DNA from: Rhodothermia bacterium
GTDB taxonomy: Bacteria; Bacteroidota; Rhodothermia; Rhodothermales; JAAAOL01
Direction of reading: 5' to 3'
DNA: 46,614 nucleotides
NCBI GenBank assembly: GCA_030428385.1
Contig: JAUIDY010000039.1
Span: forward strand, 1-46,614
Position 1 is the first letter of the stretch; every line of letters begins with the position of its first letter. A model generated the notes under the pieces. It worked only from the letters and a program-made list of their open reading frames with translations, was not told the origin of the DNA and did not search any database. Below, piece after piece: positions 1 to 46,614 of the stretch. Both the position numbers and the translations under genes were made by a program.

Positions 1-11
1 TCGGCAACTGA

Positions 12-1250
12 TTAAGGCATGGCCTCCGCAGAAAGCGCGGGGAAATTGGCCCAGCCCATCAGTGTGGCAAGGCGGCGGGGGATGTCGGTGTTGTCCATAA
101 CGCCCGTGAAAGCCGCCGCGCCAGGCCCGGCTGCCAGAAGAGGCACCCAGTCGCTGGTGTGGCTAAAGGTGTTCCATCGAATCTCGGCCTCGCCGTTCTG
201 ATAATAACCCTGCACGATGCCTATGCCGCCGGTGTCGTGGTCGGCCGTGACGAGCACCAGCGTCTGCTCATCGGCGGCGGCGAAGTCGAGCACGGTGCGC
301 AGGGCGCGATCCACCTCCAGCACGCCTTCTTGCATCAGGTCGAGGCGGTTGGCATGGCCGGCCCCGTCGGTTTGCTCTTGTTCGATCAGGAGGAAGAAGC
401 CATCGGGGTCGCGGTCCAACTGGGCAAGGGCGCGGGGCACGAGGTCGGGCAGAGGCGGGCCGTACGATTCAAACCCTTCGCGCTCGTCCCACAGCCCCAA
501 CACGCGGGCGCTGTCGGGCACGGCGGCGAGTTCCTCTAGGCTGCGCACCAGCGTGTAGCCGTTGCGCGTGGCGTCGCGCAGGCGGTTTTCGGGAAAGGTC
601 CCGCCATCACCGCCAAACAGAACCGTAATGCCCGCGTTCAGCATCTGGGTGGTAACGGCCTCGGTCTCGCCACGGTGGTCGACGTGGGCGGCGAAGGCGG
701 CAGGCGTCGCATCGATCAGGTACGAGGTGGTAACGATACCCGTGGCTTTGCCTTCGTCGCGCATCTGTTCCAGCAACGTACGCACCGATTGCCCCGTGGC
801 CGTCTTCGAAAGGCGACGGTTGACGGTTTTGTAGCCCGTCGCAAACGCCGTGGCTCCGGCACCCGAGTCAGTGACGAGGTTATCTGCGGTGTAGGTGCGC
901 ACCAGCCCCGCAACAGGCATTTGCGGAAGTACCGGGCGGTACCCGGTTCCTGCTGCGAGGTCCAATGCTGCTGTCAGTTGCCCCACACCCATGCCGTCGC
1001 CAATGATCATGATAACATTGCGGATGGGGGTGGGGTTGGTGACCGCGGGCGGATGCAGGCGGGCATAGGTGGTGTCAGCAGCAGGTACGTCCAGCGGAGG
1101 GGCAGAAAAAGGAACCTTGTCGATGGTTTGCACGGTCGGTTTGACGGCAAAGCCCAGTTGGTCCCCAATGAGAAACGCCACCGCCGCCGCGACCAGGATG
1201 AAGAAGCTGAGGTACAGGACGCCACGCCAGATATATCGGAGAACGGTCAT
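12..1250 (-). CDS. Membrane-anchored alkaline phosphatase
   Basis: A 412-residue alkaline phosphatase superfamily enzyme that would hydrolyse phosphate monoesters outside the cytoplasm. Residues about 8-28 form one hydrophobic segment, read here as an uncleaved anchor or signal peptide. The catalytic core is complete: IIGDGMG with metal-ligand Asp85, VTDSGAGAT with the nucleophile Ser129, HVDHR, a QTDGAGHAN ligand motif, TADHDTGG, and FSHTSDWVP with the last ligand His. This is the metal-dependent PhoA/PhoB family pattern. The ATG at 1250 gives a sensible N terminus. It lies 120 bases downstream of the aldehyde dehydrogenase on the same strand, but a hairpin between them argues against one tight operon. 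No Pho box was recognised, so phosphate regulation is unknown. Confidence 0.93.
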   Translation of the reverse strand: MTVLRYIWRGVLYLSFFILVAAAVAFLIGDQLGFAVKPTVQTIDKVPFSAPPLDVPAADTTYARLHPPAVTNPTPIRNVIMIIGDGMGVGQLTAALDLAAGTGYRPVLPQMPVAGLVRTYTADNLVTDSGAGATAFATGYKTVNRRLSKTATGQSVRTLLEQMRDEGKATGIVTTSYLIDATPAAFAAHVDHRGETEAVTTQMLNAGITVLFGGDGGTFPENRLRDATRNGYTLVRSLEELAAVPDSARVLGLWDEREGFESYGPPLPDLVPRALAQLDRDPDGFFLLIEQEQTDGAGHANRLDLMQEGVLEVDRALRTVLDFAAADEQTLVLVTADHDTGGIGIVQGYYQNGEAEIRWNTFSHTSDWVPLLAAGPGAAAFTGVMDNTDIPRRLATLMGWANFPALSAEAMP

Positions 1251-1318
1251 TTAGGAAAGGGTGAATGGGGAAAGGGTGAGTAGGTGACGGGGCGAGCAAG
1301 TAGAAGATACGATTGCCA

Positions 1319-1355
1319 TGGAAAAGCGTAGGGTGATGGTTTTTACGCTTTTCCA
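1319..1355. other. Intergenic 12-bp inverted repeat (hairpin)
   Basis: TGGAAAAGCGTA at 1319-1330 is matched perfectly by TACGCTTTTCCA at 1344-1355, with a 13-base loop. It sits just after the aldehyde dehydrogenase stop and before the phosphatase start. There is no clear T-run after the stem on the minus strand, so it may be a weak terminator, an RNA-stabilising stem or a small repeat. G-rich repeats (GGAAAGGGTGA twice) lie beside it at about 1254-1280. Confidence 0.55.
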
Positions 1356-1369
1356 CTTCCAACCTCTTC

Positions 1370-2734
1370 CTACCGCACCCAGATCGTCTTGATGTTCACA
1401 AAGGCACGCATGCCGATGTCGGCGAGTTCGCGGCCGTAGCCGCTGGCCTTGATGCCGCCGAACGGCAAGCGCGGGTCACTTTTCACCAGGCCGTTGATGA
1501 AGGCACCGCCCACCTCCAGCCGCCGGGCCAGGGCTTCGCCCTTGGCGGTGTCTTCGGTAAAAATGGTGGCTCCCAGCCCATAGGTCGAGGCGTTGGCGAG
1601 GGCCACGGCATCGTCAGCGTCGCGGGCGGTAGTGACTGCCGCAACCGGACCGAAGAGTTCTTCTTCGAAGGCGACCGTTCCTGCTTCTACGTTGGTGAGG
1701 ACCGTCGGCGGGTAGAAAAAGCCGGGACGGTTCAGCATCGCGCCGCCGGTTGCCAACGTCGCGCCATCCGCTATGGCTTGCGTCACCTGCCGATGTAGCG
1801 TATCGCGCAAATCGGCGCGGGCGAGGGGGCCGAGGTCGGTGGCCGTGTCCATCGGGTCGCCGATGGTTTGCGCCTCCATCGCGGCGAGGAAGCGCGCGGT
1901 GAAGGCCTCAGCGATGGGCGCTTCGAGGATAAAACGCTTGGCGGCGATGCAGCTTTGCCCGTTGTTTTGCATGCGGGATTTGAGGCCCGTCTCTACAGCA
2001 GCGTCCAGGTCAGCATCGGCGAGGACAATAAACGCGTCGGAGCCGCCCAACTCCAGCACGCTTGGTTTGATGTTTTTGCCCGCCGCCGCCCCGATGGCTG
2101 CGCCTGCGCGCGTGCTGCCTGTGAGTGTGGCCGCCTTCACCCGGCGGTCGGCGAGAAGGCCAGCGACAGGCTCGGTGCCGATTACCAGCGACTGAAATTC
2201 GTGGTTGTCGAAGCCTGCCTCTTGGAAAATATCGGCGATGGCCTGTGCACAGCCGAAGACGTTCGGGGCATGCTTCAGCAGTGCCACATTGCCTGCCATC
2301 AGCGCAGGCGCGGCGAACCGGAAAACCTGCCAGAACGGAAAATTCCATGGCATCACGGCCAGAATGGGACCCAGGGGCTCGTAGGCGATGAGGCTGCGCG
2401 TAGCGTCGGTGGCTCTGGCTTCGTCGGCGAGGAAAGCCTCGGCGTGGTCGGCATAATACCGGCACACCCACGCGCATTTCTTGGCCTCGGCGATGGCCTG
2501 TGTGAGCGGCTTGCCCATCTCCTGCGTCATCACCGCGCCCCACGTCTCGGCACGGCGTTCGAGCAGGTCGGCGGCGCGTTGCATTTTCGCAGCGCGGTCG
2601 GCAAACGCGGTACGCCGATGGCGCAGAAACGCCTGCTCCGCCCGGTCGAGGCGCGTCTCGATCTCTGTATCCGTCAACGCGGCGTATTCCGCGAGCGGCT
2701 CCTCGGTGGCGGGGTTGAGGGTGGTAAAGGACAT
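1370..2734 (-). CDS. Aldehyde dehydrogenase, succinate-semialdehyde dehydrogenase type
   Basis: NAD(P)+-dependent aldehyde dehydrogenase, closest by eye to the E. coli Sad/YneI branch that oxidises succinate semialdehyde to succinate. Visible signatures are MPWNFPFWQVFR, the cofactor-site lysine in LLKHAPNVFGCAQ, TGSTRAGAAIG, the catalytic glutamate in VLELGGSDAF, the catalytic cysteine in NNGQSCIAAKRF, and a C-terminal PFGGIKASGYGREL. The preferred start is the ATG at 2734, giving MSFTTLNPATEE, the usual family N terminus. An in-frame GTG at 2812 would add 26 residues, but those codons read through a tandem repeat and match nothing in the family. The exact aldehyde substrate cannot be fixed from sequence. 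It is divergent from the M36 protease gene. Confidence 0.92.
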   Translation of the reverse strand: MSFTTLNPATEEPLAEYAALTDTEIETRLDRAEQAFLRHRRTAFADRAAKMQRAADLLERRAETWGAVMTQEMGKPLTQAIAEAKKCAWVCRYYADHAEAFLADEARATDATRSLIAYEPLGPILAVMPWNFPFWQVFRFAAPALMAGNVALLKHAPNVFGCAQAIADIFQEAGFDNHEFQSLVIGTEPVAGLLADRRVKAATLTGSTRAGAAIGAAAGKNIKPSVLELGGSDAFIVLADADLDAAVETGLKSRMQNNGQSCIAAKRFILEAPIAEAFTARFLAAMEAQTIGDPMDTATDLGPLARADLRDTLHRQVTQAIADGATLATGGAMLNRPGFFYPPTVLTNVEAGTVAFEEELFGPVAAVTTARDADDAVALANASTYGLGATIFTEDTAKGEALARRLEVGGAFINGLVKSDPRLPFGGIKASGYGRELADIGMRAFVNIKTIWVR

Positions 2735-2802
2735 GGCTTTGAAGCTAAGTCGTTCAGCAATAAACGAGTAATCAATTTCTCGATGGTAGTGCTGCGCACC
2801 CT

Positions 2803-2822
2803 CATGTTTCACGTTTCACGTG
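2803..2822 (-). repeat. ACGTGAA heptad tandem repeat
   Basis: On the minus strand the sequence reads ACGTGAA, ACGTGAA, ACATGAG in heptad register, upstream of the aldehyde dehydrogenase and within the divergent 217-base spacer before the M36 protease. It resembles the short tandem heptamer repeats seen between genes in several bacterial phyla. Its presence makes the upstream GTG start of the dehydrogenase unlikely. Confidence 0.5.
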
Positions 2823-2951
2823 CGTAGCATTTTCCTGCTCTCTTGATCCCGCGCGGTCGCAAACTCATCCTATCCCACATGCCTCCCGAAACCCCGCCAC
2901 CGCCGAAGCGTGTTAGCACAGCTTTTCTCAAGATGACTTTTGTGCCCGTTT

Positions 2952-5900
2952 ATGATTCAGCGGCTGTTTGTTTTTGCAGTGGTATGCAGCACCCTGATGG
3001 TTGTGCCGAGTCAGGCCCAACAAAACCCGTCTGTCCGTAGTGCTGCCGTCCAGACGTTGCCTACAATTTCTCAAGCCCAGGTGGTCGATGTGACAGACCT
3101 CCTGTCCTTTCAAACCGAGGCCATTCCCGGCGGTCGCCGCGATGTAAATGACAACGTGTTGCGCGCCGCGTACCGTATCGGGCGGCGCGTGCAGGCGGCC
3201 ACGCCCGAAGCTGCCGCCAACACCTATCTGTCGCAGGCCGCGTCCCAGTTCGGTTGGGATGAAGCGATGGACGACCTGCAACAGGTGTCAGTAAAGCACA
3301 CACCGCGCAGCACCCATATCGTGTACCAGCAGTTCTTCTTCGGGGTGCCGGTGTACCAGCGACAGGTGAAGGTGAACCTCAATGCGCAGGACCAGCCGAC
3401 GATGGTGATCAGCGGCTATGCGCCGCACCTGCGTCACCTCCGCACCTTCGACCCCCAGCCCCGCCTTTCTGAAACAGAAGCGCAAGGACGGGCACAGGCC
3501 GCCGTCTCGCAGCGCGGCGCACAGGTCAGCGATGCCAAACTGGTCGTGGTGCCCGATGCTACGCCGCGTCTCGCGTGGCAACTGCTGGCATGGCCGGATG
3601 ATGCGCCTGCCGAATGGGACGTGCTCGTTGATGCGCACACGGGCGAGGTGCTGCGGCTGGTGAACCAGGCGACGCATGCATGGCGGGGACACGAGTCTGG
3701 AAGTATGGGAGGGTGGGAGAGTGGGAGCGTGGCGTGGGCGGCGGAGGATGCGTATGCGCCGGGAGCAGTGCAGGTGGATGGGAGCGGGCTGGTGTTCGAC
3801 CCCGATCCGTTGACGACAGCGGGCGTGACCTACGGTGGAGCCTACACCGACGCAAGCGACGCCGACGTGGCCGAACTCAACGCCGAGCGTATCGAAGTGG
3901 TGCTGAACGATCTTACGCAGGGCAACGATGGCTTGTACCGCCTTGAGGGGCCGTTTGCACGGGTAGATGGCACCATCCAGTCGGTCTATACCCCGCCCGC
4001 CGAGGCTGACCCGAACGCCTTCCATTACACCCGTGCTGATCAACACTTCGAAGCGGTGATGGTGTATTACCATCTCGACAAGAGCCAGCGGTATCTTCAG
4101 TCACTCACGCTGGGGCACGATGTGCAAAACGGCCCGATCCGCGTGAATCCCCACGGACTGGGCGGGGCCGACAATTCGCAGTACCTGCCCGGAAGCAACG
4201 TGCTCGTCTTCGGCGATGGCGGCATTGATGACGCCGAGGATGCCGACGTGATCTGGCACGAATACGGACATGCGTTGCTCGAATCGGGCTCGCCGGGATT
4301 GCTCGGCGGCGAGGGCATTGCGCTGCACGAAGGCTGGTCTGACTACTGGGCCGCGTCATATTCGCGAATGCTTGAAGAGACCGGGCAGGTGCCCGTGGGC
4401 GACTGGCGCAAGGTGTTTACATGGGATGGCAACCAGTTCTGGAACGGCCGCCGTCTCGATGTGCAGGGCCATTACCCCGAAGCCCTCACCGGACAGCCCC
4501 ACACCGACGGGTTGATCTGGGCGACGACGATGATGCAGGTCTACGACGACCTCGGACGTACCGTCACCGACCGCCTCAACCTGCTCTCGCATCCGTACCT
4601 CAGCAGCCCCGTCACCCTGGCCGATGCCGCCGAAGCCGTCATCCAGGCCGACCGCGACTTTTACGGTGGGATACATGTGCCTGTGTTGCTGCAATACTTC
4701 GGCGACCGGGGCCTTGTGGATCCGACCTCGTTTGGCCCCACGGTAGCGCATACGCCGATGGGTTACATCGCCGAGGCAGGGCCGGAGGTTGTTTTTGAAG
4801 CCACCATCACCACCAGCAGCGTGCCCGTCGCCGAGGCGTGGGTGTTTTATGGCCTCAATGGAGCTGCCCCCACCCAGCAAGTGGCGCTCTTTGAACAAGG
4901 AGCCGTCTATCAGGCCACACTCGATCTCGCTGACGACGTGACCAGCGTCACCTATTACCTGGAAGCCACCGACACGAACGGCCTCACCGTGCGGCTACCA
5001 AGCAACGCGCCTACCGCCACCTATACGTTCAGTGTGGGTCCCGATACCGAAGCGCCGGAGGTGGTGCATACGCCGCTCACGCGGGCGTCGTCGCAGGCAT
5101 GGCCGCCGCAACTTGTCGCCACCGTCACCGACAACCAGGGCGTAGGCTCTGTCACCGCGTCGTTTGCCATAAAAGACAGCGACGGCAACACGGTTTTTGA
5201 AGACACCTTTGCGCTCACACATCAGAGCAATGGGATCTATGCGGGTTCATTTACGGGCACAGCGGGGCAACTTCCCAGCGGCGCGACGGTGGAGTATTAC
5301 CTTGTTGCACAAGATGTGGCGGCTCCCGTGAACGAAACCATGCTGCCTGCTAGCGGCGTCTTCTCGTTCCCTGTCCTCACCGACGGTGTCGTGGCGTCGT
5401 ACGACTTCGAGGCGTCGCAGGGCACGGCGACGGGCGCATGGGCGCATGGTGCCCCCCTCTTTTTGCTAGAAACGGCGCACTCGGGCGAACGGCTGTGGGG
5501 TACAGGGCTGGAAGAAGCGTATCCAGGCTTCGTGGAGTATTCGACGTTGGAACTGCCGGGTGTCAACCTCAACGGATTCGATGACGCCTATCTCATCTTC
5601 TGGCACTGGTACGACATTGAGCACAACGGCGGAGCGGGGCTTGGCGGCGTGGGGCCGCCGATATTATGGGATGGCGCAAATGTGAAAGCCTCCGTCAACG
5701 GCGGGCAGACGTGGACGCTGCTCCAGCCTGAAGACGGCTACACCGCTACCATCAGCGGTGATGCAGGCAACCCGATGGGCAACGAGGAAGCGTGGGGCGG
5801 CTACAGCTATGGCTGGCAGCGCGTCGTTGTCCCGTTGCCCACCGGCCCCGACGTGCGCGTGCGCTTCGATTTTGGCACCGACATCAGCAATACCGAGGAA

Positions 5901-7064
5901 GGGCTGGCCTATGCCGGGTGGTTCATCGATGATGTGAGCGTCAGCACCATTCGTCCACAAGACACTACCGCCCCCGTGGTACAAGCGGCTCCAGCAGACT
6001 TGGTGGTGCGTCCCGCCGGGCAGTTGCTGCCCGAACTGGTGGTCGAAACGATGGACGAGACGGGCGTTGCCTTTGTGCAGGTGCAGTACCAGTATTCGCA
6101 GAGCATCGGCGTGACGTCGGGCACCGAGCGGCTGCCGATGGACTTTGCCGACGTGAACACCTTCCGCACCATTTTGCCCCTGCCCGAAGGGGAAGTGGGC
6201 GATTTTTTGGAATACCGCTTCACCCTGCGCGACGCCGACGGTAACCAGACGACATATCCTAACACCTTGCAAGATCCGCTGCGTGTGGAGTTTCGGTTGG
6301 TGGAGACGCAAGACGTACTGCCCATGGCAAGCCCGACGGGCGATTGGGCGTTTGCCAACCCCGGCTGGCAGGTCCAGCCCACCGGCAACGATGCGGTATC
6401 GAGCCTGGTGTTGCAGCCCTTGGACCTGCCTACGAATGCGGACGTGTTGCAGTTTGTCCTCAATCATCGGTTTGGCTTAGACAGCGGCCTGGGTGGCAAC
6501 GTTAAGGTTTCCACCGATGGTGGGACGACGTGGACGGTGCTGGAGCCCGAAGGCGGCTATCCCATCACGTTTGCTCCTGGGGGCAACCACCCGATGCACG
6601 GTGAGCGCGTGTTTACCGGCAGCCACCTCTCCCTCCCGCCCCCTATTTTCGACCTAATGCCGTACACGGGGCAGCAGGTGCGCCTGCGCCTCGACCTTGG
6701 GGCCGTGCGTCCGGCAGCAGGCGGTGAGTTCTGGGCCGTCGATGGAGCCACGCTGACGATGCTGGGCACCACGACCACCACCGAAGGCTTTGACATCCCG
6801 CGCACGCTGGCGCTACACCCCAACTTCCCGGACCCCGTCGTGGGTACTACCACCATCAGCTACACCTTGCCGCAGCCGGTATCCGTCGCGTTGACGGTGT
6901 ACGATGTGCTGGGTCGTCAGGTGGCCATGCTTGTGGATGGTGAGCAGCCCGTGGGCACACACACCGTCAAGCTGGACGCGAGCGGTTTCGCCAACGGCGT
7001 CTATCTGTTGCGCCTCGTGGCGGGCGGCACCCAACAAACCGAGCGGATGATTGTGACGCATTGA
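2952..7064 (+). CDS. Secreted M36 (fungalysin-type) metalloprotease with T9SS sorting domain
   Basis: A 1370-residue secreted zinc protease. The ATG at 2952 gives a clean signal peptide ending near PSQAQ; the in-frame TTG at 2940 is less likely. Order of domains: a propeptide of FTP/PepSY type (residues about 75-240), the catalytic domain with HEYGH at 436-440 and the third zinc ligand Glu460 in LHEGWSDYW, Ig-like beta domains (about 600-800), two jelly-roll/MAM-like domains (about 810-1000 and 1130-1270, both with a GGxTWTxLxPExGY core), and a C-terminal Por-type sorting domain (about 1285-1370; VYDVLGRQV and GVYLLRL). The family degrades extracellular protein. A G-rich octad repeat is read through in the linker between propeptide and protease (residues 251-262). 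Confidence 0.93.
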   Translation: MIQRLFVFAVVCSTLMVVPSQAQQNPSVRSAAVQTLPTISQAQVVDVTDLLSFQTEAIPGGRRDVNDNVLRAAYRIGRRVQAATPEAAANTYLSQAASQFGWDEAMDDLQQVSVKHTPRSTHIVYQQFFFGVPVYQRQVKVNLNAQDQPTMVISGYAPHLRHLRTFDPQPRLSETEAQGRAQAAVSQRGAQVSDAKLVVVPDATPRLAWQLLAWPDDAPAEWDVLVDAHTGEVLRLVNQATHAWRGHESGSMGGWESGSVAWAAEDAYAPGAVQVDGSGLVFDPDPLTTAGVTYGGAYTDASDADVAELNAERIEVVLNDLTQGNDGLYRLEGPFARVDGTIQSVYTPPAEADPNAFHYTRADQHFEAVMVYYHLDKSQRYLQSLTLGHDVQNGPIRVNPHGLGGADNSQYLPGSNVLVFGDGGIDDAEDADVIWHEYGHALLESGSPGLLGGEGIALHEGWSDYWAASYSRMLEETGQVPVGDWRKVFTWDGNQFWNGRRLDVQGHYPEALTGQPHTDGLIWATTMMQVYDDLGRTVTDRLNLLSHPYLSSPVTLADAAEAVIQADRDFYGGIHVPVLLQYFGDRGLVDPTSFGPTVAHTPMGYIAEAGPEVVFEATITTSSVPVAEAWVFYGLNGAAPTQQVALFEQGAVYQATLDLADDVTSVTYYLEATDTNGLTVRLPSNAPTATYTFSVGPDTEAPEVVHTPLTRASSQAWPPQLVATVTDNQGVGSVTASFAIKDSDGNTVFEDTFALTHQSNGIYAGSFTGTAGQLPSGATVEYYLVAQDVAAPVNETMLPASGVFSFPVLTDGVVASYDFEASQGTATGAWAHGAPLFLLETAHSGERLWGTGLEEAYPGFVEYSTLELPGVNLNGFDDAYLIFWHWYDIEHNGGAGLGGVGPPILWDGANVKASVNGGQTWTLLQPEDGYTATISGDAGNPMGNEEAWGGYSYGWQRVVVPLPTGPDVRVRFDFGTDISNTEEGLAYAGWFIDDVSVSTIRPQDTTAPVVQAAPADLVVRPAGQLLPELVVETMDETGVAFVQVQYQYSQSIGVTSGTERLPMDFADVNTFRTILPLPEGEVGDFLEYRFTLRDADGNQTTYPNTLQDPLRVEFRLVETQDVLPMASPTGDWAFANPGWQVQPTGNDAVSSLVLQPLDLPTNADVLQFVLNHRFGLDSGLGGNVKVSTDGGTTWTVLEPEGGYPITFAPGGNHPMHGERVFTGSHLSLPPPIFDLMPYTGQQVRLRLDLGAVRPAAGGEFWAVDGATLTMLGTTTTTEGFDIPRTLALHPNFPDPVVGTTTISYTLPQPVSVALTVYDVLGRQVAMLVDGEQPVGTHTVKLDASGFANGVYLLRLVAGGTQQTERMIVTH

Positions 7065-7089
7065 GAAAGAATGGCTCGTTTTCATCCAA

Positions 7090-7117
7090 CCCTAAACCTA
7101 TTGATTTAGGGGCTTTT
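7090..7117 (+). terminator. Possible terminator hairpin after the M36 protease gene
   Basis: CCCTAAA at 7090-7096 pairs perfectly with TTTAGGG at 7105-7111 across an 8-base loop and is followed by GCTTTT. The stem is AT-rich and short, so termination is uncertain. It lies 60 bases before the adenosylhomocysteinase start and could instead be part of that gene's leader. It does not match the SAH or SAM riboswitch classes that I know. Confidence 0.45.
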
Positions 7118-7174
7118 GTATCTTGCCTTGCTACCACAAAACGACCCTGATATTTAAACCGAATCAATACACTC

Positions 7175-8452
7175 ATGGATCACAAGGAAGGAGCGTATAA
7201 AGTCCGCGACCTGAGTCTGGCCGACGCCGGACGCCTACGCATGGAATGGGCCGAGAGCCGGATGCCCGTTTTGATGCAGCTACGCGAGGAATACAGCAAA
7301 ACGAAGCCGTTTGCGGGCTACAAAATCACGGGCTGCCTGCACGTCACCAAAGAAACCGGCGTGCTCGTCGAGACCTTCGCCGCGTGCGGGGCCGAAGTCG
7401 CCTGGAGTGGCTGTAACCCGCTCTCGACAAACGACGAAGTGGCCGCTGCGCTGGCCCAGGCGGGCATCGAGATCTACGCGTGGTACGGACAAAACACCGA
7501 AGATTTTTACTGGTGCATCGACCGCACCATCGACACGCCGCCGCACACGACGCTGGACGACGGGGCCGACCTGATCTTCCGCGTTCACAGCGCGTTCCCG
7601 CACCTCGCCGATCATATCATCGGCGGTAGTGAAGAGACCACCACGGGCGTGCACCGCCTGCGGGCCATGGCCGACGACGGCAAGCTGCTCTACCCCGTCT
7701 ATGCCGTCAACGACGCCGAGACCAAGTGGGACTTCGACAACGTCTATGGCACGGGCCAGAGCACGCTCGATGGCATCCTCCGTGCCTCGTCGGTGCTGCT
7801 GGCGGGCAAGAACTTCGTCGTGGCAGGCTACGGGCACTGCGGACGCGGCGTCGCGATGCGGGCCAAGGGCATGGGCGCGAACGTCATCGTCACCGAAGTG
7901 AAGCCGACGGCGGCCCTCAAGGCCACGCTCGAAGGCTTCCGCGTGATGCCAATGGATGAAGCCGCTCGCCTCGGCGACATCTTCGTCACCGCGACCGGTA
8001 TGAAAGACGTGATCCGCGGGCACCACTTCCTCTCGATGAAGGAAGGCGCGATTGTGTGCAACACGGGACACTACGACGTGGAGATCAACCTGAAAGAGCT
8101 GGCCGAACTCTCGAACGACGTGCGCACCATCCGCACCGACAACCGCGAGTACACGCTGGAAAACGGCAAGAAGCTGTTTGTGCTGGCCGATGGCCGCCTC
8201 GTCAACCTCGCCGCTGCCGAAGGGCACCCGAGCGAAGTCATGGACATGAGCTTTGCCAACCAGTTTATGGCGCACCTGCGCCTGATCCAGGCCCACGAAG
8301 CCGGGGAGACGCTGGAAAACACCGTCATCGACCTGCCCGAAGAACTCGACCAGCACATCGCAGGCATCAAGCTCCAAACGATGGGCCTCGACATTGACAG
8401 CCTGACGCAAGAGCAAATCGTGTACGCCACGGACTACTCGGCGGGAACGTGA
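7175..8452 (+). CDS. ahcY: Adenosylhomocysteinase, short thermophile/archaeal type
   Basis: A 425-residue S-adenosylhomocysteine hydrolase. It uses a tightly bound NAD to split SAH into adenosine and homocysteine, which removes the inhibitor of methyltransferases and recycles methionine. Motifs are GCLHVTKETGVLVET, SGCNPLSTNDEVAAAL (substrate domain), VNDAETKWDFDNVYGTGQS (substrate-binding Lys and Asp), the Rossmann loop GYGHCGRGVAMRAKGMGA, TATGMKDVI and NTGHYDVEIN. The protein lacks the insertion of about 40 residues and the C-terminal Lys/Tyr tail of the eukaryotic and proteobacterial enzyme, as in Thermotoga and archaeal homologues. The ATG at 7175 is the only sensible start. It is convergent with the ferredoxin gene. 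Confidence 0.96.
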   Translation: MDHKEGAYKVRDLSLADAGRLRMEWAESRMPVLMQLREEYSKTKPFAGYKITGCLHVTKETGVLVETFAACGAEVAWSGCNPLSTNDEVAAALAQAGIEIYAWYGQNTEDFYWCIDRTIDTPPHTTLDDGADLIFRVHSAFPHLADHIIGGSEETTTGVHRLRAMADDGKLLYPVYAVNDAETKWDFDNVYGTGQSTLDGILRASSVLLAGKNFVVAGYGHCGRGVAMRAKGMGANVIVTEVKPTAALKATLEGFRVMPMDEAARLGDIFVTATGMKDVIRGHHFLSMKEGAIVCNTGHYDVEINLKELAELSNDVRTIRTDNREYTLENGKKLFVLADGRLVNLAAAEGHPSEVMDMSFANQFMAHLRLIQAHEAGETLENTVIDLPEELDQHIAGIKLQTMGLDIDSLTQEQIVYATDYSAGT

Positions 8453-8516
8453 GTGGAGGGATGAGGGAAGCGGACTCAGGGAAAGGCCGGTATATCTCAT
8501 CGCCGATACATATACG

Positions 8517-8555
8517 AAAGCCGCGCTGGCCTTACGGCTGGCGCGGCTTTTATAG
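8517..8555. terminator. Bidirectional rho-independent terminator
   Basis: AAAGCCGCGC at 8517-8526 pairs with GCGCGGCTTT at 8541-8550; inner pairs extend the stem to about 15 bp around a TTAC loop. The A-run on the left and T-run on the right let it serve both adenosylhomocysteinase (plus) and the ferredoxin gene (minus), which converge here. Confidence 0.85.
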
Positions 8556-8603
8556 TTGGCAGAAGTGAGAGGAAGCGTACCCCCTCCCCTCACAACTCAC
8601 CCT

Positions 8604-8948
8604 CTACGCGTCCCACGTCAGGATATCCTGCTCGCTCTTCTCCTTGTCCGTCCACTCCTCGGCGTCGGGGAGTGGTTCCTTTTTCTCGGTGATGTTGTAG
8701 CCTAGTTCTTCCCACTGGCGCGAGAGGTAGTCGTTCCACTGGGTGTAGTGTGCCCACTCTTCGGGCAGTTCGTCGTCGGGATAGATGGCTTCTACCGGAC
8801 ACACGGGCACACAGGCATTGCAGTCGATACACTCATCGGGGTGGATGGCGAGAAAGTTGGGGCCTTCGTAGAAGCAATCCACGGGGCAGACTTCTACACA
8901 ATCGGTGTGCTTGCAGTTAATGCATGGTTCGGCAACGACGTAGGGCAT
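8604..8948 (-). CDS. fdxA: Seven-iron ferredoxin (3Fe-4S plus 4Fe-4S)
   Basis: A 114-residue soluble electron carrier. The cysteine spacing matches Azotobacter ferredoxin I shifted by one residue: Cys9, Cys17 and Cys50 for the 3Fe-4S cluster, Cys21, Cys40, Cys43 and Cys46 for the 4Fe-4S cluster, and the non-ligand Cys12 and Cys25. The block [17 protein letters not shown] is diagnostic. The C-terminal half (residues 60-114) is acidic and Trp-rich, as in the long-tailed bacterial family. The start ATG at 8948 is unambiguous. Redox partners cannot be read from this context. Confidence 0.95.
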
Positions 8949-9093
8949 AAGACGAGGGTTGCGTTACGGAATGGTTCTTGTCAAATAAATGATGCAGGGC
9001 GCAGCACCCACGGCGTCAAGATACACATCCCAACGAATAAAGCTCTCGGGGCGGGCGTTTTTCTGCATGCGTCACACGTCAAAGGTAGTCACT

Positions 9094-9753
9094 ATGAGAA
9101 GTTCCAGCAAGCACACCACCTACGTTCTGCTCACGCTGTTTGTTTTTTTCGGGGTTGGATGTGCAGCGTCCAGCGGGATCCAGCGAGAAAGCCTTGAAAA
9201 TAAAACGATTGCCGCTTCTGCTGCGGTTCCGCCCGCCCCCTTTGTACAAAACCTTCTGCTGGCTTCCGCAGGGATTTACCCCTACGATCCGCACGGACGC
9301 CCGCCTGCGGGTCCGGCTCGGGCCGAGCACCGCACCGCCGAACGCGTCGAAGGCACGTTGTTACAGGCATCGGAGCAGGTGGATGTATCGCGCCGCGTGG
9401 CCGAGCACGTGCTGGTGGGAGTTGCCCATGATTTCGGCGCAGCGATGTCGACGGACGTAGACACGGCGGATTACATTCTGGACGTCCAACTCTATCGCTA
9501 CGGGCTCATCATGCGGTCGTCGCAGCAGGTGCCGCATTTTTATGTCGAACTCGAAGCCGTCCTGAAGGACCGGGTGACCGACACAGTGGTGTGGCGCGAC
9601 CGGTTGGAACGCGACCGGTTTTATCTCAGCGAGCAACTCATCGGCGAGCAGTGGGCCCAGGCATCCGAAAACCTGATGGCGCAAGAACTGCGGCACCTCG
9701 CCGAACAAATCGCCGTTCATTTGACCGAAGACCTACAGCGCGAAGCACGGTAG
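9094..9753 (+). CDS. Lipoprotein, paralogue of the one at 13200-13919
   Basis: A 219-residue predicted lipoprotein of unknown function. The ATG at 9094 is chosen because it gives a basic N terminus, a hydrophobic stretch and a lipobox-like VGC with Cys23; upstream in-frame starts give no signal. The mature part holds a conserved core, DYILDVQLYRYGL, followed by a region of the form HFYVELEAVLKD and VVWRDRL. The same pattern appears in the lipoprotein at 13200-13919. The two genes flank the three signalling genes between them, which suggests a duplicated envelope component linked to that sensor system. No known domain was recognised. Confidence 0.75.
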   Translation: MRSSSKHTTYVLLTLFVFFGVGCAASSGIQRESLENKTIAASAAVPPAPFVQNLLLASAGIYPYDPHGRPPAGPARAEHRTAERVEGTLLQASEQVDVSRRVAEHVLVGVAHDFGAAMSTDVDTADYILDVQLYRYGLIMRSSQQVPHFYVELEAVLKDRVTDTVVWRDRLERDRFYLSEQLIGEQWAQASENLMAQELRHLAEQIAVHLTEDLQREAR

Positions 9754-9885
9754 CAACAGAGCGTGTGTCCCTTTATTCGGCCGGCAATCATAATTTTAAC
9801 AACTGCTTAGGTATCTGCATCAATCGCCGATGCTAAACCTGTTTCCCTTTTGGTGGGGAGCACGTTTTTTATACCCTTGGGTTTG

Positions 9886-9891
9886 TATAAT
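9886..9891 (+). promoter_or_regulatory. Possible -10 element before the histidine kinase
   Basis: A perfect TATAAT lies 37 bases before the kinase ATG. A TATACCC/GGGTTTGTATA near-palindrome surrounds it (about 9870-9890). No good -35 hexamer sits at the usual spacing, so this is only a candidate. Confidence 0.25.
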
Positions 9892-9927
9892 GAGGGTGGC
9901 AACGCACTTCTACATACAACGGCGACC

Positions 9928-11421
9928 ATGCAGGCTAGATCAGAAGCACACGCTGAGCAACCTGCGCCCGGGCCCGAGCAACGGACCGAGGACTATTTGG
10001 GCGGAGAGCATGCCTATCGGCTAGACACCGCAGCAGTCGTGTTGCGATTGTCCATTATCATTGTTTTTACCGTAGCGGCCTTTTTCCTTCTCGCCTATCT
10101 ACAGCGCCCGTACTGGCCTACCTTGGTGCTGCTGCTTGTGTTCAGTTTGTTCTTGCCGATCGGGTTTATAAGCGTCTGGCTGGTGCGTCAGGAACGTATG
10201 CGGACGGCGATGTTGCTTTATGTGATCAGTGCTTCCATTCTCTGCGCCTTGTTTGCCTTGTTCATGCCGCCCGACATCGTGATTGTGGGCATGATTGGGT
10301 ATATGGTGATGGTTCGGGTGACCGTGTATATGCTGGACGATCGGGCCGCCCTCATTCTTACCTGGGTGTATTCCATCATCTATGCGGCGATAATTATCAT
10401 ACGCTGGCGTCTGGACGTGCCCCAGGTAGACATGGGGCCCTATGGGGTCTATCTTTTAATTGCTGTGCCGGTGATGGCACTGATTCTTCTTGCCTTGTTG
10501 GATCGTACCAGTACCCAATATTTGCGGGCCGCACTTTCCCATAGCGAAGCCGCCCGGCACGAACTGGCAGCCTCCTATACCACACTGGAGCAGCAGAAAA
10601 AAACCATTGAGGTTTCTGAAAAAAACCTGGCGCTCTTGGCAGATCAACTCCAGCATAGCAACGACGACCTGAATCGGCTGAATGAGGAGTTAAAGTCTTT
10701 TGCCTATATCGTGTCGCACGATTTACGGGCCCCCCTGATCAACCTGAAGGGGTTTTCAGCCGAGCTCCGCCTTTCCTCCAAAGCCTTGGAACCATTGGTG
10801 GAGGCGGGGTTGCCGCACCTATCGCCTGGTCAACAACAACAGGTGCGGTTCGCGATGGAAGAGGACATCCCCGAAGCCCTGGGGTTCATCGAAACGTCGG
10901 CCCATCGGATGGGACGGCTTATCAATGCCGTGTTGCAGCTCTCGCGTCTGGGCCGCCGCGAACTCACCATGGAGCCCATCGAGATGAACGCGCTTGTGGC
11001 CGACACGCTCAAGTCCCTTGCGCATCAGATTGAAGAGAAAGGCGTCAAGGTAGAGGTGGCAGTCTTGCCCGACGTGGTTGCAGACCACGTCTCCATAGAA
11101 CAGGTCATGGGCAACTTGTTGATCAACGCGATCATGTATCTGGTACCCGAGCGGCCTGGTGAGGTTGAGGTCGCCGGGCGACGAGAAGCCACCGAGACGG
11201 TGTTCTGGGTGAAAGACAATGGACGCGGCATTGATGAGGATGATTATCCCAAGGTGTTTCAACTCTTTCGCCGGGCCGGGAAGCAGGAAACCCCCGGCGA
11301 AGGCATGGGCCTGCCCTATGTCCAGACACTCGTGCGGCGGCATGGAGGGCGCATCTGGTTTGAATCAGAGGCGGGAGTAGGGAGCACCTTTTTCTTCACG
11401 ATTGCTCGAACGTTACCCTAA
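9928..11421 (+). CDS. Membrane sensor histidine kinase
   Basis: A 497-residue inner-membrane histidine kinase. The ATG at 9928 gives a hydrophilic N-terminal tail of about 35 residues; a TTG at 9850 would add an implausible extension. Six hydrophobic segments (about residues 38-195) form a membrane sensor without a large periplasmic domain. A coiled coil (about 200-255) leads to the HisKA box, YIVSHDLRAPL, with the phosphorylated His264. The ATPase domain has the N box NLLINAIMYL, the G1 box DNGRGIDEDD, and PGEGMGLPYV. The N box lacks the common Lys before Tyr. It is followed by a response regulator and a REC-kinase hybrid on the same strand, so it probably starts a phosphorelay. The signal sensed is unknown. 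Confidence 0.93.
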   Translation: MQARSEAHAEQPAPGPEQRTEDYLGGEHAYRLDTAAVVLRLSIIIVFTVAAFFLLAYLQRPYWPTLVLLLVFSLFLPIGFISVWLVRQERMRTAMLLYVISASILCALFALFMPPDIVIVGMIGYMVMVRVTVYMLDDRAALILTWVYSIIYAAIIIIRWRLDVPQVDMGPYGVYLLIAVPVMALILLALLDRTSTQYLRAALSHSEAARHELAASYTTLEQQKKTIEVSEKNLALLADQLQHSNDDLNRLNEELKSFAYIVSHDLRAPLINLKGFSAELRLSSKALEPLVEAGLPHLSPGQQQQVRFAMEEDIPEALGFIETSAHRMGRLINAVLQLSRLGRRELTMEPIEMNALVADTLKSLAHQIEEKGVKVEVAVLPDVVADHVSIEQVMGNLLINAIMYLVPERPGEVEVAGRREATETVFWVKDNGRGIDEDDYPKVFQLFRRAGKQETPGEGMGLPYVQTLVRRHGGRIWFESEAGVGSTFFFTIARTLP

Positions 11422-11508
11422 CCGCATACCGGTGCCTGCATCGAATACCCAATGCTTCACCCACTACCGCGTGGCTTTCCACGCGCTAGAGCATAACCGG
11501 AGGAAGAC

Positions 11509-11958
11509 ATGCATCAAAGACAACCACAAATCATCACCATCCTGCTGGTGGAAGATGATGTGGGCCATGCCCGGCTCATCCAGAAAAACCTGCGCCGTGC
11601 GAACCTGGCGAATGAAATGGCGGTCGTTCACGATGGACAGCAAGCCATGGAGTATTTACTGCGCGAGGGGGCCTATGAAGGCAAATCCCTGCCCCAGCCC
11701 CTGCTGGTGTTGCTCGATCTCAACCTGCCTTCCCTCGATGGCTACCAAATTCTGGAGCGCATGAAGAGCGACCCGCGCACCCATCGTATTCCCGTGGTGA
11801 TACTTACCACCACCGATGACGACCGGGAGGTGAGCCGCTGTTATGACCTTGGGTGTAGCCTGTATCTTACCAAGCCTGTTGCATACGAAGCGTTCTCTGA
11901 AGTGGTACGCAAGCTTGGCATGTTTTTGTCGGTAGTAACATTACCTGCCGGAGATTGA
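11509..11958 (+). CDS. Single-domain response regulator (CheY/Rcp1-like)
   Basis: A 149-residue stand-alone receiver domain. It shows the acidic pair in LLVEDDVGHARL, the phospho-acceptor Asp70 in VLLDLNLPSLDGY, the Thr switch in VVILTTTDDD, and the conserved Lys in YLTKPV. The long loop before the acceptor (EGAYEGKSLPQP) is typical of the Rcp1/phytochrome-partner type. It has no DNA-binding output domain, so it should pass phosphate or act by protein contact. It lies 87 bases after the kinase and only 4 bases before the REC-kinase hybrid, so it is very likely co-transcribed and a relay intermediate between the two kinases. Confidence 0.93.
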   Translation: MHQRQPQIITILLVEDDVGHARLIQKNLRRANLANEMAVVHDGQQAMEYLLREGAYEGKSLPQPLLVLLDLNLPSLDGYQILERMKSDPRTHRIPVVILTTTDDDREVSRCYDLGCSLYLTKPVAYEAFSEVVRKLGMFLSVVTLPAGD

Positions 11959-11962
11959 GATC

Positions 11963-13090
11963 ATGGTTACAGAAACACGTCCCATTCGCATTTTATATAT
12001 CGAAGATGATCCGGGGAGCGCCCGGTTGTTTCAGAAACGTCTTCGGAAACAGGGGTACGCCGTTGATGTGGCCCTGTCAGGGGCGGATGGACTCGCCATG
12101 TTTGCGCAGCAGCACTATGATGCTATTGCCGTCGATTGGTACATGCCCCAGCTAGATGGACTCGCCATTATTCGAAAGTTAGCCCGGCAATCGGTGTCCA
12201 CGCCCGTCATCATGGTTACCGGTATGGGAGATGAACTCATTGCTGTAGAAGCCATGAAAGCCGGGGCCCGCGACTATATCGTGAAAGATGCAGCAGGGGG
12301 GTACCTTGACCTGTTCCCGTCCGTGTTGGAGCAGGTGTTGGAGAAGCAGAAACTGGAGGAAGAGCAAAAACAGGCCGCAGAGACGTTGCAGGCCTATGCC
12401 AAAGAGTTACAGGCCCGAAACGAGGACCTGGATGCTTTTTCCAGCATGGTGGCTCACGACCTGCTGAATCCACTGACCACCGTCATTGGCTTCGCCCAGG
12501 TTCTTGCTGAAGAAATCGAGACCCTGCCACAAGCACAGCAAAAGGAATACCTGTTGTTCATCGTGAAGTATGGCAACAAGATGATGGAGATCATCGATTC
12601 GCTGCTCTTGATGGCACGGGTGCGAATGTTGGACGTGGAACTAGAGCCGGTGGCAATGGAGGCGATCATTGACGAGGTGAGGCAGCGGCTACAACCGATG
12701 CTAGACACCCATCGGGCGGATCTCGTAGTCCCCGAAACGTGGCCGCAGGTTCTGGGGCACGCTTCGTTGATAGAGGAAGTGTGGATCAACTACATCACCA
12801 ACGCGCTCAAATATGGCGGCAACCCACCTCGGGTGGAACTGGGGGGCGATGTCTTATCGGAGCAGGGGATGGTGCGGTTCTGGGTGCGCGATAATGGGCC
12901 GGGCATCGCACCCGAGCATCAAAAAGCGCTATTTCGCCCTTTCAAGCAGTTGAATGACGAAGACGATAGCGGGCACGGGTTGGGTCTTGCCATCGTCGAC
13001 CGGATCGTGGCCAAGTTGGGAGGAACCGTTTCGGTGGAGAACGGCGAAACCGGGGGTAGTGTCTTTAGCTTTACGCTTCCCTGTGCCTAG
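11963..13090 (+). CDS. REC-histidine kinase hybrid (N-terminal receiver)
   Basis: A 375-residue soluble protein with a receiver domain first and a kinase second. The receiver (residues 1-125) has IEDDPGSARL, acceptor Asp58 in AVDWYMPQLDG, the Thr in VMVTGMGDE, and YIVKDAAGGY. A coiled coil (about 130-155) leads to the HisKA box with His165 in MVAHDLLNPLTT, then the N box WINYITNALKYGG, the G1 box DNGPGIAPEH, and GHGLGLAIV. There is no membrane segment, so input presumably comes as phosphate from the partners upstream. The gene begins 4 bases after the response regulator stop. This receiver-first order is typical of relay kinases controlled by another kinase. Confidence 0.93.
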   Translation: MVTETRPIRILYIEDDPGSARLFQKRLRKQGYAVDVALSGADGLAMFAQQHYDAIAVDWYMPQLDGLAIIRKLARQSVSTPVIMVTGMGDELIAVEAMKAGARDYIVKDAAGGYLDLFPSVLEQVLEKQKLEEEQKQAAETLQAYAKELQARNEDLDAFSSMVAHDLLNPLTTVIGFAQVLAEEIETLPQAQQKEYLLFIVKYGNKMMEIIDSLLLMARVRMLDVELEPVAMEAIIDEVRQRLQPMLDTHRADLVVPETWPQVLGHASLIEEVWINYITNALKYGGNPPRVELGGDVLSEQGMVRFWVRDNGPGIAPEHQKALFRPFKQLNDEDDSGHGLGLAIVDRIVAKLGGTVSVENGETGGSVFSFTLPCA

Positions 13091-13199
13091 CGCGAGCAAA
13101 AGGGACCGGGGACGTTACTGGAAACCGCTTCCGAGCGGCTATAGGGGCGCATTGGTCACAGTAGCCGGTGCACCCTTTTGTGTTAGAACGTGCCTCCGC

Positions 13200-13919
13200 A
13201 TGCTGTATCGCCTCGCCATAAACCGACTGCCTTTTCTTTTGCTTGCCTCGTTGCTGGTAACCGGATGCCGGAGTACCAACCACCTGCAGCAGCACGACTT
13301 CGATGGGACACGTATGGCGGTGGTAGCGGCCATCCCGCCCCATCCCACGGTCTTCTCCGACCTCTTTTTCGACGCCCGGGTAAACCCAGACGATCCGCTA
13401 GGCTCGGTGTTTCGGGCAGGAACCGCCATCGCCAAACAGGGACAGGTGCGGGCGGCGCAGGCTCGTATGGACAGCGCACTGATGCATGTGGACATCGCCG
13501 AGCGCATCGCCGAAGACGCGCTGTTGGGCGGCGCGCGGTATCTGGGGTACCGGCCCGAAAACGACCTGGACCGTGCCGACTACATCCTCGACCTGCGGGT
13601 GGAGAACTACGGACTCGTGGCTGACTCCTGGGACGCTGTGGTGCATTTTGAGGTCGATGCTGAACTCGTGCTGGTAGATCACCACACGCGGCAGGTCATT
13701 TGGAAAAAACACCTCCGTTCCACCGAGCCGCTGTCGGCGGCACCGCTCGGTCTGGGCACTACGTTTGGCAACGTCTTCACCGCCTCCGCCCTCGCCGACC
13801 TGAGTGTGGAAGAAATGGTGGAGGCCCTTGAACACCTCTCCGATTATACCGCCGACCGGTTCGTGGCCGTCCTGCGTCACGATTTCTACGAAAGCCGCTC
13901 GGCACGGGCCGCCCGTTGA
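13200..13919 (+). CDS. Lipoprotein, paralogue of the one at 9094-9753
   Basis: A 239-residue predicted lipoprotein of unknown function. The ATG at 13200 gives a signal peptide ending in a good lipobox, LVTGC, with Cys23. The mature part contains AAIPPHP, a VDIAERIAEDALLG helix, then DYILDLRVENYGL and HFEVDAELVLVDHHT, which line up with the lipoprotein at 9094-9753. It has an additional C-terminal helical region. It follows the REC-kinase hybrid by 109 bases on the same strand and may belong to the same transcription unit. It converges with the BNR-repeat gene, leaving only 15 bases between stops. Confidence 0.78.
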   Translation: MLYRLAINRLPFLLLASLLVTGCRSTNHLQQHDFDGTRMAVVAAIPPHPTVFSDLFFDARVNPDDPLGSVFRAGTAIAKQGQVRAAQARMDSALMHVDIAERIAEDALLGGARYLGYRPENDLDRADYILDLRVENYGLVADSWDAVVHFEVDAELVLVDHHTRQVIWKKHLRSTEPLSAAPLGLGTTFGNVFTASALADLSVEEMVEALEHLSDYTADRFVAVLRHDFYESRSARAAR

Positions 13920-13934
13920 GAAGCGGGTCCTCGC

Positions 13935-16535
13935 TCACCGAATGTGGGTCAGCACCCGTGCTGCGCTGTGCCCACCCGCTTGTAGCCGGGCGATGTAGGT
14001 CCCTGCTGGCAGATCGGCTGCATCGATGTTAACCGTGTGTGTACCCATTGGTAGCGTCTCGTCAAGCAGCCGCATCACTTCGCGCCCCTGGATGTCATAC
14101 ACCACGAGGGTGACCGGGGCCGTCGCAGGTTGCGCAAACGTCAGCGTGGTGCGGTCGGTGAAGGGATGAGGATACGGGGCGTGCAGCATCAGTGCGGGGT
14201 GGGGAAGGTCGGTCTCTGTGGCGGTCACGCGCCCTTCGAGGAGGGTGCGTTCGTACATGCCGTTGCCGTGCGTCGCCACGCGCAGGTGCCCGTTGGCTTC
14301 CGAGATGCCGAGGTCCATGACCAGCACCGCTTCGGGCAGACCCTCGTTGAAGGCTTCCCACGTCGCGCCCTCGTCGCGGGAGAAAAAGACGCCGAGGTCG
14401 GTGCCGACGAACACGTTGCCAGTATACACCGCATCAATCACCACCGCCGAGGTGGGCACATCGGGCAGTCCCGCGCTGATATCTTGCCACGTATCGCCGA
14501 AGTCAGTGGTTTTGAACACATGCGACGTGCCAAAGCCGGAAAACACCACATACGCGGTCGCCTCATCGCGCGGATCAACGGCGATGTCGGTGGGAAGGCG
14601 GTCGGGGAGGTTGCGGGTGACGTTAATCCACGACTGCCCGCCGTCCAGCGTGCGGAAAAGCCCGGCGCGGGTCGTAAACGGAGACGTGCCCACGTAGACG
14701 ATGTTTTCATCAGACGGGGCCACCGCCATCGAGATGATGAAGTTGCCATCGAGCGGAAAACCCTGGTTGGTGGCGATCCAATCTACGCCCCGGTTGGGAC
14801 TGCGATAAACCACGTCGCGGGCGGCATAAATGACATCGGGCGCAGAGGGAGCCAGCGCGAACGGCGCAATAAACGCGGTTTCAAAGGTGGCATTTTGGGT
14901 GCGGACGGGCGGGCCGATGAAGTCGTTAAAGCTAAACCCGTCGTCCTGCGACCGAAACAGGTTGATGAACTGCGCGGTGGAATATGTCAGGCCATTGTCG
15001 CGGGGGTCGATGGCGGTGTAGTTGCCGTCGCCGCCTAACACCAGCCGCCACCGCTTGCCGCCGCGATACAAAATGACGCCGTTGTCTTGCAAGCCGCCCA
15101 GCGTGATCAGCGAATCGAAGGCACTATGCGAGGTGCCGGGGTAAAACTGAGCGGTTTGCAAGCCGCCGTTTAACGCCTCGAAGGTGCGGGCGAAGTCGCG
15201 GCTGCGGAAGACACCGCCGTCGGTGGCGATAAACACGGTTCCCGCTTCGGTGGGATGGCGGGCAAAGCCGTGCATGTCCACATGGATGTAGTCGGGTGGG
15301 CCTTCGGGACCGCCAATGGGTGATTCCACATCGCGGCTGGAAAAAGGCGCGCCGTCGTGCATGGTGACGCCTCCATTGCTGGAGGTCACCATCCAGATGC
15401 CTGTCGCCACGAGGCTGTCGGGAAAGGTCGGATGCACCGTCACGAAGTGGGCGTACCAGCCTTGCAGGTTGGCGTAATCTTCCGTCGAGACGAGTTGCCA
15501 CGTTACGCCTCGGTTGGCCGAGCGGTACAACCAGTTGCCACGCCCGCCCACGGCACCCGGCCCTATGTTGCTGCTACTCCCGCGCCCAACGCTCATGTAC
15601 ACGATGTTGGGATTGGACGGGGCGATGTCGAGCAGTTTTTTGCCAAAGACCACGCCATCTGGCAGCCCGAAGCTGATCTCTGTCCACGTCGCCCCGCCAT
15701 TGATGCTGCGATACAATCCTTGCCGGGCACTGCCAAGGTTGCCACACGCGGCGAGCAACAGGTTGGGGTCGTCGGGAAACACCTGAATGTCCGTTGCCAT
15801 CACCACATCGAGCGAGACCGACCACGTGGCCCCTGCGTCATGGCTCACGTATACGCCTTCGGTGGTGGCTGCCCAAAGGGTATTGGGATTGGAGGGGTCG
15901 AGCCGCAGCATCTGGACGCCGCGCTGCTGCTGCCGCGACCAGTCGAGGCTGTGCGTCCACGTCTGCCCGCCGTCGGTGGTTTTTAGGATGCCGATGCCAT
16001 AGCTACCCCGCGTCTCGCGAATGGCGAGGCCGCCCTGGGTGTCGGGGCGGTTGTACACCTCGCCCGTGCCGATATACACCACGTCAGGGTTGATCGGGTC
16101 GATGGCGATGGCCGAGACGCCGAGGACGGGAAAGCCCGTCGTGAGACGTTCCCACGCGCTCGTGCCTTCTCCGCCTGTGGTGCTGCGCCACACCCCGCCG
16201 CTCGCCGAGCCTGCCCAGAGGATGTTGGGGTTGCTGGGATCCACTGCCACGGCTAGGATGCGCCCCGAGATGTTGTGCGGCCCCAGCGATTGCCAGCGTG
16301 TGCCGTCGTCCTGCTGGCTCTTGGCGAGGGATTGGGCTTCTACAAAGGCCTCCGCATAACCTTCGCGTGGCATGACGGGTTGCGGATAGGCACGCTGGTG
16401 TGCAAACCATTGCAGCGCGTGGTAGGCCCCCGTGTGCCCCGACGTGGCAGCGGGCGCGGCGGGTTCAGGTTGCAGCAACAAAAAGGCACCGATTCCTAAA
16501 CCGACGAAGGCAAAAAACAGCAAAGCCCGGCGCAT
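13935..16535 (-). CDS. Secreted sortilin/BNR-repeat beta-propeller protein with T9SS sorting domain
   Basis: An 866-residue exported protein. Residues 1-25 are a signal peptide or anchor. The body (about 60-770) is built of repeated blades with the Asp-box pattern, for example TTDGGQTWTH, SHDAGATWSV, SINGGATWTE, TLDGGQSWIN and SRDEGATWEA, interleaved with PSNPNxxxA-type strands. This is the VPS10/sortilin or glycosyl-hydrolase-like propeller of Bacteroidota. The C terminus (about 785-866) is a Por-type sorting domain with VYDIQGREVMRL and AGTYIARL, so it should leave by T9SS and be held at the surface or released. No catalytic residues for a glycosidase could be assigned, so an adhesive or binding role is as likely as an enzymatic one. 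Confidence 0.88.
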   Translation of the reverse strand: MRRALLFFAFVGLGIGAFLLLQPEPAAPAATSGHTGAYHALQWFAHQRAYPQPVMPREGYAEAFVEAQSLAKSQQDDGTRWQSLGPHNISGRILAVAVDPSNPNILWAGSASGGVWRSTTGGEGTSAWERLTTGFPVLGVSAIAIDPINPDVVYIGTGEVYNRPDTQGGLAIRETRGSYGIGILKTTDGGQTWTHSLDWSRQQQRGVQMLRLDPSNPNTLWAATTEGVYVSHDAGATWSVSLDVVMATDIQVFPDDPNLLLAACGNLGSARQGLYRSINGGATWTEISFGLPDGVVFGKKLLDIAPSNPNIVYMSVGRGSSSNIGPGAVGGRGNWLYRSANRGVTWQLVSTEDYANLQGWYAHFVTVHPTFPDSLVATGIWMVTSSNGGVTMHDGAPFSSRDVESPIGGPEGPPDYIHVDMHGFARHPTEAGTVFIATDGGVFRSRDFARTFEALNGGLQTAQFYPGTSHSAFDSLITLGGLQDNGVILYRGGKRWRLVLGGDGNYTAIDPRDNGLTYSTAQFINLFRSQDDGFSFNDFIGPPVRTQNATFETAFIAPFALAPSAPDVIYAARDVVYRSPNRGVDWIATNQGFPLDGNFIISMAVAPSDENIVYVGTSPFTTRAGLFRTLDGGQSWINVTRNLPDRLPTDIAVDPRDEATAYVVFSGFGTSHVFKTTDFGDTWQDISAGLPDVPTSAVVIDAVYTGNVFVGTDLGVFFSRDEGATWEAFNEGLPEAVLVMDLGISEANGHLRVATHGNGMYERTLLEGRVTATETDLPHPALMLHAPYPHPFTDRTTLTFAQPATAPVTLVVYDIQGREVMRLLDETLPMGTHTVNIDAADLPAGTYIARLQAGGHSAARVLTHIR

Positions 16536-16686
16536 GGCTTCCTCGTTTGATGAGCATCACCGCAAAATAGCGGTTGCCTGCGGGATGTAAAGGGGAATCG
16601 CGTGCCCTGGTTGAGCCGACGGATCTGCATCGGTAGGTTCATCGTTTGCCGTGCTTGGTTTTTAATCATTCGCTTTTAAATCGGCC

Positions 16687-19227
16687 ATGCCCGTGTATCG
16701 CCTGCTTGTCTTGGGTTGTTTGTTGTTTGCCTTGCCGTTCCCGGCTCAGGCCCAGGAGTTGTTGCAAACGCCGTCTGCATTTCTAGGCTATGAGCTAGGC
16801 ACCCGCTTTACGCCCCATCACCGGGTGGTCGATTATGTGGAGCATGTCGGTGAGGTCGCGCTTCATGTGCAGGTACAACCGTATGGCGAGACGTATGAAG
16901 GCCGCCCGTTGATGACAGCAGTGATCACGAGTCCTGCGAACCGGGCGCATGCCGAAACGCTGCGCCTGAACCATCTCCGCAGTATTGGACTGGGTGATGG
17001 GGCCGAAGCCGAAGACACCGACGGCCCCGCCATCGTATGGCTGAGCTACAACGTGCATGGCAATGAATCCGTGAGTACCGAAGCGGCGCTGGCAGTGCTG
17101 CACCAACTGGCTGATGTCACCAATCCACGCACGCAGGCCTGGCTGGATGATGTGATCGTGATCCTCGACCCATGCCTCAATCCGGATGGGCGCGACCGCT
17201 ATGTGAACTGGTACACCGAAACCGTGGGCCGCTGGGCCAATCCCAACCCGGCGTCCCGCGAACACCGCGAGCCGTGGCCCGGGGGACGCACCAACCACTA
17301 CTACTTCGATCTGAACCGTGACTGGTCGTGGGCCACCCAGCAGGAGACGCAGCAGCGGCTCGCCCGGTATCATGAGTGGATGCCGCACATCCACGTCGAC
17401 TTCCACGAACAGGGCGTAAACCAGCCGTACTTTTTTGCCCCCGCTGCCGAGCCGCTTCATCCACGCATCACCGACTGGCAACGCGAGTTGCAGACCATCG
17501 TTGGCACAAACAACGCCCGTTACTTCGATGCCGAAGGCTGGCTCTATTTCACCCGCGAAGTGTTCGACCTGTTTTACCCCGGCTATGGCGACACGTGGCC
17601 GACGTTCAACGGGGCTGCAGGCATGACCTATGAGCAAGGCGGATCGGGCCGGGCGGGGCTGGCCGTTGTTACGGCCGAGGGCGACACGCTCACGCTGCGC
17701 GACCGCATCGACCATCATGTGACCACCAGCCTGTCCACCATCGAGGCAACCGTACAGAACCGGGACGCCGTGGTCGACGCCTTCCGCGATTATTTTGCCG
17801 AGGCTGCATCGGGCGACAACGAGGTCTACCAAACCTACGTGGTCAAACAAAACAACCACCCCGACAAGCTGAAGGCGCTGGCGGCGTTGCTGGACCATCA
17901 GGGTATCACCTATGGGGTGGCTACACGGACGTTGGAAACGCGGGGGCGGAACTACGAGGGCAGAACGACCAGTTTTAGCGTGACGCCGGGCGACTTGCTT
18001 GTCCCGGTTGCCCAGCCGAAGGGTGTTTTGGTGAATGTGTTGTTCGAACCTGAAGCCGAACTCAGCGATTCGTTAACCTACGACATCACCGCGTGGGCGT
18101 TGCCCTATGTATATGGCGTGGAAGCGTATGCTGTCCGCGATGCCTTGCCCACCGGAGCCGCAGCGATGGAGCTTCGAGCAGACGTGACCGGGGCCACCCG
18201 GCCCTATGCGTACCTCGCCGAATGGGAAAGCTTCGCGGATGCCCAGTTTCTAGCGGCGGCGCTGCAACAGGGCTTCCGGCCTCGTTTTGCCATGGAAACC
18301 TTCGGCATGGATGGCACGGCGTATGCACCCGGCACGTTGATTTTCACTCGTGCAGGCCATGCCACCTGGGGGGATCGTTTCGATAATGAATTACAGGCGC
18401 TCGCCGCAGCACACGAGCAACCCCTGCATGGCGTGGCGACAGGATTTGTTGATCAGGGGGCTGATTTTGGATCATCGGGCGTTCCGTCTCTTTCAGCGCC
18501 CAAGGTGGCGGTGGTGGTGGGAGACCACGCTTATTCGTTCGCCGTTGGAGAAGTGTGGCACTTTTTCGACCAGCAGCTTCACTATCCGGTTACGTTGCTG
18601 GAAGCCGAAAGCCTTGGGGCCGTCAACCTGTATGACTACGATGTCGTGATTTTACCGAATGGCGCGTATCGTGGCGTGCTTAGCGAAGAACGCCTGACCG
18701 AGATGAGGAATTGGATGCGTCGGGGCGGGCGACTGATTGCGCTTGAAGGGGCGGCCCGCTTCCTGGCAGAAAAAGACGGATTTGGGCTGCGGAAGAAAGA
18801 GGTGGCAAAAAAAGAAACGACCGATGAAGACCGCCTGCAACCCTTTAGCTCGCGTACCCGCCGTGCATTGTCGGACGACACTCCCGGTGCTATCTTTCGC
18901 GTGCAACTCGATACCAGCCATCCCCTCGCGTTTGGCTATGACGATCCGTATTACACCTTAAAGCGTACCGCCGATGCGTTTGCCTTTTTGGAGGACGGAT
19001 GGAATGTAGGCGTGCTGCGCCGCGCCGCCTGGGTGAGTGGTTTTGCCGGAGCAGATGTGCAAGACAAGCTGGAAAACACCCTCGCCTTTGGCGTTCAGCC
19101 GATGGGGCGTGGCGAAGTCATCTATTTTGCGGATAATCCGCTGTTTCGGGCCTTCTGGTATGGTGGACGTCTGCTTTTCAGCAATGCGGTGTTTGTTGTT
19201 GGGCAACGCAGCCCAAGCACCTTTTAA
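16687..19227 (+). CDS. Secreted M14 zinc carboxypeptidase with C-terminal GATase-like domain
   Basis: An 846-residue exported metallopeptidase. The signal peptide ends at PAQAQ (about residue 22). The catalytic domain has the M14 HxxE zinc site at His124/Glu127 in NVHGNES, the substrate-binding region DPCLNPDGRDR, the third zinc ligand His240 in VDFHEQG, and the general base Glu316 in MTYEQGG. Residues about 600-840 form a flavodoxin/GATase1-like fold, as in the large bacterial M14 proteins, where it has no proven activity. No T9SS sorting tail is visible, so it may remain in the periplasm. Its stop lies 6 bases from the stop of the convergent membrane-protein gene. Confidence 0.9.
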   Translation: MPVYRLLVLGCLLFALPFPAQAQELLQTPSAFLGYELGTRFTPHHRVVDYVEHVGEVALHVQVQPYGETYEGRPLMTAVITSPANRAHAETLRLNHLRSIGLGDGAEAEDTDGPAIVWLSYNVHGNESVSTEAALAVLHQLADVTNPRTQAWLDDVIVILDPCLNPDGRDRYVNWYTETVGRWANPNPASREHREPWPGGRTNHYYFDLNRDWSWATQQETQQRLARYHEWMPHIHVDFHEQGVNQPYFFAPAAEPLHPRITDWQRELQTIVGTNNARYFDAEGWLYFTREVFDLFYPGYGDTWPTFNGAAGMTYEQGGSGRAGLAVVTAEGDTLTLRDRIDHHVTTSLSTIEATVQNRDAVVDAFRDYFAEAASGDNEVYQTYVVKQNNHPDKLKALAALLDHQGITYGVATRTLETRGRNYEGRTTSFSVTPGDLLVPVAQPKGVLVNVLFEPEAELSDSLTYDITAWALPYVYGVEAYAVRDALPTGAAAMELRADVTGATRPYAYLAEWESFADAQFLAAALQQGFRPRFAMETFGMDGTAYAPGTLIFTRAGHATWGDRFDNELQALAAAHEQPLHGVATGFVDQGADFGSSGVPSLSAPKVAVVVGDHAYSFAVGEVWHFFDQQLHYPVTLLEAESLGAVNLYDYDVVILPNGAYRGVLSEERLTEMRNWMRRGGRLIALEGAARFLAEKDGFGLRKKEVAKKETTDEDRLQPFSSRTRRALSDDTPGAIFRVQLDTSHPLAFGYDDPYYTLKRTADAFAFLEDGWNVGVLRRAAWVSGFAGADVQDKLENTLAFGVQPMGRGEVIYFADNPLFRAFWYGGRLLFSNAVFVVGQRSPSTF

Positions 19228-19233
19228 GCGCAC

Positions 19234-19731
19234 CTAGAAGGGCCAGCGCAATTCAAACACGTTCCAGTTAATCTTCCGCCAACTCAGTTCGAACACCCAG
19301 TATTGGAACGCCAGAAGCGCCAGAAAACAAAACATCACAATCAGCATGACGCTTTCTATCCGGCTGAAGTTATTCCGGATCTTATAGGAACGGCGTATGG
19401 AACTGGACCAGGAGAAGCTGTAGCGGTCGTCCACATACAGGGCGATCCCAATCAAGGAGCAGGTAATGGCGGCCCAGGTAGGAGAAGGAAAGGCAAACAG
19501 AATCACAAAGCTCATCGCAAACAGAATCGCGAACAATAGCCCGGGCGACACGTGGCGAACCTTGAGGAGGGGCTGTTTGCGCACACGCTTTTTCTTGCGT
19601 CGCTTGCGCTTGGTTTTCGTAAACGCCTGTTCACTAGATGGAACACTAGCCTGTATATCGTCCTGAATATCTGGAAGGGCGGCACGTTTCATGGCCGAAG
19701 GAGCATTAACTGGCATAACGTTACTACGCAT
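19234..19731 (-). CDS. Small integral membrane protein, unknown function
   Basis: A 165-residue protein not recognised as a known family. The ATG at 19731 is preferred over the TTG at 19743. The N-terminal third is hydrophilic and ends in a very basic run (KRKRRKKKRVRK, about residues 41-52). Three hydrophobic segments follow: about 64-82, 84-100 and 126-143. The C terminus is Trp-rich (FELSWRKINWNVFELRWPF). Its stop nearly touches that of the M14 gene on the other strand. Confidence 0.6.
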   Translation of the reverse strand: MRSNVMPVNAPSAMKRAALPDIQDDIQASVPSSEQAFTKTKRKRRKKKRVRKQPLLKVRHVSPGLLFAILFAMSFVILFAFPSPTWAAITCSLIGIALYVDDRYSFSWSSSIRRSYKIRNNFSRIESVMLIVMFCFLALLAFQYWVFELSWRKINWNVFELRWPF

Positions 19732-19830
19732 AGCTGACACCAAGACTACAAAAATAGCGTTTCAGGAACGAAAAGCAAACTCGTAAGACGACCCTTAAGG
19801 GAAAGAAAAGGAGGAACGATGCGAGAAATG

Positions 19831-20598
19831 TCAGGGCTGTTTTCTTGAAAGCTCAAGACCTGACGAGGGTGGGATCACCATGACATCGTCGAAGTCTGCC
19901 AAGGCGCTGCCGTTGGGCACATCATCGGCATCGCTAAACAAGGTAATGCCAATGGGCTGGTTAGCATTAAGGGACTTGCCGAACATCCGCTCGTAATCAG
20001 CCACCACGTTGCGTTCGATGGTTTCCCAGATGCCGATCTGGCTGTCTTTAGCAGAACCGACGACAATAATTTTCAGCGGTCCATACGAGGTGGTAGTGCC
20101 CACGGGAAGGGAAGAACTGTAGGTATATTTGATGCTTTTAGGTCGTCCCAGCCAGTCGCGGTCGAACGTCACATACACCGCCGCGGCAGTGTCGTTCAGG
20201 CTTTTGTCATCTTCGCGGGCACCCACCGGCACTTCGTGAATGCGCCAGCGCCAGCGCAAGACCGGGTAGGCATCCAGGTTCCAGTCATAACCATCGCCGT
20301 TAACACGGATCAAGCGGTAGGCATAGTCAACCATGGTGGCCCGGACAAAATGATTGCCCGGTTCCTTGTGAATACGGTATTCGTGTTCCGGCGTCATGGT
20401 TTCAGCCGTGGCCGGCAGCAGCGTGCGTCCCTTGTTGGTGTTCCACTGGTAGGGCGTTTCCCCCACGGCATAGTCTTCGAAGTCTTCGATGACCAACGGC
20501 GTCTGGGCCTGCGTGCGAGGCACAGGGGTGAGGCACACGGCCAGAAACAGCAATGCCATGCTTCGCAGGAGCCATGCTAACTGATTACATCTATTCAT
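19831..20598 (-). CDS. Exported DUF3047 domain protein
   Basis: A 255-residue protein. The ATG at 20598 gives a signal peptide that ends near TQAQT; upstream starts are less convincing. The mature sequence matches my memory of DUF3047: an EDFEDY opening, LRWRWRIHEVP, NDTAAAVYVTFDRD, IKYTYSS, IVVGSA and SDADDVPN. It is probably a beta-rich periplasmic or surface protein, possibly carbohydrate-binding by fold, but the function is unknown. It lies downstream of the inositol-phosphate cytidylyltransferase on the same strand with a 114-base gap, so a functional link is only possible. Confidence 0.85.
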   Translation of the reverse strand: MNRCNQLAWLLRSMALLFLAVCLTPVPRTQAQTPLVIEDFEDYAVGETPYQWNTNKGRTLLPATAETMTPEHEYRIHKEPGNHFVRATMVDYAYRLIRVNGDGYDWNLDAYPVLRWRWRIHEVPVGAREDDKSLNDTAAAVYVTFDRDWLGRPKSIKYTYSSSLPVGTTTSYGPLKIIVVGSAKDSQIGIWETIERNVVADYERMFGKSLNANQPIGITLFSDADDVPNGSALADFDDVMVIPPSSGLELSRKQP

Positions 20599-20712
20599 CC
20601 GCAATGTCCGTGCTAATCCTAACGTACAGCACATGCCCGTAAGAAACCCGGGCATGGCTTAGGGTGCCAACGTAGCGCGAAGGGATTCTATTGCCCACCA
20701 CTCACCGAGGGT

Positions 20713-21591
20713 TCAGGCTCTGTTTGGAACGGTAGCCGGAGCAGGCCGCGTAGGCGGTGCAAACCGGGCTTCCGTTGCGCCCAGCACGGCTTCGGCATGG
20801 GCCAGCATCTCGGGCGTATCCACGTCCTGCCAGAATCCAGAGCCGATGTCGAGCACTTCCATCCGTCCCTGCTGGGCAAGATATTGGACACCGTCGGAGA
20901 GCGAGGCGTCGCCGGTTTCGTTGAAAACGGTTTGCAGGGCTTCCAGCAGCCCTGCGGTGCACACAAAAACGCCCGTATCAATGCAGTTGTAGTCTACCAG
21001 CGCCTTTCCAATAGCTTGAACCTGGTTGTTGGAGGCATACACCTTCGTGGCATCTTCCATATCGAAGATGGTGCCAAGTTTGTAATCCACAAGCAATGTG
21101 GCACCACCGGCAGCGGGGGTGTGGCGCTGGGCAAGCCGCATCACCTCGGGCCCTACGACATGATCAGCCATCATCAGCACAAAATCGCCGGTTACATAGG
21201 GGCCAGCGGCCAGCACCGAGACCCCATTTTTAAGGTCATAGCGTTCGTTAACCACAAAGTGCAACGACAGGGGACCACGGTACAAATCCGTAATGGCGGT
21301 GCGGTGCGTCTCGCTGCAATAGCCAAGAACAATAACGGCCCGTGTACATCCCGCCTGTTCCAGGCTGTGCAGGGTGCGCAGGATGAGCGGTTTCCCTGCC
21401 ACCTGGGTAAGGGGCTTGAGGTCGGTGGCCTCGCTGATGCCAGCCAGCCGCGATCCAAACCCGGCGGCAAGGACGACCCCGGTTCGTACGGATCCGTTTT
21501 TATGAAAGGACGGCGCCCCATTCACAGGGCGGCGGTGTCCGTTGTGGCCGTTGGCAGAAGATCCGTTGCGAAAAGGGGCAGGCAAGGGCAT
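20713..21591 (-). CDS. CTP:inositol-1-phosphate cytidylyltransferase (IPCT-type)
   Basis: A 292-residue nucleotidyltransferase predicted to make CDP-inositol from CTP and inositol-1-phosphate. After a low-complexity Asn/Gly/His-rich N-terminal tail (residues 1-35) comes the nucleotide loop VVLAAGFGSRLAG with the downstream LKPLTQVAGKPL. The metal-binding DH in LMMADHVVGPEVM, the segment DATKV, CIDTGVF, and FWQDVDTPEML are the features that separate IPCT from ordinary sugar nucleotidyltransferases. Its ATG overlaps the stop of inositol-phosphate synthase by one base (TGATG), so translation is coupled. In thermophiles IPCT is often fused to DIPP synthase; here it stands alone. Products could feed di-myo-inositol phosphate or an inositol lipid. 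Confidence 0.85.
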   Translation of the reverse strand: MPLPAPFRNGSSANGHNGHRRPVNGAPSFHKNGSVRTGVVLAAGFGSRLAGISEATDLKPLTQVAGKPLILRTLHSLEQAGCTRAVIVLGYCSETHRTAITDLYRGPLSLHFVVNERYDLKNGVSVLAAGPYVTGDFVLMMADHVVGPEVMRLAQRHTPAAGGATLLVDYKLGTIFDMEDATKVYASNNQVQAIGKALVDYNCIDTGVFVCTAGLLEALQTVFNETGDASLSDGVQYLAQQGRMEVLDIGSGFWQDVDTPEMLAHAEAVLGATEARFAPPTRPAPATVPNRA

Positions 21592-22922
21592 CAGTAAGAA
21601 GCGTCCTCCGGGACGATAGATTCGGACAAATGTGTCACGGGTTCAGCACCACCCATCACCCGCAGGGTGTTTTTCATGCGGAGGTGCTGAATAAAAAGGT
21701 CATGCTCGGGCACGTGGCCTTCGTAGACCTGCGGGCTCTTGAAGTAGAATGAGAGCCATTCCTGAATCCCGGCCCGGCCCGCCCGTCCGGCGAGGTCCAT
21801 AAACAGCGCCAGGTCCAGCACAATGGGGGCGGCCAGGATGGAGTCGCGGCACAGGAAATCGACCTTGATCTGCATCGGGTAGCCGAGCCACCCCACAATG
21901 TCGATGTTGTCCCAGCCTTCCTTTTCGTCGCCACGCGGTGGGTAGTAGTTGATGCGGATTTTATGGTAGAGGTCTTTGTACAGATCGGGGTAGACCTCGG
22001 GCTGCAAGATGGAATCGAGCACGCCTGCCTTGGTGACCTCTTTGGCCTTGAAGCTGTCCGCATCGTCCAGCACTTCGCCATCGCGGTTACCCAGGATGTT
22101 CGTCGAGAACCAGCCCCGGATACCCAGCATGCGCGCCTTCATGCCGGGCGCGAGGATGGTTTTCATGAGGGTCTGGCCTGTCTTGAAGTCTTTTCCGGCG
22201 ATAGGCACGCCGTTGCGCAGCGCCAGTTGTTCCAGTGCCGGTGTATCGGCGGAGAGGTTAGGTGCGCCGTTGGCATAGGGCACGCCTTCCTGAATGGCGG
22301 CGTAGGCGTACAACTGCGAAGGCGAAATGGCCGGGTCGTTGTCCAGCAGTCCCTGTTCAAAGGCTTCGGGCGTGGCATGGCAGGCCGACGGGCGCGTATA
22401 CACCTCGGTGGAGCCACACCACACCATCACCGCCCGGTTGGCTCCGGTTTCGTCCATGCGGCGGCGGATGTCCTCACGCAGGGCTTCCGCTAGGTCTTTC
22501 TTGGTACCACCCTGCTTCACGTTGGGGCCGTCCAGGCGCTTTACATAGGCCCGGTCGAAGGCCGCCGTCATGGGCTGAATGGTGCGCAAAAAATCTTCAA
22601 GGGGCGCTAATTCTCCATTTTTCAGTACATCGGCGCGGAGGGCGGCATCGAAGGCGTCATCGGCAAAGACATCCCATCCGCCAAATTCCAGGTCTTCGAG
22701 GGGAGCCAGGTTGACAAAATCGCGGATCAGCGGATTGATGTTCTCCGAGCGGCGTCCCAGGCGGATGGTTTGTAACTGGGAGAGCGAGCCGAAAGGCTTG
22801 GCCGTACCCCGACGCACCGATTCAACGCCGGCAATAAAGGTGGTAGCAACCGAGCCAAGGCCAGGCGTGAGCACGAGCAACTTCCCCTCGTGCGGGGTAA
22901 TCGAAGAAGGGGTGATGGACAT
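21591..22922 (-). CDS. ino1: Myo-inositol-1-phosphate synthase
   Basis: A 443-residue NAD-dependent synthase that converts glucose-6-phosphate to inositol-1-phosphate (numbered 3-phosphate in the other convention). It shows the NAD-binding segment GLGSVATTFIAGVES, VMVWCGSTE, GVPIAGKDFKTGQTL (catalytic Lys region), GIRGWFSTNILGNRDGE, and DIVGWLGYPMQIKVDFLCRDS. The length and motif spelling match the Bacteroidota form. It leads the pair: the cytidylyltransferase starts within its stop codon, which ties inositol-1-phosphate production directly to its activation. Divergent from the Xaa-Pro aminopeptidase across 338 bases. Confidence 0.95.
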   Translation of the reverse strand: MSITPSSITPHEGKLLVLTPGLGSVATTFIAGVESVRRGTAKPFGSLSQLQTIRLGRRSENINPLIRDFVNLAPLEDLEFGGWDVFADDAFDAALRADVLKNGELAPLEDFLRTIQPMTAAFDRAYVKRLDGPNVKQGGTKKDLAEALREDIRRRMDETGANRAVMVWCGSTEVYTRPSACHATPEAFEQGLLDNDPAISPSQLYAYAAIQEGVPYANGAPNLSADTPALEQLALRNGVPIAGKDFKTGQTLMKTILAPGMKARMLGIRGWFSTNILGNRDGEVLDDADSFKAKEVTKAGVLDSILQPEVYPDLYKDLYHKIRINYYPPRGDEKEGWDNIDIVGWLGYPMQIKVDFLCRDSILAAPIVLDLALFMDLAGRAGRAGIQEWLSFYFKSPQVYEGHVPEHDLFIQHLRMKNTLRVMGGAEPVTHLSESIVPEDASY

Positions 22923-23260
22923 ATAGGGTGCTTCTAGGGGGTGCGTAGGGCGAGCCGTTTCAAGGTCGCGGACTGAGACTGCAATGCTGGGTGATGGTTG
23001 GGGGAAGCATGTGAATTACTGGGCAATTTGCACCCCGCATCCAGTTTCATGGGAAGGTGTGATCCAGCCATTCTGGCTTATTTTTACAGGCGAATATGAT
23101 ATGCCGCAGTAAGAACTCAAAAGGTAACACAATTTTTTTGCCGGGCAGATTTTTATGCGCCTATCGCCCTAAATACGGAACGCTGGGCAAATGAAGGGGC
23201 CCGTTTCGTGCATTCGAAACAGCCCTTTGTAGCTGGCGTACAGGAAGCTTCTACTTACCG
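22923..23260. other. Divergent promoter region with a hairpin
   Basis: This 338-base spacer separates the divergent inositol-phosphate synthase and Xaa-Pro aminopeptidase genes, so it must hold both promoters. No ORF of note is seen. The middle is AT-rich, with a T7 run at 23133-23139. A stem-loop lies at 23194-23228: AAGGGGC/GCCCTTT with a small bulge, then GTTTCG (23203-23208) paired to CGAAAC (23215-23220) around TGCATT. It ends 33 bases before the aminopeptidase start. I cannot assign it to a riboswitch class. Confidence 0.5.
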
Positions 23261-24916
23261 ATGATGTTGACTACCATGCGCGTTCTGCTTGCCTCGCTTT
23301 TCTGTTGCCTGCTGGTGCTTCCTGCCCGTGCACAACCTGCCGACATCCCCGAGTCGCCCGTCCGATACGACACAGATCTGCTGTCCCCCGCGTTTCATCA
23401 GGAGCGACGGGCGGCGGTGCGGGCCACGCTGCCCGAAAACGCCGTGGCGATCTTCTTCAGCGCTCCCGTGCGTAACCGCGAAAATGACGTCGATTTTGAA
23501 TACCGCCAGGATAGCAACCTGTTGTACCTGACGGGCACCCACGAGCCAGAGTCGATGCTGTTACTCGCACCAGGGGGAATCACGGTGGACGACGAGACGG
23601 TGACGGAACTGCTGTTGGTGCCCCCGCGCAACGCTTTTACGGAAGTGTGGGTGGGGCGGCGTTTCGGGGCGGAGCGGGCACAGGCTACGCTAGGCGTCGA
23701 AAAAGCAATCAGTCACGAGCGGTTCAGTGAAGTGCTGGCGATGCTGGCGCAAGACCCGGAACGGCGTTTCTTTCACCTGCCGCTGCCCACCGGCGTGACC
23801 GAAGGCTCGGCGCTGGCCGACCAACTGGCGACGTTTCACGCCCATGTCAAAACTTTCAGCATCAGCGGTAACTTCCTCGTCCAGAACGCCACACGGCTGA
23901 TGCTCTCGGCAACGACGCCCGCCGCGTTTTCACGGGCTAAAGGTATTATTGGCGGACGCCTCGAAGCGAGCGATATTGACGATCCTGCCGTCCGGGCCGC
24001 ATTTGAGGCGTTTACGGAAAGCAGCGATGTGGAGGCGTGGAATACCTGGCGCGAGGAGAACTTTACGGCTGCCTTTGCTGATGGTGTGCTGCTTCAAGAA
24101 ATCATGCAGCAACTCCGCGCCATCAAGACCGATGAAGAGATGGTGCTGCTGCAACGCGCCATCGACATCACCACCGCGGCACACCGGGAGGCGATGCGGT
24201 CGTTGGAGCCTGGGATGCACGAGTATGAAATTGAGGCCCTCGTCGAGTACATTTTCCGCCGCAATGGAGCCGAAGACAGTGGTTTCCCTAGCATCGTTGG
24301 CAGCGGCGAAAACTCCACCATTTTGCACTACAACACCAGTCGCCGCGCCATGACGGCCGACGATGTGGTGGTCATCGACATTGGGGCCGAGTATCACGGG
24401 TACACCGCCGACATCACCCGCACGCTTCCGGTCAACGGGACGTTTTCGCCGGAGCAAAAAGCAATCTATGAACTGGTACTGCAAGCACAAGAGGCAGGTA
24501 TCAACGCTTCACGGGCGGGCAACCCCTTCCAGTCGCCAGGGCAGGCAGCGTCGCAGGCCATCGACGCGGGGTTACGCGAACTGGGCATCCTGAAGGCGGG
24601 TGGCAACGTGCGCTCATTCTTTATGCATGGCACCAGCCACTACCTTGGCCTCTATGTGCACGATGTAGGTAGCTACGGGCCGTTGCAGCCGGGCGAAGTC
24701 ATCACCGTGGAGCCGGGCATCTACATCAACCCGTCACCCGATGTAGACCCGAAATGGTGGCACATCGGCGTGCGCATCGAAGACGACATCCTCATCACCA
24801 ATGGCGATCCGGTGAACCTGTCGGCCGACGCCCCCCGCACTGTCGCTGAGATCGAGGCACTGATGCAGGAGCAAGGGTTGGGGAATTTGCCCAACGGCGT
24901 CACGGGAACGCACTAG
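23261..24916 (+). CDS. Secreted Xaa-Pro aminopeptidase (M24B)
   Basis: A 551-residue exported aminopeptidase P-type enzyme that removes N-terminal residues before proline. The signal peptide ends near PARAQ (about residue 25); ATGs at 23261, 23264 and 23276 are all possible. The N-terminal creatinase-like domain (about 40-280) contains FEYRQDSNLLYLTG. The pita-bread catalytic domain has metal ligands Asp373 and Asp384 in VIDIGAEYHGYTADITR, the His456 region HGTSHYLGL, VEPGIYI, and the last ligand Glu in GVRIEDD. All ligands are present. The secreted location separates it from cytoplasmic PepP and suits the peptide-scavenging character of this region. Confidence 0.93.
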   Translation: MMLTTMRVLLASLFCCLLVLPARAQPADIPESPVRYDTDLLSPAFHQERRAAVRATLPENAVAIFFSAPVRNRENDVDFEYRQDSNLLYLTGTHEPESMLLLAPGGITVDDETVTELLLVPPRNAFTEVWVGRRFGAERAQATLGVEKAISHERFSEVLAMLAQDPERRFFHLPLPTGVTEGSALADQLATFHAHVKTFSISGNFLVQNATRLMLSATTPAAFSRAKGIIGGRLEASDIDDPAVRAAFEAFTESSDVEAWNTWREENFTAAFADGVLLQEIMQQLRAIKTDEEMVLLQRAIDITTAAHREAMRSLEPGMHEYEIEALVEYIFRRNGAEDSGFPSIVGSGENSTILHYNTSRRAMTADDVVVIDIGAEYHGYTADITRTLPVNGTFSPEQKAIYELVLQAQEAGINASRAGNPFQSPGQAASQAIDAGLRELGILKAGGNVRSFFMHGTSHYLGLYVHDVGSYGPLQPGEVITVEPGIYINPSPDVDPKWWHIGVRIEDDILITNGDPVNLSADAPRTVAEIEALMQEQGLGNLPNGVTGTH

Positions 24917-24969
24917 TGACTGCACATCACTTGCTGCCTGTTTGCACTTCCAGCACCGCTTTTCTTCGT

Positions 24970-25069
24970 GTCATCCCGAATTCCGCTTAGCGGGGTGAGG
25001 GATCTCCCACGCTGACGTCTAGCTGAACCTATAATCGGGAGATCTCTCCTCGCTAGCTCGTCGAGAGGA
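24970..25069. repeat. Degenerate copy of the GTCATCCCGAA inverted-repeat element
   Basis: It begins GTCATCCCGAA at 24970 and carries paired inner arms GAGGGATCTCCC (24997-25008) and GGGAGATCTCTC (25037-25048), 11 of 12 complementary. The right terminal arm is lost. The same start and inner GAG-GGATCTC arms occur in the intact 82-bp copy at 30745-30826. It lies between the Xaa-Pro aminopeptidase and metzincin genes, both of which end here, so it could also act as a bidirectional terminator. Confidence 0.65.
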
Positions 25070-25101
25070 CAGGATTAAACAAGCGTACCGACGCGCAGCA
25101 C

Positions 25102-28100
25102 CTACTTTACCAGCACCACCTGCTGCGTTTGCACAAAGGTATCAGCTTGGAGCCGGACGAGATAGGTGCCACTGGGCAGGTTGGTGGCCTCCCAGGTGTA
25201 CGTGAATTGTCCTGATGGCAGCGATCCCTCTGCCAACGTAGTAACCAGGCGGCCTTGCAGGTCATACACCCGCAGTGTGGCGTGTGCCGGTGCAGCAAGA
25301 TCGAAGCGCAGCGTAGTTTGCGGGTTGAACGGATTCGGGTAGGCGGGCTGTAGCGCGAATTGCGTCGGGATCACCTCGCCCACCTGCTCGATGGCGGTGC
25401 CTACGCCTGTTGTGAAGCTTCGGATGGACGACCAGGGACCATTGCCCGCGCTGTTGGCCCCGCGCACGCGCCAGTAGAAGGTGGTGCCGTAATCAATCGG
25501 CCCCACTTGTCGCTGTGTCTCGGTGAGCCCCGATTCGGCATAGATCAGGTTGGTAAAGCTGGCGTTGGTGCTCACCTGTAGTTGGTATGTATCAGCCCCT
25601 GCATCGCTTTGCCACTGGAACAGGATGATGCCTGACTGGTCGGCGGCGTTGTTTGTAGGCGCAATCAAGGCAATGGCATTGGGCACAGCAGCCTGGGTGA
25701 TGAAATTGCGGGTGGACGACCACGGCCCGTCGCTGGTGGCGTTGCGTCCCCGCACGCGCCAGTAAAACATGGTGTTGGGGTCCAGCGGCCCCAGGTCATG
25801 CGAGGTCCCGTTGATGCCATCGGCTTCCTCGGCAATGTTGGAGAAAGCGGCGTCCCGGGCCACCTGGAGCTGGTAGGTGGTGGCATTGGGGGCGTTGTTC
25901 CACTGGAAGCGAACTGGTTCTGTCGAAGAGACCGTAGCATTGTTCGGCGGTTGCGATGGCACCGGCTCGGAAGGTGTGATGGCCGAAGTCGTGAAGGACC
26001 ACGTCTCCGACCAGTCGCCGTTGCCGCCTGCGTTGGTGCCGCGCACGCGCCAGTAGTGCATCACATCGGGGTTGAGCGATTGCACAAAGCGGGTCGTCCC
26101 AGCCACACCCGCTTGGTTAACGATGAGGTTGCTAAAATTCATAGAGGCGCTGAGTTGCACCTGATAACTGTCGGCTCCCGGATGCGCCTGCCATTGCAAG
26201 GTGACATCGCGCGGTTGGTTGATGGCATCATCGGCAGGGCTGAGGAGGGTGATGGGTCCTGTCACCTGCGGGAAGGTGGAAAACATACGCACGGTGGACC
26301 ACGGTCCGTTGCCACCGCTGTTGGAGGCCCGAACGCGCCAGTAATAGGCCTCATCAGAAGCAAACGGACCTAGCTGTTGGGCCATCTGGGTTGTGCCTTC
26401 GACTTCAAACGTGAGGGTGGTAAAGCCTGCCGATGGACTCACCTGCAGATCGTAGCTGTCGGCCCCAGCGGTAGCGCCCCACTGAAACGTGATGGCGTCC
26501 GGGGCGAGTTCGGCGTTGTTGAGTGGGCTCGTTAGCTGCACGACGCCGGGCGGAAGCGCAACGGTGGTGAACATGCGCGAGGCCGACCATGGCCCGTCGC
26601 CCACGCCGTTGGTTCCCCGCACGCGCCAGTAGTAGGTGGTATTTGTCTCGAAGGTACCCACCTGCACCGTCGTGCTGGTAATCCCACCCTGGTCCAGTAC
26701 AAGATTGGTAAACCCGGTATTGAGGCTCATCTGGAGACGGTACGAGGTCGCTTGGGCGTCGGCATTCCACGAAAACGTTTCGGTGGTGGGAATGCCTGTG
26801 GCACCATCAGTGGGTGTGTTGAGCACGATGGCTGAAGGCTCAGTGCCGCCACCCCCTCCACCGCCGCCGTCTTCGGAGTAGGCAAAAAGGGCGCACTCCT
26901 GATCGATGGTAGTGATGCTGTTGCAGCAACTCGGGTTCATGTTGGCCACGCCATCGGCGGGATTGATATGCCCGAACCCGATGGAATGCCCCAACTCATG
27001 CGTCATCATGCTCTGGTAGCCGCCTGCCCCGATAACGGGCGCGACGCCGTTGTTAACAACTACAAACCCGATGCCCGCCGTAAACCACGACATCCCTCGG
27101 TGCTCATGCTGTCCGCCGGGCGAATTGTCGAAGAACGGGCCGCCAAAGGCCAACGTGCCTACCCCGCCTACGAGGTCATCAATTTCGTCGCAGGGGTCGT
27201 TAAACTGCACAATGCCTTCTCCTGCACTAAAGTCGCTGGGCAAGCTGTTTACCGCACCGCCACCGGCGCAGGCCCCGGCATCATAGACGCGCGTTCCGCC
27301 ATACACCCAGTTTATATCGATGTCCGGGATGCTGGTCCACTGGTTGATGCCGGTTTGGACCGTAGCTTGTGCTCCGGCGAACTCCACATCGCCCGTGGCT
27401 TCGGCGAAGAAGGTGATTTGGGCGGGGATATCCGTGTTCCAGCGCGTGGGTGTGGGACTGGTGATGTTAACACACGGGTCGGGCAGTCCGCCTTGTTTTT
27501 CGGCTCCGTGGATATGCGGCGGCAGCAAGTCATCCGAGGCCTTCACCGCCGTTTGGTCCCACTGCTTGGCATGGGTCATCACCTGTTTTAATTGCCCGAG
27601 GAGCGGGGACGCGTAGTATGTGTCAATTTCTTCGACGTCCACCCCATCCGGACGCAGCACCAGTTCGATCTCATGGGCACTTTCGAGGTGGGTGAGCAGG
27701 CGCGATCCATCGGTGCCCGTCACTTCTTCGAGGAGGCCATACGACATGAGGCGCGGCTGCCAGACGCCTTCGGCATTCCGGTTGAGAAACAGCAGATAGG
27801 TGGTGCCTTCCGCAAACGTCGGGCTCCCCGATACGGCCCAGCCCCAGCCGTCAAGCGTGCCGCCGCGCGTTTCCACCTGCATCGTCTCGCCCACCTGCAG
27901 TGGTCCGTGGACCACCTCCAACACCTCAAACGAGGTCTGGGTCAGAATCAGGCGTCCCCGTGCCAGCGCGGTGCCGTTGCCCGCCCGCACCAGCACCACG
28001 GCATCGCTAAGCTGGGCCAACTCGCCGAGGTCTTTGGGCGGAATGATGCTGCTGGCCTGCCCAGTAAGGGGCGGCAGGCACAGCACAGCGACGAAGAGCC

Positions 28101-28143
28101 ACAACAAACGGCGAGAGAGCCAAGGAGCCAGGAACGCAGACAT
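25102..28143 (-). CDS. Secreted metzincin protease with five fibronectin-like repeats and T9SS sorting domain
   Basis: A 1013-residue exported zinc protease. The signal peptide ends near GQASS (about residue 32). The catalytic metzincin domain has HELGHSIGFGH at residues 382-392 and a Met-turn candidate in ANMNPS at about 400, resembling matrixin-like enzymes. A Gly run (about 423-430) links to five fibronectin-type repeats of about 90 residues, each with the signature YYWRVRGxNxxGxGPWS. The last region is a Por-type sorting domain (YPNPFNPQTTLRF, VYDLQGRLVTTL, GTYLVRLQA). Protein substrate is unknown; the repeats probably bind the surface or polymer. Divergent from nuoH. Confidence 0.9.
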   Translation of the reverse strand: MSAFLAPWLSRRLLWLFVAVLCLPPLTGQASSIIPPKDLGELAQLSDAVVLVRAGNGTALARGRLILTQTSFEVLEVVHGPLQVGETMQVETRGGTLDGWGWAVSGSPTFAEGTTYLLFLNRNAEGVWQPRLMSYGLLEEVTGTDGSRLLTHLESAHEIELVLRPDGVDVEEIDTYYASPLLGQLKQVMTHAKQWDQTAVKASDDLLPPHIHGAEKQGGLPDPCVNITSPTPTRWNTDIPAQITFFAEATGDVEFAGAQATVQTGINQWTSIPDIDINWVYGGTRVYDAGACAGGGAVNSLPSDFSAGEGIVQFNDPCDEIDDLVGGVGTLAFGGPFFDNSPGGQHEHRGMSWFTAGIGFVVVNNGVAPVIGAGGYQSMMTHELGHSIGFGHINPADGVANMNPSCCNSITTIDQECALFAYSEDGGGGGGGGTEPSAIVLNTPTDGATGIPTTETFSWNADAQATSYRLQMSLNTGFTNLVLDQGGITSTTVQVGTFETNTTYYWRVRGTNGVGDGPWSASRMFTTVALPPGVVQLTSPLNNAELAPDAITFQWGATAGADSYDLQVSPSAGFTTLTFEVEGTTQMAQQLGPFASDEAYYWRVRASNSGGNGPWSTVRMFSTFPQVTGPITLLSPADDAINQPRDVTLQWQAHPGADSYQVQLSASMNFSNLIVNQAGVAGTTRFVQSLNPDVMHYWRVRGTNAGGNGDWSETWSFTTSAITPSEPVPSQPPNNATVSSTEPVRFQWNNAPNATTYQLQVARDAAFSNIAEEADGINGTSHDLGPLDPNTMFYWRVRGRNATSDGPWSSTRNFITQAAVPNAIALIAPTNNAADQSGIILFQWQSDAGADTYQLQVSTNASFTNLIYAESGLTETQRQVGPIDYGTTFYWRVRGANSAGNGPWSSIRSFTTGVGTAIEQVGEVIPTQFALQPAYPNPFNPQTTLRFDLAAPAHATLRVYDLQGRLVTTLAEGSLPSGQFTYTWEATNLPSGTYLVRLQADTFVQTQQVVLVK

Positions 28144-28461
28144 AACAATCGATCAGCTAAGGCAAAAGGAGCTACACATTGTATCGACCACCGCTTTCTT
28201 AGATCAAGAACGCACGGGTTTCTACATGCGTGTTTGTGGGAGTGATTAGGTCACAGGTCGGGCAGGCCAGCAGGTTGGGTGGTCGTTGTGCCTCGGCATG
28301 CGACGCGCCACGGCACGTCGCTACGGGTGTATTGTCATTTCCCTATTCCCCAATTTAACCGGTTCTGGACAAACGGTCGGTTGCATCGCAGGTGCTGTCG
28401 GGTGTACTTTGCCCGTTCTTGTTGAACCACCCACGGCTGGCAACGCTGGCTGCGAAACGAT
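28144..28461. other. Divergent spacer with AGGTCNN repeat
   Basis: This 318-base region between the metzincin gene and nuoH holds no convincing ORF. At 28248-28284 there is a G-rich heptad array beginning AGGTCAC AGGTCGG and continuing with GCAGGCC and CAGGT variants, related to the arrays at 30615-30653 and 30971-31007. The remaining sequence must contain both promoters, but I could not pick convincing -35/-10 pairs. Confidence 0.45.
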
Positions 28462-29496
28462 ATGGATCTACCCCTGTGGTTGACCGCGATCATCGCGTTC
28501 GTCATTGTTAACTTTATGCTGGTCTCGGCGTCGGTGCTGGTGTATGCCGAGCGCAAGGTGTCGGGCTATATTCAGAACCGCCCCGGCCCAAACCGGGTGG
28601 GGCCGTTTGGCTTTTTGCAGCCGTTCGCGGACGTGGTGAAGCTGCTCTTTAAAGAAGACATCGTCCCGGAGCAGTCGACCCGCTTTATCCACTCGCTCGC
28701 GCCCGTGCTGATGGTGGTGATTGCCATGACGGTGCCCGCCATGATCCCGTTTGCGCGGGGCTTTGTCATCGCCGATCCGGAAGTGGGTGTCCTGCTCATC
28801 CTCGCGCTCACCTCGATTTCCGTGTATGGCGTGACGCTGGCCGGGTGGAGTTCCAACTCCAAGTTTTCGCTGCTCGGCGGGCTGCGGTCGTCGGCCCAGA
28901 TGATTTCGTATGAGCTGTCGATGGGCCTCGCGGTGGTCTCCGTCATCCTGATTACTGGCTCGCTGAGCGTGGTGGACATCGTGGAGTCGCAGGCCGATGG
29001 CTGGGCGCTCCTCGGCTGGAACGTGATCCGCAACCCCATCGGGGCGCTGATCTTTATCATCACCGCGTTTGCCGAGACCAACCGTGCCCCGTTCGACCTG
29101 CCGGAAGCCGAGCAGGAACTGGTGGGCGGCTACCACACCGAATACAGCGGGATGAAGTTCGGCATGTTCTTCCTCGCCGAATACGTCAACTGGTTCGTCG
29201 CCTCGTTTGTCATCGTGACGCTGTTCTTCGGCGGCTACCTGATTCCGTTCGAGCCCCTCTTCGCCGATGCGTTTTATGCCAATGGCCTCGGCTGGCTGCT
29301 GGGCATCTTGCAGTTCCTGTGCCTGATGGCCAAGGTGAGCTTCTTCGTGTTTGTGTTTATCTGGGTTCGGTGGACGCTACCGCGCTTTAAGTACAACCAA
29401 CTGATGACCATCGGCTGGAAGTACCTCCTGCCCCTCGCGCTGGTTAACGCCATCGTCATCGCCATCATCGTGGCGGTTGTGAAGTCGGTGTTCTAG
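28462..29496 (+). CDS. nuoH: NADH-quinone oxidoreductase subunit H, orphan gene
   Basis: A 344-residue membrane subunit of respiratory complex I, which links the quinone site to the proton-pumping arm. It has about eight hydrophobic segments and the conserved YAERKVSGYIQNRPGPNRVG loop, LQPFADVVKLLFKED, FAETNRAPFDLPEAEQELV and GGYHTEYSGMKF, all of which border the quinone channel. It is complete and not visibly degraded. No other nuo gene lies within the window, whereas nuoH usually sits between nuoG and nuoI, so it is transcribed apart from the rest. The stop TAG is also the outer end of a 165-bp palindromic repeat. Confidence 0.96.
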   Translation: MDLPLWLTAIIAFVIVNFMLVSASVLVYAERKVSGYIQNRPGPNRVGPFGFLQPFADVVKLLFKEDIVPEQSTRFIHSLAPVLMVVIAMTVPAMIPFARGFVIADPEVGVLLILALTSISVYGVTLAGWSSNSKFSLLGGLRSSAQMISYELSMGLAVVSVILITGSLSVVDIVESQADGWALLGWNVIRNPIGALIFIITAFAETNRAPFDLPEAEQELVGGYHTEYSGMKFGMFFLAEYVNWFVASFVIVTLFFGGYLIPFEPLFADAFYANGLGWLLGILQFLCLMAKVSFFVFVFIWVRWTLPRFKYNQLMTIGWKYLLPLALVNAIVIAIIVAVVKSVF

Positions 29497-29658
29497 AAGC
29501 TGTTGAGATTTGTGATCTTGGGCTGCGCAAGCGCTCGCGCGGCGTCTTTGTCCCCGCTTTGTCGGCCCGTAGTGCTGCTACGCCCCTCCAAAGGCGTGAC
29601 CAAATCCATCCACGAGGGCATCTTGCTCGCGCCAAACTGAAAACATCAACAGCCTCTA
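29494..29658. repeat. 165-bp imperfect palindrome (MITE- or REP-like)
   Basis: The outer arms TAGAAGCTGTTGA (29494-29506) and the complement of TCAACAGCCTCTA (29646-29658) match at 12 of 13 positions. Further inward, blocks GCAAG, CTCGxG, TTTG and CGTAG recur in complementary order with small shifts. The centre is a CGTAG-TGCTG-CTACG... hairpin at 29569-29582. The whole spacer between nuoH and the sulfotransferase would fold into one long hairpin. The left end overlaps the nuoH stop codon. It resembles the remnant of a transposon with GAGGCTGTTGA-type ends, but no transposase is present. Confidence 0.7.
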
Positions 29659-29689
29659 AGGCTCGACCATCAAAAGCTGGACCCTCGTT

Positions 29690-30610
29690 TTGTCCTTTCC
29701 CAATACCACCGACGCGCCCGTTTTTGTGGTGGGCGTCACGCGCTCGGGAACGACGCTGTTTAAACAGATCCTGAACCGGCACCCGCGCCTTTCGCTTTAC
29801 CACGAAGCCCACTATTTGCGCCGGGTGTGGGCGCATACGGAAGCCGAAACGCTCGATGGCGCACAGGCACGCGCCGCGCTGGGAAAGATTTTTAACCTCC
29901 AGAAAGAGGGCCTCACCGTAGAGGAAGTCACGGCGCGTTTCCTGGAGACCGACCGGAGCGTGGCGGCGCTGTACGACACCCTGCTGCGCCTGCGCATGGA
30001 GAAGCACGGCAAGGAACGCATGGGCGAAAAGACGCCCAACAACTTCTGGTTTCTCGATGTCTTGTTTCGCTGGTATCCCAAGGCCCGCATCATTTTTATG
30101 ATGCGCAACCCGCACGATGTACACGGCTCGTTTAAAAACTTCAAAAACGCCGCCAAGCTGCCCTGGAAAGACCGCATGGTGCTGAGCCGTGCGTTGTACT
30201 GGAGCTATGGGGCCCGGGTGCTCAAAGAAAGCCAGGCCCGGTACCCCGGTCAGGTGATGCGGGTCTCGTTCGAAGCGCTGGTGCAAGCGCCCGAAACGGT
30301 GCTGCCCGCCGTATGCGATTTTCTCGACGAGGACTATCACGAGGAGATGCTGGAGGTCCGCGCCGTTAATAGCTCCTTCGACCAGATGAAGCAGCAGTCG
30401 GGCTTCCGCAAAGAAACCCTGCAACGCCACCACCTCCTGAGCTTCTCCGAACGATTGCTGATCGATGTGGTGAGTGGCACGTATATCCTCGAAAATGGGT
30501 ACCCGCTCGCCGTGTTGCCCAACGCCGTTGTCCAAAGCCTGGAGGCTGGCGGTTTTTACAAGCTGGTCGACGCTGCCCATCGGGCCATCCGCAAGCGGCG
30601 GGTGCATTAA
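29690..30610 (+). CDS. PAPS-dependent sulfotransferase family protein
   Basis: A 306-residue cytoplasmic sulfotransferase that would move sulfate from PAPS to an unknown acceptor. The 5'-phosphosulfate loop is VGVTRSGTTLFKQIL (about residues 14-28) and the 3'-phosphate site is MMRNPHDVHGSFKNF (about 136-150). Between them lies RMGEKTPNNFWFL, the substrate-side catalytic region of this branch. No ATG is available upstream of the first motif, so the start is taken as the TTG at 29690; the GTG at about 29724 would cut into the motif region. The gene follows the palindromic repeat and precedes rpe but shares no obvious pathway with either. Confidence 0.88.
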   Translation: MSFPNTTDAPVFVVGVTRSGTTLFKQILNRHPRLSLYHEAHYLRRVWAHTEAETLDGAQARAALGKIFNLQKEGLTVEEVTARFLETDRSVAALYDTLLRLRMEKHGKERMGEKTPNNFWFLDVLFRWYPKARIIFMMRNPHDVHGSFKNFKNAAKLPWKDRMVLSRALYWSYGARVLKESQARYPGQVMRVSFEALVQAPETVLPAVCDFLDEDYHEEMLEVRAVNSSFDQMKQQSGFRKETLQRHHLLSFSERLLIDVVSGTYILENGYPLAVLPNAVVQSLEAGGFYKLVDAAHRAIRKRRVH

Positions 30611-30614
30611 ACAG

Positions 30615-30653
30615 AGGTCGCAGGTCTTTCTGGTTGGTAGGTCACAGGTCTTT
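30615..30653 (+). repeat. AGGTCNN heptad array, left copy
   Basis: Units AGGTCGC, AGGTCTT, then AGGTCAC and AGGTCTT are spaced in or near heptad register just after the sulfotransferase stop. The right-hand array at 30971-31007 carries the same units on the opposite strand. Confidence 0.5.
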
Positions 30654-30744
30654 GTTTCTTTAGGCTGTGCTGCTTTTTTTCGTCGTGCATCGAAGGGTAT
30701 GGTGTAAATAGAGCACCTTCCTTTTGCCTGTGACATAGTTTCCC

Positions 30745-30826
30745 GTCATCCCGAACGCATGTGAGGGGTCTTGACGAGTGGAAATACTACCAAGCGACGA
30801 GATCCCTCTCTGACGTTCGGGATGAC
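30745..30826. repeat. 82-bp element with 13-bp perfect terminal inverted repeats
   Basis: GTCATCCCGAACG (30745-30757) is exactly complementary to CGTTCGGGATGAC (30814-30826). Inner arms GAGGGGTCTT and GAGATCCCTC also pair. Related but decayed sequence is at 24970-25069. Repeats opening with GTCATCCCGA and carrying GAGGGATCT inside are, to my knowledge, scattered through many bacterial genomes. Confidence 0.75.
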
Positions 30827-30970
30827 GTGGAGAATCGAAGGTAGGATGGGCCAAACGCCATCGAAAAATCCTCTGGGTTTTATAAATAATCCCGCAGGCA
30901 TAGACACAACCGCCTTTCTTTCATAACCTTATGCGGCGCCCTTCATCAAATTCTCCGTTCGCAAGAAAGA

Positions 30971-31007
30971 GACCTGCCGACCTGTGACCTGACAGACCTG
31001 ATAGACC
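30971..31007 (-). repeat. AGGTCNN heptad array, right copy (inverted)
   Basis: Read on the minus strand the units are AGGTCTGTC, AGGTCAC, AGGTCGGC and AGGTCTC. It ends 10 bases before the rpe start codon, so it occupies the ribosome-binding and leader region of that gene. Confidence 0.5.
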
Positions 31008-31016
31008 ATCCTCGCC

Positions 31017-31691
31017 ATGCTCGTCCTTGCCCCTTCTATTCTCGCCGCTGACTTTGCCCGCCTCGAAGCGCATGCCCGCGAGGCGCTGGAGGCCGGGGCC
31101 GACTGGTTACACATCGACGTGATGGATGGACATTTTGTCCCAAACATCACCATCGGGCCGCTGGTGGTGCGGTCGCTGCGCCCGCTGCGCGACGAAACGG
31201 GCTGCGAACTGGACGTACACCTGATGATCGAACAGCCGGAGCGCTACATCGACGCCTTTGCCGAGGCGGGCGCGACGCGCATCACCGTGCATGTGGAGAC
31301 GTGCCCGCACCTGCACCGCACCATCGAGCAGATCAAGGAGCAGGGACTCAAAGCGGGCGTGACGCTGAACCCGGCCACGCCGCTCTCGACGCTGGAGGAA
31401 ATCCTGCCGTATGTGGACCTCGTGCTCATCATGTCGGTCAACCCGGGCTTCGGGGGGCAGTCGTACATTCCCACCAGTACGTCCAAGATTCGCCGCCTAC
31501 GGCAGATGCTCACTGCCATCGGTTCCCCGGCGCGTATTCAGGTAGACGGCGGTGTGAAAACCTCCAACGTGCGCCAGATTGTGGATGCCGGGGTGGATAC
31601 CATTGTGGCGGGAAGCGCCATCTTTGGCGGCTCCAAAAGCGTGAAGGAGAACGTGCAGGACTTCTTTAAGGCGCTGGCACAGACGGTGTAG
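31017..31691 (+). CDS. rpe: Ribulose-phosphate 3-epimerase
   Basis: A 224-residue TIM-barrel enzyme that interconverts ribulose-5-phosphate and xylulose-5-phosphate in the pentose phosphate pathway. It begins with APSILAADFARL and has the metal-binding LHIDVMDGHFVPN (residues 31-43), DVHLMIEQP, the loop VNPGFGGQ, and QVDGGVK with the second catalytic Asp; the phosphate-binding VAGSAIFGG closes the site. Length is standard. The ATG at 31017 is preferred because residue 1 then starts strand one. Confidence 0.96.
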   Translation: MLVLAPSILAADFARLEAHAREALEAGADWLHIDVMDGHFVPNITIGPLVVRSLRPLRDETGCELDVHLMIEQPERYIDAFAEAGATRITVHVETCPHLHRTIEQIKEQGLKAGVTLNPATPLSTLEEILPYVDLVLIMSVNPGFGGQSYIPTSTSKIRRLRQMLTAIGSPARIQVDGGVKTSNVRQIVDAGVDTIVAGSAIFGGSKSVKENVQDFFKALAQTV

Positions 31692-31942
31692 GCAACTCCC
31701 GAGGCGGCTCTTCTCCATGCGCCTTCCTGCGACAAGGATCTTTCCTGGCGAATACGAGAGAAGCACGTTTCGCTTGTTGGTGTTTCCAGACGAACAGGTC
31801 CTTTCGCAATTCCTTACGAATGCAAGGATTTCCCTTGCGCATCGGTAGCATTTTGGATCACACGGGCGGGGCAGGTTGTCTCGCAAATGCTCTGCTGCTT
31901 CTCGCCGAGTTTGCAGACAAGCGAAACTGAGAAGTAACCTGT

Positions 31943-31947
31943 GGAGG
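31943..31947 (+). promoter_or_regulatory. Strong Shine-Dalgarno GGAGG before the first C39-like gene
   Basis: GGAGG lies 7 bases before the ATG at 31955. Most neighbours lack such a site, and the paralogous gene at 34776 has the same GGAGG with the same spacing (34764-34768). This supports both start choices. Confidence 0.6.
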
Positions 31948-31954
31948 TCCGACG

Positions 31955-34489
31955 ATGTTGTGCTCGTGGTCTGGACGCCGATATCTGCTCTGGGTAGGAC
32001 TGTTTGTGATGGTAGCAGGTGCCCTAGCCGGCCGCCTCAATGCCCAGGAATTGACGGTTTATGTGGCCGATACAGCGACGGAGGCTCCGGTGGCGTCGGC
32101 GGCCGTGCGCTTGATGCGCGGAGAGACGGTGCTGGCAGAGGGTACCACAAACGGCAGCGGGGTTGTGACCTTCGATCTCGCGGTGGGTACCGAGGTGGCT
32201 GGTGTACCCGCCCCGGGGTTACAGGTGAGTGCAGCGTATCCTAACCCCACGGCGGGCACCGTTCATTTTGATGCCACGCTGGGTTCAGCCGCCGGAGACG
32301 CCCCGCTCCGTGTGGCGCTCTACGACTTGCTCGGGCGACAGGTGCTGGAGGCGGACTGGACACTTGCTCCGGGATCCCATCGTCTGGAAGCCGACCTGCG
32401 CGGGTTGGCAGCGGGCGTGTACCTCCTGCGCGTCCATCATGGCGCGTTCCAACAGGGACGCACGCTGGTCCTGCATACCTCACAGCCTGGGCAACCGGCC
32501 TTGCGGGTGCAGTCCAGCGGAGTCGCTGCCCCCGACGAACCAGCGACCAAGCAGGCGTCGGTAGCCGCGCTACTCACGCTCAGCGTGCGTAAGGACGGCT
32601 ACGCCGAACATCGCCTGACGCGTACCTTTGCCGCCGCCGAAGCGCTGACTCTTGGGCTCGACCCGGTGTTGGAGCAGGACGCCCAGGACGTGACGGATTC
32701 GGGTGGGGCCGTGGCGCTTGAGAACGGCGTTCGCCTCGTCGTGCCGCCATCTAGCGTCCCAAGCGGCAGCGCCCGCATCGAGCTTTCGGCGCTGCATGCA
32801 AATTCGTGGTTTGAGGCACCGCACCAGCAGACCATACACGTGAACGTGGCAAGCGGTCAGGTTGCCTCGCTCGCACTGCACGTCCCCGTGGCCGATGCCG
32901 AGGCTGCTGCTCGTACCACGGTGACGCGGCTGGCAGACCCCGACTCTGTCTACACGGAGTACCTGGCGGGGCAGTACGACGCGGACGCAGGTGCGCTCGT
33001 GGTTCCGCTTGGGGCGGGTGGGAAGACCATGCAGGGACAAGTGAACGGCGTTTTTCTCATTGAGGGTGCCGTTGAGGTGAGCCTCACCCATACCTCCCGG
33101 TTGCTAGAAATGCCTTATTACGAGCAGGACGGCGATAACTGCTGGGCTGCTGCATGGCTCATGATGCTGAAGAGCTACGCGCCGCAGTCGTCCCGAAGCG
33201 CCATCTACGAGTTGTTGCACCTGCAAGGGGTGGGTAAGGATGATGGCCTGTCGTGGCGCGACATGCGCGGGCTGGTAGCGCCGACGCAGACGATAACGGG
33301 ACAGACCGTGGCCGAACGGCGGTGGACGAATTTCGAGAACTTTATCGGCTATGTTATGGAGCGCGTCGACGATGGTGTGCCCGTGCTGGCCAACTTGATC
33401 ACCCACCAGGTGCTGTTCGTAGGTTACGAGATCCAAAACCCGGGGCTCAACCAGACCGTGACGCTCATTGCGCACGACCCCCAGCAGAGTGGGGCGCAGA
33501 CGGCCTACATGCGCAAGGCCCCGAGCTACTTCAAGGAGAAGTACTTCGATCTGTCCTGGATCCAGTTTCGCACCTTTAACCAGTTCTCGACGATTGCCGC
33601 TGAGGGGGCCGCAGCAGGTGGATCGGGGCTTACGATCCACCTGCCGGATGGGACCAACGCCAAAGGGCTTTCCTTCGTCGGGAAGTCGTACGACGGCCCG
33701 ACACCCCGGACCACTTCGGAAGCCGTCACCTGGGACCACACCCAGCCTACGGGCCTGCATCTGGATGAATTGCCCGACAGCCTGGAGACCATCAAGCTAC
33801 AGCGTGTCCCCATCTGGAACGCAAGCGGCAGCAGCCAGCAGGTGACGGTAACTTCCAGGCTCAGTACATACCGAGAGGGGGGAGACGTCGTGCTTCATAC
33901 AGCGTCGACGCCGCTCACCGTCGGCGCGCACGCACAGGTGCTCTATGCAACCAACGTCACGTGGAAAGACCTCGACGACCGAGAACGCAATGATGTGGAC
34001 TTCGTGTGGCAGACCGACTTGCTCGATGGGGGCGGACAGCGTGTGGGAGGCTTTCGCCTCAACTTCACCGCCAAGCCGGATGCGCCCTACATAGAATACC
34101 TCGACATCCTGGAGCGAACCTGGACAACCTACATTCCCTACCCGAGCCAGACGGCGACGGCCCAACTGTTGGTCTCCGGCGGAAAAGGCGTACGTGTGGA
34201 GACTGAGTTGTTTGGGGCCGCCTATCAGGCTATCCTGCGGGTGCCTCAGCCGCCTGCCACCGGGGAATACTACTCGGTGCGCTTGAACTTGAGCGACCTA
34301 ACGGGGCCGATCGAAACCCTGGAGTGGATGATCACAGACGCAAACGGGACACGCACCTACAGCGCGACGACGACCACCGCGATCCACCAGGTGTTGGTTA
34401 AGCAGGCGCGGGTGGTTGTGTCGGCATGGGCGACAACCTATGAGTCCAGCCATGAACAAATCATGGTCTTGTATATCGAGCCCGAGTAG
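31955..34489 (+). CDS. Secreted C39/papain-like cysteine protease with nested T9SS-like domain (paralogue 1)
   Basis: An 844-residue exported protein. The signal peptide ends at RLNAQ (about 31). A carboxypeptidase-regulatory/CnaB-like beta domain starts at 32-80 and resumes at 205-240 (SVRKDGYAEH). Between the halves (about 86-175) is a sequence that reads like a Por sorting domain: YPNPTAG, LYDLLGRQVL, GVYLLRV. A ZU5-like segment follows (about 245-380; VRLVVPPSSV). The peptidase domain has the C39-like PYYEQDGDNCWAAAW with Cys396, His484 in LITHQVLFVGY and Asp508 in AHDPQ, a plausible triad. The C-terminal third is beta-rich and unassigned, with no C-terminal sorting tail. Paralogue 2 follows directly. 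Confidence 0.82.
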   Translation: MLCSWSGRRYLLWVGLFVMVAGALAGRLNAQELTVYVADTATEAPVASAAVRLMRGETVLAEGTTNGSGVVTFDLAVGTEVAGVPAPGLQVSAAYPNPTAGTVHFDATLGSAAGDAPLRVALYDLLGRQVLEADWTLAPGSHRLEADLRGLAAGVYLLRVHHGAFQQGRTLVLHTSQPGQPALRVQSSGVAAPDEPATKQASVAALLTLSVRKDGYAEHRLTRTFAAAEALTLGLDPVLEQDAQDVTDSGGAVALENGVRLVVPPSSVPSGSARIELSALHANSWFEAPHQQTIHVNVASGQVASLALHVPVADAEAAARTTVTRLADPDSVYTEYLAGQYDADAGALVVPLGAGGKTMQGQVNGVFLIEGAVEVSLTHTSRLLEMPYYEQDGDNCWAAAWLMMLKSYAPQSSRSAIYELLHLQGVGKDDGLSWRDMRGLVAPTQTITGQTVAERRWTNFENFIGYVMERVDDGVPVLANLITHQVLFVGYEIQNPGLNQTVTLIAHDPQQSGAQTAYMRKAPSYFKEKYFDLSWIQFRTFNQFSTIAAEGAAAGGSGLTIHLPDGTNAKGLSFVGKSYDGPTPRTTSEAVTWDHTQPTGLHLDELPDSLETIKLQRVPIWNASGSSQQVTVTSRLSTYREGGDVVLHTASTPLTVGAHAQVLYATNVTWKDLDDRERNDVDFVWQTDLLDGGGQRVGGFRLNFTAKPDAPYIEYLDILERTWTTYIPYPSQTATAQLLVSGGKGVRVETELFGAAYQAILRVPQPPATGEYYSVRLNLSDLTGPIETLEWMITDANGTRTYSATTTTAIHQVLVKQARVVVSAWATTYESSHEQIMVLYIEPE

Positions 34490-34716
34490 GAGCCGCCAGC
34501 CTGTGTGCATGACAAGGTGCTGGCGCAAACAGTGCCGCAAACGGTGGCGCGATGGCTTGTTGTGATGGGTGCTTCGGCATGGGGTGCCTTGAAGGACCTG
34601 GCACTCCATTCTGCCTTCCTCACACCCTGTAGGCAAGCGTCCGTCATCGGCATGCGACCTTTTTGTACCTCTGTTACCCTGTTTTGCTGGCAACTTCCTG
34701 TTCTGTGCACCCCTCC

Positions 34717-34768
34717 TTTTAGCTTAAGAAGAAGCTAAAGAACACAAGGCCGCTGTAGGCGGCGGAGG
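34717..34768 (+). promoter_or_regulatory. Two leader hairpins and GGAGG site before paralogue 2
   Basis: TTTTAGCTT (34717-34725) pairs with AAGCTAAAG (34732-34740), and GCCGC (34749-34753) pairs with GCGGC (34759-34763). The second stem ends directly before GGAGG at 34764-34768, 7 bases from the ATG at 34776. The arrangement could shield or present the ribosome site. The other 230 bases of this intergenic gap show nothing clear. Confidence 0.4.
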
Positions 34769-34775
34769 TGCTACC

Positions 34776-37433
34776 ATGGGTACCGTCTCGCATCAATCAA
34801 GACATCTGGTCCTCATCTTCGTGCTGATGATCCTGGGGATGACGCTCCTTCTTCCCGCGTTTGGGCAGGGCGTTGATGTGTGGATCACCGACCGCACCAC
34901 CGAAGAACCGGTCGCGGAGGCGTGGGTGTGGGTGGAGCAGGAAGGCGCCACCGTTGCCAGCGGCTATACGGATGCCAACGGCTACGTTTCCTTCGGCATC
35001 TCCACCGCAGCGGAAGCTGTTCCGCCACCGGCTCCGTTCTGGGTGAGCGAGCCGTTTCCGAATCCCACCTCCCGAAGCGCCCATTTTGTCGCCAACTTGA
35101 CGGCCACGGCGCAAAAAGGGGCCCCGTCGTTTTCGGTAGCTGTGTATAACCTGCTGGGCCAGCGCGTTTTGCAACGGTCGATGCCAGGCTACACCGGAGC
35201 GTACGAAATCGACCTGGGCCTGGAGGGGCTGGCGTCCGGCGTGTATTTTGTTTCGTTTGAGCAGGGCGAGCAGGTGGTCACACGGAGCCTGATCGTTGAA
35301 CGGAGCCATGGCGGAGGTACGCCGTACGTGCAGGCCACGGCCCGTGGGTTTGCACTTCCGAACCCCGCCGCATCTGCTGTTGCTGCTTCAAAAACACGAG
35401 GTGGGCCGTTTACCCTGGTTGTGCGCAAGGACGGGTATGCCGAGAAACGGGTCCCCGATGCGTTTGCGGGCGGCGACCAGCGCACCGTATTGCTGAACCC
35501 CGCGCTGGAGCAAGTGGTTGAGACCGTCACCAGCAGTGGGGCGGACCTGGCCCTTTCCAACGGCGTGGTGCTGTCGGTTCCGCCGGGCGGTGTGACTGGA
35601 GAAGCGACGGTGGAACTGACGGCGCTCGCAGCCAATCCGTTGTTTGAGGGCGAGACACAAACCACGGTTCATGTGGCTGTTGCCAGCGGAGCATTGGATC
35701 AGGCAACCCTGCAGTTCCCGGTTGACAATGCCGAGGTGGCTGCCACGTCGGGGGTAGCGTTTCTGCACGATGAAGACGACCTCGATCTGGTGCGGCTCGA
35801 AGGCACCTATGATGAGCAGGCCGGCCTGTTCATCGTGCCGCTTGCTGCGCCGGAAGGCGGCAAGGTGCAGGCCAGCGCTTTGCTGGGCACCTATATCTTG
35901 GAGTACGGGATCCGAGTGAGTGTGGCGCGGAAGAGCCGTTTGATGGAAATGCCCTACTACGAACAAGATGGCGACAACTGCTGGGCCGCTGCCTGGATGA
36001 GCCTCGTCAAGGGATACAAGACCGAACACAACCTCGATGCCATCTACCGCGTGCTCAATACGTTAAATATCTCTAAGGCGGCTGGTCTTTCGTGGTGGAA
36101 CCTGAGTATGCTGGAAGGCCCCTCGAAAAGCGTCACCGGCATCACGCCAGAGATCAAAAACTGGGTCAGCTTCGACAACATGGTCGCCTACGTCATCGGG
36201 AAGTTGGACAGCGGCTACCCGGTGATGGTGCAGATGCCCACACACCAACTTATGATGGTGGGTTACGACATCACGACGACGGGCACGACCACCAAGACCT
36301 ACCTCATCGCCCACGACCCCAACAATAGTGGCGTACAGACGCCCTACATGCGTCAGGATCTGGACTACTACAAAAAGACCTACTACGACGCCTATTTCCT
36401 CTATGGGGTCTATGGAACATTGGTACTGCCGCAGGCTCCCTCGGGCTCACCGAACCTGACGATCCACCTGCCGGACGGCGTGAAGAACACCAAGGGGCTT
36501 TCTTTCATCGGCAAGTCGAACGATGGACCAAACCCGCAGACTATCGCGGAAGCTGTCAGTTGGGACCACACCGAGGCTACGGGCCTGCATCTGAACGCGT
36601 TGCCAGACAAGGTGGAGACCCTCAAACTACAGCGCGTGCCCGTTTGGAACACGAACAGCACGGAACAGGAGGTAAACATCAACACGATCTTGTTCTCGAA
36701 GAAGGCAGAAGACGATACCTACACCGATATAATTCGGGAGTACGATACCAAGACGGTGCCTGCGCGTGCGCGGTTCGCCTATGACGCCACGATCCCCACC
36801 GTCGACATCAAGCAGCAGGTACCGAGCCCGAGCTATACCGATTTCATACTGCAAACGACGCTCTACGATGCCAGCTACAGCCGGGTGGGACGGTTTGAGG
36901 TCCCGTTCACCTACGAAATCGACTGGGACTTCGACTCCGTGTTTGACGCCAGCTATGTGGGCAAGCTCTACAACGATTATTACACTGCCGATATCTCGTT
37001 GACCATCGAGGGGGGGCAGATGTCGAAGCTGGTAGAAGCGCCCCTTGGCCTAAACAAAGGATTCGTGTTCCGCGTGCGCCATCCCGGCGAGGCTGCGGAT
37101 GCGTACACGGTCCGGGTAGAGGTGAACAATGTGGCCTTCAATACCGCCGCCTGGAGCCCGCCCGATGAGAGTGAGCCGCTCCTTACACGGTACAAGTGGA
37201 CGGTTGACAACCACCCGGACTCATGGGTCAATGAATCTGAGCTATCCGTGGCATCCTATGAAGGGGAACAGGTGGTCACCATCGACAAGAACCACGAAAC
37301 CGCCCGCTTGCGCTTCTGGGTCATCCCCGGCTATCGCTACACGGACCCCAATACGGGCGAAGAGGTCATCGTTCCCGATGCCGGTGGCGAAATCCTCTTT
37401 GTGCTTCAGATGTCGCGCTTCTTCGAGCCCTGA
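34776..37433 (+). CDS. Secreted C39/papain-like cysteine protease with nested T9SS-like domain (paralogue 2)
   Basis: An 885-residue tandem paralogue of the preceding gene with the same architecture. Signal peptide to about 30 (PAFGQ); split carboxypeptidase-regulatory-like domain (VDVWITDRTTEEPVAEAW, then VVRKDGYAEKRV at about 215); nested Por-like domain at about 87-176 (FPNPTSRS, VYNLLGQRVLQ, GVYFVSFEQG); ZU5-like segment (VVLSVPPGGV); peptidase domain with Cys402, His490 and Asp514 (DNCWAAAW, PTHQLMMVGY, AHDPNNSG). The two proteins also share LTIHLPDG, GLSFxGKSxDGP and LKLQRVPxWN further on. The C termini diverge: this copy ends in an extra beta region. Conservation of the triad in both copies argues that both are active. 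Confidence 0.82.
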   Translation: MGTVSHQSRHLVLIFVLMILGMTLLLPAFGQGVDVWITDRTTEEPVAEAWVWVEQEGATVASGYTDANGYVSFGISTAAEAVPPPAPFWVSEPFPNPTSRSAHFVANLTATAQKGAPSFSVAVYNLLGQRVLQRSMPGYTGAYEIDLGLEGLASGVYFVSFEQGEQVVTRSLIVERSHGGGTPYVQATARGFALPNPAASAVAASKTRGGPFTLVVRKDGYAEKRVPDAFAGGDQRTVLLNPALEQVVETVTSSGADLALSNGVVLSVPPGGVTGEATVELTALAANPLFEGETQTTVHVAVASGALDQATLQFPVDNAEVAATSGVAFLHDEDDLDLVRLEGTYDEQAGLFIVPLAAPEGGKVQASALLGTYILEYGIRVSVARKSRLMEMPYYEQDGDNCWAAAWMSLVKGYKTEHNLDAIYRVLNTLNISKAAGLSWWNLSMLEGPSKSVTGITPEIKNWVSFDNMVAYVIGKLDSGYPVMVQMPTHQLMMVGYDITTTGTTTKTYLIAHDPNNSGVQTPYMRQDLDYYKKTYYDAYFLYGVYGTLVLPQAPSGSPNLTIHLPDGVKNTKGLSFIGKSNDGPNPQTIAEAVSWDHTEATGLHLNALPDKVETLKLQRVPVWNTNSTEQEVNINTILFSKKAEDDTYTDIIREYDTKTVPARARFAYDATIPTVDIKQQVPSPSYTDFILQTTLYDASYSRVGRFEVPFTYEIDWDFDSVFDASYVGKLYNDYYTADISLTIEGGQMSKLVEAPLGLNKGFVFRVRHPGEAADAYTVRVEVNNVAFNTAAWSPPDESEPLLTRYKWTVDNHPDSWVNESELSVASYEGEQVVTIDKNHETARLRFWVIPGYRYTDPNTGEEVIVPDAGGEILFVLQMSRFFEP

Positions 37434-37525
37434 TTGATTGGAAGCGTTGATGATAACGGCGGGAGCGAAACACGAGTCACATCGTTCGATAGGCTTCCTT
37501 TTGCTCCCGCCAACCTCCATGTGTC

Positions 37526-40003
37526 GTGACCGTTCAGGTCGTCCTGCCCCTTCCCGTCGAGCAAGCCTACACCTACGTCGTGCCTGATGAACTGGCCGAG
37601 GCCGTGCACGTCGGGTGCCGGGTGCTGGTGCCGTTCGGCCCGCGCCGCCTGACGGGGCTGGTCATCGACTGGGGACCGGCGGTGGAAACGCTGGACTTCA
37701 AGACCAGGCCACTCCTCGACGTACTGGACGAGACGCCTGCCTTCACGGACGAGATGCTCACGCTCACGCGCTGGATTGCCGACTACTACGTGTGTGGCTG
37801 GGGCGAGGTGGTGAAGGCAGCCTTGCCTGCGGGAACGAACATCGAAGACAAGCAACACCTGAGCCGTACCACCAAACAGGCCAACGGCGTCCTTTCGGGC
37901 CAAGCCCGTGCGGTGCTGGACTACCTCGACACACACGGCGAGGCGACGCTTTCTGGCATCCGGCAGCAACTCAACGCGGTGCCGATTGCATTGGTGCGGC
38001 GGCTGGAACGCGACGGCTTAGTGAGTATCACCCGTGAATTGGTGGACGCCAAAGTGCGCGTCAAGACGGAGACGCACCTGCGCTTTGCGCCCGCGTTTCG
38101 GCACCGGAGCGCTGCCCGCGACATCCAGCAACAGTTGCGTGGCCACAAACAGGTCGCCGTGGTGGAAGCCATGGCAGGGTTGGCGCTCGAAGGAACGCAC
38201 GAGCCGCGCCAGGCTGACGTGCTGGAACGCGCCGCGGCGGCTTCGCCCACCGTCCGTACCCTGGTTAACAAAGGCATCCTCGAAACGGTAGAGAAAGAAG
38301 TTATTCGCACCCCATTGGGTGACCTGCCCGACGAACCCGCGCCGCCGCCTCGCGTCTTGCACCCGGCGCAGCAGCAGGCCTTGGACGCCCTCGCCAAACC
38401 CATCGATGCGGGGAAATTTGAAACGTTTCTGCTGCATGGCGTGACCGGAAGTGGCAAAACCGAGGTGTACATCGCGGCGCTGAAACGGGTGTTGGCGCAG
38501 GGGAAAACCGGCATCATCCTCGTCCCCGAAATCGCGCTGACGCCCCAGACCGTGCGCCGCTTCCGGGCGCACTTCGGCGACCGCATCGCGGTGCTGCACT
38601 CGCGCATGAGCCTCGGCGAGCGGTACGACGCGTGGCGGCATCTGCGGGGCGGACGCTACGACGTGGTGATTGGGCCACGCTCGGCGGTGCTGGCTCCGCT
38701 GTCGAACGTCGGGTTGGTTGTGGTGGACGAAGAACACGAGCCCTCCTACAAGCAGTTCGATCCGGCCCCGCGTTACCATGCCCGCGACGTGGCGGTGATG
38801 CGGGCGCATCACAACAAGGCCGTGTGTGTACTTGGCTCGGCCACCCCCAGCCTCGAAAGCCTCGCCAATGCCCGCCGGGGCAAATACACACTGCTCGAAA
38901 TGCCCGACCGGGTGCCCGTACCGGGCCATACCGCCGCGCCGTTGCCGCCGGTTCGCATTGTGGACCTGACGCTGGAACGCAAAAAACATCAGTTGAAGGG
39001 GGCGTTGTCGGTGCAACTTCAGGACGCCATTCGCCAGCGGCTTGAACGCGAGGAACAGGTGATTTTGCTGCAAAACCGGCGCGGCTATGCGCCCATCGTC
39101 GAGTGCCAGGATTGCGGCTGGGTGCCGATGTGTTACGACTGTTCGGTGACGCTGACGTACCATAAGGCGCAGCGGCACCTGCGCTGCCATTATTGCGGCC
39201 TTGCGCAGCGGCTGCCGCAAGCCTGTCCGAAATGCAACAGCCAAGCCCTGAAACAGCTCGGCGAAGGCACGCAGCGGGTGGAGGAAGAACTCGCCCAGGT
39301 CTTTCCCGACGCCCGGGTGCTGCGCATGGACCTCGACACGACGGGCAAAAAGGACGCCCACCACCGCATCCTTTCCCGCTTTGGCAAAGGCAAGGCCGAC
39401 ATCCTCATCGGCACGCAGATGGTGGCGAAAGGGCTCGACTTTCCGCGTGTCACGCTGGTAGGCATCATCAATGCCGACATGGGCATGCGCCTGCCCGACT
39501 TCCGCGCCGAAGAACGCACGTTTCAACTCCTCACGCAGGTGGCGGGCCGGGCCGGGCGCGCTGAGCTACGCGGCGAAGTGCTGCTCCAGACGCGCACGCC
39601 CGATCATCCGCTGTTTCAGTTCGTCGTGCACCACGACTACCCGCGCTTTGCGAATGCCGCCCTGGCCGAGCGCCAGCAACTGGACTATCCGCCGTTCGCG
39701 CATATCGTGGGTGTAGAGTTTCGGGGTCCGAAAGAGCCGACCGTGCAGGACATGGCCGAGCGCTGGACGAAGATGCTGGGCGAACAGGTGCAGGGCGTGA
39801 TGGGCGTTCAGATTCTCGGACCCGAGCCGGCGCTGATCGGGCGGGTGAAGCGGCAGTATCGCTATCATACCATCCTCAAGGCCCGGCGCGGTCTGGAAGG
39901 GCCTCCGATGCAACAACTGCTGCGTGCTACCACCGCTGCGTTTGGGAGTCCACCCCGCCACTACCGCATCGCCATTGATGTGGATGCGATCGGGTTGTTT
40001 TAG
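37526..40003 (+). CDS. priA: Primosomal protein N' (replication restart helicase PriA)
   Basis: An 825-residue superfamily 2 helicase that reloads the replisome at stalled forks. The N-terminal DNA-binding domain opens with VVLPLPVEQAYTYVVP. The helicase core has Walker A GVTGSGKTEVY (about residue 305), DEEHEPSYKQ (about 400), and the C-terminal lobe motifs GTQMVAKGLDFP and QVAGRAGRA. The zinc-binding insert (about 527-570) carries eight cysteines in four CxxC pairs: CQDC, CYDC, CHYC, CPKC. The start is a GTG at 37526; a nearby ATG at 37519 is out of frame. Transcribed alone, 92 bases after paralogue 2. Confidence 0.96.
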   Translation: MTVQVVLPLPVEQAYTYVVPDELAEAVHVGCRVLVPFGPRRLTGLVIDWGPAVETLDFKTRPLLDVLDETPAFTDEMLTLTRWIADYYVCGWGEVVKAALPAGTNIEDKQHLSRTTKQANGVLSGQARAVLDYLDTHGEATLSGIRQQLNAVPIALVRRLERDGLVSITRELVDAKVRVKTETHLRFAPAFRHRSAARDIQQQLRGHKQVAVVEAMAGLALEGTHEPRQADVLERAAAASPTVRTLVNKGILETVEKEVIRTPLGDLPDEPAPPPRVLHPAQQQALDALAKPIDAGKFETFLLHGVTGSGKTEVYIAALKRVLAQGKTGIILVPEIALTPQTVRRFRAHFGDRIAVLHSRMSLGERYDAWRHLRGGRYDVVIGPRSAVLAPLSNVGLVVVDEEHEPSYKQFDPAPRYHARDVAVMRAHHNKAVCVLGSATPSLESLANARRGKYTLLEMPDRVPVPGHTAAPLPPVRIVDLTLERKKHQLKGALSVQLQDAIRQRLEREEQVILLQNRRGYAPIVECQDCGWVPMCYDCSVTLTYHKAQRHLRCHYCGLAQRLPQACPKCNSQALKQLGEGTQRVEEELAQVFPDARVLRMDLDTTGKKDAHHRILSRFGKGKADILIGTQMVAKGLDFPRVTLVGIINADMGMRLPDFRAEERTFQLLTQVAGRAGRAELRGEVLLQTRTPDHPLFQFVVHHDYPRFANAALAERQQLDYPPFAHIVGVEFRGPKEPTVQDMAERWTKMLGEQVQGVMGVQILGPEPALIGRVKRQYRYHTILKARRGLEGPPMQQLLRATTAAFGSPPRHYRIAIDVDAIGLF

Positions 40004-40026
40004 GCGTTGGTTCAGGGAGCAGCAAT

Positions 40027-40059
40027 AAAAAATGCCATGCTGTGGACACAACATGGCAT
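40027..40059 (-). terminator. Rho-independent terminator of the small coiled-coil gene
   Basis: ATGCCATG (40032-40039) pairs with CATGGCAT (40052-40059), with inner TGTG/CACA pairs. On the minus strand the stem is followed by TTTTTT (40032-40027). It therefore ends the gene at 40107-40385; on the plus strand there is no T-run for priA. Confidence 0.8.
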
Positions 40060-40106
40060 CAACTGCACACGGCAGCCTTCAAAATAGAGAATATCGACAC
40101 CTATGC

Positions 40107-40385
40107 TCAGGCGCGGTTGCGGGCGGCCAGAGCCTTGCGTACGGCTTCGATACCATCCTGGGGAACCGCCGGAAGCGCCGAGGTGCCGTCACCGTGCGAT
40201 TCTTCGGCTTCCTCTTCTTCTTTTTCCGTCTTCCCGGCTTTACTCATCAGTCCTTCCAATTCCTCATTTCCAAGAAACGTAATGACTTCAACAAGCGAGG
40301 TGCGGACTTTTTGGTACTTCTCAATCATGGCGTTAACATTTTCAAGTTCCGCCTTGAGGTTTTGGAGCGTTTGACTCTTGCTCAT
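40107..40385 (-). CDS. Small coiled-coil protein, unknown function
   Basis: A 92-residue soluble protein, no family recognised. Residues about 1-40 have heptad-like spacing (LQNLKAELENVNAMIEKYQ) and predict a coiled coil. A Lys/Glu-rich stretch (about 54-66) and a Pro-containing C-terminal part follow, ending in a short helix. Its own terminator lies downstream and the ATG at 40385 is clear, which supports it as a real gene despite its size. It lies between priA (convergent) and the SRP RNA (divergent). Confidence 0.75.
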   Translation of the reverse strand: MSKSQTLQNLKAELENVNAMIEKYQKVRTSLVEVITFLGNEELEGLMSKAGKTEKEEEEAEESHGDGTSALPAVPQDGIEAVRKALAARNRA

Positions 40386-40570
40386 GGTTGTAACTGATTA
40401 TGACTAGCGGGGAAAACGGCAGGCATCCCATTTTATCGTCAACGTAGGGCAATAGCTTAAATGAAGCAAGCCGCTAAATGCGTTTCTGAAGCTAGTTTTT
40501 TCTGTCGTCCACACGAACTTCAACGATTGGCTGTGGAACATCACCGATAGGCTCACATTGAACGCTGCCT

Positions 40571-40673
40571 GAAGGGTAAGTCCCGTACGACCAGCTCCCT
40601 CTGAATCCCGTCAGGGCCGGAAGGCAGCAGCGGTAGGAGGTCGCAGCGGTGCGATGCGGGTCGCTTGCCCTTC
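40571..40673 (+). ncRNA. ffs: Signal recognition particle RNA (4.5S, small bacterial type)
   Basis: The hallmark SRP loop, GTCAGGGCCGGAAGGCAGCAG, is present at about 40610-40630 within a single long hairpin of about 103 bases. The ends pair: GAAGGGTAAG (40571-40580) with CTTGCCCTTC (40664-40673), and a run of seven T follows (40674-40680) as terminator. It binds Ffh and directs ribosomes making membrane proteins to FtsY. It lacks the Alu domain of the long Gram-positive form. The exact ends may be off by a few bases. Confidence 0.95.
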
Positions 40674-40698
40674 TTTTTTTGTGCCTTGTATTTTTTGT

Positions 40699-40766
40699 GC
40701 CCGAATAAATATTTGGGCAGGGAAATCTGCCGCTGTGCGTGGTTTTCGTGCCGGAACGCACGGCAG
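40699..40766 (+). promoter_or_regulatory. Two hairpins between the SRP RNA and the copper cluster
   Basis: GCCCGAAT/ATTTGGGC (40699-40718) forms an 8-bp stem with an AAAT loop. CTGCC (40727-40731) with GGCAG (40762-40766) and GTGCGT (40735-40740) with ACGCAC (40756-40761) form a second stem with a 3-base bulge. Both lie 120-180 bases before the first gene of the copper cluster. Their role, leader or repeat, is not known. Confidence 0.35.
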
Positions 40767-40882
40767 AAGGCCCCGTTGCAACACACACATCCCAGGGCCG
40801 CTTGTCTTGATGGCTTTTTCGTTGTTTACGGCAGGGCCGTCGCCTACCTTGTCGTGTATCTGAGGGCTAGCTCTTTTCTCGC

Positions 40883-41269
40883 GTGGCGCGAAAGCTCTAT
40901 CATATCGCCCGGCTGGTGCTGGTGCTGAGTGTCCTGCTTAGCACCCAGAGCCTGATTATGGTACAGATCGCCTTTAAGGTGCGGCAGGATTACATCATCG
41001 AGCGGCTCTGTGTGAACCGTGACCGGCCCGAGATGAACTGCGACGGCTTCTGCCAACTCACCAAGATGATGCAGGAGAAGCACGATCAGGAACAGCAAGA
41101 CCGCGCGGCGGTGCTCGAACTACTGATCTCGTCTGTCCACGCGATGCTGCCGGTCACCGGTTTTCTTGTGGCTCCTCCCATTAAGCGGCCAGACTATGCC
41201 CCGTTTATCGCCGGATCTCCGGCGCAGGGCGTGCTCGCCGACGTGTTTGTCCCCCCTCGCAGCGTGTAG
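40883..41269 (+). CDS. Small membrane protein with CxNxDxPxxxCxGxC motif
   Basis: A 128-residue protein with a GTG start at 40883. Residues about 5-30 form one hydrophobic segment; then comes RLCVNRDRPEMNCDGFCQL with Cys43, Cys53 and Cys57, and an amphipathic Lys/Glu-rich helix. Small proteins with this C(x9)CxGxC pattern are common in Bacteroidota and, as I recall, tend to lie beside copper-related genes. Here it is the first gene of a same-strand run that includes MbnP, MbnH, SCO1 and PCu(A)C. The cysteines suggest metal or thiol chemistry at the membrane. Function is inference from context only. Confidence 0.72.
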   Translation: MARKLYHIARLVLVLSVLLSTQSLIMVQIAFKVRQDYIIERLCVNRDRPEMNCDGFCQLTKMMQEKHDQEQQDRAAVLELLISSVHAMLPVTGFLVAPPIKRPDYAPFIAGSPAQGVLADVFVPPRSV

Positions 41270-41480
41270 CTTTTCCTTCCTCCGTCTTCTTTGGAGGGAT
41301 AACCGACGCATCCCAACGCTTCTCTTTCAGGCATCCGTACGCAGGACGCGTGCATGCCTGTCTGATGGAAGCATCTACGCTATGGGTATTGCCTATCACC
41401 AGCGCCTGGCTCCTTTGGTAGCCGTGCGCATGTGGTGCCAGGTACCCGCCCCTTCCGCAATCGACCTACACGTTGACAAT

Positions 41481-42335
41481 ATGATGCACACGCTTAAGAA
41501 ATTGTTTTTGCCCCTCCTCTTCGTCGGCACGCTGGTGCTGACGGGCTGTGAGGCCAACAATATGGACGACGAAACCACCACGCTCATGCTGCGGCTCCAA
41601 CCAACCGTCGGCACGCAGGACCTCTCGTCCGATCCGGCTACCGTTTATACCATCGGCGACCAGAATCTCACCTTCGGCTCGGCGCGCATGTATATCTCCG
41701 AGATAACGCTCCTCCGGGACAACGGCGAAGAAGTCACGTTCACGGGCGAGACGATCACCGTTCCGGCCAAGAACGAAAACGACGAAACCATCACCCACAC
41801 CACCAGCGACCTCTTTATCCTCGCCAAGCATGACGCGGGCGACGAGATGTTCACGCTGGGAGAAGTCCCGGCAGGTGTGTACGAAGGTGTCCGTTTTAAG
41901 CTGGGCATCACCGGGACAAACAACAACATCGACCCGTCGCAGGTGCCCGCCGGGCATCCGCTGGCCAAGCAGACCGACAAGAACAACCACTGGTCGTGGA
42001 ACGCGGGCTTCATCTACCTCCGCATCGACGGGCTGCTGGACCTGGACGGTGATGGCACCGTGGAGACCAGCGACGAAGCGGGGTGGAACGTCCACCTCGG
42101 CACGCCCAACTTTGCGCAGGTGATCGAACTCGACGAGACGTTCACGCTGGACGGCGACGGGATGCAAACCCTGCACCTTATTGCCGACTACGCCCGGTTT
42201 GTGGAAGATGTGGACTTCTCCGATCCGGCGCAGCGCATCTGCCATACCATGAACAACCTGCCCGTCGCGCAGAAAGTGGCGGCAGACATCAGCGGGGCGT
42301 TTATGCTGCATGGCATCCATGACGGCCACAACTAG
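41481..42335 (+). CDS. mbnP: MbnP-family copper-binding lipoprotein
   Basis: A 284-residue lipoprotein; ATGs at 41481 and 41484 both give a signal ending in LVLTGC (Cys23). The mature part is beta-rich with an acidic stretch. It carries the family core WSWNAGFIYLRIDG with Trp171 and Trp173, preceded by a His (NNHW), and a late ICHTMNN segment. MbnP/CorA-type proteins bind copper using histidines plus a kynurenine made from a tryptophan by the partner MbnH. The next gene is an MbnH-type di-heme protein, which strengthens the call. There is no methanobactin precursor nearby, so the role is likely general copper handling. Which Trp is modified cannot be decided here. Confidence 0.85.
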   Translation: MMHTLKKLFLPLLFVGTLVLTGCEANNMDDETTTLMLRLQPTVGTQDLSSDPATVYTIGDQNLTFGSARMYISEITLLRDNGEEVTFTGETITVPAKNENDETITHTTSDLFILAKHDAGDEMFTLGEVPAGVYEGVRFKLGITGTNNNIDPSQVPAGHPLAKQTDKNNHWSWNAGFIYLRIDGLLDLDGDGTVETSDEAGWNVHLGTPNFAQVIELDETFTLDGDGMQTLHLIADYARFVEDVDFSDPAQRICHTMNNLPVAQKVAADISGAFMLHGIHDGHN

Positions 42336-42387
42336 ACGGAAGCCGGGGCGAAGGCGCTGTCCTTCGCCCCACGCACCGGATCTGCCG

Positions 42388-43386
42388 ATGGAAACCCGCC
42401 GTTGTGCCTGGCTGCTCATTGCACTGGCCGTGTGTATTGCCGGCTGCGACGCCTTGAGCGCGTCCGAAGAACCGGAGGTGGTGCAGGTGACCGTGCCGGA
42501 CGGCTTCGACCCCGTGCCGATTCCGGCCTTCAACCCGCTCACCGCCGCCAAAGTCGAACTCGGACGCCAGCTTTTCTCCGACCCGATCCTGTCGCGGACG
42601 GAGGCGGTGTCGTGTGCCTCATGCCACGAGGCGACGCGCTTCTTCATCGACGGCAAGCCACGGAGCATCGGGGTGGAAGGGCGCGAGGGGTTGCGCAATG
42701 CGCCATCGCTCCTGAACGTGGCGTACCAGCGGCTGCTGTTCTGGGACGGCGGTTCGCAGACGCTGGAGTCGCAGGTGCTGGCCCCGCTGGAAAACGAGGC
42801 GGAGATGGACCTCCCGCTCGACGCCGTGCTGGAGCGGCTGATGAACCACCCGGACTATCCGACCCGGTTCGTAGAGGTGTTCGGCGAAGGGCCGTCCATC
42901 CCAACGCTGACGCAGGCCATCGCCGCCTTCGAGCGGACGCTGGTTTCCACTGGCTCGCGCTACGACCGTTTTCAAACAGGCGACACGCAGGCGCTGACCA
43001 CACTCGAACGCGAGGGGGAAGCGTTGTTCTTCGGGCGCGCACAGTGCAGCACTTGCCACAGCGGCTTCCTTCTGACGAACCAGCAGTTTGAAAACAACGG
43101 CCTGCGTCCCACGGAGGCCGACTCGGGCCGTGCCCGCATTACCTTGAATCCTCAGGATGTGGGCCGATTTAAGGTGCCGTCGCTGCGCAATGTGGCGTGG
43201 ACCGCGCCCTACATGCACGACGGGCGTTTCGCCACCCTAGAAGCCGTGGTGGCACACTACGACGCAGGCGGCGAGGGAACGCAAAACCAACATCCGCGCA
43301 TCCAGCCGCTCCATCTTTCGACGCAAGAAAAAGACGCCCTGGTCGCGTTTCTGCACACGCTGACCGACGAGGCGCTCATTCCTTGA
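42388..43386 (+). CDS. mbnH: MbnH-type di-heme cytochrome c peroxidase family lipoprotein
   Basis: A 332-residue lipoprotein. The ATG at 42388 gives the lipobox CIAGC (Cys20). Two heme c sites are visible: CASCH at 76-80 and CSTCH at 220-224. Around them are the cytochrome c peroxidase features NAPSLLNVAY, FWDGGSQTLESQ, QVLAPLENEAEM, VPSLRNVAWTAPYMHDGRF and LDxL-type C-terminal helix. Of this family, MbnH uses H2O2 to form a bis-Fe(IV) state that oxidises a Trp of MbnP to kynurenine. The adjacent mbnP gene, 52 bases upstream, makes MbnH more likely than a plain peroxidase. Requires periplasmic cytochrome c maturation, genes for which are not in the window. Confidence 0.85.
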   Translation: METRRCAWLLIALAVCIAGCDALSASEEPEVVQVTVPDGFDPVPIPAFNPLTAAKVELGRQLFSDPILSRTEAVSCASCHEATRFFIDGKPRSIGVEGREGLRNAPSLLNVAYQRLLFWDGGSQTLESQVLAPLENEAEMDLPLDAVLERLMNHPDYPTRFVEVFGEGPSIPTLTQAIAAFERTLVSTGSRYDRFQTGDTQALTTLEREGEALFFGRAQCSTCHSGFLLTNQQFENNGLRPTEADSGRARITLNPQDVGRFKVPSLRNVAWTAPYMHDGRFATLEAVVAHYDAGGEGTQNQHPRIQPLHLSTQEKDALVAFLHTLTDEALIP

Positions 43387-43387
43387 C

Positions 43388-44242
43388 ATGAACGATTTTA
43401 TGCGATCATACTTCTCCCCCAAAGCGTGGCATGTCCTGGTGATGGTGCTATTGCTGCCGCTGTCCAGTTGCGTGCCGGACGACCTGACGGGCTACGACTT
43501 CAAGCAGTTTCAGCCGCCGTCTACGCTTCCCGATGATCCGGGCAACGTGCTCGTCGGCGAGCAGGAAGCGATGGGAGTAACCGTGGCGCTCTACATCGAC
43601 AAGGGCGCACACACGGGCTACAACCGCCTCCGCGTACAACTCACCGAGGCTGCCGGAGCAACGGCGATTACCACGGCCCGGGTCGATTTTACGCCGACGT
43701 ACGAACTGGATGGGGCGATGCGGGCGGTGCCGTTTCACAACCCCGCGACGAACCAGGCCAATGCCGACGACTTCTTCGAGGGCGGGGCCTTTTTCCTGCC
43801 ACCAGCGCCCGACGCCGGAACGTTCGCGCTGGACGTGCGCTTCGACACCGACGATGGACGCACGGGCACCGTCGTGTTTCCGCTGACCGTGGAGGAGACG
43901 CTGTGGATGCAGCGTGTGGACGGACCGGACGGGCGCTACTACGTCTCGTGGGTCCACCCCGAGCGGCCCGAAGTGGGCGACAACGTGTTCGAGGTGGCGC
44001 TGCACCGCGAGCCCGACTATGCCTCGATTTCTGAGGTGACACTGGATCTGTACCCCTACATGGACATGGGCGGCGGCGACGGCCACTCGACGCCGTATCA
44101 AGCCCCGGTGCATAAAAACGGCGGGGCCTACAGCGGCACGGTCAACTTCATCATGTCGGGCGGGTGGGACATGACGGTGTTTGTGCAACATCCCGACGGA
44201 ACGGTGAACACCGTACTTTTTGAAGGCTACACGGTCTTTTAG
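43388..44242 (+). CDS. Met/His-rich lipoprotein, FixH/YtkA-like C-terminal domain
   Basis: A 284-residue lipoprotein starting one base after the mbnH stop (TGAcATG), so clearly in the same operon. The signal ends at LPLSSC (Cys28). The N-terminal half is a beta-rich domain of unknown type. The C-terminal half contains YPYMDMGGGDGHSTPYQAPV followed by GGAYSGTVNFIMSGGWDMTV, the layout of YtkA/FixH-like domains that carry a MxMGxxxH metal site. The Met/His cluster suggests Cu(I) or Cu(II) binding. No experimental homologue is known to me; the copper role is inferred from residues and neighbours. Confidence 0.75.
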   Translation: MNDFMRSYFSPKAWHVLVMVLLLPLSSCVPDDLTGYDFKQFQPPSTLPDDPGNVLVGEQEAMGVTVALYIDKGAHTGYNRLRVQLTEAAGATAITTARVDFTPTYELDGAMRAVPFHNPATNQANADDFFEGGAFFLPPAPDAGTFALDVRFDTDDGRTGTVVFPLTVEETLWMQRVDGPDGRYYVSWVHPERPEVGDNVFEVALHREPDYASISEVTLDLYPYMDMGGGDGHSTPYQAPVHKNGGAYSGTVNFIMSGGWDMTVFVQHPDGTVNTVLFEGYTVF

Positions 44243-44244
44243 CC

Positions 44245-44865
44245 ATGACTTATCTCGATCACATAACACGCAACGCAACACGGCTTTTCCTCGCTGCTTG
44301 CCTCATGTGGGCGGCGTCCTGTCAGCCAAAACCCGATCATCTGGCTGTGGAAGACGACCTCACCGACACGACGTGGAGCCTCGTGGATGAGGACAGCGCT
44401 GTTGTAGCGTTCCCCAACGCCTTCTTGGGCAAACCGACGCTGGTGAGCGCCATCTACACGCACTGCCCCGACGTCTGCCTGATGACGATGGCGAACATGA
44501 AAAACATCCGCCGCGCCCTCGGGCCCGACACCGCCGCCGTGCAGTTCGTCACCGTCTCCTTCGATCCGACGCGCGACACGCCCGCCGTGCTGCGGCGCTA
44601 TGCCGAGACGTGGAAGACGGGCAACGACTGGTCGCTCCTCACGGGCGACTCTACCGAAGTGGCCCGCCTGATGACCCGGCTGGGCATCCGTTACGAAGTC
44701 TCCCGACGCGACACGCTGGTATCTGGCGCAGTTACGTATTCGGTCAGCCATACCGACAAGGCACTACTCCTTGATGACCAAGGGCGCGTGGTGGAGACGT
44801 ATGGCGGCAGCGCCGCCATCCCCGACATGGTCGCCGAAGACATTCGTGCGCTGCATCAACCCTAA
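44245..44865 (+). CDS. SCO1/SenC family copper chaperone lipoprotein
   Basis: A 206-residue thioredoxin-fold lipoprotein (lipobox WAASC, Cys26) that would deliver copper to, or reduce thiols of, the CuA site of cytochrome c oxidase. The copper site is complete: Cys74 and Cys78 in THCPDVCLMT and His169 in VSHTDKALL. SFDPTRDTPAVL is the family signature strand. It begins 2 bases after the stop of the preceding lipoprotein and 9 bases ahead of the PCu(A)C gene. No oxidase subunit is in the window. Confidence 0.94.
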   Translation: MTYLDHITRNATRLFLAACLMWAASCQPKPDHLAVEDDLTDTTWSLVDEDSAVVAFPNAFLGKPTLVSAIYTHCPDVCLMTMANMKNIRRALGPDTAAVQFVTVSFDPTRDTPAVLRRYAETWKTGNDWSLLTGDSTEVARLMTRLGIRYEVSRRDTLVSGAVTYSVSHTDKALLLDDQGRVVETYGGSAAIPDMVAEDIRALHQP

Positions 44866-44874
44866 TCCTTAGCC

Positions 44875-45387
44875 ATGAATCACTTTTTATTGTACCTGCT
44901 TCTGTTTTTTGCCCCGATCGTGCTTGCGGGTTGTCAGCCCGAACAGGAACCTGCTCCTGCTGAATCGGCCCCGCCTTCGTCCGCAGGGACGGCGTCATCA
45001 GAACTCACCCTCGCCGATCCTTTTTCGCCCATCGCGCCCGAAGGCGGCACGGGCGGGCTGTTCGTCCAGATCCACGGTGGTGCTTCGCCTGACACGCTCC
45101 TCGGGGCGCAGTTTGACGGAGCCCGCCGCGTGGAACTGCATGAAACCTACGCCACCGACGACGGCCTGCGCGGGATGCGTCAAATCAACGGGTTGCCCAT
45201 CCCGGCAGGCGAAACGGTCGCCCTGCGCCCCGGCAGCTTCCACCTGATGCTGATGGGCCTGCAGGCCCCGCTCACGGCAGGCGACACCATCACCGTCACG
45301 CTCGACTTTGCGCAGGCGGGCGTCGTTCCGCTCCGTGTGCCCGTTTACGCCCCCGAAGACCTTCCGACGGCGCACGCCAATCATTAA
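44875..45387 (+). CDS. PCu(A)C-type copper chaperone lipoprotein
   Basis: A 170-residue lipoprotein (lipobox VLAGC, Cys20) with a Ser/Pro/Ala-rich linker and a PCu(A)C domain. The Cu(I) motif has the exact canonical spacing: His89, Met101, His123 and Met125 in VELHET, GMRQ and FHLMLMGL. In other bacteria PCu(A)C passes Cu(I) to the oxidase CuA site together with SCO1, and the two are adjacent here with 9 bases between them. The C terminus, HANH, adds two further His residues. Confidence 0.94.
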   Translation: MNHFLLYLLLFFAPIVLAGCQPEQEPAPAESAPPSSAGTASSELTLADPFSPIAPEGGTGGLFVQIHGGASPDTLLGAQFDGARRVELHETYATDDGLRGMRQINGLPIPAGETVALRPGSFHLMLMGLQAPLTAGDTITVTLDFAQAGVVPLRVPVYAPEDLPTAHANH

Positions 45388-45410
45388 CCGTCATCGTTTT
45401 CGATACACCG

Positions 45411-46614
45411 ATGTCACACTCGTTTCCAAGAGTACCGATTCGGCCGGTGTCTTTCTTCGGAATGGCGCTGGTGCTGCTCCTCGTGGCGGTTGCTCCGGCG
45501 TATGCGCAGCCGCTCATTGATGCTGACGAGGAGCGGCACCCGCTGCGGCATTTTGTACTGGCCAAGACAGAGGCGACGCAATCCCGCGCCAGCCTTGCCT
45601 TCGACGCGACATACTACCACCTCCAGATCGACTTCGACTTCGCCCAAAAGCGCATCAGCGGCACGACGCACGCGGTGGGTTCTTTCACCCAGCCGGAAGC
45701 CCAGTTGCATCTCGACCTCCTCTCGAATATGCACGTCTCGGCGGTGCGCAGCGCAGCAGGCGAAGCGCTCTCGTTTAGCCACGCGAACGACTTGCTTACC
45801 ATCGACCTCGGCAGAACGGTGGCCACAGGTGAGGTCTTGGCGGTGGAGATCGACTACGAGGGCCAGCCGCAGGCACCCGGTTTCGGCGCATTTGTGTTTA
45901 CCTCGACGGACGGGCAGCCCGTGGCGTGGACGCTCTCCGAGCCGTACGGTGCGCGGGCGTGGTGGCCCGGCAAGGATCATCCCTCGGACAAGGCCGACTC
46001 GGCGCGGGTGACGGTGACGGTGCCCGAAGGGTTGCGTGTTGGCTCGAACGGGCGGCTGGCATCGGTGACGACAGAGGCGGGCACGGTGACGTATGACTGG
46101 GTGACGCAGTATCCCATCGCGCCATACTTGCTGTCGCTGGCGGTGGGGCCGTACGCCGCCTTCGAACAGGTGTACCGACGACCGGACTCGCTGGCGGCTA
46201 CGCTCGGGCCGCTCACGCTGCCCATTTTGCACTACAAATACACGTTGGGTGGCACCGCAACGCTGCCCGAGGGCTGGGCTGAGGTGGTGGATGCCCTCGC
46301 CGTCTTCGAGTGGTGGTTCGGCCCCTACCCCTTCGCCGAGGAGAAGTACGGCCACGCCGAGTTTGACTGGGGGGGCGGTATGGAGCACCAGACCATGACC
46401 TCGATGGGCGGGACGAACATCGGGCTGATGACGCACGAACTGGCCCACCAGTGGTTTGGCGATGCCGTGACGACCCGCACATGGCCGCACCTGTGGCTCA
46501 ATGAAGGCTTCGCCTCCTACGCCGAGGTGTTGTATTGGGAAGCGCGGGCGGATCGCTATCCCGGTTCGGCAGGGGCGGTGCTGCAGTTCGACCAGAGTTC
46601 GGCACGTTCGGCGC
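45411..46614 (+). CDS. Secreted M1 family aminopeptidase, 3' end beyond the window
   Basis: At least 401 codons, open to the window edge. The ATG at 45411 gives a signal peptide ending near PAYAQ (about 33). The N-terminal beta domain is typical of M1 enzymes. The catalytic elements are GGGMEHQT (exopeptidase motif, about residue 322), HELAHQWFGD (zinc site, 342-351) and the third ligand Glu365 in LNEGFASYAE. Only the helical C-terminal domain is missing. It begins 24 bases after the PCu(A)C stop and probably shares its transcript; a direct link to copper is not evident. A long open frame on the opposite strand is its shadow. Confidence 0.92.
   Translation, partial: MSHSFPRVPIRPVSFFGMALVLLLVAVAPAYAQPLIDADEERHPLRHFVLAKTEATQSRASLAFDATYYHLQIDFDFAQKRISGTTHAVGSFTQPEAQLHLDLLSNMHVSAVRSAAGEALSFSHANDLLTIDLGRTVATGEVLAVEIDYEGQPQAPGFGAFVFTSTDGQPVAWTLSEPYGARAWWPGKDHPSDKADSARVTVTVPEGLRVGSNGRLASVTTEAGTVTYDWVTQYPIAPYLLSLAVGPYAAFEQVYRRPDSLAATLGPLTLPILHYKYTLGGTATLPEGWAEVVDALAVFEWWFGPYPFAEEKYGHAEFDWGGGMEHQTMTSMGGTNIGLMTHELAHQWFGDAVTTRTWPHLWLNEGFASYAEVLYWEARADRYPGSAGAVLQFDQSSARSA

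Follow-up and report, generated by a model that had tools for sequence, protein, structure and literature searches.

An MbnP-MbnH gene pair in a probable copper-acquisition operon of a Rhodothermia bacterium

The window examined in this work (i.e., the entire stretch of 46,614 nucleotides from contig JAUIDY010000039.1 of a Rhodothermia bacterium) contains an MbnP-MbnH gene pair followed by a set of copper-related genes (Table 1). This cluster is probably the envelope portion of an operon for copper acquisition that serves respiratory copper enzymes, in which MbnH would make a kynurenine on MbnP. Copper would enter through an OprC-type outer-membrane receptor, whose gene closes the operon. MbnH would store oxidizing equivalents from H2O2 on its two hemes and use these to oxidize Trp171 of MbnP to kynurenine, and the kynurenine-bearing MbnP may act as a tight Cu(I) carrier. 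From there, copper may reach the CuA site of a caa3-type oxidase, either directly or via the YtkA-like protein, PCu(A)C, and SCO1. The observations behind this scheme are gene content, gene order, motifs, fold, and conservation, from which the Trp-to-kynurenine change, Cu(I) binding by MbnP, and the order of copper transfer are predicted.

Table 1. Features of the MbnP-MbnH cluster, numbered from the first nucleotide of the window; the last row uses coordinates extended into contig C35.
Feature	Position	Strand	Remarks
Small upstream ORF with Cys, possibly part of this region	40883..41269	+	No Pfam or NCBIfam match
MbnP-family lipoprotein, 284 aa	41481..42335	+	Signal peptide and lipobox LTGC (Cys23); ATG at 41481
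WxW motif, Trp171 (candidate kynurenine) and Trp173	41991..41999	+	W171-S-W173
His205, probable copper ligand, xHxG motif	42093..42095	+	Aligned with VHVG of 7l6g
His255, probable second copper ligand	42243..42245	+	CHT, compared with CMS (Met) in methanotroph MbnP
MbnH-type di-heme lipoprotein	42388..43386	+	Start at 42388 favored over 42310
Heme-binding motif 1, CASCH	42613..42627	+	Cys, Cys, and His invariant in 41/41 aligned MbnH
Heme-binding motif 2, CSTCH	43045..43059	+	Cys, Cys, and His invariant in 41/41 aligned MbnH
Tyr291, MauG/MbnH-type axial heme ligand position	43258..43260	+	Tyr in 41/41; aligned with Tyr of 6e1c
YtkA/CtaK-like lipoprotein	43388..44242	+	PF13115, 42.2 bits; 1-bp gap after MbnH
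SCO1/SenC lipoprotein	44245..44865	+	PF02630, 100 bits; CPDVC and downstream His
PCu(A)C copper chaperone	44875..45387	+	PF04314, 101.9 bits; intact H..M..HxM (H89, M101, H123xM125)
M1-family peptidase, interrupted by contig end	45411..46614	+	Resumes on contig C35; full frame 678 aa
OprC-type copper TonB receptor on C35	47461-49725		Starts 13 bp past the peptidase stop

For the first gene of the pair, profile searches gave a clear match to PF20243 (97.2 bits, E = 1.4e-27; cut-off 27). The initial annotation had read this gene as an MbnP-type lipoprotein with the segment WSWNAGFIYL, and both the lipobox and the segment (HWSWNAGFIYL, residues 170–180) are present. The second gene, described there as a di-heme lipoprotein with two CxxCH sites, matches CCP_MauG (190 bits, E = 4.4e-56) and the solved MbnH structure 6e1c (3.1e-48). 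Among NCBIfam models, the MbnP WxW equivalog TIGR04052 requires 140 bits; the window MbnP reaches 48.7 bits, compared with 291 bits for methanotroph MbnP and 275 bits for Paracoccus MbnP. For MbnH, TIGR04039 is the top NCBIfam match (252.8 bits), ahead of the MauG model TIGR03791 (219.2 bits), and is also below its cut-off of 362.85. The profile check that had been proposed for the pair therefore supports the family assignments, whereas the equivalog cut-offs were missed by both proteins, which places the two in the wider MbnP and MbnH families as a divergent subfamily. The limits given for the pair (41481–43386) coincide with the MbnP start codon and the end of the di-heme ORF. Between the two genes, the MbnH start at 42388 leaves a gap of 52 bp, and this start is favored because it provides a clean lipoprotein signal (METRR...CIAGC lipobox), whereas the ATG at 42310 overlaps MbnP.

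The fold assignment of MbnP is based on two comparisons. A phmmer search with MbnP alone found no match in the PDB. A profile of 20 MbnP sequences matched 7l6g, the MbnP of M. trichosporium (3.3e-9), and aligned the WSW of the window protein with the WNW of 7l6g. Moreover, when the AlphaFold model of MbnP (pLDDT 85.5) was compared with solved structures, the six chains of 7l6g were the only significant matches (probability 1.00), with modest TM-scores of 0.44–0.51.

In the crystal structure of MbnP, copper is reported to be bound by one His and one Met close to the kynurenine. When the signal region is set aside, His, Met, or Cys predominates among the 64 aligned WxW members at columns 205, 255, 169, and, to a lesser degree, 170. 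Column 205 is His in all 64 members, column 255 has 35 His and 26 Met, and column 169 has 48 Met and 14 Asn; the window MbnP has Asn at this last position. Around residue 255, the methanotroph members have GCMSG and the window MbnP has ICHTM. Judging from this alignment, column 255 is the likeliest equivalent of the Met ligand, and Met169 (Asn here) is the second candidate. A Met-to-His swap at the probable second ligand would produce a site composed of two His and kynurenine, as in CorA. Because the second ligand is probably His and not Met, copper binding may differ from that of the characterized MbnP. His at 255 is common across the wider MbnP family and not unique to the Rhodothermales clade. 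The conversion of Trp171 to kynurenine is predicted from the WxW motif together with the MauG-type partner.

It may be asked whether this conversion takes place at all, since the two histidines could bind copper in MbnP without kynurenine while MbnH acts on another substrate. His occupies the Met column in about half of the WxW members, including the window protein, and such a site could be strong enough unmodified. Furthermore, WxW is absent from 10 of the 74 MbnP family members, most of which still have a di-heme neighbor. However, W171 and W173 are invariant in all 19 window-type MbnP members and, with one truncated exception, every contig that extends far enough has an intact MbnH next to MbnP. 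We regard this alternative as improbable, although it ranks first among those considered here.

Several MbnP relatives without WxW were also observed. The genome of the window has a further MbnP/MbnH-type pair (G000:C159:8388-10587; L073 and L002), in which MbnP is without WxW (LWPAMMGGGTERYHYMRLEG) and the di-heme partner retains the Tyr. Members with WPxxMGG, akin to the MbnP of this second pair, are found in L123 and L145. In addition, five loci (L129, L130, L133, L134, and L138) contain divergent Bacteroidota PF20243 relatives without WxW (e.g., YWSGWGSYI); most of these have MbnH neighbors, and L129, L130, and L134 contain a second weak MbnP-like frame in tandem.

For the MbnH homologs, in addition to the heme-binding motifs and Tyr291, Glu139 is kept in 41 of 41 aligned sequences and Trp119 in 37 of 41; we take the latter position to be that of the inter-heme Trp of MauG. 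Classical peroxidases have Met where MauG and MbnH have the Tyr ligand, and a classical peroxidase identity is ruled out by the Tyr in this column.

Downstream of MbnH, the genes share one strand and are separated by 1 to 23 bp. The neighboring SCO1 and PCu(A)C genes reported in the initial annotation were recovered here; the YtkA-like gene, the M1 peptidase as a member of the run, and the OprC-type receptor on a neighboring contig are additions to it. In Bacillus subtilis, YtkA/CtaK cooperates with Sco in CuA assembly (PMC13344008). Upstream of MbnP, a small ORF comparable to that in the window occurs in many Bacteroidota loci. Contig C35 was found by searching the genome of the window with the receptor of a relative. 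The end of C35 has an exact overlap of 126 bases with the window from position 46478 onward, whereas the final eleven window bases contain mismatches. Based on this overlap, contigs C236 (the window) and C35 are very probably adjacent, in which case the cluster would have seven genes. An artifact of mis-joined contigs was ruled out, as a single contig extends through the PCu(A)C gene and the open peptidase frame spans the link to C35. The receptor (L083) has OprC as its best PDB match (8.1e-31) and TIGR01778 (OprC/NosA) as its top NCBIfam match, with a score (174.2 bits) below the cut-off of 472.45. It contains GACVDKM and DHWM, which correspond to the CxxxM and HxM that form the copper-binding site shown in OprC (PMC8610252). 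As for the predicted destination of the copper, a single caa3-type CuA oxidase is encoded in the genome; its COX2 carries CTEYCGTQHSGM with the CuA motif intact. Because a SCO-like gene adjoins the other genes of this oxidase within one operon, the MbnP-MbnH cluster is not the sole possible supplier.

To compare gene organization among relatives, 114 genomes of the order were searched, 22 of which match the window MbnP, and the window was compared with 18 loci of close relatives (40–58% identity). A single-protein MbnP query over the genome contigs found four loci only. All 15 relatives with complete sequence have MbnP, MbnH, YtkA, and OprC in the same order and on the same strand. SCO1 and PCu(A)C are present in only four loci, namely the window and three relatives. 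CxxxM is present in all 16 receptors, and HxM in all 15 receptors of sufficient length. No YtkA or OprC was found within approximately 7 kb of the sampled Bacteroidota pairs outside this clade. In L059 (G206:C65), MbnP is intact, the MbnH frame has only approximately 128 residues, and YtkA and OprC are absent; the maturase may have been lost naturally here while MbnP was retained. Small leader ORFs that resemble CruR are found in L055 (6809-7225) and upstream of MbnP in L057, L061, L062, and L066. These have a conserved Cys located 47–49 residues ahead of R(G/A)PP, a motif that ends 2–7 residues before the stop. The spacing is that of CruR, but there is a single Cys in place of CxxC, and a Pfam scan of two of these ORFs (L055 and L058) gave no match. 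For methanobactin biosynthesis, no MbnB homolog (PF05114) was found in the genome of the window or in the 114 genomes of the order. This is in line with the earlier statement that no methanobactin genes are visible, and a hidden methanobactin cluster was ruled out on the absence of MbnB.

The initial annotation left open whether the pair serves copper supply or detoxification. Supply is much better supported by the importer and the CuA/respiratory chaperones. A mainly protective role, in which MbnP holds surplus periplasmic copper and MbnH clears peroxide, is slightly less probable still than copper binding without kynurenine. This role would fit the placement of MbnH within the cytochrome c peroxidase/MauG superfamily, as well as the pair of Deinococcus radiodurans, which adjoins CopC and CopD, genes that are often annotated as copper resistance. 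However, Tyr291 marks MbnH as a MauG/MbnH-type enzyme and not a classical peroxidase. Moreover, the content of the conserved block, with an importer and chaperones and no recognized efflux component, makes detoxification the less likely role; efflux pumps, multicopper oxidases, and CopA were not observed in this block. Finally, import of a copper chelate made by other organisms (i.e., a stolen metallophore) in place of ionic copper is very unlikely. In its favor, the isolated methanotroph pairs lie near MbnT-like receptors (PMC3621798), but the receptor linked here, when judged against OprC, is OprC-like and has the ionic-copper site CxxxM-HxM.

Copper supply through the OprC-linked cluster therefore remains the preferred reading, and its general form is not new, because MbnP-MbnH pairs that lie apart from methanobactin operons and next to copper genes have already been reported. 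What is new is the OprC-linked operon of Rhodothermales together with the apparent replacement of Met by His at the probable second ligand of the copper site. Work from 2019–2021 reportedly demonstrated the kynurenine of MbnP and proposed a wide use in copper homeostasis. To our knowledge, the recipient of copper after passage through an OprC-type receptor in the outer membrane has not been established. In the order conserved in all 15 complete loci, the neighbors of an OprC-type receptor are a copper protein of the kynurenine type, the presumed maturase of this protein, and a lipoprotein of the CuA-assembly type, such that a complete route from import to oxidase becomes testable. The clade also provides, with Met or His at the probable ligand column, a natural swap for probing the contribution of kynurenine to copper binding. 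A more specific proposal is that kynurenine-modified MbnP is the dedicated periplasmic acceptor of OprC-imported copper in Rhodothermales, with a site of two His and kynurenine that has the same ligand set as CorA/MopE. We offer this proposal only tentatively and consider it rather doubtful; if true, the MbnP fold has reached this ligand set without marked sequence similarity to CorA/MopE.

Compared with the MbnP-MbnH pair of M. trichosporium OB3b (7l6g and 6e1c), the window pair has the same fold, WxW, invariant His, and adjacent MauG-like di-heme partner with a Tyr ligand. It differs in the absence of a methanobactin operon and of the four-Cys framework, in having His for the Met of the CMS motif, in scoring below the NCBIfam cut-offs, and in the linkage to an OprC-type receptor, YtkA, SCO1, and PCu(A)C. 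The CorA-CorB and MopE-SACCP systems of methanotrophs also have a kynurenine copper protein encoded beside a di-heme partner (PMC3912023). The ligands in CorA are His64, His114, and Kyn62 (PMC3912023), and a site of two His and kynurenine is likewise predicted for the window MbnP. However, CorA and MopE belong to another sequence family and are surface-associated.

That such a use of the pair might be special to this lineage, as had been supposed, is contradicted by its occurrence elsewhere (PMC3621798; PMC9426467), including plasmids of Paracoccus, Ideonella, and Deinococcus. Already in 2013, MbnP/MbnH pairs were described far beyond methanobactin producers, some of them near TonB receptors (PMC3621798). 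A Paracoccus seriniphilus plasmid has the arrangement MbnP-MbnH-copper uptake protein-PCuAC-SCO-SCO. As in the window, the pair is directly linked to PCuAC and SCO with no methanobactin genes beside it, but the MbnP is of the four-Cys type (275 bits for TIGR04052) and no YtkA or OprC is annotated in this stretch. On an Ideonella plasmid, the pair is found with DUF2946 and a TonB receptor, and on a Deinococcus plasmid with CopC/CopD. In five plasmid records (L107 and L110-L113), the di-heme genes adjacent to MbnP are labeled "methanobactin export MATE transporter MbnM"; based on the sequences checked (L107, L111, and L113), this label on MbnH-type genes is apparently a propagated naming error. 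PCuAC and ScoI also occur in a few operons of CrtA receptors (PMC12914433). Finally, the copper-responsive operons headed by CruR (DUF2946), described in 2022, hold OprC-type receptors, ScoI, PCuAC, and MbnPH-like genes (PMC9426467). These operons are mainly from Proteobacteria, and an R(G/A)PP leader ORF was not found next to the window MbnP. Nevertheless, the same guild of copper-uptake genes is present in both, and the operons of the relatives, like those of CruR, open with a small ORF that ends in R(G/A)PP.
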